The notes: generated by a model from the letters alone, not told the origin. Positions 1 through 38,177 are shown, counted from the first letter of the stretch. The stretch is 38,177 nucleotides of DNA from Candidatus Edwardsiibacteriota bacterium (GCA_020053305.1 JAGVNJ010000060.1:1-38177), one strand, 5' to 3'. Made by a program: numbers and translations.

Positions 1-40
1 AATTGTCAGTATAGCCTTGTTGATTACAGTGGGAGTTACT

Positions 41-90
41 CCCGCCGAAGGCGGGTAACCAAGGTAAAGTGCCACGGGCTCTGCCCGTGG
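41..90. repeat. Two short GC-rich hairpins (REP-like)
   Basis: Two perfect inverted repeats stand close together: a 6-bp stem with a GAA loop at 41-55, and an 8-bp stem with a TCT loop at 72-90. Neither is followed by a T-run, so they do not look like intrinsic terminators. They match the style of the other short palindromes scattered through this window. The rest of 1-112 shows no gene. Confidence 0.5.
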
Positions 91-112
91 GTATCTACTT
101 ACTGCAATAAAA

Positions 113-403
113 ATGTTGTTTGTATCAACGCGAGTAATAGATGAAATTTTCCTTTTCTCCGGGCCATTTCTTACATTACCATTATCGTGGCGGGGTTTCC
201 TTTTTCCGAAAGTTATAGGTTATGTTTTTATCATCAGTTCGTTGGTTTCCTTTTCTGTGCTTTTGTTTTGTTTTCCAAATATTAATAATTTGACTTTGAC
301 ATGGCTTGCATTCGTGTATTGCTTCCCTTCGTTGATCATTGGTATTATGTTGTTGTTAGCGACCAGATATGAAAGCGATATCACAACCCCTGCCGAAAAA
401 TGA
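113..403 (+). CDS. Small putative membrane protein, 96 aa
   Basis: I do not recognise this protein. It has two strongly hydrophobic stretches, at about residues 36-56 and 64-83, which could form a helical hairpin in the membrane, and a short charged tail. The base composition is AT-rich compared with the Memo-like gene that follows 9 nt later, so it may be recently acquired or not a gene at all. No convincing Shine-Dalgarno sequence precedes the ATG. Support is only the open frame, the membrane-like composition and the close spacing to the next gene. Confidence 0.35.
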   Translation: MLFVSTRVIDEIFLFSGPFLTLPLSWRGFLFPKVIGYVFIISSLVSFSVLLFCFPNINNLTLTWLAFVYCFPSLIIGIMLLLATRYESDITTPAEK

Positions 404-412
404 TGTTCCAGA

Positions 413-1336
413 ATGATAATAAGACGTTGGTATTTATATATTCTATTACTTCTAAGCTGTGCAACTTGTCTGGCTCAGACAAAGAAGGAGGGTATGGGTA
501 TGAATCTGCGTAAGTCCATCATTGCCGGGAGTTGGTATCCGGGAGAAGCCGATAAGCTATCGGCCCAGATAAACAAATATCTTGATGCGGCAAAGAAGGC
601 CGAAAGCGAAGGCCGGTTGACGGGCATCATCGTTCCCCACGCCGGATACATGTATTCCGGGCCGACCGCGGCCTATGCATACAAAAACATCAACCCGGAA
701 AACGTATCCACCGTTATCATGGTGGGTCCCAGCCACAGCGCCTATTTTGAAGGGGCGGCGGTCTACGGCTTTGGCGCCTGGGAGACGCCGCTGGGAAAGA
801 CCGAGATCGACTCTAAGATGGCCGAAGAGATAATCTCCCATGATCCGAAATACATCCAGGACAATCCCGGGGCCCATGTCAAGGAGCATTCTCTGGAGAT
901 ACAGCTCCCGTTCCTGCAGACGGTGCTGAAGCCTGGATTCAGGATCGTGCCCATAATGCTCTACGACCAGTCACTGGCCTCCTGCGATCGCCTGGCTCAG
1001 GCCATAGCCGGGGCGGCCAAGGGGCGGGACGATGTCCTGCTGCTGGCCTCCAGCGACCTGTCGCACTATCATTCCCAGGCCGAGGCGAAAAAGCTTGATA
1101 AATTGGTAGAGGACGCTGTGGAAAAATACGACCCGGAAAAACTGGCCGGCGATCTGGCCTTTGAAAAATGCGAGGCCTGCGGGGGCGGTCCGGTGGTGAC
1201 GGTGATGCTGGCCTGCCGCTATCTGGGGGCTGACAGGTCCGTGGTCTATGACTACCGGACCTCCGGCGATGTGACCGGGGACAAGGGCCAGGTGGTGGGG
1301 TATCTGGCGGCGGGGCTGTATAAAACGAAGGGCTAA
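413..1336 (+). CDS. Memo-like protein (AmmeMemoRadiSam system protein B)
   Basis: This belongs to the MEMO1 family, which is related to extradiol dioxygenases. In bacteria it is linked to AMMECR1 and a radical SAM protein, and its reaction is unsettled. The opening motif (AGSWYPG) follows residue 37. Candidate metal ligands are His76 in VPHAGY, His108 in GPSHS and Cys256 in EACGGG, corresponding to the metal-site His/His/Cys of human Memo. SSDLSHY and HSLEIQLPFLQ are also family-typical. The start is ambiguous. From 413 the protein has a signal-peptide-like N-terminus (charged MIIRRW, hydrophobic core, CLA-Q). A much better ribosome site, AGGAGG at 487-492, sits 7 nt before an ATG at 500, which would give a cytoplasmic protein of ordinary length. 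The AMMECR1 gene follows after 62 nt. Confidence 0.9.
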   Translation: MIIRRWYLYILLLLSCATCLAQTKKEGMGMNLRKSIIAGSWYPGEADKLSAQINKYLDAAKKAESEGRLTGIIVPHAGYMYSGPTAAYAYKNINPENVSTVIMVGPSHSAYFEGAAVYGFGAWETPLGKTEIDSKMAEEIISHDPKYIQDNPGAHVKEHSLEIQLPFLQTVLKPGFRIVPIMLYDQSLASCDRLAQAIAGAAKGRDDVLLLASSDLSHYHSQAEAKKLDKLVEDAVEKYDPEKLAGDLAFEKCEACGGGPVVTVMLACRYLGADRSVVYDYRTSGDVTGDKGQVVGYLAAGLYKTKG

Positions 1337-1397
1337 AGGTTATAAAAGTTGTAAAGGTTGTAAAGGGCATAAAGGATATAACGGTTGAGAAGATTGA
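1335..1397 (+). repeat. Seven degenerate 9-bp tandem repeats between two genes
   Basis: The stretch between the Memo stop codon and the AMMECR1 start reads as seven consecutive 9-bp units of the form AAAGGTTGT, with units starting at 1335, 1344, 1353, 1362, 1371, 1380 and 1389. The first five are closest to each other and the last two have drifted. The array leaves no strong Shine-Dalgarno sequence for the downstream gene. Confidence 0.75.
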
Positions 1398-1398
1398 T

Positions 1399-1962
1399 AT
1401 GAAAGAAGGATTGACGGAGGAAGAGAAAAGGGAGCTTTTCCGGATAGCGCATGCGGCCATCGAGGCCGAGGTCAGGGGACTGCCAAAGCCGGGGTTTACT
1501 CCGCTGACCCCCATGTTGTCCGAACTGCGGGGTGTTTTCGTCACCCTGAAGGAGGATGGAAATCTAAGGGGGTGCATCGGCTATATTGAGGGCATCCGGC
1601 CGCTGTCCCAGGCAGTGGCAGAGATGGCGGTAGCGGCGGCCACCGGGGATCCGCGTTTCCCGCCGGTGACGGAGAAAGAATTGTCAAAAGTGGAATACGA
1701 GATCTCGGTGCTGACTCCCAAAAAACAGATAGATTATCCGGAGGAGTTCATGGTGGGCAAGCATGGGATCATAGTCCAGCGGGGGGGACGCAGCGGGGTG
1801 TTTTTGCCGCAGGTGGCGGCCGAGGAGGGGTGGACCCGCGAAGAGACATTGACATTCCTGTGCCTGCACAAGGCCGGCCTGCCGGCCGATGCCTGGAAGG
1901 ACAAAAATACGAAATTGTTCGTGTTCGAGGCCGAGGTGATAGAGGAAAAGGATTTAAAATAA
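1399..1962 (+). CDS. AMMECR1 domain protein (AmmeMemoRadiSam system protein A)
   Basis: The protein is 187 residues, typical for a stand-alone AMMECR1 domain. The signature region is at about residues 50-62 (GNLRGCIGYIEG), followed by RPLSQAVAEMAVAAATGDPRFPPV, both characteristic of the family. Its biochemical role is unknown; in bacteria it co-occurs with Memo-like proteins and a radical SAM enzyme as the AmmeMemoRadiSam system, proposed to act in an uncharacterised modification. Here it lies directly after the Memo-like gene on the same strand, as expected. The third partner is not in the window: the next sequence downstream is a broken transposase. The start is ATG with a weak ribosome site inside a tandem repeat. 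Confidence 0.92.
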   Translation: MKEGLTEEEKRELFRIAHAAIEAEVRGLPKPGFTPLTPMLSELRGVFVTLKEDGNLRGCIGYIEGIRPLSQAVAEMAVAAATGDPRFPPVTEKELSKVEYEISVLTPKKQIDYPEEFMVGKHGIIVQRGGRSGVFLPQVAAEEGWTREETLTFLCLHKAGLPADAWKDKNTKLFVFEAEVIEEKDLK

Positions 1963-1999
1963 ATATGCTGCATCATCGCCGCTCCATCCGTCTGCCAAC

Positions 2000-2053
2000 C
2001 TCACCCATCTCCCTCTCCTAATGCTTTAGGAGAGGGGTAGGGGAGAGGTAAGG
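2000..2053. repeat. REP-like hairpin inserted in the RAYT 5' end
   Basis: A 9-bp perfect stem (2012-2020 with 2027-2035) is flanked by further pyrimidine-rich and purine-rich arms. It separates the IRLP motif from the YYITIC motif of the transposase. A closely similar hairpin, with the same CCTCTCCTA arm, lies at 15616-15639. Confidence 0.7.
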
Positions 2054-2267
2054 GGCATATTACATAACCATCTGTGCCCAGGGCCAAAAATGTTTATTCG
2101 GGCAGATTGCCAATGGGCGGATGAATTTAAATTCATATGGCGAAATTGTTAAACAGGAATTATTGGAAACCCCGGGAATCAGACTGGAAATGATATTGAG
2201 CGAATGGGCTATCATGCCAAATCATGTCCATTTCATTGTGATAATAAACGAATACGTTGGTGACATT

Positions 2268-2295
2268 GTAGGGGCGCACGGCCGTGCGCCCCTAC
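2268..2295. repeat. Perfect 28-bp palindrome inside the RAYT remnant
   Basis: The sequence is its own reverse complement over 28 bases, centred on GGCC at 2280-2283. It is read in frame as VGAHGRAPLR, a stretch that is not part of the transposase core, so it looks like an in-frame REP-like insertion. Confidence 0.75.
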
Positions 2296-2423
2296 GGGAA
2301 CCCCGATTATATCGCAAACCCAAATCAATATCATCATTCATCCCCGGGTTTAAATCAACGGTTACAAAACGTATCAATGAAGCGCGCAATACGCCCGGGG
2401 AACAGATTTGGCAACGCAATTTT

Positions 2424-2450
2424 GGAGCCTGCCCTGAACGTATGTGAAGG
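2424..2450. repeat. Third REP-like insertion in the RAYT remnant (9 codons, with stop)
   Basis: The 27 bases fall exactly between the WQRNF and EHIIRND motifs that are normally almost adjacent in this family. The piece contains the CCCTGA...GAAGGG arms of a common environmental repeat type and brings an in-frame TGA at 2445-2447. Confidence 0.55.
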
Positions 2451-2585
2451 GAACATATCATTCGCAATGATAGGGCATATGATAAGATCAAGCAGTATAT
2501 CATTGAAAATCCTCTTTATTGGTCCCCAGACGAGGAAAATCCCAATCGATTGAAACCAATCAAAAAATAATCTATACTAATCATC

Positions 2586-2900
2586 ATGCGACAGAAACAG
2601 ATCATCGAGGAAATGGCCCTGCTGGCCGAAAAACTGGGCCTCAACATCAAATTCGACGAATTCGACGGGCGGGGCGGCTGGTGCCGGGTCAAGGACAGCC
2701 AGCGGATAATCATCAACAAGCGGCTGGGGCCGCAGGAACAGATAAGGATATTATCCCAGATCCTGGCCGGCCTTCAGATAGAAGAGCAATCCATGGCTCC
2801 CAAGGTCCGCCAGCTAATCGAAGAGGCCCGGGAGGAGATGCAGCCGGCCCTAGACATCTCGGATAAAAATTCTAAAGTCGATACCAACCCGGAGAAATAA
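2586..2900 (+). CDS. Conserved hypothetical protein, 104 aa
   Basis: A small soluble protein with an amphipathic N-terminal helix, then a compact core (GRGGWCRVKDSQRIIINKRLG) and a C-terminal helical region ending in a charged tail. It resembles short conserved proteins of unknown function in FCB-group and delta-type bacteria, in which a Gly-Gly-x-Cys-x-Val segment is followed by IIINK. No catalytic motif can be assigned. The next gene starts 3 nt after its stop, so the two are probably co-transcribed. Codon use matches the GC-rich backbone. The start is ATG, just downstream of the transposase remnant. Confidence 0.7.
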   Translation: MRQKQIIEEMALLAEKLGLNIKFDEFDGRGGWCRVKDSQRIIINKRLGPQEQIRILSQILAGLQIEEQSMAPKVRQLIEEAREEMQPALDISDKNSKVDTNPEK

Positions 2901-2903
2901 AGC

Positions 2904-3431
2904 ATGAACCTGACGCCGAACAATCTGATCTCCTGCCGGGAGTGCCAAAAGACGGTCAGCCCCAATGCTAAGGCCTGCCCCCATTGCGGGGCGCCCTATC
3001 CGGCCAAAAAAGAATGGAACGGCTGGGGCTTCGAGTGGAAAAGCCAGACCAGCTATTACGGCTGGCCGCTGGTGCATATAGCGGTGGGATTGGATAAGAA
3101 CAACAAACTGCGGGTGGCCAGGGGCTGGATAGCCATCGGCCAGTTCGGTGTCGGGTTGATCACCATCGCCCAGTTCGGGGTGGGGGTTCTGTTCGGCCTG
3201 GGACAGTTCATCTTCGGCATAACAGCGGTGGCCCAGTTCGCCATTGGCCTGCTGTTCGGGCTGGGGCAGTTCGCCACCGGGTATGTGGCCATCGGGCAGG
3301 TGGCCCTGGGATACTATGCCTACGCCCAGATCGGCCTGGCCAAATATCTCTGGACCAAGGGTCACCAGGACCCCGAGGCCGTCCGCTTTTTTATGGAACT
3401 GAAGCGCTTTCTTAATTCGATTACCGGTTAA
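2904..3431 (+). CDS. Zinc-ribbon protein with glycine/glutamine-rich hydrophobic repeats
   Basis: The N-terminus has a four-cysteine zinc ribbon (Cys11, Cys14, Cys25, Cys28), followed by a short Trp-rich linker. Residues of about 70-155 consist of repeated hydrophobic units built around GQFGVG, AQFGVG, LGQFIFG, AQFAIG and GQVALG. They lack charged residues and recur every 9-12 residues, so they are either membrane-embedded or form a regular repeat fold. I do not recognise a function. The zinc ribbon and hydrophobic body recall other small zinc-ribbon membrane proteins nearby (4554-4925). It is probably co-transcribed with the preceding gene, 3 nt away. Confidence 0.75.
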   Translation: MNLTPNNLISCRECQKTVSPNAKACPHCGAPYPAKKEWNGWGFEWKSQTSYYGWPLVHIAVGLDKNNKLRVARGWIAIGQFGVGLITIAQFGVGVLFGLGQFIFGITAVAQFAIGLLFGLGQFATGYVAIGQVALGYYAYAQIGLAKYLWTKGHQDPEAVRFFMELKRFLNSITG

Positions 3432-3660
3432 TATTATTAACCCGAGCGGCATATCGTTTACATATATTTTGGTTTGTAAACATTGCGAGAAATGAACACG
3501 TCATTCCCGCAGAAGCGGGAATCCAGAAAAATGCTTGGATGCCTGCTTTCGCAGGCATGACACTTTAGCGAAAAAATCATACCAAGCATTCATTCCTCGA
3601 ACGCTGCACTAAATATGTAAACTATTCAATGCCCCCATTAATAATATTGATATCAGGAGA
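3425..3660. mobile_element. Possible MITE with long imperfect inverted arms
   Basis: The region between two genes folds on itself. The left arm (3429-3500) and the reverse complement of the right arm (about 3590-3660) share blocks in the same order: AATATTATTAA, GGCAT, GTTTACATAT and CGAG(A/G)AATGAA. The core (3500-3563) holds two nested hairpins of the common CATTCCCGC...GCGGGAATCC and GCCTGC...GCAGGC type, and ATGCTTGG (3531) pairs with CCAAGCAT (3582). No coding frame is present. The left arm overlaps or touches the stop of the upstream gene. Confidence 0.5.
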
Positions 3661-3666
3661 GTTCCT

Positions 3667-4296
3667 TTGACCGACAGCCATAAAAAACACATCACCATCT
3701 CCGAGGGAGCCACCAGCTTTACCAAGGACTACCTGGGCCTGCCGGTGATAGATAAGGACGGGGTCAAGGTAGGCAAGGTGGCCGACCTGGCGGTCAAGAT
3801 GGGCGAGGAGTTTCCCGGCGTTTCGTCGGTGGCGGTATTGGTGAAGATCCGGGTCAGTCTGCTGGGATCGGCCAGGTTTGAGGCCATCATCCCCTGGAAA
3901 GCGGTGAAGGCGGTTGATGACGACAGGATCGTTCTGAAGATAGCCTACAGCGAGATCAAGCCGGGCAAGCTGGAGAAAAGCGAATTGTTGTTCAACCGCC
4001 ATGTGATGGACCAGCAGATAGTGGACAACGAAGGCCGCCGGCTGCTGCGGGTCAACGACGTCAAGCTCCGGGCGGTGGGCGACGCCCTGGTGCTGGTGGG
4101 TGTGGAGGTGGGCATCAAGGGCCTGCTGTACCGCCTGGGGGCCGGGCGCCGGCTGGAGAGGGTGGCCCGGATGATGAACCTCAAGATAATGGAGAATATA
4201 ATCATGTGGGACCTGGTGGAGCAGTTCGACGACCAGATGAAACAGATAAAACTGTCCGTCTCCCAGGAAATGCTTAAGGATCTGATGAATTTATGA
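3667..4296 (+). pseudogene. PRC-barrel protein, truncated MgtE-N/CBS-type regulator
   Basis: The 209-residue frame starts at TTG with an upstream purine-rich AGGAGAG. It has a PRC-barrel-like domain (about residues 17-95: GLPVIDKDGVKVGKVADLAV) and a second similar half (about 110-165: VMDQQIVDNEGRRLLRVNDVKL). It ends just as the MgtE N-terminal region would begin (WDLVEQFDDQMKQIKLSVSQEMLKDL). In relatives known to me, the PRC part is followed by MgtE_N and CBS domains, and such genes often sit beside an Nramp transporter gene. Here the frame stops at TGA (4294-4296), and the next codons in the same frame encode an Nramp C-terminus. I infer a truncated gene; a shortened but still expressed protein is possible. 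Confidence 0.6.
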
Positions 4297-4521
4297 AATA
4301 TATCCCACTTTTTAAACCAGCCGGTCTATTATAAAAATAAGCGGCAGGGCATTCTGCTCCCGGTGATACTGATATTCATTTTGCTGCTGCTGAACAGCCG
4401 CGATCTGATGGGGGAGCCTGTCAACGGAAAGATATACAATGCAGCGGCGGTCATCACCGTGGCCGGCATCGTTTTGGTTACCCTTATCCTTCTGGTCCTG
4501 ACCATAATAGGCAAAGCTTAA
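4297..4521 (+). pseudogene. Nramp-family divalent metal transporter, C-terminal remnant
   Basis: In frame with the preceding PRC-barrel gene and directly after its stop, 75 codons (74 residues and a TAA) read as the end of an Nramp protein. They include NKRQGILLPVILIFILLLLN, then the signature-like SRDLMGEPVNGKIYN, then a final membrane helix ending IIGKA. Nramp proteins import Mn2+/Fe2+ with proton coupling and are around 400 residues, so most of the transporter is missing. There is no start codon with a ribosome site here. The most economical reading is one deletion joining the 5' part of a PRC/MgtE_N gene to the 3' end of a neighbouring Nramp gene. Confidence 0.65.
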
Positions 4522-4553
4522 TAATTATCAACCCCTGATTTTAAGGAGGTCCT

Positions 4554-4925
4554 ATGGCTATCACCGGGAAGGCGCTGGCGGTTTATATCATTGCCGGAGT
4601 AATGATATTCTTCGGAATATTGTTTCTGATGTCTGCCCGGGCCGAGTACACTTCCAGTCCCGGGGGGCGCATCATCACCGGTCTGGTGCTGATAGGGGTG
4701 GGAGTATTTGCGGCAGTGATGATCAGACGGAGCGAGCCGAAACAAAAGATTGAGATCACCCAGAAGATCGACCTCTCCGGCTCCGTAAAGCCCGAGGAGA
4801 TGAGATGTCAGCAGTGCGGGGCTCCGCTGGACAGAAACTCGGTGGCAATCAAGGAAGGGGCGGTATTCATCAACTGCCAATACTGCAAAGGGACCTACCA
4901 GATCACCGAAGAACCAAAGTGGTAA
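4554..4925 (+). CDS. Small membrane protein with C-terminal zinc ribbon
   Basis: The 123-residue protein has two hydrophobic helices (about residues 9-28 and 37-57) and a C-terminal CxxC...CxxC ribbon (MRCQQCGAP and INCQYCKGTY). A strong ribosome site (AAGGAGG) precedes the ATG. The topology would place the zinc ribbon in the cytoplasm after a membrane hairpin. No function is recognised. It is 24 nt ahead of another small membrane protein on the same strand, so the two may form an operon ending with arfB. Confidence 0.7.
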   Translation: MAITGKALAVYIIAGVMIFFGILFLMSARAEYTSSPGGRIITGLVLIGVGVFAAVMIRRSEPKQKIEITQKIDLSGSVKPEEMRCQQCGAPLDRNSVAIKEGAVFINCQYCKGTYQITEEPKW

Positions 4926-4949
4926 AAATATAATAGAAGGACACATATC

Positions 4950-5189
4950 ATGAAAAAAAACTGGTTGCTGGCAATATTTCCCGGCGCCCTGGCGCTGATG
5001 ATCATATCCCTGGTGGTGGCCCTGTTAATTGTAAAACTATTGTGGGCCTGGACCATCCCGGACTTATTTCCCGGCGCAGTGGAACAGGGTCTGATCGCGA
5101 GAAGCATCTCCTGGCTGACATCCCTGAAAGTGGCCATATTGGTGGCGGTATTCGCCGGCATCGCCGGGGTGCGCAAGGATCGTGATTGA
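4950..5189 (+). CDS. Small hypothetical membrane protein, 79 aa
   Basis: It has two hydrophobic segments (about residues 5-30 and 57-73) separated by a short loop, and a charged C-terminus. No family is recognised. Its last codons overlap the GTG start of arfB by 8 nt, which suggests translational coupling. The ATG follows an AGAAGGA ribosome site. Confidence 0.6.
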   Translation: MKKNWLLAIFPGALALMIISLVVALLIVKLLWAWTIPDLFPGAVEQGLIARSISWLTSLKVAILVAVFAGIAGVRKDRD

Positions 5190-5613
5190 GCGGCCCATGG
5201 GCTCACCAGTGATCAAATCCAACGATGTAAGTATCGAATATCGTTTCGTGCGCAGCTCCGGGCCGGGCGGCCAGAATGTCAACAAGGTGGCCACCGCCGT
5301 CCAGTTAAGATTTGATATCGTTCAGGCCGGGTCGTTATCCGAAACAGTTAAGGAAAATATCTTTAAGCTGGCGGGGAACCGGATCAATTACCGGGGTATC
5401 TTAATTATTGACGCCCGCAAATACCGCACCCAGGAACGCAATAAACATGATGCTCTCGATCGGCTGAATGCCCTGATCCTTAAAGCATCGGCCAGGGAGA
5501 AAAAGCGGGTGCCATCAAAACCAACGTACCAATCCAAACTTAAAAGATTGGATGGGAAACGTCGCCAAAGTTTGAAGAAGGTGAACAGGGGGAAGGCCCG
5601 GTTAACTGACTGA
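5182..5613 (+). CDS. arfB: Alternative ribosome-rescue factor ArfB (peptidyl-tRNA hydrolase)
   Basis: This is a class I release-factor-like protein of 143 residues without a codon-recognition domain. The catalytic GGQ motif is at residues 29-31 in the context SSGPGGQNVNKVATAV, which is diagnostic for the family. The C-terminal tail is strongly basic (KRLDGKRRQSLKKVNRGKAR), as needed to enter the empty mRNA channel of a stalled ribosome. The expected action is hydrolysis of peptidyl-tRNA on non-stop complexes. The GTG start at 5182 overlaps the end of the upstream gene; an ATG at 5197 is an alternative and leaves the GGQ domain intact. Confidence 0.9.
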   Translation: MIERPMGSPVIKSNDVSIEYRFVRSSGPGGQNVNKVATAVQLRFDIVQAGSLSETVKENIFKLAGNRINYRGILIIDARKYRTQERNKHDALDRLNALILKASAREKKRVPSKPTYQSKLKRLDGKRRQSLKKVNRGKARLTD

Positions 5614-5662
5614 CCAATATCAGCAGGCATCAGCGCCCTTTAATTATTTACATGGAGGACTT

Positions 5663-6550
5663 ATGTTCGATAATAAGGAAAAACTGATGCAAAAGGTCAT
5701 GTCCCTGCCCAAGGGCAGCCTTTCGCCCAGCCGCCGCTATTGGTGCGTTACCTGCAAGATGTTGTTCAATATAGATCAGCCGGTGTGCCCCTATATGCCC
5801 AAGATGTGCATCAATACCCCCATCCCCATAGAGGTGATGCCGCTGGAATCGTCCATTTGCCTGGAGAAGCTGGGTCTTTTTTATCCCAAGATCCCCCATC
5901 ATCTGATGTCTTTTATGGCCGGGGGTGATCTTCAAACAATAGGCGATGAACTATTCACGATCTACCTGGGCTTTTTGAACGACTGGGGAGTAAAATACAA
6001 AAACGAAAAACTGCAGACCATAAAAAGCTTTATCCTTATGCTCAGCGGTTGCGAAACTGCCCAGCGGGTAACCGACGAAAAGATCACCTTCATCGTCACC
6101 GATATCAATAAAATCTGGGATAAGGATAAATTATTCAATTTGCTGAATGCCGTGCTGCCGGTTTTCAAGGAAGTTTTGAATATTAAGCAGACCATAGAAC
6201 TTGACGCGCTTGAAATCACGGGGGACGCTCCGTCCGGCAAATACTACTGCCCGATGTGCCGTAAATTCTTCGAATTTTCCACCCAGCGCGATACCGTCAG
6301 CTGCCCCCTGATGGCTCAGAAATGTATGGCCACCCCTATGGATATTACCAAGGCGAAATATTCTCTGGACGACTTGGCCAAGGTCTATCAATACACCCCG
6401 GATATATATAAAAGGATGATATCTGTTTTTCCCGAAACTCCTGAAGTTGGCAAGTATCTGGAAAAACTTTTAACGGATCAGTGGCATTTCCAGCTTGAGG
6501 AATTCTCCCTGGGGCGCCTTAAATCCGCACTTGGTTTGGAGAGAAAATAA
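5663..6550 (+). CDS. Uncharacterised protein with duplicated four-cysteine modules
   Basis: I do not recognise a named family. The 295-residue protein contains two copies of a probable metal-binding module. Copy one has Cys28, Cys31, Cys42 and Cys49 (WCVTCKMLF, CPYMPKMC). Copy two has Cys196, Cys199, Cys214 and Cys221 (YCPMCRKFF, CPLMAQKC). In both, a CP.M...C element follows the CxxC pair, with six residues between the last two cysteines and then a proline-containing turn. The region between (about 60-180) is predicted helical without membrane segments. Zinc or iron-sulfur binding is an inference from cysteine spacing only. The gene is monocistronic: arfB ends 49 nt before and a terminator follows. 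The start follows GGAGGAC. Confidence 0.75.
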   Translation: MFDNKEKLMQKVMSLPKGSLSPSRRYWCVTCKMLFNIDQPVCPYMPKMCINTPIPIEVMPLESSICLEKLGLFYPKIPHHLMSFMAGGDLQTIGDELFTIYLGFLNDWGVKYKNEKLQTIKSFILMLSGCETAQRVTDEKITFIVTDINKIWDKDKLFNLLNAVLPVFKEVLNIKQTIELDALEITGDAPSGKYYCPMCRKFFEFSTQRDTVSCPLMAQKCMATPMDITKAKYSLDDLAKVYQYTPDIYKRMISVFPETPEVGKYLEKLLTDQWHFQLEEFSLGRLKSALGLERK

Positions 6551-6559
6551 ATCTATTAT

Positions 6560-6583
6560 AGCCGCCTGATGGCGGCTTTTTTC
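6560..6583 (+). terminator. Intrinsic terminator
   Basis: A 7-bp stem (AGCCGCC / GGCGGCT) with a TGAT loop is followed by a T-run. It lies 10 nt after the stop of the duplicated-cysteine gene. Confidence 0.85.
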
Positions 6584-6618
6584 TTGTATTTTATTCATAA
6601 ATAAGTTACAATAAAAAT

Positions 6619-7257
6619 ATGAAAATTACATATCGCATAGCATTATCTGCCATTATTATTTTTGCGGCATCCTGCGCCGGTCCATATATCCGGAGCCGGG
6701 AGATGCCCCGCGAAGAAATGCAAAAACGGCAGGAGATCGTGGAATGCGCCAAGGGGCTGATGGGGAGCAAGGACCTTGCCTCTATGAATAAATGCTTCAA
6801 GAACGACTGCTCCGGTTTCGCTATAGGTGTGTATCGCCTGATGGGCTTCCGGGTGGATATCAGATCGCACCGGAAAAACCGATCGTTGTCAGAAATGCTG
6901 TTCTTAAACCTGCAGGATAAAGGGATGGCCTACCGCGAACATCAGCCCAACATCGGAGATGCGGTGTTCTTCAAGAATACCACCGATGTGGTCTACGACC
7001 GGATAACCCACATGGGCCTGGTGGAGGAGGTATTTCCGGATGGGACTATCTTAATAATTCACTATAGTTCGGGGATGGTCAACCGGATCAGAATGAACCT
7101 GAAAGATCCCTATCGCGAAAAGAACAGCCGGGGGAAAGTGATCAACAATTATCTCAAGCGGGACGACGCCGGAGCCGGAAAGAGGAACATACTGGCCGGG
7201 GCGCTGTTCCACTCCTACGGCGACATCTATAACTACTGCCGAAGAAATAGAAGATAA
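6619..7257 (+). CDS. Lipoprotein with NlpC/P60-like cysteine peptidase fold
   Basis: The N-terminus is a lipoprotein signal peptide with the lipidated cysteine at residue 19 (FAASCAGP). Cys64 in NDCSGF fits the nucleophile of NlpC/P60 amidases, and His131 in THMGLVEEV fits the catalytic histidine, with His148 (IIHYSSG) as a possible third residue. NIGDAVFF is the usual strand between them (GDxxFF). Such proteins cut peptide bonds in murein or related amides at the cell envelope. The length of 212 residues suits one catalytic domain. It has its own start after a terminator, and the nitroreductase gene follows 14 nt later. Confidence 0.75.
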   Translation: MKITYRIALSAIIIFAASCAGPYIRSREMPREEMQKRQEIVECAKGLMGSKDLASMNKCFKNDCSGFAIGVYRLMGFRVDIRSHRKNRSLSEMLFLNLQDKGMAYREHQPNIGDAVFFKNTTDVVYDRITHMGLVEEVFPDGTILIIHYSSGMVNRIRMNLKDPYREKNSRGKVINNYLKRDDAGAGKRNILAGALFHSYGDIYNYCRRNRR

Positions 7258-7271
7258 ACCAGGAGGATGAT

Positions 7272-8192
7272 ATGCCAGGCGACCAAATGCCATCCCATCA
7301 CGGCGTCAAACAGGCTCCGAAAGGCATCTACCCCAACGATACCCTTAAACTGCTGATAGAGCGGGGAAGCTGCCGGAATTTCACCGGGAAAAAGATCCCG
7401 TCCCGAACCATGGAGCACATATTAAGTGCCGGGGTCCATGCCGCCACCGGCGGCAATCTGCAGCCCTACTCGGTCATAAAAATCGAGGATCCCCGGACAA
7501 ATAAAAAACTGGCCGAAATGTGCCTCCAGCCATTTATCGGGCAGGCCCCGGCCAACCTGTTGTTCTGCCTGGACTGGCGGCGGCTGGAGCGCTGGGCCAG
7601 GCTGGAGGATGCCCCCTTCACCGCCAACAATTCCTTCCGTCACTTCTGGATTTCATTCCAGGACGCCATCATCTGCGCCCAGAACATCTGCACCGCGGCC
7701 GATTCGCTGGGCCTGGGTTCGGTATACATCGGGACGGTGCTGGAGTTCTTTCCACGTCTAAAAAAGATGTTCAACTTGCCCCAGGGGGTTTTCCCGGTGG
7801 TCCTGCTGACCCTGGGCTATCCCAAGGTCAAGCCCTTGTCCCGGAAGAAGCTGCCTCCATCCGCGGTGGTGCATAGCGAAAGATATTCCGAAATGGCGGA
7901 TGCCTTATTGCTAAAGGCTTTCAACGATAAATACCCGGAGGTGAAAATCGAGATAACCCCGGAACGCTTGAAGAGGTTCGAAAAAGTCTGTCTAAAAGTG
8001 GGCGGCAGGAAATTTGCCGACAAATGTCTGGCCAGGGTCAGAAAACAGGGATATATAAATCCCGTTCAAAGATATTTCGGCCTGCACTATGTGGCCGATT
8101 ACATGCCGGAGGGGAACCTGAAATTTTTGAAACAGTTCGAAAACTTCGGGTTCGGATGGTTCCGGGACTACAAACCGCAAGGCGGGAAATAG
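7272..8192 (+). CDS. Nitroreductase-family protein with C-terminal extension
   Basis: The N-terminal 200 residues match the FMN-binding nitroreductase fold: IERGSCRNFTGKKI (phosphate-binding basic patch), AGVHAATGGNLQPYSV, and late AADSLGLGSVYIG followed by VVLLTLGYP. The remaining ~100 residues carry basic helices and the segment YFGLHYVADYMPEGN, seen in a subset of these proteins and of unknown role. The likely activity is NAD(P)H-dependent reduction of an unknown substrate. A good AGGAGG ribosome site precedes the ATG. The exchanger gene starts 1 nt after its stop, so co-transcription is likely. Confidence 0.85.
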   Translation: MPGDQMPSHHGVKQAPKGIYPNDTLKLLIERGSCRNFTGKKIPSRTMEHILSAGVHAATGGNLQPYSVIKIEDPRTNKKLAEMCLQPFIGQAPANLLFCLDWRRLERWARLEDAPFTANNSFRHFWISFQDAIICAQNICTAADSLGLGSVYIGTVLEFFPRLKKMFNLPQGVFPVVLLTLGYPKVKPLSRKKLPPSAVVHSERYSEMADALLLKAFNDKYPEVKIEITPERLKRFEKVCLKVGGRKFADKCLARVRKQGYINPVQRYFGLHYVADYMPEGNLKFLKQFENFGFGWFRDYKPQGGK

Positions 8193-8193
8193 C

Positions 8194-9198
8194 ATGTTGA
8201 TTGTCTGGTTGAAACTCGTTTTATTGGTAGCGTTGATTGTGTTTGCCGGGTCCAAGCTGTCGCGCTACGGCGATATTTTGGGTGAGAAGCTGGGGCTTTC
8301 GGGCAACTGGATAGGGGTGGTGCTGCTGGCGGCGGTGACCTCCCTGCCGGAGTTGTTCTCGGGCATCTCCTCCTCGGCCCTGGTGCGCCAGCCGGACCTG
8401 GCCCTGGGGAATATCTACGGGGCCTGTGTGATGAACCTAGTGGTGGTGGCGGTGATCAGCACCCTGCATACTGATGGTCCGATATCGGCCAGGGTGGGGC
8501 GGGAGCAGTCGCTGAGCGCTGCCTTGGGCATAATAGCCGTAGCGCTATCCGGGATCGGCCTGTTCGTCAGCCGGCAGATACTGCCGATATCCCTGTTCGA
8601 TGTGGGCCTGTTCTCGTTCGCCATCTTTATATTCTATCTGGTGGCCCAGCAGATGATATTCAGGCACGAAAAGGAGAATCCCAGTCAGCGGGAGGAAATC
8701 CGGTATTCGCACATAACCCGGAGAGGGGCGGTCATCAGGTTCTGTCTGGCGGCGGCGGTGATCGTGGCCGCCGGGTTTTACCTGCCCATGGTGGCTGATG
8801 AACTGGCCGGTGTCATGGGCTGGGGCCGTTCCTTCGTAGGCACCGTATTCATGTCGCTGGCCACCACCAGCCCGGAACTGGTGGTCTCCATCAGCGCCCT
8901 CCGGATGGGCCAGGCCGGAATGGCTCTGGGGAACCTTTTCGGCAGCTGTATATTCAATATCAGCCTGATCTTCATCGACGATATTTTCTATCACGGAGCC
9001 ATCATGGCTGATGCCTCGCCCACCCACATCTTTACCGCCTTCCTGACCCTGGCCATGATGGGAGTGGCCCTGACCGGACTGCTGTTTCCGGCCAAGAGGA
9101 AGGGGCTGATCAAGGTGGGCTGGGATGCGGCCGTTATTTTCGGGCTGTACTTGTTGGGGGTGTATGTGATCTTCAGGATGGGCCTGACTCTGGGTTAA
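8194..9198 (+). CDS. Sodium/calcium exchanger family protein (CaCA, YrbG-like)
   Basis: An integral membrane protein with the two inverted repeats of the CaCA family. The alpha-1 motif is at about residues 46-75 (VTSLPELFSGISS, then ALGNIYGACVMNL) and alpha-2 at about 225-255 (TTSPELVVSISAL, then ALGNLFGSCIFNI). Both contain the SLPE/TSPE and GN.(Y/F)G motifs with the acidic and asparagine residues that bind cation. About ten membrane helices are visible and the length (334) is typical. It should exchange Na+ (or H+) for Ca2+ or another cation. It is the first of six closely spaced genes leading into trehalose synthesis. Confidence 0.9.
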   Translation: MLIVWLKLVLLVALIVFAGSKLSRYGDILGEKLGLSGNWIGVVLLAAVTSLPELFSGISSSALVRQPDLALGNIYGACVMNLVVVAVISTLHTDGPISARVGREQSLSAALGIIAVALSGIGLFVSRQILPISLFDVGLFSFAIFIFYLVAQQMIFRHEKENPSQREEIRYSHITRRGAVIRFCLAAAVIVAAGFYLPMVADELAGVMGWGRSFVGTVFMSLATTSPELVVSISALRMGQAGMALGNLFGSCIFNISLIFIDDIFYHGAIMADASPTHIFTAFLTLAMMGVALTGLLFPAKRKGLIKVGWDAAVIFGLYLLGVYVIFRMGLTLG

Positions 9199-9226
9199 CT
9201 AAGCAAACAATGCAGGATCATCTTCG

Positions 9227-10366
9227 ATGGAAAAATATATCAGCGACATAAGCGTGATAGTGGTGTTCTCTGCGGTTCTGTCGTGGCTGGCGATAATCTC
9301 CCGGCAGCCGCTGATCATCGGTTATCTGGTCTGCGGGGCCCTGATCGGCCCCTGGGGCTTCAAACTGGTCAAGGACGTAAGTTTCGTCAATGCCGTCTCC
9401 CAGCTGGGGATAATATTATTGCTGTTCCATGCCGGACTGGTTCTGCATCCCCGGCGGCTGAAGCAGCTGTTCAGACCGACCGCCCTGATCACATCGGGGC
9501 AGAGCCTGCTGGTATGGGCCGGGGTGTTTTTATTGGCCCTGGTTTTCGGCTACAGCCTGAAATCCGGAATTATCATCGGGCTGACCATGATCTTCAGCAG
9601 CACCATCCTGGTGGTCAAGCTGATTCCCACCACCACCCTGCACCATCAGAGGATGGGGGCCTTCGCCATAGCCATCTTGATAGCCCAGGATATTATCGCG
9701 GTCGGTTTCCTGGCGCTGATCAGCGGCACCGGCCATCCCCTGTGGCTTTTGGTGAAGGGGATGCTTCTGGCGGCGGCGGCCCTGGCCTTTGAACATTTTC
9801 TGTTGCGAAAAATAATGCGGCGGATCCAGCACTATCACGAAGTTCTTTTCCTGATGGCCCTGGGATGGGGTTTGGGGCTGGCCCTGGCCGCCCACCTGAT
9901 AGGCTTCTCCCCGGAGGCGGCGGCCTTCATCGCCGGGGTGGCCCTGGCCCGGGAGCCGCTGGCCCTGTTTCTTTCCGAGGGATTAAAGCAATTCCGGGAT
10001 TTTTTCCTGGTTTTCTTTTTTTTCGTGCTGGGCGCCCAGTTCAACTTTGGCCAGGCCGGAGCTATAATAATACCCGCATTGATTCTGTCCCTGGCTGTGA
10101 TGGCCATCAAAATGTTCAGCTTTGAGACGTTGTTCCGGCTGGTGGGGGAAACGAAGAAATTTTCCCGGGAGGCCGGGATCAGGCTTTCCCAGTCCAGCGA
10201 GTTCGCCCTGATCATCGCCGCCGCCCTGTTCGGACTGGGTCATATAGACGGCAGGACCTGGCAGATGATACAGATGGTGACCATCTTTACCATGGTGATG
10301 TCCTCATATCTGGTGGTCTTCATATACCCCACGCCGCTGGGTGCGGAGGGGTTGCAGAAAGTGTGA
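9227..10366 (+). CDS. CPA2-family cation:proton antiporter (KefB-like membrane domain)
   Basis: It consists of a membrane domain only, about 12 helices in 379 residues. The family motifs are visible: GYLVCGALIGPWGF early, LLLFHAGL (helix 3), TMIFSSTILVVKL, and AIAILIAQDIIAV with the ion-binding QD. No C-terminal RCK/TrkA domain is present, so nucleotide gating as in KefB/KefC is unlikely. The expected activity is K+ or Na+/H+ exchange. It lies 28 nt after the CaCA exchanger and 31 nt before the trehalose-phosphate synthase, which suggests a role in ionic or osmotic stress. Confidence 0.88.
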   Translation: MEKYISDISVIVVFSAVLSWLAIISRQPLIIGYLVCGALIGPWGFKLVKDVSFVNAVSQLGIILLLFHAGLVLHPRRLKQLFRPTALITSGQSLLVWAGVFLLALVFGYSLKSGIIIGLTMIFSSTILVVKLIPTTTLHHQRMGAFAIAILIAQDIIAVGFLALISGTGHPLWLLVKGMLLAAAALAFEHFLLRKIMRRIQHYHEVLFLMALGWGLGLALAAHLIGFSPEAAAFIAGVALAREPLALFLSEGLKQFRDFFLVFFFFVLGAQFNFGQAGAIIIPALILSLAVMAIKMFSFETLFRLVGETKKFSREAGIRLSQSSEFALIIAAALFGLGHIDGRTWQMIQMVTIFTMVMSSYLVVFIYPTPLGAEGLQKV

Positions 10367-10397
10367 GCTTTGGGAAAATATTATTTAAGAAGATAAT

Positions 10398-12626
10398 ATG
10401 AAATTTAATTTTACCATCATTATTTCGATATTCATCGCCGTCAGCCTGGTGGTGTTGGGCTTTGCCCTGGTTCAGGTTCATCAGGAGAGGCAGCGGCTGA
10501 ATATCGAACTGGAGCAGCGGGCCAATTTGCTGGGTGAGGCCCTCCATGAAAGCATCTCCGGCCAGCTGGCCCAGGAGAATTACCAGAAGATCAGCCAGCT
10601 GGTGGCAAAGTTCAACCAGAAACAGCGGATCTTGGGGCTGGCGGTCTATAATGTCAAGGACAGCCTGGTGGGGATCTCCCCGGGCTTGGAGATATACATG
10701 CCTTTCGCCCAGATTCCCCTGAAGCAGGCCATGGGAGTGGACAGCTGTTTCGGCCAGCAGTTAAAGGCCGGCACCAAAAATTTTTATCTGCACATCAGGC
10801 CCATCCATGAAGAGGGGCCTCTGGTAGGAGCTGCGGTGCTTTTTCAGGACACCGATTATATTCAAAAAAGGCTGGGGGATATCTGGCGGGCCAATTTCAT
10901 CAGGTTGCTGGTGCTGGCCCTGGCGGTGGCTCTGGTAACCACCCTGGTGATCCAGTGGAGCATTTTTATCCCGATGAACCGGATGGTGGAATGGATGAAG
11001 AACCTGCGGGAGCAGAAGCCTTCAACCGAGGCCGTGATGCCTCCCCAGGACTTCTTCTCACCCTTGAGCCGGGAGGTGTCCCACATGGCCGAGAGTATTC
11101 TGGAAGCCAGGGAGGCGGCCGAACAGGAGGCCCGCCTCCGGGCCATGGGAGAATCGGTATGGACCCCGGAACGTCTCAAGGAGGAGATGCGGACACTGCT
11201 GGACGACAAGCAGCTGGTGGTGGTCTCCAATCGGGAGCCGTACATGCACAACCGGAAAGGCAAGAGCATCGAATGGATCATGCCGGCCAGCGGAATGGTC
11301 ACCGCCATAGAGCCGATCCTCAAGGCCTGCGGAGGTACCTGGATAGCCTCTGGCACCGGGGACGCAGATCGGGATGTGGTTGACGAGGACGACAAGGTCC
11401 GGGTGCCGCCCGATGATCCCCGCTATAATCTGAAAAGACTGTGGCTGTCCAAGGAGGAGGAAGAGGGCTTTTATTACGGTTTTTCCAACGAGGGGTTGTG
11501 GCCGCTGTGTCATATTGCCCATACCCGCCCCATCTTTCGCAAGGAGGACTGGCAGTACTACCAGCAGGTCAACCAGAAGTTCGCCGATGCCGTGCTGGAT
11601 GAGATCGAGGGGTTGGAGGAGCCGCTGATCCTGATCCAGGATTACCATTTTGCCTTGCTGCCGCAGATGCTGAAATCAAAAAGGCCCGATGCCCGGGTGG
11701 CCATCTTCTGGCACATCCCCTGGCCCAACTCCGAGTCCTTCGGGATCTGCCCCTGGCAGAGGGAGCTGCTTTACGGCATGCAGGGGGCCGACCTGATAGG
11801 GTTTCACACCCAATTCCACTGCAATAATTTTCTCGATACCATGGCCCGGGCAGTGGAATCCCAGATCAACTGGGACAATTTTACCGTCAGGGTGGGCGGC
11901 CACACCACTCTGGTAAAACCGTTTCCCATCAGCATCGCCTTTACCCTGCTGGATATGGAGCGGGTCCCCGAGCACCAGGCCTCCAAGGAGGACCTGTTCA
12001 AGGAGCATGGCATCAAGGCCGAATTCATGGGGGTGGGCGTCGACCGGCTGGATTATACCAAGGGTCTGATAGAGAGATTCCTGGCGGTGGAGAATTTTCT
12101 GGAAAGAAATCCCGAATACCAGGGAAAATTCACCTTCGTGGAGCTGGGGGCCCCCAGCCGGACCCATATCAAGCGTTACTCCGACCTGGTGGCCGAGGTG
12201 GAGAAGGAGGTCGAGAGGATAAACTGGCGTTTCAAGGGCAAGGACTGGAAGCCGATACTGTTCCTGAAGAAGCATCACAGCCATCAGGAGATCGCCCCCT
12301 ACTACCAGGCGGCGGACCTTTGCATGGTCACCTCCCTGCATGACGGCATGAACCTGGTGGCCAAGGAATTCATCGCCTCCCGGAGCAACGGGGACGGGGT
12401 GTTGATCCTGAGCCGGTTCACCGGGGCGGTTCGCGAGATGCGGGATGCCTTGCTAATCAATCCCTACGACATAGAACGCACCGCCGGGGCCATCAGGTAC
12501 GCCCTGGAGATGCCGGCCGATGAGAGGAAACAGAGGATGGGGAACATGCGCCAGCATCTGCTTAAGAATAACATCTTCCTTTGGGCGGCCCGCTTGATCA
12601 GAGAACTCAGCGCAGTAAGAGTGTAA
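10398..12626 (+). CDS. Membrane-anchored trehalose-6-phosphate synthase (GT20) with sensor-like N-terminus
   Basis: The 742-residue protein has two parts. Residues 1-260 look like a receptor: a membrane helix at about 5-27, an extracytoplasmic domain of about 130 residues, a second helix at about 166-190, and a HAMP-like coiled segment (IFIPMNRMVEWMKNLREQ, then EVSHMAESILEAREAAEQE). From about 270 it is a GT20 synthase: VVSNREPY, GTWIASGTGD, IQDYHFALLP, HIPWPNSESFGICPW, VDRLDYTKGL and HDGMNLVAKEF. GT20 enzymes join a sugar nucleotide to glucose-6-phosphate. The HIPWPN...CPW variant also occurs in glucosylglycerol-phosphate synthases, so the acceptor is not certain. The downstream phosphatase and TreT-like gene favour trehalose. 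Classical OtsA lacks the first 260 residues. Confidence 0.88.
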   Translation: MKFNFTIIISIFIAVSLVVLGFALVQVHQERQRLNIELEQRANLLGEALHESISGQLAQENYQKISQLVAKFNQKQRILGLAVYNVKDSLVGISPGLEIYMPFAQIPLKQAMGVDSCFGQQLKAGTKNFYLHIRPIHEEGPLVGAAVLFQDTDYIQKRLGDIWRANFIRLLVLALAVALVTTLVIQWSIFIPMNRMVEWMKNLREQKPSTEAVMPPQDFFSPLSREVSHMAESILEAREAAEQEARLRAMGESVWTPERLKEEMRTLLDDKQLVVVSNREPYMHNRKGKSIEWIMPASGMVTAIEPILKACGGTWIASGTGDADRDVVDEDDKVRVPPDDPRYNLKRLWLSKEEEEGFYYGFSNEGLWPLCHIAHTRPIFRKEDWQYYQQVNQKFADAVLDEIEGLEEPLILIQDYHFALLPQMLKSKRPDARVAIFWHIPWPNSESFGICPWQRELLYGMQGADLIGFHTQFHCNNFLDTMARAVESQINWDNFTVRVGGHTTLVKPFPISIAFTLLDMERVPEHQASKEDLFKEHGIKAEFMGVGVDRLDYTKGLIERFLAVENFLERNPEYQGKFTFVELGAPSRTHIKRYSDLVAEVEKEVERINWRFKGKDWKPILFLKKHHSHQEIAPYYQAADLCMVTSLHDGMNLVAKEFIASRSNGDGVLILSRFTGAVREMRDALLINPYDIERTAGAIRYALEMPADERKQRMGNMRQHLLKNNIFLWAARLIRELSAVRV

Positions 12627-12647
12627 TTTTATTAGTTAGGTGATGAT

Positions 12648-13484
12648 ATGCGAAGCAAGGCCAAAAACCCTTTCGTCTTTATGACCTCATCCTCCCTGGT
12701 GACCATTACCGAACGCAAGGCCGGTAATATCAGGGAGCTGCTGGAGGGCATCAAAGTGGTAAGCGGATCGTCCATCTACCATCACAGCCACCAGGTATAC
12801 CGGGAATGGCAGACCTTCGGCCGGCCGCCTATCCATGACTTCGGATACTGGGTGGGTGAGGTGATCCGGGAAAAGGGGCTGGGAGAAAGACTGGCGGCGG
12901 TGGATCCCACCCAGTACGACGACATCAGGAGTTTTCGAAGCCGGCTGGTGGAGATAATTGAAGAGCACCTGGCCAGCGATCCCATAACAAACCAGGCACC
13001 CCAGGGGAGCCAGTTCAACTTCTGCGAGTCGACCTCGGTAATTCTGGACACCGGCGCCAGGGCCGGAAACCTGGATGAATTCATCCAGGCCCTGGGAAGG
13101 ATCACCAGCCGCTCCCTGTATTACCATCTTTTCGAGGCCAGGATCAGGCTGCACCGTTTTGACAACGATTTTTCCATCTGGCTCCGGGAACAGCTGGAGG
13201 CGCCGGAGATAGCCGCTGAGATATCCAAACTGGATATCTCGGTGTCAAGCCTGGAACAGTTGAGGGCCCATCTGTTCATCATCCTGGGGAAATATCGGGG
13301 AGTGCCTCCCGGGGAGCTGGTGAAAAAAGTGGTCCAGCTGCCGGCCGAGATGATAGAATTGCTGATGGATACCATATCCTACCCGGTCCGCAGCCTTAAT
13401 CGTTTTTTCGATGAGAAGATAAAACCCGAGGAACTGTCCGCTCTCCGTTCCAAGGGCAATAACCGCAAGGGAGGGACGAAGTAG
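12648..13484 (+). CDS. DUF5752-family protein, internally duplicated
   Basis: I recognise this as the DUF5752 type found beside trehalose glycosyltransferases; its function is unknown. Two halves resemble each other. One runs from about residue 43 (GSSIYHHSHQVYREWQTF...DFGYWVGEVI...IRSFRSRLVEIIEEHL). The other runs from about residue 160 (SRSLYYHLFEARIRLHRF...DFSIWLREQL...SLEQLRAHLFIILGKY). Each has an aromatic/histidine cluster, a Trp-containing helix and a terminal amphipathic helix. The first copy has HHSH where the second has YYHLFEAR. It is 21 nt after the synthase and 1 nt before the TreT-like gene, so it is very likely translated with them. A helper or regulatory role for the glycosyltransferase is an inference. 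Confidence 0.75.
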   Translation: MRSKAKNPFVFMTSSSLVTITERKAGNIRELLEGIKVVSGSSIYHHSHQVYREWQTFGRPPIHDFGYWVGEVIREKGLGERLAAVDPTQYDDIRSFRSRLVEIIEEHLASDPITNQAPQGSQFNFCESTSVILDTGARAGNLDEFIQALGRITSRSLYYHLFEARIRLHRFDNDFSIWLREQLEAPEIAAEISKLDISVSSLEQLRAHLFIILGKYRGVPPGELVKKVVQLPAEMIELLMDTISYPVRSLNRFFDEKIKPEELSALRSKGNNRKGGTK

Positions 13485-13485
13485 C

Positions 13486-14718
13486 ATGGCTTTAGCAAAA
13501 TTAGACGATTACCGCCAGGTGGTGGGCGACCCCGAGATAGAAGAGATGCGGGCCATCGCCCGCCAGCTGAAGGGCGCCCGGATGAAACATATCAACTCCA
13601 CCTCGGTGGGCGGCGGAGTGGCGGAGATCCTGCACCGGATGGTGCCGCTGCTCAACGAAATGGATATCCTGGCCAGATGGGAGGTGATCAAGGGGGGCGA
13701 CGATTTTTTCAATATCACCAAGGCTTTTCACAACGCCCTCCACGGCAAACCGGAAAATATAACCCCGGAGATGTTCCGGGTGTTTATTGATTACAACCGT
13801 AAAAATGCCGAGGAGATGGATTTTTCCCAGGACGATTTCGTGTTCATCCACGACCCCCAGCCCATCTGTCTGATAGAGAAAAGGGCCCAATCCAAGGCCC
13901 ATTGGGTCTGGCGCTGCCATATAGATATCTCCACTCCCCAATCCGATCTTTGGGAATTCCTTAAAAATTATGTGGAGCGATACGAAGGAGCGGTCATCTC
14001 GTCCCCCAGCTTCTCCCAGAAATTATCGGTTCCCCAGTTCCTGATCCCGCCATCCATCGATCCGCTGGCCGACAAGAACAAGGAGTTGGAGCCGCGATTC
14101 ATCAATTCGGTATTCGAAAAGTACGGCATTGACCGCAAGCGGCCTATCGTCACCCAGATCTCCAGGTTCGACCGCCTGAAGGATCCGGTGGGCCTGATCA
14201 AAGCCTTTAAGATGGTCAATAAAAAGCTGGACTGCCAGCTGGTGCTGGCCGGGGGCGGGGCCACCGACGATCCCGAGGGCCTGCTGGTGCTGGAGGAGGT
14301 CAAGGCCGAGGCCGAAGGCAGCCCCGATATCCATATTCTCCACCTGGCGCCGGGGGCCGACCTGGAGATCAACGCCCTGGTCCGGGGTTCTTCCATCATC
14401 GTCCAGAACTCCATCAAGGAGGGCTTCGGCCTGACGGTTTCCGAGGCCCTGTGGAAGGGAAAGGCCATCATCAGCCGGCCGGTGGGCGGCATCACCCAGC
14501 AGGTGCTGCACGACGTCACCGGCCTGCTGGTCCATTCCACCGAAGGGCTGGCCTATTCCATCCGCTATCTGCTGGCCAATCCGGAGCTGGCCTCGGCCCT
14601 GGGCAAGACCGGCAAGGAGTTCGTCAGGGGCAATTTCCTGATCACCCGCCACCTGCGCCGCTATATGCTGGTGATGCTATCCACCAGGTTCTCCGGCCAT
14701 AAGGAAATCTGCCTATGA
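13486..14718 (+). CDS. treT: TreT-like trehalose glycosyltransferring synthase (GT4)
   Basis: A GT-B glycosyltransferase of 410 residues. The N-terminal lobe has HINSTSVGGGVAEILHRMVPLL, FFNITKAFHNALHG and VFIHDPQP, all characteristic of TreT, which forms trehalose directly from an NDP-glucose and glucose. The C-terminal lobe has VTQISRFDRLKDPVGLI, LAGGGATDDPEG and the GT4 E-x7-E motif in EGFGLTVSEALW. TreT can run in either direction, so it may also break trehalose down. It sits between the DUF5752 gene (1 nt) and the phosphatase (4-nt overlap). Its presence next to a GT20 synthase means two routes to trehalose in one operon. Confidence 0.88.
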   Translation: MALAKLDDYRQVVGDPEIEEMRAIARQLKGARMKHINSTSVGGGVAEILHRMVPLLNEMDILARWEVIKGGDDFFNITKAFHNALHGKPENITPEMFRVFIDYNRKNAEEMDFSQDDFVFIHDPQPICLIEKRAQSKAHWVWRCHIDISTPQSDLWEFLKNYVERYEGAVISSPSFSQKLSVPQFLIPPSIDPLADKNKELEPRFINSVFEKYGIDRKRPIVTQISRFDRLKDPVGLIKAFKMVNKKLDCQLVLAGGGATDDPEGLLVLEEVKAEAEGSPDIHILHLAPGADLEINALVRGSSIIVQNSIKEGFGLTVSEALWKGKAIISRPVGGITQQVLHDVTGLLVHSTEGLAYSIRYLLANPELASALGKTGKEFVRGNFLITRHLRRYMLVMLSTRFSGHKEICL

Positions 14719-15434
14719 TCCTGCTGATGCTGGATTTCGACGGAACCCTGGCCCCCATCCGGCCCCGCCCCGAAATGGCCAAGCTTTCGGCCGGCGCCCT
14801 GAATCTGCTTGAACGGCTGGGGAGGTCTCCGGATGTAATACTGGCCATCATCAGCGGGCGGAAGCTGGCCGAACTGAAAAAGCTGGTGCCGGTTCGGGGC
14901 ATATATTACGCCGGTTGCCACGGCCTGGAGATCAACGGGCCCGGAATAAAATTTATCCACCCCCGGGCCAGGGCGGCCCTCCCCGACCTGAAAGCCCTGA
15001 AGAAAGATCTAAAAAGTTTGAAAGGCCAACTGCCCGGGGCCCTGATCGAGGACAAGGGATTTTCGGTTGCCTTCCATTTTCGCAACATGGCCGGGCGGCA
15101 TATCGCTTTTATGAACGAACAGATCTCCGGGATGCAAAAAAAATATCCCCGTCTGCTCTGCCAGCCTGGCAGGAAGGTGTATGATTTCAGGCCCAAGGTG
15201 TCCTGGGACAAGGGGCGGGCCGTCAAGCTGCTATTGAACAAGCTTTGCAGTAAAAAACCGTTCCCGGTATATATCGGCGATGATGCTACCGATGAGGATG
15301 CTTTTAGAGCGTTACGGGGGATTGGTCTTACTATTTTAGTAGAGAACCCGGAGAGAGGCCGGGGTCGGACCGCGGCGGTTTATCGGCTGGCATCCCCGGC
15401 CAAAGTACTGACATTTTTAAAATCCCTGTTATGA
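14715..15434 (+). CDS. otsB: Trehalose-6-phosphate phosphatase (HAD-IIB)
   Basis: A HAD-superfamily phosphatase of 239 residues, usual for OtsB. The four motifs are in order: DFDGTLAPI (nucleophile Asp8 and acid Asp10), SGR at about residue 51, a lysine in the WDKGRAV segment, and GDDATDEDAFRAL (Mg2+-binding acids). It should convert trehalose-6-phosphate to trehalose after the upstream GT20 enzyme. The ATG overlaps the TreT stop in an ATGA, so translation is coupled. The last codons are slightly AT-richer, and the gene ends the operon before a cluster of hairpins. Confidence 0.92.
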   Translation: MILLMLDFDGTLAPIRPRPEMAKLSAGALNLLERLGRSPDVILAIISGRKLAELKKLVPVRGIYYAGCHGLEINGPGIKFIHPRARAALPDLKALKKDLKSLKGQLPGALIEDKGFSVAFHFRNMAGRHIAFMNEQISGMQKKYPRLLCQPGRKVYDFRPKVSWDKGRAVKLLLNKLCSKKPFPVYIGDDATDEDAFRALRGIGLTILVENPERGRGRTAAVYRLASPAKVLTFLKSLL

Positions 15435-15475
15435 TTGCCTTAACAGGTTGGTTCTGCTCTACTTGCTTTCTCTCC

Positions 15476-15497
15476 GCTTTCTCTTTGAAGAGAAAGC
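15476..15497. repeat. Short hairpin
   Basis: A perfect 10-bp stem (15476-15485 with 15488-15497) with a 2-base loop, 42 nt after otsB. There is no T-run after it. It could fold in RNA but is not a classical terminator. Confidence 0.5.
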
Positions 15498-15521
15498 TAC
15501 AAAGTATTACCGCCCCTTTAT

Positions 15522-15543
15522 CCCCTCCTTGATTAAGGAGGGG
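15522..15543. repeat. REP-like hairpin
   Basis: A perfect 9-bp stem (CCCCTCCTT / AAGGAGGGG) with a GATT loop. It is of the environmental repeat type often followed by a G-rich tail, as here (GACGGGGGTGGTT). Confidence 0.6.
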
Positions 15544-15615
15544 ACGGGGGTGGTTCACGGCAGCTTTTGCCAAGCAGCAGCGCTGAAGCGAACCGGGGTA
15601 ACCTCTCCCTTGATC

Positions 15616-15639
15616 CCTCTCCTAAAGCGTTAGGAGAGG
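15616..15639. repeat. REP-like hairpin, second copy of the type in the RAYT remnant
   Basis: A perfect 10-bp stem (15616-15625 with 15630-15639) with an AGCG loop. The arms match those of the hairpin at 2012-2035 inserted in the transposase remnant, and both have a GGGGT(G/A)GG-type tail. Confidence 0.65.
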
Positions 15640-15682
15640 AAGGGGTGAGGTCGGCCGCGGGGATTGTTTTCGTTTATTATCA

Positions 15683-15706
15683 AGCCCAGGCCTGAAGGCC
15701 TGGGCT
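15683..15706. repeat. Perfect 10-bp hairpin just before the terminator
   Basis: AGCCCAGGCC and GGCCTGGGCT pair around a TGAA loop. It stands 6 nt before the intrinsic terminator at 15713. Confidence 0.6.
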
Positions 15707-15712
15707 AAAACC

Positions 15713-15737
15713 AGCCGCCCTTTTGGGGCGGCTTTTT
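15713..15737 (+). terminator. Intrinsic terminator at left edge of AT-rich island
   Basis: An 8-bp stem (AGCCGCCC / GGGCGGCT) is followed by five Ts. It probably ends the trehalose operon. The sequence AACCAGCCGCCCTTTT is repeated at 20078-20093, beyond the restriction-modification genes. Confidence 0.8.
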
Positions 15738-15912
15738 GGGAATGACCGCTAACAGTGTGTCCCGGAACCACCAATAAATGACTCGGCTGCAAGTCCAGGC
15801 CAGCTATACCCTTAAAGTATTGGAAGCCCGAGGCACAGGGGTCTGAGTCCTTAATGCGCCTTCTTATAAAGAGGGATTGGATACGGATTACAGGCAATAG
15901 ATTTAATTTCGC
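15738..15912. other. Intergenic stretch with no recognised gene
   Basis: Together with 15435-15737 this forms a 513-base gap between otsB and the first methyltransferase. The first part holds hairpins and a terminator, listed separately. Here I see no coding signature, no tRNA-like fold and no clear repeat. Composition changes towards AT-rich near 15850, which I take as the left part of an acquired segment. Confidence 0.5.
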
Positions 15913-15941
15913 TTGAAGTTATCGCCCCTATAACATATAAT
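15913..15941 (+). promoter_or_regulatory. Candidate promoter for the restriction-modification operon
   Basis: TTGAAG (15913-15918), a 17-base spacer, then TATAAT (15936-15941). Transcription would be expected to begin about 7 nt after the -10 box, at or next to the A of the methyltransferase ATG at 15948, giving a leaderless mRNA. Confidence 0.65.
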
Positions 15942-15947
15942 AACCAA

Positions 15948-17060
15948 ATGTTGTCGTTAATAAATAGACTTAATAAAATTGATTGGAATTTCCCCAATTC
16001 CAATACAGCAGGTGGGATAAATTCGATACATCCTTATCCTGCAAAATTTATTCAAGAAATACCAAAAGAGCTTATAGGTATTATTGGTGTTCCGAAAGGC
16101 ACTTGCGTTTTTGACCCTTTTTGTGGCAGTGGAGCAACTCTTGTAGAAGCTCAATTAGCGGGGAAACCATCTATTGGGATTGACCTTAATCCAATTGCAT
16201 GCTTGATTAGCAGAGTTAAAACACAACCGTTGACATCCTCTTTCATGGAATGTGTTAAGCACGTAATTAATAGTGCACAGTCATACACAAAGATTACAAT
16301 TCCCCAAATACCTAATCTTGACCATTGGTTTATGCCAGAAATTCAAGAAACAACAGCGAAATTATTATTATCTATAGAGTCTGTAAAGGAACAGCGTATT
16401 AAAGATGCTTTGCGTCTTGCTTTATCTAGTGTATTAGTCCGTGTTTCCAACCAAGAAAGCGATACACGATATGCTGCGATAAACAAAGATATCGATGCCA
16501 ACAAGTATTACTCCCTATTTTCCAGGGCAGCAGAGCATCTTTGGAAAGTCAAGAATGCTTACAAACCAAAATTCTACAATACTGAAGTGTTGTGTAAGGA
16601 CACTTTGGCAGTAACTAAAAAAGAAATTAAACAACCCGTTGGCTTGGTAATTACATCTCCGCCTTATCCTAATGCTTATGAATATTGGTTATATCATAAA
16701 TATCGAATGTTTTGGCTGGGCTTCGACCCTATTCAAGTTAAACGAAATGAAATAGGTGCCAGGGCACACTATTACAAGAAAAATCCGCCGACCGCAAATG
16801 ATTTTCATAATCAAATGGTAACTTTATTTAATTTGTTTTGGGATGTGGTCGTTAAAAATGGTTATGTATGTGTTGTTATTGGCCGGTCGAAAGTGCACGG
16901 TAAAATTATAGACAATGCTTCTATAATCAATGATGTGGGCAAATTGGTAGGTTTTACACCAATGTTGAAATTGTCAAGGCTTATTGCATCTTCCAGAAAG
17001 ACATTCAACTTGTCACATGCTAATATCATTAACGAGAATATATTAATATTCAGGAAATAA
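15948..17060 (+). CDS. Site-specific DNA methyltransferase 1 (SPPY type)
   Basis: A class I DNA methyltransferase of 370 residues. The SAM-binding motif I is at about residues 54-62 (FDPFCGSGATLVEA), preceded by HPYPAKFI and followed by GIDLNPIA. The catalytic motif IV is TSPPYPNAYEYW from about residue 236. SPPY in this position is usual for N4-cytosine methyltransferases, although N6-adenine specificity cannot be excluded. Its stop codon shares one base with the start of a second methyltransferase. The gene is AT-rich and unlike the backbone in codon use. No Shine-Dalgarno sequence precedes the ATG, which fits a leaderless transcript. It should protect host DNA against the PLD nuclease encoded two genes downstream. 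Confidence 0.88.
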   Translation: MLSLINRLNKIDWNFPNSNTAGGINSIHPYPAKFIQEIPKELIGIIGVPKGTCVFDPFCGSGATLVEAQLAGKPSIGIDLNPIACLISRVKTQPLTSSFMECVKHVINSAQSYTKITIPQIPNLDHWFMPEIQETTAKLLLSIESVKEQRIKDALRLALSSVLVRVSNQESDTRYAAINKDIDANKYYSLFSRAAEHLWKVKNAYKPKFYNTEVLCKDTLAVTKKEIKQPVGLVITSPPYPNAYEYWLYHKYRMFWLGFDPIQVKRNEIGARAHYYKKNPPTANDFHNQMVTLFNLFWDVVVKNGYVCVVIGRSKVHGKIIDNASIINDVGKLVGFTPMLKLSRLIASSRKTFNLSHANIINENILIFRK

Positions 17061-18589
17061 TGATGGAAACTAATACCGCATTTCTGAATTGGAATACATA
17101 CCGTTATTTCCCATACGAACGTGATTTGGGTGAGCGTGAAGCTATTGCTTTATTAAATCCTGAGAAGTTGGTTGTTAGTAATGACAACCTTCAGGTTTTA
17201 GGTAGGTTTAATGAAATGCAATTGAAGCGTCTTGTATATTTTAGCGGATATACGGTAAAAGGGAAAACTATATCTACACTTCAAAAAGACCTGGAATGTT
17301 CCAGTATAACAAATGGTTCCCATAACCGCCAATCAACAAGATATTCAGTCCACGGACTTCATGAATATAAAGGTAAATTTAATCCCCAGGTTGTTAGAGG
17401 CATATTGAATGTTCTTGGGGTTACGCCGAAATCGAAAATCATTGACCCGTTCTGCGGTAGTGGCACATCTCTTGTCGAATGCGCGCATGGCGGTATGAAT
17501 GCAATTGGATTGGATATGAATCCTTTGGCTGTTTATATATCAAACGCAAAATTACTAGCGTTGAGTACCCCGCAACGGGTTCTTATGGATATATTTACCA
17601 AATTAGTTGATAAAAGCGAAAAGGTTGTAATAAAGCCTTCGTTACGTGATATTAAGCATCAGGATAAACGATATGAGTATCTAAGCAGGTGGTTTGATAA
17701 AAAAACACTAATTGCTCTTGAATCGCTAAAATCATACATACATTCTTTTGCCGAGGAGTACCAGGGTATATTCATGGTCATTGCTAGCGATTTATTGCGT
17801 GATTATTCGCTACAAGAGCCTAAGGATTTACGAATACGTCGGAGATATAGTCCGTTCCCTGAGCAAGCGTTATGGCCTGCCTTTAAACGGAAAACGCAAA
17901 AGTTTCTTGATAATCTGGATTCAGTTCAACAGGTAATCGGTGTTAAAAAGTATAGTAGTAACGCTATTTTATGTGATAGCCGTTCAGTAGATACATCTAA
18001 TTTTATTGGGCGTCCGGTCGCAGGGTTTGATGCTGCAATTACAAGTCCTCCTTATGCGACGGCTCTACCCTATATTGATACACAGAGATTGAGCCTGGTA
18101 TGGTTAGAACTTATTTCACCCAGTGACATTGGTTGTCTAGGAGCAAGATTAACAGGGAGTCGTGAATTTGTTCAAGAGCAAAAGATGAAATCGCAGGATT
18201 CTTTTGAAAACAATAAAAACGAGCTACCTGATAGTGCTTATAAATATTGTATAAAGTTAAATAAAGCAATAGCATCCTATGACGGTTTTAGAAGAAGATC
18301 CGTTCCGTTACTTCTATATCGTTACCTTAGTGATATGCAGGATATTTTCCGGGGAATGTTTAATATCATGAGACCTTCTGCGCCTTTTGCTCTTATTGTT
18401 GGTCACAATAGAACAACACTTGGAGGTAAATTGATTAGTATTGATACTCCATCTCTTTTATGTAGCATTGCAGAGAGTTGCGGATGGATACATGAGGATA
18501 GTATTGCCTTACAAACATATCAAAGATATGATTCTCACAAAGCGAATTCAGTCAAAGCGGAAACACTACTGATTGTGAAAAAACCATGA
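17060..18589 (+). CDS. Site-specific DNA methyltransferase 2 (SPPY type)
   Basis: The 509-residue protein is a second methyltransferase of the same broad type. An N-terminal extension of about 95 residues comes first. Then come VHGLHEYKGKFNPQVV and motif I (IIDPFCGSGTSLVECAHGG) near residue 130, GLDMNPLAVYISN, and motif IV (ITSPPYATALPYID) near residue 328. The pair of HxYxxKF and SPPY motifs suggests m4C activity, as for its neighbour. Two methyltransferases with one nuclease are expected where the recognition site is asymmetric and each strand needs its own enzyme. The gene overlaps its upstream partner by 1 nt and the nuclease by 4 nt (ATGA). Confidence 0.87.
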   Translation: MMETNTAFLNWNTYRYFPYERDLGEREAIALLNPEKLVVSNDNLQVLGRFNEMQLKRLVYFSGYTVKGKTISTLQKDLECSSITNGSHNRQSTRYSVHGLHEYKGKFNPQVVRGILNVLGVTPKSKIIDPFCGSGTSLVECAHGGMNAIGLDMNPLAVYISNAKLLALSTPQRVLMDIFTKLVDKSEKVVIKPSLRDIKHQDKRYEYLSRWFDKKTLIALESLKSYIHSFAEEYQGIFMVIASDLLRDYSLQEPKDLRIRRRYSPFPEQALWPAFKRKTQKFLDNLDSVQQVIGVKKYSSNAILCDSRSVDTSNFIGRPVAGFDAAITSPPYATALPYIDTQRLSLVWLELISPSDIGCLGARLTGSREFVQEQKMKSQDSFENNKNELPDSAYKYCIKLNKAIASYDGFRRRSVPLLLYRYLSDMQDIFRGMFNIMRPSAPFALIVGHNRTTLGGKLISIDTPSLLCSIAESCGWIHEDSIALQTYQRYDSHKANSVKAETLLIVKKP

Positions 18590-19668
18590 TAGAATTTGGT
18601 TTGCATCCAAATATTTATGCCACAGGTAAATTACGTGGGCTTCGCAGTATGTTGGAAGAAATATGGGACCATTCTCATAAGCCAGGTACAGGAACATTAT
18701 TTATTCTAGCCGGGTTTGCCAATTATAATGGCGGTGCACGGTTTTATCGTTTATTTAAAGAACATACCGATAAAGGTGGGAAAATTATTGCATTTTTAGG
18801 CGGTAGTTCCTCTCAAAGAACATCGAGCCGGCAAGTAGTTGAAGCTCTTTTAGCTTGTGGAGCGGAAGTCAATATAACAAATCGTAAGAGCTTAATGCAT
18901 GCGAAGTGTTATGGCATAAAAACAAACGATGCGCAAAAACTTGTTGTAACGTCAGGTAATTTTACTGGTCCGGGTATGGCGCAAAACGTCGAAGCAGCGG
19001 TATTGTTAGATACTGATGATACCAATAAAATGGGGTTTTTATGGGATGATTTGATAAAAGGTATGCGAAGACAAAGCTGGGTAACACATAAACCTCAAAC
19101 ATTAAATTCTACTTTACCGGTTTGGAAATTATTATATGATGAAACACCTGGCATTTCACCTTTAGACCAAAGTGAAAAATCAACCCTTGTAATTAAGTTG
19201 AGCCATTCTGATACAGCCCGCATTAGGGCTCGCCCGGGTACAGATGCAGCAAAAGGAACGCAATACTTTTGGCTGAGTAAGGACTGCTTTGATTTTTTCC
19301 CTCCATTGACTATCCGAAACAACCGGGGATATAAAGGTACTCTTTCTGCTATTGTTACCTTGCATTATATTGATATTCATAAAACAGATACAAACTGCCG
19401 GGTTACATTTGAAGCTGAAAATAATCTTGATTTTAGATTAGGTACGGGTCTTTTACGGTATACACGCGCAGCGAGTGAAGATGATTTGGCCTGTATTTCT
19501 CGTATAGGCGAAGCTGAATATGAGTTACGAATCGTAAGGAAGAACACACGGCTATATCGTTCTCTTATACCTTATGCGGTTACTTTCATTGGTCATCAAG
19601 GGAAAATATTTGGGTATATGGAAAATGATTTATTTTCAGAAATATCGAATAACAAATTGGGAAATTAG
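18586..19668 (+). CDS. PLD-family restriction endonuclease (BfiI/NgoFVII-like)
   Basis: A 360-residue protein with a phospholipase D-type half-site in the N-terminal domain: His105 and Lys107 in LMHAKCYG, and Asn125 in VTSGNFTGPG, giving the HxK...(S/G)N pattern. The metal-independent restriction enzyme BfiI is about the same length and, from memory, has its catalytic histidine at position 105 too. Residues of about 190-360 form a separate domain (GTQYFWLSKDCFDFFPP, then RGYKGTLSAIVTLHYID) suited to DNA recognition, as the B3-like domain does in BfiI. One PLD motif per chain implies a dimer sharing one active site. It is translated last in the operon, coupled by an ATGA overlap to methyltransferase 2, which lets methylation come first. 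Cleavage of DNA is an inference. Confidence 0.82.
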   Translation: MIEFGLHPNIYATGKLRGLRSMLEEIWDHSHKPGTGTLFILAGFANYNGGARFYRLFKEHTDKGGKIIAFLGGSSSQRTSSRQVVEALLACGAEVNITNRKSLMHAKCYGIKTNDAQKLVVTSGNFTGPGMAQNVEAAVLLDTDDTNKMGFLWDDLIKGMRRQSWVTHKPQTLNSTLPVWKLLYDETPGISPLDQSEKSTLVIKLSHSDTARIRARPGTDAAKGTQYFWLSKDCFDFFPPLTIRNNRGYKGTLSAIVTLHYIDIHKTDTNCRVTFEAENNLDFRLGTGLLRYTRAASEDDLACISRIGEAEYELRIVRKNTRLYRSLIPYAVTFIGHQGKIFGYMENDLFSEISNNKLGN

Positions 19669-19843
19669 TAGACCTAAATTGAATACTTTAGTAAAGAATA
19701 GGCCGGAGATACCACAGAAGACGAATTATGTCCGTATGATCACTTATTATTAGGAACCCACCTAATAGGAAAAGCAGAATAGCGTGAAGCAGCCTCCGGA
19801 ACCCAGGTCAAAGCTCGATTACAATTTTAGAGAGGGGGATATT

Positions 19844-20035
19844 ATGGGTAAATATGATAATATGATTGTTTTTAAGGAAACAAAGGCAAGGGTTAGCCAT
19901 GCTTGTTCAAAATGTAGAAAAGAAATCAATCCGGGTGACGTATATTATGCAGAAGAGTTAAAAGACAAATTTCTACAATCGCTTCATAGAAAAAAATATT
20001 GTCCGCAATGCTATCAGTCTTTAAAACCTGTGTGA
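19844..20035 (+). CDS. Small CxxC-CxxC zinc-binding protein, 63 aa
   Basis: Two cysteine pairs (HACSKCRKEINPGDVYY and KKYCPQCYQSLKPV) suggest a treble-clef or zinc-ribbon fold. I start it at the ATG at 19844, because AGAGAGGGGG lies just upstream; an in-frame ATG at 19784 would add 20 residues without a ribosome site. Function is unknown. The AT-rich composition ties it to the restriction-modification genes and it ends just before the right-hand terminator, so it looks like cargo of the same acquired segment. Confidence 0.7.
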   Translation: MGKYDNMIVFKETKARVSHACSKCRKEINPGDVYYAEELKDKFLQSLHRKKYCPQCYQSLKPV

Positions 20036-20081
20036 TTTCACCCCCACCCCAAGCTCCCACCGCCCGGTGCACCAAATAACC

Positions 20082-20107
20082 AGCCGCCCTTTTCGGCGGC
20101 TTTTTTT
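20082..20107 (+). terminator. Intrinsic terminator at right edge of AT-rich island
   Basis: GCCGCC and GGCGGC pair around CTTTTC and are followed by seven Ts. The sequence is almost identical to the terminator at 15713-15737 in the same orientation. Confidence 0.85.
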
Positions 20108-20108
20108 A

Positions 20109-20138
20109 TTGCAAATATCTTACTAATAGTGTTATTCT
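20109..20138 (+). promoter_or_regulatory. Weak candidate promoter for ygiQ-like gene
   Basis: TTGCAA at 20109-20114 and TATTCT at 20133-20138 are 18 bases apart. The ATG follows at 20146 without a Shine-Dalgarno sequence, which would again suggest a leaderless or very short leader. Confidence 0.35.
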
Positions 20139-20145
20139 TATCGTT

Positions 20146-21906
20146 ATGAATTTTCTGCCAATGACAAAAACCGAGATGGATTCCTTAGGCTGGGAGCAGT
20201 GCGACGTCATCCTGGTCTCCGGCGACGCCTACGTGGATCATCCTTCTTTCGGCGCCGCCGTGATCGGCCGGACTCTGGAGGCCCGGGGCTTCAGAGTGGG
20301 CATCATCGCCCAGCCCGACTGGCACAGCCCGGATGATTTCACCAGGCTGGGCAGGCCCCGGCTGTTCTTTGGCGTCACCTCCGGCAATATCGATTCCATG
20401 CTGCACCACTATACCGCCAATAAAAAACTGCGCCACGACGATCCCTATTCCCCCGGCGGACGGCATGGCCTGAGACCCAATAGGGCGGTTATCGTCTATT
20501 CCAACCTGATCCGCCAGGCCTACAAGGATGTTCCTATCGTGCTGGGCGGGATCGAGGCTTCTTTGCGCCGGCTGGCACATTATGATTATTGGGATGATGC
20601 GGTGCGGCGCTCCATACTATTCGATGCCAAGGCCGACCTGCTGGTCTACGGGATGGGGGAGAGGGCGATAGGCAGGATAGCTCAGATACTGAATACTGAA
20701 GACGGAATACAGAATTTAGAATTGCAAAACGTTCCTGGGACGGCGGTTATTTGCCGAAGTTCTGAGCTTCCGAAGTTCGAAACTTCGGAATACGCCGAAC
20801 TGCCTTCGTTTGAAGAAGTATCCACCTCAAAGGAAGCATTCAACAAGGCTTTTGTGATTGCCTCCGCCGAGGCCAATCCCTATTTCGGGAAAAGGCTGCT
20901 GCAGAAACACGGGGACCGGTACCTCTTAGTCAATCCCCCGGCCATGCCTTTGACCACCGAAGAGCTTGATTCCGTCTATGCTCTACCATATCAGCGCAAA
21001 GCCCATCCGTCATACAGCGAACAAATTCCGGCGCTGGAGACGGTCAAGTGGTCAATAACCTCGCACCGGGGCTGTTACGGGGGCTGCAGCTTTTGTACCC
21101 TGTATTTTCATCAGGGGCCGGTGATCCAGTCTCGCAGTATTGAGTCCGTTATAAAAGAAATCGAAGCGCTGGCCAATGATCCTAAATTCAAAGGAACCAT
21201 CAGCGACATCGGCGGGCCGACTGCCAACATGTACGGAACCGGGTGCAAGATAAACGGCCGGGAGAAGTTTTGCCGCAAGGCCAGCTGTCTGGCGCCACAG
21301 ATGTGCGAAAATTTAAAACCGGGCCAGCATGCCAGCGTCAAGCTGTGGCACGAAGCATTGAAGGTGCCGGAAGTCAAAAATGTCTTTGTGGCCTCCGGCG
21401 TTCGCTACGACCTGGCCCTGCACGATCACAAATATTCAAAGGAACTGATTCAAAAACACACCGGCGGGCATCTCAAAGTAGCTCCGGAGCACTGTTCATC
21501 CAATGTCCTGAAGCAGATGAATAAGCCTGCCCTGAGCGTCTTCATTGAATTCATAAAGATCTTCCGCCATTTGAGCAAAAAGGAACAATACCTGGTGCCG
21601 TATCTTATCTCCAGCCACCCCGGCTGCAGCTATGATGATATGCTGGATCTGAAAAGTTTTCTTAAAAGAAATAATTTAACCGTAGAACAGGTGCAGGATT
21701 TCATACCATTGCCCATGACGGCCTCGGCCGCCATGTACCATACCGGGATCAATCCATATACCGGCGAAAAACTGTTTGTGGAACGGACCGCGGCCGGCAA
21801 GCTGAAACAGAGGTATGCGCTGGCATTTGCCAAGGATGGGGAATGGGAGGGATCGGGCAACAATGAAAGAAAATATAAGCACATAAAACAAGGCAAGAGG
21901 CAATAA
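20146..21906 (+). CDS. YgiQ-family radical SAM protein (UPF0313)
   Basis: The protein is 586 residues long. It opens with [23 protein letters not shown], a B12-binding-like N-terminal domain, and contains the radical SAM cluster motif CxxxCxxC in [18 protein letters not shown] (near residue 310), then [13 protein letters not shown], the extra cysteine region [12 protein letters not shown], and [22 protein letters not shown]. All are typical of YgiQ. It binds a 4Fe-4S cluster and SAM; the substrate is unknown. A linker near residues 180-235 contains repeat-derived sequence, including a perfect hairpin. Its stop overlaps the next gene by 1 nt. Return to GC-rich codon use marks the end of the island. 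Confidence 0.93.
20768..20790. repeat. In-frame hairpin within ygiQ-like gene
   Basis: A perfect 10-bp stem (TTCCGAAGTT / AACTTCGGAA) with a 3-base loop, preceded by a direct repeat of CCGAAGTTC starting at 20753. It is translated as part of the segment [17 protein letters not shown] in a variable linker of the protein. Confidence 0.6.
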
Positions 21907-22856
21907 TGAGAAAACCAGCCAAGAACAAATGGTCTAAAGGCTTGTACAAGAAGGCGATCATTGATCAGAGAAAGTTTATGTGGGAGCCGGAATACGTTGC
22001 CCTTATAGCTAAATGGGTGGGTTTCAAGCAGGGCCAGACGGTGGTTGACGTGGGCTGTGGCTTGGGATATCTAGGGACGTTATACTGGCCCCATTTTGGC
22101 AAACAGGGTAAATACTGTGGGATGGATATCAGCCCCAAACTGATTGTTCAGGCCAAAAAACTATCTCAAAGCTGGGCCAAGGGCGGAAAAACGGAATTCA
22201 AGGTTGGGGACGCCTATAAATTACCATATCCGGATGAATCTGCAGATGTCGTAATGTGCCAGACCCTTCTGATGCACTTAGACGAACCTCAGAAAGCAGT
22301 GGATGAGATGTACAGGATATTGAAGCCGGGCGGGGCCGTGCTGTGCAAAGAGCCGGATAATCTGTCCTGGTCTTTGCAGCACTCCCTCAATTCTCTGCCG
22401 GAATTGCCCATGAAGGATGAACTGTTTTTCCGGAAAATAGAATATATTTATGCCCAGGGCAGGGCTAATTTAAGGCAAGGTTTTCTTAATGCCGCTCCCC
22501 GGGTCCCGCTGTGGCTGAAAGCTGCCGGGTTCAGCCAGATTGACGCCAAGATAGCAAGCCAGGCATCGCTCGGGGTCCCGCCGTATGAAACGCCCAGGCA
22601 AAAGCATGAAATCGCCGAGAGGAAGGAATCGATTTGCAGGGGCAAGGAGCCCAGGTATAAAAAACAGGCAAATGATAATTTCAAAAAAACATTTTTTGCC
22701 GGGGGAGGAACCCAGTCTAACTATGATAAGTATCTGAAATTGCGTCAAAAATACAGACCAAGGAAAAAACTCTATGAACACCAGATAAATGATGGTTCAT
22801 ATTATTGGTTTAACGCCCGTCAGCTTTTTGCCATAAAAGGAAGCAAACCAAAATAA
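21906..22856 (+). CDS. Class I SAM-dependent methyltransferase
   Basis: The Rossmann motif I is VVDVGCGLGYLG (about residues 41-52), with GMDISPKLI as the acidic loop that binds the ribose, GDAYKLPYPDESADVV as motif II, and MYRILKPGGAVLCKEPDN as post-II. This is a Methyltransf_11/25-type domain. After residue 170 a further 145-residue region, with KHEIAERKESICRGKEPRYKKQ and YYWFNARQLFAI, is family-specific and may bind substrate, which cannot be named. The overlap with the ygiQ-like gene suggests a shared transcript. Confidence 0.85.
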   Translation: MRKPAKNKWSKGLYKKAIIDQRKFMWEPEYVALIAKWVGFKQGQTVVDVGCGLGYLGTLYWPHFGKQGKYCGMDISPKLIVQAKKLSQSWAKGGKTEFKVGDAYKLPYPDESADVVMCQTLLMHLDEPQKAVDEMYRILKPGGAVLCKEPDNLSWSLQHSLNSLPELPMKDELFFRKIEYIYAQGRANLRQGFLNAAPRVPLWLKAAGFSQIDAKIASQASLGVPPYETPRQKHEIAERKESICRGKEPRYKKQANDNFKKTFFAGGGTQSNYDKYLKLRQKYRPRKKLYEHQINDGSYYWFNARQLFAIKGSKPK

Positions 22857-22880
22857 ATTCAGATAGAGGGTAGATCAACT

Positions 22881-23224
22881 ATGTCTGAACAAAAGCCCCC
22901 TTCTTTGTGGAACCGCAATTTCCTCCTGCTCTGGCAGGGACAATTGGTCTCCTCGCTGGGCGACAATTTTTACGCCATCGCCCTGGGTTTCTGGGTGCTG
23001 GAGAAGACCGGCTCCACCGGCCTGATGGGGACCATGTCCGGAAGCCTGACCCCCTGGCATTTGCGGCGGGAGGCTGGCTGGGTGAGATATTTCCCTTAAG
23101 GCCATTGATGGCAGGGAGCTTTATCCTGACATTCATTGTCTTTTTTGTGCTGGTATTCGTGCCCTCGGTTGTAAGATTCTTTAACTTCGATCCGACCCGG
23201 CAGAAGCTTGAGGAGATAATGTAG
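22881..23224 (+). pseudogene. MFS transporter with large internal deletion
   Basis: The first 57 codons (MSEQKPPSLWNRNFLLLWQG, then QLVSSLGDNFYAIALGFWVL) are a standard MFS N-terminus with a good start. Near 23050 the sequence jumps, in a different reading frame, to the C-terminal end of the same kind of protein (LAFAAGGWLGEIFPLRPLMA, a last helix, then FDPTRQKLEEIM, stop at 23224). Roughly 280-300 residues are missing compared with a normal 400-residue transporter, and the frames do not match. It cannot encode a working transporter. A deletion at the locus is the likely cause, but a collapsed assembly is also possible. Confidence 0.8.
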
Positions 23225-23323
23225 ATTTGGCCTCACCCCGCCATTGGCAAAGAATCTATATAAGCGGGCAGGCCCGACCCACTCCTAATAAATTATGCCA
23301 GGGCACGAAAAATGTCATTCCCA

Positions 23324-23383
23324 TCCCGCATCTAAGTGCGGGATAAACCCTGAGCCAGCAGGGCTTGCTTGCCTTACTCAGGG
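23324..23383. repeat. Pair of hairpins of the intergenic repeat type
   Basis: A 7-bp stem at 23324-23343 (TCCCGCA / TGCGGGA) and a 7-bp stem pairing 23348-23354 with 23377-23383 (CCCTGAG / CTCAGGG). The flanks GTCATTCCC and GGAATCCATG resemble the core of the element at 3500-3563. Confidence 0.6.
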
Positions 23384-23439
23384 CAGGCTTCCAATGGAAT
23401 CCATGAAAAACAAAATGCTTCAAGAAGGAGTGATTATAA

Positions 23440-23913
23440 ATGGAAATACGCGAACTGAAAAAAGAAGACGATCTTAAAACCTTGGTGCAGCTATCCAGGG
23501 ATTTCTTCTATGAATATGAATCATACCATCCGTATTTCTTCAAGATCGACAAGATAGAGGTAGCCGATATAACCGGCTACTTTGCCAGGTTCATCGGCAA
23601 TGATGATCGCAAAGCCTTTGTGGCGGTTGAAGGTGGTTCGATAATCGGCTATATAGCCGTTTTGATCCAGGAACAGGCGAGTTATTGGATGGTAAAGAAG
23701 GTGGGACATATTTCCGGGCTGATGGTGCAAAATGATCACCGCCGGAAAGGGGTGGGTAAAAAACTGCTGCAAGCTGCTGTCGAGTATTTTAAAGTAAAAG
23801 GCATAGGGCAATATACGCTTTTTACTTCGGTCAACAATAAAAACGGGATTGAATTTTACGAGAAATGCGGTCTGCAAAAGCTTTATACGACAATGATGGG
23901 GGAGGTCGAATAA
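23440..23913 (+). CDS. GNAT-family N-acetyltransferase
   Basis: A single GNAT domain of 157 residues. The acetyl-CoA-binding motif A is HISGLMVQNDHRRKGVGKKLL (about residues 88-109), with the R/Q-x-x-G-x-G/A element as RRKGVGKK, followed by motif B (VNNKNGIEFYEKCGLQKLY). The substrate cannot be inferred. A good ribosome site (AAGAAGGAG) precedes the ATG. Its neighbours are unrelated: the MFS remnant lies upstream and a promoter for the next gene follows within 20 nt of its stop. Confidence 0.88.
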   Translation: MEIRELKKEDDLKTLVQLSRDFFYEYESYHPYFFKIDKIEVADITGYFARFIGNDDRKAFVAVEGGSIIGYIAVLIQEQASYWMVKKVGHISGLMVQNDHRRKGVGKKLLQAAVEYFKVKGIGQYTLFTSVNNKNGIEFYEKCGLQKLYTTMMGEVE

Positions 23914-23931
23914 ATTAAATTCAAAAGACCC

Positions 23932-23960
23932 TTGACAAATCACTCCCACGGGTCTATATT
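23932..23960 (+). promoter_or_regulatory. Sigma-70 type promoter
   Basis: TTGACA at 23932-23937, a 17-base spacer and TATATT at 23955-23960. It lies 64 nt before the start of the radical SAM gene at 24025. Confidence 0.8.
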
Positions 23961-24024
23961 AAAAGCAGGAAAAGACTCCATCCCGGTCTGACCATAATAA
24001 CTTTCCGGCAAAGAAAGCCACCCC

Positions 24025-25500
24025 ATGAACACCCTTCTTATCTATCCGGAATATCCGGACACCTTCTGGGGTTTCAAGCACGCATTAAGATTCATCCTGA
24101 AAAAGGCCAATGTCCCGCCGCTGGGGCTACTGACCGTGGCGGCCCTGCTGCCCAAGGACTGGATTCTGCGCTTGGTTGACCTCAATATCAAAAAACTAAA
24201 AGAAAAAGATATCGCCTGGGCCGATATGGTGATGATCAGCGCCATGGATGCCCAGCGGCCCTCGGTCAAGCGCATCGTGGAGCTGTGCCAAAAGCATCAC
24301 GTCAAGACCGTGGCCGGCGGCCCGCTGTTTTCAGCCAATCCTCAGGATTTTCCCGAGGTCGATCATTTAGTATTGAACGAGGCCGAGATAACCTTGCCCC
24401 AATTCCTGGCCGATCTTGAGAACGGCGATGCCCGGCATATCTACACTACCGACCAGTGGACTGATCTAAGCAAGTCTCCGCGCCCGATGTGGGAACTGGC
24501 CGATATGAAAAAATACTCTTCCATGAACCTGCAGTACTCCCGGGGCTGTCCCTACAACTGTGATTTCTGCGATATTTCATTGCTTTACGGCCGGGTTCCC
24601 CGCACCAAGAGCACCGGGCAGGTATTGGGCGAACTGGAGGCCCTTCATAAGATGGGTTGGCGGGGCGGGGTCTTTATAGTGGATGACAATTTCGTGGGCA
24701 ATAGGGCCCGGCTAAAGAGCGAGGTTTTGCCGCAGATCGTCGCTTGGATGGATGAACATCGGCACCCGTTCACATTCATCACCCAGGCCTCCATTGAGAT
24801 GGCCGATGATGACGCTTTAATGGAGTTGATGGCCCGGGCCGGATTCGACCAGGTATTCGTGGGCATCGAGACCCCGGACGAGAACAGCCTGCAGGAATGC
24901 AGCAAGTTCCAGAACAAGAACCGCGACATGATCGCCGGGGTCAAGAAGATCCAGGGCTGCGGCATCCAGGTCCATGCCGGGTTCATCGTGGGCTTCGACA
25001 GCGATCCCAAAACCATTTTCGACACCCAGATAAAGTTCATACAGCAGAGCGGCATCGCCACCGCCATGGTCAGCCTGCTCAACGTCCTGCCCAAAACCAA
25101 ACTCTATTGGCGGCTTAAGAGCCAGGATCGCCTGGCCAGGGAATTCTCCGGCGACAACACCGATTTCAACTTGAATTTCATCCCCAAGATGGGCCCTGGC
25201 CCCTTGCTGGAGGGATACCGAAAAATAGTCAAAACAGTCTACTCTCCAAGAAACTATTACCAGCGGGTAAGAACCTTTCTGCGGGAATATAAACCGATCC
25301 GAGTGCAAAAGCCCAGAGTAAGCTTTCCCCGGCTGGCGGCCTTTGCCAGTTCCATTTTTGTGCTGGGGTTGTGGAGCAAGGAGCGTTATCAGTACTGGGG
25401 GCTGGTCTTCTGGACAATATTCAAAAAACCCAAATTGTTTCCTACCGCCATCACCATGACCATTTACGGTTATCACTTCCGTAAGGTGTTCAACTGTTGA
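24025..25500 (+). CDS. B12-binding-domain radical SAM protein (DUF4070 type)
   Basis: Residues 1-150 form a cobalamin-binding-like domain (LLIYPEYPDTFWGF; VPPLGLLTVAALLP; VAGGPLFSANPQDF). The radical SAM motif CxxxCxxC is in YSRGCPYNCDFCDISLLYG (about residue 175), then IVDDNFVGNRARL and VFVGIETPDENSLQECSKFQN. The C-terminal ~150 residues match the DUF4070 type found with this class. B12-dependent radical SAM enzymes of this kind often methylate unactivated carbons; the hopanoid methylase HpnR is one relative, but no substrate can be claimed. It is transcribed alone from a clear promoter and ends before a terminator. Confidence 0.9.
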   Translation: MNTLLIYPEYPDTFWGFKHALRFILKKANVPPLGLLTVAALLPKDWILRLVDLNIKKLKEKDIAWADMVMISAMDAQRPSVKRIVELCQKHHVKTVAGGPLFSANPQDFPEVDHLVLNEAEITLPQFLADLENGDARHIYTTDQWTDLSKSPRPMWELADMKKYSSMNLQYSRGCPYNCDFCDISLLYGRVPRTKSTGQVLGELEALHKMGWRGGVFIVDDNFVGNRARLKSEVLPQIVAWMDEHRHPFTFITQASIEMADDDALMELMARAGFDQVFVGIETPDENSLQECSKFQNKNRDMIAGVKKIQGCGIQVHAGFIVGFDSDPKTIFDTQIKFIQQSGIATAMVSLLNVLPKTKLYWRLKSQDRLAREFSGDNTDFNLNFIPKMGPGPLLEGYRKIVKTVYSPRNYYQRVRTFLREYKPIRVQKPRVSFPRLAAFASSIFVLGLWSKERYQYWGLVFWTIFKKPKLFPTAITMTIYGYHFRKVFNC

Positions 25501-25535
25501 CTGGATATGCTTAACCCCCTGAAAAATAATTGATA

Positions 25536-25563
25536 AAAAGCCCGATATAAGATCGGGCTTTTG
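25536..25563 (+). terminator. Intrinsic terminator
   Basis: A stem of AAGCCCGAT with ATCGGGCTT around a short loop is flanked by an A-run and a T-run, so it could work in both directions. It follows the radical SAM gene by 35 nt. Confidence 0.8.
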
Positions 25564-25601
25564 TGCTTGTAAAGGCTTAATAAATCAGCTAAAATACCTT
25601 T

Positions 25602-27023
25602 ATGCATCTTCCGAAAAAAATAATCGACTCCGTCAATTCCATCGGGCAGATCTACGAGGTGGGCGGGGCGGTGCGCGACCGCATCCGTTATGCCCTGTCT
25701 ATGGATACCGGCCGGATAGACTCGCACAAGTTCTGGTCGTTTCCGTCGGAGGAGGTGGATTACTTGGTCACCGGCATGCCCCTGGATGCTCTTACTTCTG
25801 ATTTGAAGCAATTCGGGCACGTGGAATTAGTTGGAAAATCGTTCGGGGTGGTTAAGTTCAAACTTGAAATACAAAATCCAAAATCCAAAATCTACGACAT
25901 CGCTCTGCCGCGCCGAGAGGTCAGCACCGGTTTGGGCCACCGTGATTTCGAAATAGAGTTTGATCCCGACCTTCCGGTAGAGAAGGACCTGGGGCGGAGG
26001 GATTTTACCATCAATGCGATTGCGTTAGGAATTCAAAACTCAAAACTCAAAACTCCAAATCCTGAGATAATAGACCCCTATAACGGGCTTCAGGATATCA
26101 AGGACCGTTTGATCAGGATGGTCAATCCCCAGGCATTCAAAGAGGATCCCTTAAGGATGCTGCGGGCCTGCCAGTTTGCCGCCCGGTTCCAGTTCTCCAT
26201 TGAACAGAACACTTTCAAGGCCATCAAAAAAAACGCCAAACTTATCCGGACCGTTTCACCGGAACGGGTACAGCAGGAGCTGAACAAGATGCTGCTAAAG
26301 GCCGACCAGCCGTCCATCGGGCTATGGTTGATGCAGCGCAGCGGACTTTTAAAAGAACTGCTGCCGGAATTAGAAGAGGGGGTGGACGTCACCCAGCCCG
26401 GCGGATTCCACCGCTATAAAGTGTTTGAACACTCCATAAAATCCGTTGACTATGCGCCGGAGATTTTAGAGATGCGACTGGCGGCCCTGTTCCACGATAT
26501 AGCCAAGCCCCGGTGCCGGGAGGTATTCGAAGGCGGGGCGCATTTCTACGGGCATGACAAACTGGGGGAGGGGATCACCAAAGAGCTGATGGAACGGCTG
26601 AAATATTCCGGCGAGATCATCTCCCGGGTGACCCTGCTGATACGCCGGCACATGTTTGCCTTTCCCGAGACCGAGAAGGGCCTGCGGAGGCTGATCGCCA
26701 AGGTCGGCGTCAATATTATGTACGACCTGATAGAGCTGCGGCGGGCGGACATCAAAGCCCAGGGGCGGGGCACTGAGGAGGCCGACCGTGATCTGGATCT
26801 GTTCGAACAGGCCATCACCGAGGTGATAAACAAAAAACCTCCGTTCAGCATCAACGATCTTGAGGTGGGAGGGGACGATATAATGACAGAGTTCCATCTT
26901 AAGCCCGGCCCGGAAGTGGGGCGAGTATTGATGCATCTTTTAGACTGCGTGCTGGATCATCCCGAAAAAAATAAAAAGGATTTACTGCTGGACGAGGCGG
27001 CCCGCTGGCTGGGTACTGGTTGA
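25602..27023 (+). CDS. CCA-adding-type tRNA nucleotidyltransferase with HD domain
   Basis: The class II poly(A) polymerase/CCA head is visible: YEVGGAVRDR (residues 18-27), EEVDYLVTG (catalytic acidic pair variant), DIALPRREVSTG, RRDFTINAIAL, and EDPLRMLRACQFAARF as the RNA-binding helix. The HD domain follows (HRYKVFEHSIKSVDYAP, then LAALFHDIAKPRC). The enzyme adds or repairs tRNA 3' CCA or is a related nucleotidyltransferase; HD domains give 2',3'-phosphodiesterase activity in some. The tRNA in this window already encodes CCA, so repair may be its role. Two short insertions derived from heptanucleotide tandem repeats (25872-25892 and 26033-26053) keep the frame between catalytic strands. 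Confidence 0.9.
   Translation: MHLPKKIIDSVNSIGQIYEVGGAVRDRIRYALSMDTGRIDSHKFWSFPSEEVDYLVTGMPLDALTSDLKQFGHVELVGKSFGVVKFKLEIQNPKSKIYDIALPRREVSTGLGHRDFEIEFDPDLPVEKDLGRRDFTINAIALGIQNSKLKTPNPEIIDPYNGLQDIKDRLIRMVNPQAFKEDPLRMLRACQFAARFQFSIEQNTFKAIKKNAKLIRTVSPERVQQELNKMLLKADQPSIGLWLMQRSGLLKELLPELEEGVDVTQPGGFHRYKVFEHSIKSVDYAPEILEMRLAALFHDIAKPRCREVFEGGAHFYGHDKLGEGITKELMERLKYSGEIISRVTLLIRRHMFAFPETEKGLRRLIAKVGVNIMYDLIELRRADIKAQGRGTEEADRDLDLFEQAITEVINKKPPFSINDLEVGGDDIMTEFHLKPGPEVGRVLMHLLDCVLDHPEKNKKDLLLDEAARWLGTG
25872..25892 (+). repeat. Three in-frame CAAAATC heptamers within a coding sequence
   Basis: CAAAATC is repeated exactly three times, 21 bases in all, so the frame is preserved. It encodes QNPKSKI, which lies between VKFKLE and YDIALPRRE of the nucleotidyltransferase. 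Confidence 0.85.
26033..26053 (+). repeat. Three in-frame TCAAAAC heptamers within a coding sequence
   Basis: TCAAAAC is repeated exactly three times (21 bases). It encodes part of IQNSKLKT, between NAIALG and EIIDPYNGLQD of the nucleotidyltransferase. Confidence 0.85.
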
Positions 27024-27123
27024 TCAAGGATTTCAGGTGGCTGCCTGCGGCCCGCCCATTTTGGTGTGGTGGCTTCAATTTGGGGTCAGACTGCTTGACT
27101 GGCAAACCGAAAAAATTCAGCGG

Positions 27124-27285
27124 CCCCGGGTGTCGCACCTTGTCCCGCAACCGGTAGATCTGCCGTTCGGTCAGTGCTAACAGCGTGGCGGTCGTGGACA
27201 CGCTGATCGATCCCCGCAGGGAGCGCTGGATGATCTCGAGTCTGGTTAGCTCGCTCATCGTCAGGAGTATTCTTTCTTCTTTCAT
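27124..27285 (-). pseudogene. ISNCY-type transposase, N-terminal fragment
   Basis: On the minus strand the first 54 codons encode LTMSELTRLEIIQRSL and a helix-turn-helix (ATLLALTERQIYRLRDKVR). I recognise this as the start of ISNCY-family transposases. The frame then runs into unrelated sequence, so the catalytic DDE region is absent. Beyond the start (27284-27325) two copies of ATACCCTGACAT lie 27 nt apart, as expected at an IS end. The fragment sits between the nucleotidyltransferase and the secD promoter and should not be functional. Confidence 0.65.
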
Positions 27286-27322
27286 ACCCTGACATTATCA
27301 CATTGCAGCTATACCCTGACAT
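27284..27322. repeat. Direct repeats beside the ISNCY fragment
   Basis: ATACCCTGACAT occurs at 27284-27295 and again at 27311-27322. This is consistent with transposase-binding repeats at an IS terminus. Confidence 0.5.
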
Positions 27323-27357
27323 AATTATTATGCTACCACACATCGGGCTGATTATGC

Positions 27358-27387
27358 TTGACAAAACGATGGTATTTAGGATAAAAT
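27358..27387 (+). promoter_or_regulatory. Candidate promoter for secDF
   Basis: TTGACA at 27358-27363 and TAAAAT at 27382-27387 are separated by 18 bases. secD starts at 27450 after an AGGAG ribosome site. Confidence 0.65.
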
Positions 27388-27449
27388 TACAAATTCTGTA
27401 ATATCGAAACCTTTGAAAATCATTATTTTATCTTAGGAGCATACACAAG

Positions 27450-29048
27450 ATGAGAAGAGCTAATCTGTGGAAGTTCATCTTGACCATGATCCTGCTGGTG
27501 GCTGCCGTCTGGCAGCTGGTGCCCACTTTTAAATTGCAGGGCCTCACCGAACAGCAGAAGGCCGAGATGTCCCGTGACGAGCTGAACAAGCTTTATTCCA
27601 AGGCCATTCATCTGGGGCTGGATCTCAAAGGCGGCATGCACATCGTCCTGGAGATAGACCGCCCGGGCATGGCCAAGGCCACTGGCAAACAACCCAACGA
27701 GATCACCGATAAGGAGCTGTCCGATGCCACCGACCGGGCCCTGGAGATCATCCGCAACAGGGTCGACCAGTACGGCGTGGCCGAGCCATCCATCCAGAAA
27801 CAGGGCAACGACCGAATTGTGGTGCAGCTTCCCGGGGTGGACCAGGAGAGGGCCCGGGCCCTGATCGGGACTACCGCCATGCTGGAGTTCAAGCTGGTGC
27901 AGGAGGACAAGGTCCTCCAGGACGTTCTGGACAAGATAGACAAGGCCCTACTGGGAGAAAAGGGCCAGGCTCTGATGTCCGACAGCACCATGTTCGGCGA
28001 CAAGCCGTTCAGTTCGTTGCTGCAGTTCGTCAGCAATAGTGAGATGTCGGCCATGGAGCAGGACCGCGAACTGGTGGTCAAGGCGCTCAAGGATCCCGTG
28101 GTGCAGGCCGCCATTCCGGCCGATTACGAATTCGCCTGGGGGGCCAAGGAGGATCGCGAGGGATACCGCCGCTATCCGTTATATATGTTGAAAAAACAGC
28201 CGGAGATCACCGGAGCGGCACTGGCCGAGGCCAGGATGGGCGTGGGAAGCGACGATGATCCCTCCGCTTTGCGGGTAGATTTCACTCTGGTGCGCAAATA
28301 TGCCAATACTTTTTCACGCATCACCGCCGCCAATATCAAACGGCGCCTGGCTATCGTGCTGGACGGCACAGTCAAATCGGCCCCGGTCATCCAGGGCCGG
28401 ATACCCAACGGCAGCGGGCAGATCACCATGGGCAACGCCACCACCGTGGAGGCCCGGGATCTGGCCATCATCCTGCGGGCGGGCGCCCTGCCGGCCCCGG
28501 TATCCATCATCGAGGAACGCTCGGTGGGTCCGACCCTGGGGATGGATTCCATCTCCAACGGCGTCAAAGCCTCCATCATCGGCGCCATTGCGGTGATCTT
28601 GTTTATCGTAATATATTACGCCCTGGGCGGTCTGGTGGCGGTGCTGGCCCTGGCCTTCAATATCATTATGCTGCTGGCGGTGATGGCCGCCTTTCGCACC
28701 ACTTTGACCCTGCCGGGCATCGCCGGCATCGCCCTGACGGTCGGTATGGCGGTGGACGCCAACGTGCTGATCTTCGAGCGCATCCGCGAGGAACTGCGGG
28801 CCGGCAAGACCGTGCGGGCCTCCATAGATGCCGGATACGAGCGGGCCTTTTCCACCATCCTGGATGCCAACGTCACCACGGTGCTGGCGGCGGTGGCCCT
28901 GTATTTCTTCGGCACCGGCCCGATCAAGGGATTTGCAGTAACCCTGATAATAGGTCTGGCCATCTCCATGTATACCGCCATTCTGGTGACCAGGATGATC
29001 TTTGACTGGATCACCGTCAAGTGGAACCTGCAGAAGCTGCCGATTTAA
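27450..29048 (+). CDS. secD: Protein translocase subunit SecD
   Basis: SecD is an RND-type membrane protein that works with SecF and SecYEG, using the proton motive force to help pull secreted proteins across the membrane. The 532 residues are typical. There is a first helix (FILTMILLVAAVWQLVP), then LGLDLKGGMHIVLEID, and a large periplasmic P1 domain with RNRVDQYGVAEPSIQKQG and RIVVQLPGV. Next are VEARDLAIILRAGALPAP and SVGPTLGMDSI, then five membrane helices including ALTVGMAVDANVLIFERIRE and DANVTTVLAAVALYFFGTGP. secF follows 6 nt after the stop. Confidence 0.97.
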   Translation: MRRANLWKFILTMILLVAAVWQLVPTFKLQGLTEQQKAEMSRDELNKLYSKAIHLGLDLKGGMHIVLEIDRPGMAKATGKQPNEITDKELSDATDRALEIIRNRVDQYGVAEPSIQKQGNDRIVVQLPGVDQERARALIGTTAMLEFKLVQEDKVLQDVLDKIDKALLGEKGQALMSDSTMFGDKPFSSLLQFVSNSEMSAMEQDRELVVKALKDPVVQAAIPADYEFAWGAKEDREGYRRYPLYMLKKQPEITGAALAEARMGVGSDDDPSALRVDFTLVRKYANTFSRITAANIKRRLAIVLDGTVKSAPVIQGRIPNGSGQITMGNATTVEARDLAIILRAGALPAPVSIIEERSVGPTLGMDSISNGVKASIIGAIAVILFIVIYYALGGLVAVLALAFNIIMLLAVMAAFRTTLTLPGIAGIALTVGMAVDANVLIFERIREELRAGKTVRASIDAGYERAFSTILDANVTTVLAAVALYFFGTGPIKGFAVTLIIGLAISMYTAILVTRMIFDWITVKWNLQKLPI

Positions 29049-29054
29049 GGAGAT

Positions 29055-30005
29055 ATGACAATGATTTCTTTTTTCCATCATCAATCGAATATTGGATTCA
29101 TCAAGAATCGGTATAAGGCCTACGCCTTTTCCATCGCCCTCTTCATTGCCACCATCGTTTCGGTCATCCTGCACGGCGGGCTGAAGCTGGGGGTGGATTT
29201 CACCGGCGGGACCATGATGCAGATACACTTTTCGGCACCGGTGTCCACCGACCAACTGCGTAAGGCCCTGAACGACGGGGGCATTCCTAGCGTGGAGATC
29301 CAGAAGGTCAAGGACACCGAGAACATTAAGAATGCCTTTATGATACGCACCGGGCTGACCGAGGAAAAATCCGGCCAGGAGGAGGTCAAGCCAAGTTCGA
29401 TAGTCGAGAGGATAAAGACCGTACTGGGCCAGAGATTTCCCGATAACCAGGTTACCATCGACAGCAACGAGACGGTGGGGCCAAAAATAGGGAAGGAGCT
29501 TCAGCGGAACGCCATCTGGGCGGTGCTGATCGGCTGCATCCTGATCCTTATCTACGTGGCCTTCCGCTTCGACTTCCGTTTCGGGGTGGCCGCGGTGGCA
29601 GCTATTTTTCATGATGTGCTGTGCACCATAGGGTTCATTTCGGTGACCAACATGGAGTTCAACCTGCAGTCGGTGGCGGTGATGCTGACCATTATAGGTT
29701 ATTCCATCAACGATTCCATCGTGGTGGCCGACCGGATCCGGGAGAACCTGCGCAAATCGCAGAAAGAGACCTACCCCGAACTGATCAACCGCAGCATCAA
29801 CGAGACCCTGTCCCGGACGGTAATCACAGTATTAACCGTGTTCTTGGTGCTTATGGCCCTGCAGTTGTTCGCCGGACGGGTGCTTTCGGACTTCACCAAG
29901 CCGCTACTGTTCGGGCTGGTAATAGGCACCTATTCTTCGATATTCGTGGTCTCCTCGCTGGTGGTAGACTGGGAATTGAAATCGCCCACCAAGCGCAAAA
30001 AATAA
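29055..30005 (+). CDS. secF: Protein translocase subunit SecF
   Basis: SecF is the smaller partner of SecD in the export motor. Its 316 residues begin with a short cytoplasmic segment and one helix, then GLKLGVDFTGGTMMQIHF, a periplasmic P4 domain of about 100 residues, and ETVGPKIGKELQRNAIWAVL leading into the five-helix bundle. That bundle contains IGYSINDSIVVADRIREN and NETLSRTVITVLTVFLVLMAL, both family hallmarks. The ATG follows AAGGAG at 29047-29052. The gene ends 30 nt before the tRNA promoter. Confidence 0.97.
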   Translation: MTMISFFHHQSNIGFIKNRYKAYAFSIALFIATIVSVILHGGLKLGVDFTGGTMMQIHFSAPVSTDQLRKALNDGGIPSVEIQKVKDTENIKNAFMIRTGLTEEKSGQEEVKPSSIVERIKTVLGQRFPDNQVTIDSNETVGPKIGKELQRNAIWAVLIGCILILIYVAFRFDFRFGVAAVAAIFHDVLCTIGFISVTNMEFNLQSVAVMLTIIGYSINDSIVVADRIRENLRKSQKETYPELINRSINETLSRTVITVLTVFLVLMALQLFAGRVLSDFTKPLLFGLVIGTYSSIFVVSSLVVDWELKSPTKRKK

Positions 30006-30035
30006 GGACCTCCCCGATTCGCGTCTGGTTAGAGA

Positions 30036-30064
30036 TTGACAGAGAGAATAAAATTTTGTATAAT
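30036..30064 (+). promoter_or_regulatory. Consensus promoter of tRNA-Asp
   Basis: TTGACA at 30036-30041, a 17-base spacer, and TATAAT at 30059-30064: all twelve consensus bases match. The mature tRNA begins 15 nt after the -10 box, so the 5' leader is only about 8 nt long. Confidence 0.9.
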
Positions 30065-30078
30065 TCATCGTTTCTGGT

Positions 30079-30157
<79 letters not shown>

Positions 30158-30160
30158 GAA

Positions 30161-30196
30161 CAAAAGAAACCCCGTCGCAAGACGGGGTTTCTTTTG
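30161..30196. terminator. Bidirectional terminator with 16-bp perfect stem
   Basis: 30161-30176 pairs without mismatch with 30181-30196 around GCAA, ending in T-rich sequence on the plus strand and A/T-rich sequence on the other. It would stop tRNA-Asp on one strand and the GNAT gene (stop at 30208) on the other. Confidence 0.9.
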
Positions 30197-30207
30197 TTAA
30201 TGTCCGG

Positions 30208-30696
30208 TCATACCCGAGTAAAACCTAATTTCAACAATAGTTTCAGCATCGGTTGATTGTTTTGCTCGACTTCCGTTCGGATTTCCGAGACGCCTAGTTT
30301 GAGCAGAATCTGTATACGACATTTGGTTAATTCTGCACCGTAACCATTGCCCTGTATGTCTTTTGGCACTCCCAGAGTATCCAGGAAGCCGACCAGTATC
30401 TCATTCTGCATTTCCGTTCGGATCTGGCCAGCGGCGACCGGCGTTTCTCCGTCATACATCACAAAGCAGTCCTCCCGTGTATACCAGCCTTCGGCGATAT
30501 CCAGTTCAAAAAGGTCGTGGGTCATGAGCGGCGGGCCGTATGCATCACTGATGACCAGAAGGAAATCATTTTCAATGGCACTGGCGACTGCCGGTCTGAC
30601 TTCAAACTCAGGATATCTCAGTATGATTTCAGGGAAGGGTTTTTTTAGTATGAAACAAAGGTCATTGTTTTGACCGCTCTGAGGTGAATCAGGCAT
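30208..30696 (-). CDS. GNAT-family N-acetyltransferase
   Basis: A 162-residue GNAT protein. Motif A is at about residues 108-127 (LGVPKDIQGNGYGAELTKCR), with QGNGYG as the acetyl-CoA loop. Motif B is VEQNNQPMLKLLLKLGFTRV. The N-terminal half contains a strand-rich substrate region (CFVMYDGETPVAAGQIRTEM). The substrate is unknown. Its ATG lies inside the end of the upstream gene (8-nt overlap), so it is translationally coupled to the C-GCAxxG-C-C protein. Confidence 0.8.
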   Translation of the reverse strand: MPDSPQSGQNNDLCFILKKPFPEIILRYPEFEVRPAVASAIENDFLLVISDAYGPPLMTHDLFELDIAEGWYTREDCFVMYDGETPVAAGQIRTEMQNEILVGFLDTLGVPKDIQGNGYGAELTKCRIQILLKLGVSEIRTEVEQNNQPMLKLLLKLGFTRV

Positions 30697-31150
30697 TGGC
30701 CGAAGCCCCCCGGGAAAATTCGGTTATCAGATCCAGCGAAATCCGGGCCGACCACTTGACGCAGGAGCGGCAGGTATCTTTAAGATCCCGATTAGCATGA
30801 GCCTTTTGGCCCTCCGACGTTTTCAGGTCCACTCCGATAAGATCCCGGCATTGGGTGCTGCCGAATTTTTCCAGGAAACCGTTGAACAAACGGTCTACCG
30901 CCGGATAACACGGGTCACGGCTGCCCTGATTGTCATCCCGGCCCAGAGTCAGGCCGATGGCCATAATCCCTCCGGTAAGCGCCCCGCACAGGCTTCCGTT
31001 GCGGGCGATGCCGCCACCGAACCCGGTGGCAATCCGGGGCAAACTGCGGCCTTCTGATATATTAAGATCTTTATTTATTGCCAGCAGCACCGATTCGGCG
31101 CAGTTGTATCCGGAGTCGAAATTTTCCAAAGCTTTAACCGAAACATCCAT
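30689..31150 (-). CDS. C-GCAxxG-C-C family protein, putative redox protein
   Basis: A 153-residue protein with the family pattern: YNCAESV near residue 16, GSLCGALTGGIMAIGL in the middle, then QCRDLIG and CRSCVKW near the C-terminus. FGGGIARNGSLCGALTGG is diagnostic. The conserved cysteines suggest redox or metal binding, but the function is not established. It has a possible promoter (TATAAT read on the minus strand at 31199-31204), a GGGA ribosome site, and overlaps the downstream GNAT gene by 8 nt. Confidence 0.9.
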   Translation of the reverse strand: MDVSVKALENFDSGYNCAESVLLAINKDLNISEGRSLPRIATGFGGGIARNGSLCGALTGGIMAIGLTLGRDDNQGSRDPCYPAVDRLFNGFLEKFGSTQCRDLIGVDLKTSEGQKAHANRDLKDTCRSCVKWSARISLDLITEFSRGASANA

Positions 31151-31198
31151 AATGATATTCCCTTTAAAAGTTTGAGAGATGAAAATACTGTAGTTGAA

Positions 31199-31228
31199 AT
31201 TATATACCAGAACGGCTCCAAATGTAAG
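31199..31228 (-). promoter_or_regulatory. Candidate minus-strand promoter
   Basis: Read on the minus strand, TATAAT (31199-31204) is preceded, 18 bases upstream, by CTTACA, a 4 of 6 match to the -35 consensus. It would drive the two minus-strand genes ending at 30208. Confidence 0.5.
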
Positions 31229-31263
31229 CCCCTTGAAGTTTAAGCTTTATAAAAAAATATGCC

Positions 31264-31279
31264 GTAATGACATCATTAC
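31264..31279. promoter_or_regulatory. 16-bp palindrome, possible operator
   Basis: GTAATGA and TCATTAC flank CA, forming a near-perfect dyad of the size bound by a dimeric regulator. It lies upstream of the minus-strand promoter and about 100 nt before the rplM promoter. The rest of the 331-base gap 31151-31481 shows only these promoter elements and the rplM leader hairpin. Confidence 0.4.
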
Positions 31280-31377
31280 ATTAAAAGTTACTCAACAATT
31301 CAGCAATAGGGTATGGGCAAAGGAAAAAGCTGGTTCATGGGGCACGTCTTCAACGGCGCTGTAAGTCGTTTTTCCTC

Positions 31378-31406
31378 TTGACAAAAGGATGATTTTTATG
31401 TATACT
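31378..31406 (+). promoter_or_regulatory. Sigma-70 promoter of rplM-rpsI
   Basis: TTGACA at 31378-31383, a 17-base spacer and TATACT at 31401-31406. Confidence 0.85.
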
Positions 31407-31427
31407 TCACGTCTATTCTGGAAAAAC

Positions 31428-31453
31428 AGCCCTCAAGGATGTTTTTGAGGGCT
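31428..31453 (+). promoter_or_regulatory. Leader hairpin of rplM
   Basis: A perfect 9-bp stem (31428-31436 with 31445-31453) with an 8-base loop, within the 5' leader of the L13 mRNA. Leaders of rplM are known to be regulated in other bacteria; whether this one is a protein-binding leader or an attenuator is open. Confidence 0.55.
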
Positions 31454-31481
31454 TATTAGTTGTTTATAAGGAGCAGGTTTA

Positions 31482-31910
31482 ATGAAGACTTATGTTGCCA
31501 AAAAAGGGCAGGTAGAGCACCGCTGGTTCTTGGTGGACGCCAAGGGAAGATCGTTGGGAAGGCTGGCCACCCAGATAGCCATGTTGCTGAGGGGTAAGGG
31601 CAAGCCCCAATTCACTCCCAATACCGACTGCGGAGACCATGTGGTGGTGATCAATGCCGCCCAGGTGCGCCTGACCGGGGCTAAGATGGAGAACAAGGTG
31701 GCCTACCGTCACAGCGGATATCAGGGAGGTTTAAGGACCATCAACTACGGCCGGGTGCTGCAGGGCAAGAAACCCGAAAGGGTGGTCGAAATGGCCGTCA
31801 AGGGCATGCTGCCCAAGACCAAGCTGGCCCGCAGTAATTTCAGCAAACTGCATGTGTATGCCGATGACAAGCATCCCCATGTGGCTCAGGCCCCCCAAGC
31901 CATGGCTTAA
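31482..31910 (+). CDS. rplM: 50S ribosomal protein L13
   Basis: A 142-residue L13, matching the bacterial length. Recognisable segments are [39 protein letters not shown] and [22 protein letters not shown]. It is an early-assembling large-subunit protein binding 23S rRNA. The ATG has AAGGAG upstream. It is cotranscribed with rpsI, as in most bacteria, from a strong promoter with a hairpin leader. Confidence 0.98.
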
Positions 31911-31972
31911 GTAGAAATTTTCCAATATCACGGCCGGTCTTCCGGCCCAGATGGATTTTATTAGGAGGTTAG

Positions 31973-32365
31973 ATGACCCAGAACGTTATTCGCGCGACCG
32001 GACGCCGCAAATCATCTGTTGCCCAGGTTAAAATGACCCCGGGGCAGGGGAAGATGACTGTCAACAACAGGACCTGCGAGGACTACTTCTGCCGTCCCAC
32101 CCTGGTGATGATGGTGAAGCAGCCGTTGGAACTTACATCCCAGCTGGGCAAGTTCGATATTTGGGCCAAGGTGGAAGGCGGAGGGGTGGCCGGCCAGGCC
32201 GGGGCCTTGAGGCTGGGTATATCCCGGGCCCTAAATCTGGTAGAGCAGGAGCTGCGCCCGCCGCTTAAGTCGGCCGGACTGCTGACCAGGGACCCCCGCG
32301 AGAAGGAAAGAAAGAAATACGGCCAGAAGAAGGCCAGAAAGAGATTCCAGTTCTCCAAGCGTTAA
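31973..32365 (+). CDS. rpsI: 30S ribosomal protein S9
   Basis: A 130-residue S9 with [20 protein letters not shown] at the start, the [14 protein letters not shown] core, and the conserved basic C-terminal tail [12 protein letters not shown], which reaches the P-site tRNA. It lies 62 nt after rplM with a good AGGAGG ribosome site. Confidence 0.98.
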
Positions 32366-32432
32366 TATCTTTTTTGTTTTTGCGGGACCGGGATACTCAA
32401 ATAATACCAAAACACATGTCCGGCGCAAAATT

Positions 32433-32472
32433 CCGCCAGTGGTGTCCGGTTTTTTAAGCCGGATTCTGGCGG
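32433..32472 (+). promoter_or_regulatory. Composite hairpin in the rpsB leader
   Basis: An outer 7-bp stem (CCGCCAG / CTGGCGG) encloses an inner 5-bp stem (TCCGG / CCGGA), within the 156-nt gap between rpsI and rpsB. It has no T-run after it, so a structured rpsB leader is a better guess than a terminator. Expression control by S2 is known in other bacteria, but no motif can be matched here. Confidence 0.5.
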
Positions 32473-32521
32473 CGGCCGGACAGAGGAACAACCAACCTTA
32501 TTATCGGAAGGAAAATTCAAA

Positions 32522-33454
32522 TTGGCCAGTTTTACCATCAAAGACCTGCTGGAGGCCGGGGTTCATTTCGGCCACCAGGCCCCGCGCTGGAACCCCAAGA
32601 TGAAAAAATTCATCTTCGACGAGCGCAACGGTATCCATATCATAGACCTGCAGAAGACCGTCAAGTGCCTTAACAGCGCCATCGAAATGGCGGGCAGGAT
32701 GTCGGAGAGCGGCGACGAATTTCTGTTCGTGGGCACCAAGAAACAGGCGGTGGACGTCATCAAGGAAGAGGCCCAGCGCTGCGGCATGCATTATGTGGCC
32801 GACCGATGGCTGGGCGGGATGCTGACCAACTTCGCTACCATCCAGAAGAGCATCAAGCGGCTCAAGGACCTCGACAAACTAGCCGCCAGCAGCTATCAGG
32901 GGTACACCAAGAAGGAAGCCCTGGGCATGGAGCGGGAACGCACCAAGATGGAGAAGGTGCTGTCCGGGGTCAAGGAAATGCGCCGGATGCCGGGAGCGGT
33001 GATAGTGGTTGATTGCAAGAAAGAACGCCTGGCCATTGCCGAAGCCAACCGTCTGGACATCCCGGTGATCGCCCTGGTGGACACCAACGTGGATCCCGAT
33101 CCGGTGACCTACCCGGTGCCGGCCAATGACGACGCCCTTCGTTCCATAAAAATGATCGTCAATTTATTATCGGAATCAATCATAGAGGGCCGGGCCAAGT
33201 ATCAGCGTGATATGGAGACCCAGTCCAAGGAAAGCCATGCTGCCGGAGGGGCCGGCGAAGAGGGCAAACCCCGCAGGCACCTGTCGGACCGCGGAGCCCG
33301 CCGCCCGGACAATAAAGAGGGCGCCAGGGGTGCCCCCAGAGGCGCCCCCAGAACCGGAGCCCCCAGGCGCGCAGTTGGCGGAGGTATGCGGGGATCGGGA
33401 ACGGGCCCCAGAGCCAAACAGCCGGCCGACAAGCCGGCCGACAAGAAAGAGTAG
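32522..33454 (+). CDS. rpsB: 30S ribosomal protein S2 with long C-terminal tail
   Basis: The first ~230 residues are a complete S2: LLEAGVHFGHQAPRWNPKM, IHIIDLQKT, FVGTKKQA, RWLGGMLTNFATI and DIPVIALVDTNVDPD. The last ~80 residues form an unstructured tail rich in Gly, Pro, Arg, Ala and Lys (RGAPRGAPRTGAPRR type repeats, then ADKPADKKE). That is longer than in E. coli S2 (241 residues), though such tails occur in some lineages. The start is TTG at 32522, after AAGGAAAATTCAAA. tsf follows 14 nt after the stop, the usual order. Confidence 0.95.
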   Translation: MASFTIKDLLEAGVHFGHQAPRWNPKMKKFIFDERNGIHIIDLQKTVKCLNSAIEMAGRMSESGDEFLFVGTKKQAVDVIKEEAQRCGMHYVADRWLGGMLTNFATIQKSIKRLKDLDKLAASSYQGYTKKEALGMERERTKMEKVLSGVKEMRRMPGAVIVVDCKKERLAIAEANRLDIPVIALVDTNVDPDPVTYPVPANDDALRSIKMIVNLLSESIIEGRAKYQRDMETQSKESHAAGGAGEEGKPRRHLSDRGARRPDNKEGARGAPRGAPRTGAPRRAVGGGMRGSGTGPRAKQPADKPADKKE

Positions 33455-33468
33455 AAAGGATTACATAG

Positions 33469-34062
33469 ATGTCATTCGCTGCAGAGGATGTCAAGAACTT
33501 AAGGGATAAGACCGGCGCCGGCATGATGGCCTGCAAGGAGGCCCTCAAAGCCTGTAACGGCAATGTTGACGAGGCGGTGGAATACCTCCGTAAAAAGGGT
33601 ATCGCCTCGGCCGACAAGAAGACCGGAAGGACCACCGGGGACGGTCTGGTCGAATCGTACATTCACATGGGCGGCAAGCTGGGGGTAATGATAGAGGTCA
33701 ACTGCGAAACCGATTTCGTGGCCCGCACCGAACAATTCCAGAGCCTGGTCAAGGAGCTGGCGATGCAGGTGGCTGCCTCCAGCCCGTCGGTGGTCTCCCG
33801 GGAGCAGGTGCCGGCCGAGATGATAGAAAAGGAAAAGGACATCTACCGGGAACAGGTGCGGGGCTCGGGCAAACCGGAGAACGTGGTGGAGAAGATCGTG
33901 GGCGGCAAGCTGGACAAGTTCTACTCCGAGATCTGCCTGCTGGAACAGCCCTATATCAAGGATCCCCAGAAGAACGTCGAGACCCTGATCAAGGAGGCGA
34001 TAGCCAAGCTGGGAGAGAATATCACGGTCAAGAGGTTCGTCCGTTTCCGGCTGGGTGAATAA
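33469..34062 (+). CDS. tsf: Elongation factor Ts, short form
   Basis: EF-Ts recharges EF-Tu by promoting release of GDP. The 197-residue length is the short form seen in Thermus and several phyla, lacking part of the second core subdomain of the E. coli protein. The N-terminal UBA-like segment ([20 protein letters not shown]), the TDFVART nucleotide-exchange motif and the C-terminal [13 protein letters not shown] are all present. It follows rpsB directly and precedes pyrH by 27 nt. Confidence 0.97.
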
Positions 34063-34089
34063 AAAGCAATAAATTTTACAGGTCATATT

Positions 34090-34809
34090 TTGAGCCCAGA
34101 TTCAAAATACCGCAGAATACTTTTAAAGCTTTCCGGCGAAGCATTGGGCGGAGCCGAAGGCCGGGGGATCGATCTCCCCTCGCTGGAAAGGATAGCCGAC
34201 GAGGTTTTATCGGTTAAGGAGCTGGGCGTCTCCATTGGGGTGGTCATCGGCGGGGGAAACCTTATCCGGGGCACCCAGGTTAAGGACAACGGCATCAGCC
34301 GGGTCACCGCCGACAACATGGGAATGCTGGGCACGGTGATAAATTCCCTGGCCCTGCAGAGCGTGCTGGACAAAAAGGGCTGCCAGACCAGGGTGATGTC
34401 GGCGGTGGATATGCCCAAGTTCGCCGAGCCCTATATAAGGCGGCGGGCCCTCCGGCACCTGGACAAGGGCCGGGTGGTGATCATGGCCGCCGGGACCGGC
34501 AACCCCTATTTCTCCACCGACACCGCGGCCGCCCTCCGGGCGGTGGAGATAGAGGCCGAGGTGCTGCTGAAGGGCACCAAGGTGGACGGGGTTTATAATT
34601 CCGATCCCAAGAAAGACAAATCCGCCAAAAAGTACCAGACCTTAAGTTTCAGCCAGGTGCTGGCCGACAAGCTGGCGGTGATGGACCTGACCGCGGTCTC
34701 GCTGTGCATGGAAAACCATCTGCCGATCATCGTGTTCGATCTCAACAATTCAGGGACCTTGAAAAGGATAATCCAGGGCGAGCAATTGGGAACCATTGTT
34801 AAGGAGTAA
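34090..34809 (+). CDS. pyrH: Uridylate kinase (UMP kinase)
   Basis: UMP kinase makes UDP from UMP and ATP. The 239 residues begin at TTG (34090). Motifs are LLKLSGEALGG (phosphate loop), GVVIGGGNLIRG, DNMGMLGTVINSLALQ, GTGNPYFSTDTAAALRAVE and LLKGTKVDGVYNSDPKK, all characteristic of bacterial PyrH. It sits in the conserved rpsB-tsf-pyrH-frr order, 3 nt ahead of frr. Confidence 0.98.
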   Translation: MSPDSKYRRILLKLSGEALGGAEGRGIDLPSLERIADEVLSVKELGVSIGVVIGGGNLIRGTQVKDNGISRVTADNMGMLGTVINSLALQSVLDKKGCQTRVMSAVDMPKFAEPYIRRRALRHLDKGRVVIMAAGTGNPYFSTDTAAALRAVEIEAEVLLKGTKVDGVYNSDPKKDKSAKKYQTLSFSQVLADKLAVMDLTAVSLCMENHLPIIVFDLNNSGTLKRIIQGEQLGTIVKE

Positions 34810-34812
34810 GCC

Positions 34813-35370
34813 ATGTTGCCACAGCTATACCAGGAGTTGGAGCGGAAAATGGCCAAGGCAGTGGATGTTCTGAAGGGCGAATTCTCCGGGATCCGCACCG
34901 GGCGGGCCAACCCAGCCCTGCTGGACGGCATCAAGGTGATGAGTTATGGAAGCCTGACGGCCCTCAACCAGGTGGCCGGCGTTTCGGTGCCGGAATCCAG
35001 GATGCTGGTGATCCAGCCCTGGGACAAGACCCTGATCCCCGAGATAGAGAAGGCCATCATGAAGTCCGAACTGGGACTGAACCCCATCAACGACGGGAAG
35101 GTGATCCGCCTGCCCATCCCCACCCTGACCGAGGAGAGGCGCCACGAGCTGGTCAAGCTGATCAAGAAGATGTCCGAGGAAAGCAAGGTGGCCGTCCGCA
35201 ATATCCGGCGGGAGGCCAACGACGAGATAAAGAAGCTGGAGAAGGAAAAGAAGGTCTCCGAGGACGAATCCAAGAAGGCCCACGACAAGACCCAGGAATA
35301 CACCAACAAGTTCATCGAGCAGATAGACGAGACCCTGGCTAAAAAAGAAAAAGAAATAATGGAAGTATAA
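34813..35370 (+). CDS. frr: Ribosome recycling factor
   Basis: RRF splits post-termination ribosomes together with EF-G. The 185-residue length matches the family. Typical parts are GEFSGIRTGRANPALLDGI, PWDKTLIPEIEKAIMKSELG, DGKVIRLPIPTLTEERR, and the C-terminal helix of domain I. The ATG follows TAAGGAG. It ends the rpsB-tsf-pyrH-frr run; a ferredoxin gene comes next, 19 nt on. Confidence 0.98.
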   Translation: MLPQLYQELERKMAKAVDVLKGEFSGIRTGRANPALLDGIKVMSYGSLTALNQVAGVSVPESRMLVIQPWDKTLIPEIEKAIMKSELGLNPINDGKVIRLPIPTLTEERRHELVKLIKKMSEESKVAVRNIRREANDEIKKLEKEKKVSEDESKKAHDKTQEYTNKFIEQIDETLAKKEKEIMEV

Positions 35371-35389
35371 TAATTGGAGGATTGGCCCA

Positions 35390-35557
35390 ATGCCGTACGT
35401 GATAACCGAAGAATGCGTAGCCTGCGGTAGCTGCGTGGATTCCTGCCCCAACGGAGCGATCATCGAGGGTGAGGACAAGTTCGAAATAACCGAGGATTGT
35501 GTTGACTGCGGAGCCTGCGTGGATGCCTGTCCGGTCAATGCCATCAAGGAAGGCTGA
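35390..35557 (+). CDS. Two-cluster [4Fe-4S] ferredoxin, 55 aa
   Basis: A short frame with two full CxxCxxCxxxCP motifs: ECVACGSCVDSCPNGAI and DCVDCGACVDACPVNAI. The start MPYVITEEC and a total length of 55 residues match clostridial-type ferredoxins. It carries low-potential electrons in the cytoplasm; the partner cannot be told. A good TTGGAGG ribosome site is present. Its position between frr and uppS, inside a translation/envelope run, is unusual. Confidence 0.92.
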   Translation: MPYVITEECVACGSCVDSCPNGAIIEGEDKFEITEDCVDCGACVDACPVNAIKEG

Positions 35558-35632
35558 AAGAACCAACGCAGATCAAAGGGGCGCTCCCGGTCCCGGCAGT
35601 AAGGCCGAGATGAAAGGGGCGCCTTTGCTCTT

Positions 35633-36400
35633 ATGTCAAATCAAGACAAACAAAAAGGAAGATCAATGACCTCCGGCAGCAAACAGGAATTACCGGATAT
35701 CAAAAACCTACCGGTCCACCTGGGGGTGATCATGGACGGCAACGGACGCTGGGCCAAAAAGCGGGGCCTGCCCCGGCTGGCCGGGCACCGGGCTGGCATG
35801 AAGTCGGTCAAGCAGATCGTCAACTCCTGCGGGGAGATCGGGATCAGATATCTGACCCTCTACGCCTTTTCGGTGGAGAACTGGTTGCGGCCCAAGGCCG
35901 AGGTCACCGGGCTGATGAGGATCTTGCGGGAATACCTGCTTAAGGAGATAGACGAGCTGGACGGCAAAGGGGTCAAGATCGTGGCCAGTGGCCGGATAGA
36001 TGACCTGGAGAAGACCGCCCTGAAGATCCTCAAGGACTGCATAAAAAGGACCCAGCATAACAAGGGACTGGTGCTCAATCTGGCGCTTTCCTACGGCGGA
36101 AGGGCCGAGCTGGCCGATGCGGTCAAGAGCCTGTCCAAGGATATAAAATCCGGATATTTAAATCCCGATAAAATAGACGAATCTTTAATTTCAAAACACC
36201 TGTACCATCCGGAGATCCCCGATCCCGACCTGATCATCCGCACCTCCGGGGAGCACCGCCTGTCAAACTTCCTGATCTGGCAGAGCGCCTATTCCGAGTT
36301 CTATTTCACCGAGGTGCTGTGGCCGGATTTTGGGAAAGAAGATCTGATGCGATCCCTTAATGAATACCAGGGCCGGGAGCGGCGCTTTGGCCGGATCTGA
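35633..36400 (+). CDS. uppS: Isoprenyl (undecaprenyl) diphosphate synthase
   Basis: A cis-prenyltransferase that extends farnesyl diphosphate with isopentenyl units to make the lipid carrier for cell-wall synthesis. The 255 residues contain VIMDGNGRWAKKRGLPRLAGHRAG (phosphate loop with catalytic Asp), YAFSVENWLRP, and PDPDLIIRTSGEHRLSNFLIWQSAYSEFYF, all diagnostic. The product chain length cannot be read from sequence. The ATG at 35633 has little ribosome site; the ATG at 35666 (MTSGSK) is an alternative. cdsA follows 28 nt later. Confidence 0.96.
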   Translation: MSNQDKQKGRSMTSGSKQELPDIKNLPVHLGVIMDGNGRWAKKRGLPRLAGHRAGMKSVKQIVNSCGEIGIRYLTLYAFSVENWLRPKAEVTGLMRILREYLLKEIDELDGKGVKIVASGRIDDLEKTALKILKDCIKRTQHNKGLVLNLALSYGGRAELADAVKSLSKDIKSGYLNPDKIDESLISKHLYHPEIPDPDLIIRTSGEHRLSNFLIWQSAYSEFYFTEVLWPDFGKEDLMRSLNEYQGRERRFGRI

Positions 36401-36428
36401 TCAAAATTTATTAAGAACAGGATGAACC

Positions 36429-37295
36429 ATGACCGAGCAAAACAACAGCCAAGAATTCAGGCCCAAGGATAAAAGCTTCAAAAGCCGGTTCTCCACCCTG
36501 GGGCTCCGGGCACTGGTGGCATTGGCCGGCATTCCCCTGATGCTGGGGATGGCCTACCTGGGAGGTTTCTGGTTGGCCGGGCTGGTGGTCGCGCTGTCAT
36601 TTTTGGGTTTGTGGGAGTTCTACGGACTGGCCAGAGCCAAGGGGTTGTTTCCCCTGACCTGGTGGGGAATTGCCGGAGGCCTGCTGTTGATCATGTATCT
36701 CAGTCTCAGATGGCAATCGCTTATGGCGTTGCTGGTGCTGTGGCTGCTGCTGATAATGTCCCGGATGGTCTTCAGGGACGAGGTGGAGGAAGCGATCAGC
36801 CGGATCGGCATTACCCTGATGGGCGTCCTATACATTCCCTTCCTGTTCGGGCATATGCTGTTGCTGCGGGCCGATTATAGCTTTACGGGATACAAGCTGC
36901 TGTTCTTTTCCATGGCCCTGGTTTGGCTGTGCGATACCGGGGCCTATTTTGCCGGGATGATGCTGGGGAAGCACCCTCTGGCGCCGCATATCAGCCCCAA
37001 GAAGTCGATCGAAGGGCTTATCGGCGGGCTGGTGGTTACCATCGTTGCGGCGTTGCTGCTTCAGAGATGGTGGCTGTGGGAGATCTCTATAAGGGATTCT
37101 CTTATCCTGGCCGTCGGGGCGGTGGTGCTGGGGACCCTGGGCGATCTGGTGGAGTCCTTGTTCAAGCGGGATGCCAGCGTCAAGGATGCCGGCAACCTGC
37201 TGCCGGGCCACGGCGGGATACTGGACCGGTTCGACAGCATGCTGTTCGTGATACCCTTTGTTTACTGGTATTTCCGGCTTTTCGTGATAGGGTAA
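36429..37295 (+). CDS. cdsA: Phosphatidate cytidylyltransferase
   Basis: CdsA makes CDP-diacylglycerol from phosphatidate and CTP, the branch point of phospholipid synthesis, in the inner membrane. The 288 residues have about eight helices and the signature SLFKRDASVKDAGNLLPGHGG followed by ILDRFDS near the C-terminus. DTGAYFAGMMLGKHPLAPHISPKKSIEG is also typical. An uppS-cdsA order is common in bacteria. It ends 3 nt before the last gene. Confidence 0.96.
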   Translation: MTEQNNSQEFRPKDKSFKSRFSTLGLRALVALAGIPLMLGMAYLGGFWLAGLVVALSFLGLWEFYGLARAKGLFPLTWWGIAGGLLLIMYLSLRWQSLMALLVLWLLLIMSRMVFRDEVEEAISRIGITLMGVLYIPFLFGHMLLLRADYSFTGYKLLFFSMALVWLCDTGAYFAGMMLGKHPLAPHISPKKSIEGLIGGLVVTIVAALLLQRWWLWEISIRDSLILAVGAVVLGTLGDLVESLFKRDASVKDAGNLLPGHGGILDRFDSMLFVIPFVYWYFRLFVIG

Positions 37296-37298
37296 CTA

Positions 37299-38099
37299 AT
37301 GATCACTTACCAGGAACATTATGCCCAGTTCTTAGGCTATAAATTGAGGCAGGTTGGAAAGGTGATAGTTTGCCATTCCCCCTTGCGCGATAAAATTGTA
37401 AGCCACCGGCAACCGCTCATTTTGTCGTTCATGAAAAATCGGCAGGTGGTGCTTTCAACCTCTCTCGATCTGCAAAATAAATTACGCAGGCTTTCTCATA
37501 AACACCCTTTGACAAAACTATCTCCGGATCAATGGTTTAAAATCGTAGACGATTTTCTCTTTGACAGAATAAGGCTCTACAATATCGAGCGTTTTATTAG
37601 AATGACGGTCAAACAAAAAGATTTTAGGAAACAAAAAAAACAAACTATTGTTAGACCAATGGATTTAGCTGATAAGAAACTGATATTAAACCAAGGGCAA
37701 CTGCCCGGAAGGGGCAAAAAATATCAGGACCATTTCTGGAAACAAAGCATAAAATATATCAGAGAAGGACGTAGCTTTGGACTGATCCACGATGGACAAA
37801 TACTAAGTCGGGCAACGGTGGAACCCATAGACTACGGGGGTGGGAACATTGCCGTGGCGACCAACGAAAAACATCGTAAAAAAGGTTACGGCAAAATGGT
37901 GGTTTCTGCTGCGGTCAACTGGTGTTTTGACCATGACATACTTCCGATATATCATGTGAGGTCCGATAATGTTGCATCCATTGCATTGGCCCGGAGCCTG
38001 GGGTTTAGGCCTAAAAATAAAGAAATCATTGTCAAACACTGGCCTAGCGATGCTGATAAAAGATACAGAGTAAAAATTAATTATTACTCCGGCAAATAA
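37299..38099 (+). CDS. GNAT-like acetyltransferase with N-terminal extension
   Basis: The C-terminal part (about residues 120-266) is a GNAT domain: GLIHDGQILSRATVEPIDYGGGNIAVA, then motif A (NEKHRKKGYGKMVVSAAVNW) and motif B (RSDNVASIALARSLGFRPKNK). The first ~115 residues are rich in basic and hydrophobic helices and are not recognised. Base composition is AT-richer than the ribosomal and lipid genes before it, so it may be a later addition, although it starts only 3 nt after cdsA. The last 78 bases of the window show nothing more. Confidence 0.8.
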   Translation: MITYQEHYAQFLGYKLRQVGKVIVCHSPLRDKIVSHRQPLILSFMKNRQVVLSTSLDLQNKLRRLSHKHPLTKLSPDQWFKIVDDFLFDRIRLYNIERFIRMTVKQKDFRKQKKQTIVRPMDLADKKLILNQGQLPGRGKKYQDHFWKQSIKYIREGRSFGLIHDGQILSRATVEPIDYGGGNIAVATNEKHRKKGYGKMVVSAAVNWCFDHDILPIYHVRSDNVASIALARSLGFRPKNKEIIVKHWPSDADKRYRVKINYYSGK

Positions 38100-38177
38100 A
38101 TATGTGAAGAGTTATGCAGCATAGGACGCTTTGGGATGCTTAAAATAACTCCGTACATGATGGGGCCGTTTCTGTAG

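Follow-up and report, generated by a model that had tools for sequence, protein, structure and literature searches.

What governs trehalose formation in a bacterium whose trehalose-6-phosphate synthase is encoded directly behind two ion antiporters and carries two membrane helices ahead of its catalytic part? The question is raised by a locus of a Candidatus Edwardsiibacteriota bacterium (GCA_020053305.1, JAGVNJ010000060.1:1-38177; the whole stretch of 38,177 nt that was analysed is referred to below as the window), for which the initial annotation described a single operon of six genes and suggested that an outside or membrane signal, such as turgor or ions, might act directly on the sugar enzyme.

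Gene order and history of the locus

All six ORFs are encoded on the + strand and separated by 28, 31, 21, 1 and -4 nt; coordinates, strands and gaps are exactly as initially annotated, and the family of each product is confirmed by Pfam and NCBIfam. The same-strand run is longer than these six genes, since a CHAP/NlpC-like gene and a nitroreductase gene also lie upstream of the CaCA gene; the spacing points to a likely transcription unit of eight genes (6619-15434), bounded by two terminator-like hairpins. The features, in window coordinates, are:

6560..6577 (+), hairpin with T-run resembling a terminator, probable upstream boundary of the transcription unit (by pattern matching alone)
6619..7257 (+), gene for a putative lipoprotein of CHAP/NlpC-P60-like type (CHAP 1e-5), 14 nt upstream of the nitroreductase gene
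7272..8192 (+), nitroreductase-family protein gene (8.6e-23), ending 1 nt before the CaCA gene
8194..9198 (+), CaCA cation exchanger, 334 aa (Pfam Na_Ca_ex 2.7e-32)
9227..10366 (+), CPA2 cation/proton antiporter, transmembrane part only, 379 aa (Na_H_Exchanger 5.5e-43; NCBIfam CPA2 4.8e-37)
10367..10380 (no strand), junction at which about 3.1-3.9 kb of the same-genus genomes (genes of an ABC importer, and a GGDEF gene) is absent
10398..12626 (+), predicted receptor-type trehalose-6-phosphate synthase (GT20), 742 aa
10410..10475 (+), TM1, residues about 5-26 (predicted structure; hydrophobicity)
10488..10853 (+), predicted extracytoplasmic single-Cache-type domain, residues 31-152 (fold order of the model; sCache/dCache matches in relatives)
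10893..10961 (+), TM2, residues about 166-188 (predicted structure; hydrophobicity)
10965..11132 (+), HAMP-like segment, residues 190-245, with P192 and invariant E226 (profile alignment; connector pLDDT below 50)
11133..11210 (+), conserved linker helix (W255-T256, L260) from HAMP to the catalytic part (alignment conservation)
11211..12611 (+), GT20 catalytic part (Pfam Glyco_transf_20; OtsA substrate residues conserved)
12648..13484 (+), DUF5752/OrfY-family protein, two tandem units of ~100 residues and a C-terminal tail (Pfam DUF5752 8e-58)
13486..14718 (+), TreT-type trehalose synthase/phosphorylase (TreT_GT1 6e-57 plus GT4; 6zj4 E 1e-123)
14715..15434 (+), OtsB-type trehalose-6-phosphate phosphatase (Trehalose_PPase 3e-42; passes the T6PP equivalog TIGR00685 with 157 bits against a cut-off of 68)
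15713..15737 (+), strong GC-rich hairpin followed by a T-run, probable terminator (read from the sequence)

A candidate internal promoter before the synthase (10370-10397) was rejected, as it abuts the start codon and similar matches are frequent in shuffled sequence.

The proposed union of antiporters and trehalose genes in one operon holds for its trehalose part, which is conserved, and the antiporter part proved to be a genus trait. CaCA and CPA2 genes together upstream of the synthase were found in four genomes of the genus only, and members of the same family outside the genus have CaCA alone or neither. Between the CPA2 and synthase genes, three same-genus genomes hold an extra 3.1-3.9 kb, and their run includes genes for a TetR protein and a GGDEF protein and three genes of an ABC importer, all absent from the window; also absent is a gene that follows OtsB in these relatives and that we take, from its sequence, to encode a ClC channel. 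The alignment of the window to the relatives leaps from 10367 to 10380 across this region. Relocation of the importer was considered and rejected, the 99%-complete genome of the window containing no ortholog of its binding protein (best match 24% identical). As the importer is also present in another member of the same family, loss of the importer and GGDEF region in the window lineage appears to be the simpler reading. Given the intervening genes in the same-genus genomes, the direct contact of the CPA2 and synthase genes (31 nt) would be recent and due to deletion. A conserved six-gene operon was therefore rejected: the antiporters are linked within the genus only, and the tight spacing reflects the deletion.

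The receptor half and the catalytic part of the synthase

The N-terminal half of the GT20 protein, in residues 1-271 of which no named Pfam domain scores above cut-off, contains two helices of strong hydrophobicity (Kyte-Doolittle maxima 3.05 and 2.68); both are present, with the extracytoplasmic domain between them, in 63/63 aligned members of the family. The AF2 model, built on 18 relatives (mean pLDDT 80), opens with a long helix at residues 2-58 that comprises TM1 and a stalk. The mixed alpha/beta domain after it consists, in this order, of a helix at 62-71, strands at 78-93, a helix at 101-114 and three strands at 118-151. The model continues with a helix comprising TM2 and the first HAMP helix (153-204), a poorly modelled loop, a helix at 221-253 and the GT20 part. 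Two HAMP-like helices thus flank a connector of low confidence (pLDDT <50), and the arrangement described in the initial annotation, two helices around an extracytoplasmic domain followed by a HAMP-like segment, is recovered in the predicted structure.

A fold search with the full model returned GT20 only among the best 50 matches, so that the assignment of the sensor fold rests on the order of its elements, on the Pfam matches of relatives and on profile alignment with hhalign. Among the relatives, sCache_3_2 was matched in eight members (best 4.6e-6) and dCache_3 in five (best 1.2e-7), together with dCache_1, CHASE8 and, weakly, HAMP; Pfam HAMP has no match in the window synthase and weak ones in 8/63 members (best 0.028). 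The full-length profile search of genomes also drew proteins of ~500 residues whose match is confined to model positions 1-260; six that were inspected resemble histidine kinases, and the three that were scanned have HAMP, HisKA and HATPase domains. Residues 1-249 of the synthase align with the sensor halves of these kinases over 249 columns (hhalign 99.8%, E 8.7e-29), the Pfam-positive kinase HAMP mapping to residues 190-245, its proline to P192 and its glutamate to E226, which is invariant in 63 sequences. HisKA and HATPase are absent from the window synthase, where GT20 stands in their place. The HAMP-like segment is shortened in one branch of the family. Mean pairwise identity among the 63 aligned members rises from 25% in the sensor through 32% in HAMP and 41% in the linker to 59% in GT20, a gradient of sequence conservation that is the usual receptor pattern. 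For the 742-aa protein, a predicted receptor layout in which the kinase is replaced by a GT20 enzyme is well supported by the modelled helices, the Cache- and HAMP-like segments, the homology to kinase sensors and the recurrence across phyla described below, in keeping with what had been suggested for it. Annotation as a plain soluble OtsA is ruled out by the two TMs in all 63 members and by the Cache-HAMP half.

The catalytic part matches Pfam Glyco_transf_20 over residues 272-738 (E 6e-120, 401.6 bits against a cut-off of 32.5), and the closest solved structures are OtsA/Tps1 enzymes. The eleven residues checked, which in OtsA bind the donor or glucose-6-phosphate, are all conserved (R279, G299, Y359, W368, D415, H439, R550, K555, R588, D649 and E657). 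The fold is likewise shared with E. coli OtsA and GT20 synthases (1gz5, 5jio), which differ in having neither the 270-residue receptor half nor the linker. Substrate-contact roles of residues have been described for the mycobacterial OtsA (PMC6879718). With 423 bits, the window protein misses the cut-off of the NCBIfam OtsA equivalog TIGR02400 (565 bits), and by sequence it is a GT20 synthase outside that curated group. In addition, His648 is invariant family-wide where an Arg adjoins the donor-binding Asp in OtsA; the corresponding Arg of the mycobacterial enzyme, R384, belongs to an allosteric site (PMC6879718). Both the missed cut-off and the histidine would fit a GT20 part that makes another product, for instance as a glucosylglycerol-phosphate synthase, yet we consider this very improbable: the GgpS score (298 bits, cut-off 569) is far below the OtsA score, all of the donor and glucose-6-phosphate residues of OtsA are kept, and OtsB and TreT are encoded alongside. 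A GgpS identity in particular is disfavoured by both scores and residues, and the predicted activity of the GT20 part is trehalose-6-phosphate synthesis.

Distribution and genomic neighbourhood

The full-length form, defined by query coverage from positions 1-40 to at least 717 and tallied by hand from the search tables, was found by profile search in at least 101 of 942 surveyed genomes from four phyla, namely at least 30/347 Acidobacteriota, 16/198 Desulfobacterota, 33/198 Nitrospirota and 22/199 Elusimicrobiota genomes, the phylum names being taken from the titles of the loci on which the searches were centred. The Desulfobacterota cases bear out, by sequence, the similar fusions in delta-type bacteria mentioned in the initial annotation. 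Within the window's own phylum, seven of ten genomes encode the receptor-synthase, one of them with the first 34 residues in another reading frame, and single full-length cases occur on contigs titled Lindowbacteria, Omnitrophota and Verrucomicrobia, so that the design is found in at least eight bacterial phyla. An assembly or frameshift fusion artefact is ruled out by the identical full-length ORF layout in >100 genomes. In a tree of 93 catalytic parts, the 46 membrane forms, including that of the window, make up one clade (SH-aLRT 97), and three changes between membrane and soluble state are needed against ~25 with shuffled labels; on this phylogenetic evidence the fusion of sensor and synthase is old and has been inherited stably. 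Close relatives that are soluble and have no receptor half are common in other genomes, and the receptor half is for this reason probably dispensable for catalysis itself.

Genes for OtsB, DUF5752 and TreT neighbour the synthase gene in 50, 31 and 32, respectively, of 67 loci outside the own phylum; the usual arrangement is GT20-OtsB-DUF5752-TreT or DUF5752-TreT-GT20-OtsB. Genes for ion transport or mechanosensitive channels (scored families: MscS, another MS-channel family, ClC, DUF1646, CaCA and CPA2, with profiles seeded from the receptor-synthase loci themselves) lie near 28/74 receptor-synthase loci and 3/40 control regions (Fisher p 2.8e-4), the loci being related by descent and the counts hence phylogenetically non-independent. 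As controls, 40 genomes of the same survey contributed one random region of comparable length each. With the own phylum left out, the count is 22/67 against 3/40 (p 0.0019), and in nine of these 67 loci a MscS-type gene is located within 2 kb. None of the scored families was found near 46 of the 74 loci. The proposed turgor or ion signal thus gains circumstantial support from the enrichment of nearby MscS, ClC, CaCA, CPA2 and DUF1646 genes. A hydrolase family, GH15-like by its sequence, flanks 15/74 loci and 0/40 controls.

Proposed mechanism, alternatives and precedents

The best explanation, held at even confidence, is that the synthase acts as a transmembrane receptor in one piece, with trehalose-6-phosphate synthesis as its output, gated by a signal and serving an osmotic role. 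The Cache-type domain would sense an extracytoplasmic or membrane signal, most likely tied to osmolarity, ions or turgor, and a conformational change would travel via TM2, the HAMP-like segment and then the conserved linker helix into the GT20 part, which, probably as an oligomer, would shift its activity or its partner contacts. OtsB would then convert the product to trehalose, TreT may provide a second route that supplies or turns over trehalose, and the DUF5752/OrfY protein may act as a regulator or as a partner in a complex. The ion exchangers of the window and the mechanosensitive or ion channels of relatives would belong to one osmotic response. We infer the ligand, the direct gating, the osmotic role and the role of DUF5752 from these comparisons, and give gating of the synthase by its receptor half a chance of about one half. 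The wider proposal, of a receptor class not described before and spanning at least eight phyla, in which a Cache-HAMP module directly gates the biosynthetic enzyme of a compatible solute and trehalose synthesis follows an osmotic or ionic signal from outside, is more tentative and falls somewhat short of an even chance.

Two other readings of the N-terminal module compete with signal gating by osmolarity or ions. The module might be a membrane anchor only, which places the synthase beside transporters or channels and transmits no signal; conservation is lowest in the extracytoplasmic domain, the Pfam HAMP matches are weak and, at two loci, soluble relatives occupy the same operon setting. We nevertheless judge this unlikely, as the homology to kinase receptors extends over the entire TM1-Cache-TM2-HAMP unit, E226 does not vary, conservation is higher in the linker than in the sensor, and a plain anchor would have no use for the Cache fold that eight phyla retain. 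Alternatively, a true receptor might sense a sugar or other nutrient, such as outside trehalose or maltodextrin, and balance import against synthesis, with no osmotic or ionic input. Cache domains usually bind small molecules, the GH15-like family neighbours part of the loci, and a sugar-type ABC importer lies between antiporters and synthase in same-genus and same-family genomes; this importer, however, is absent from the window genome, and its gene family occurs in only four survey loci, as opposed to ion or mechanosensitive genes at about a third of those outside the phylum. Nutrient sensing is accordingly rated less probable still than a mere anchor, and the osmotic receptor is retained as the preferred reading.

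The components of such a receptor are known, and the novelty would lie in their combination. The TM1-Cache-TM2-HAMP module is homologous to that of Cache-HAMP histidine kinases; in those receptors it is not joined to a biosynthetic glycosyltransferase, the output found here in place of HisKA/HATPase or any other known signalling output. To our knowledge, HAMP-linked receptors end in signalling outputs, namely kinases, cyclases and chemotaxis domains, whereas here a metabolic enzyme, a sugar synthase forming a stress protectant, takes that position. A literature search for a sensor-fused trehalose-6-phosphate synthase returned nothing relevant, a weak absence given that subscription journals were mostly outside its scope, and a HAMP-type receptor with biosynthetic output is regarded as a new combination, not found described. 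Known control of OtsA operates via expression or small metabolites (PMC6879718, mycobacterial enzyme). If gating holds, an extracytoplasmic signal would be turned into an osmolyte in one step, and if it is direct, trehalose would be set by a single protein, with no need for a kinase, a second messenger or transcription. One purified protein would then suffice for a direct test of post-translational trehalose control in nitrifying bacteria and in those of groundwater and soil.

The best precedent for linking these proteins, as the nearest experimental one, is the msc-gt-tpsp operon of Thermoproteus tenax, in which genes for a mechanosensitive channel and a glycosyltransferase accompany that of a trehalose-6-phosphate synthase. 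TPS activity there needs the co-operonic glycosyltransferase, and the authors, who call the operon unique to Thermoproteus/Pyrobaculum, propose a model of osmotic or stress response (PMC3634074). T. tenax likewise has TreT and an OrfY protein of the DUF5752 family. Its enzyme is a soluble TPS-TPP fusion that has no receptor half and is regulated by complex formation, whereas in the window the synthase itself is a predicted transmembrane receptor and OtsB is separate. The T. tenax arrangement, a TPS-TPP fusion in one operon with a glycosyltransferase and a mechanosensitive channel, is not found here: apart from the separate OtsB, the window operon has no MscS gene, and MscS genes lie near some relatives. 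By analogy with T. tenax, a complex of synthase, DUF5752 protein and TreT is plausible.

The window TreT shows full-length sequence likeness to characterised trehalose synthase/phosphorylases, namely 2x6q and the trehalose phosphorylase/synthase 6zj4 (E 1e-109 to 1e-123), has both the TreT_GT1 and GT4 domains and scores below the Thermococcales equivalog cut-off; unlike those enzymes, it is bacterial and shares its operon with a complete route of the OtsA/OtsB type. The literature search found no paper on DUF5752 or OrfY, and the function of OrfY (PDB 4cso), deposited as a transcription factor, is the depositor's label. The window DUF5752 protein (Pfam 195.7 bits, cut-off 23) shares family and fold with T. 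tenax OrfY (profile E 1e-42, fold E 2.7e-15), from which it differs by an additional tail of ~60 residues. The domain itself is a tandem duplication, its halves aligning at 99.7% (E 2.5e-25).

Tandem unit in the DUF5752/OrfY protein

In the DUF5752 protein encoded between the receptor-synthase and TreT (window 12648-13484), as in the OrfY family alignment A4, a unit of about 100 residues is duplicated in tandem. His and NDF-x-W motifs are conserved in this unit; in each half a long strand comes first and helices come after it.

Genes downstream of OtsB

The following genes lie downstream of OtsB in the window:

15948-19668: genes for two DNA methyltransferases and for a restriction enzyme resembling BfiI (BfiI_DBD and PLD domains)

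In genomes of the same genus, the gene that follows OtsB at this position encodes a ClC-like channel, the ClC assignment being presumed from its sequence. The window thus appears to have undergone insertion of, or replacement by, a restriction-modification island.

Signalling genes and the sensor half in relatives

In one same-genus genome, the receptor-synthase lies directly downstream of a GGDEF (diguanylate cyclase) gene (locus L032, 6127-6948). A Desulfobacterota genome encodes, about 7.6 kb upstream of a receptor-synthase, a histidine kinase whose Cache-HAMP half is related (L196, 1016-2494). Two same-family genomes lacking the receptor-synthase (G008 and G006; loci L102 and L103) carry a related sensor half as the N-terminus of proteins of 1615-1625 aa; the L102 protein, the one read through, seems to contain multiple PAS domains and to have an end of HD type.

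Carbohydrate and solute genes nearby

A hydrolase gene, which we take to be GH15-like, was found near the receptor-synthase in 15 of the 74 loci overall, versus none of the 40 random control regions, and is frequent in the more distant receptor-synthase group (L125, L126, L128-L130, L198-L201, L209, L210, L229, L230). Near five trehalose loci (L046, L128, L204, L227, L228), a presumed glucosyl-3-phosphoglycerate synthase-like gene recurs paired with an MS_channel_1st_1 gene, hinting at a second compatible-solute route.
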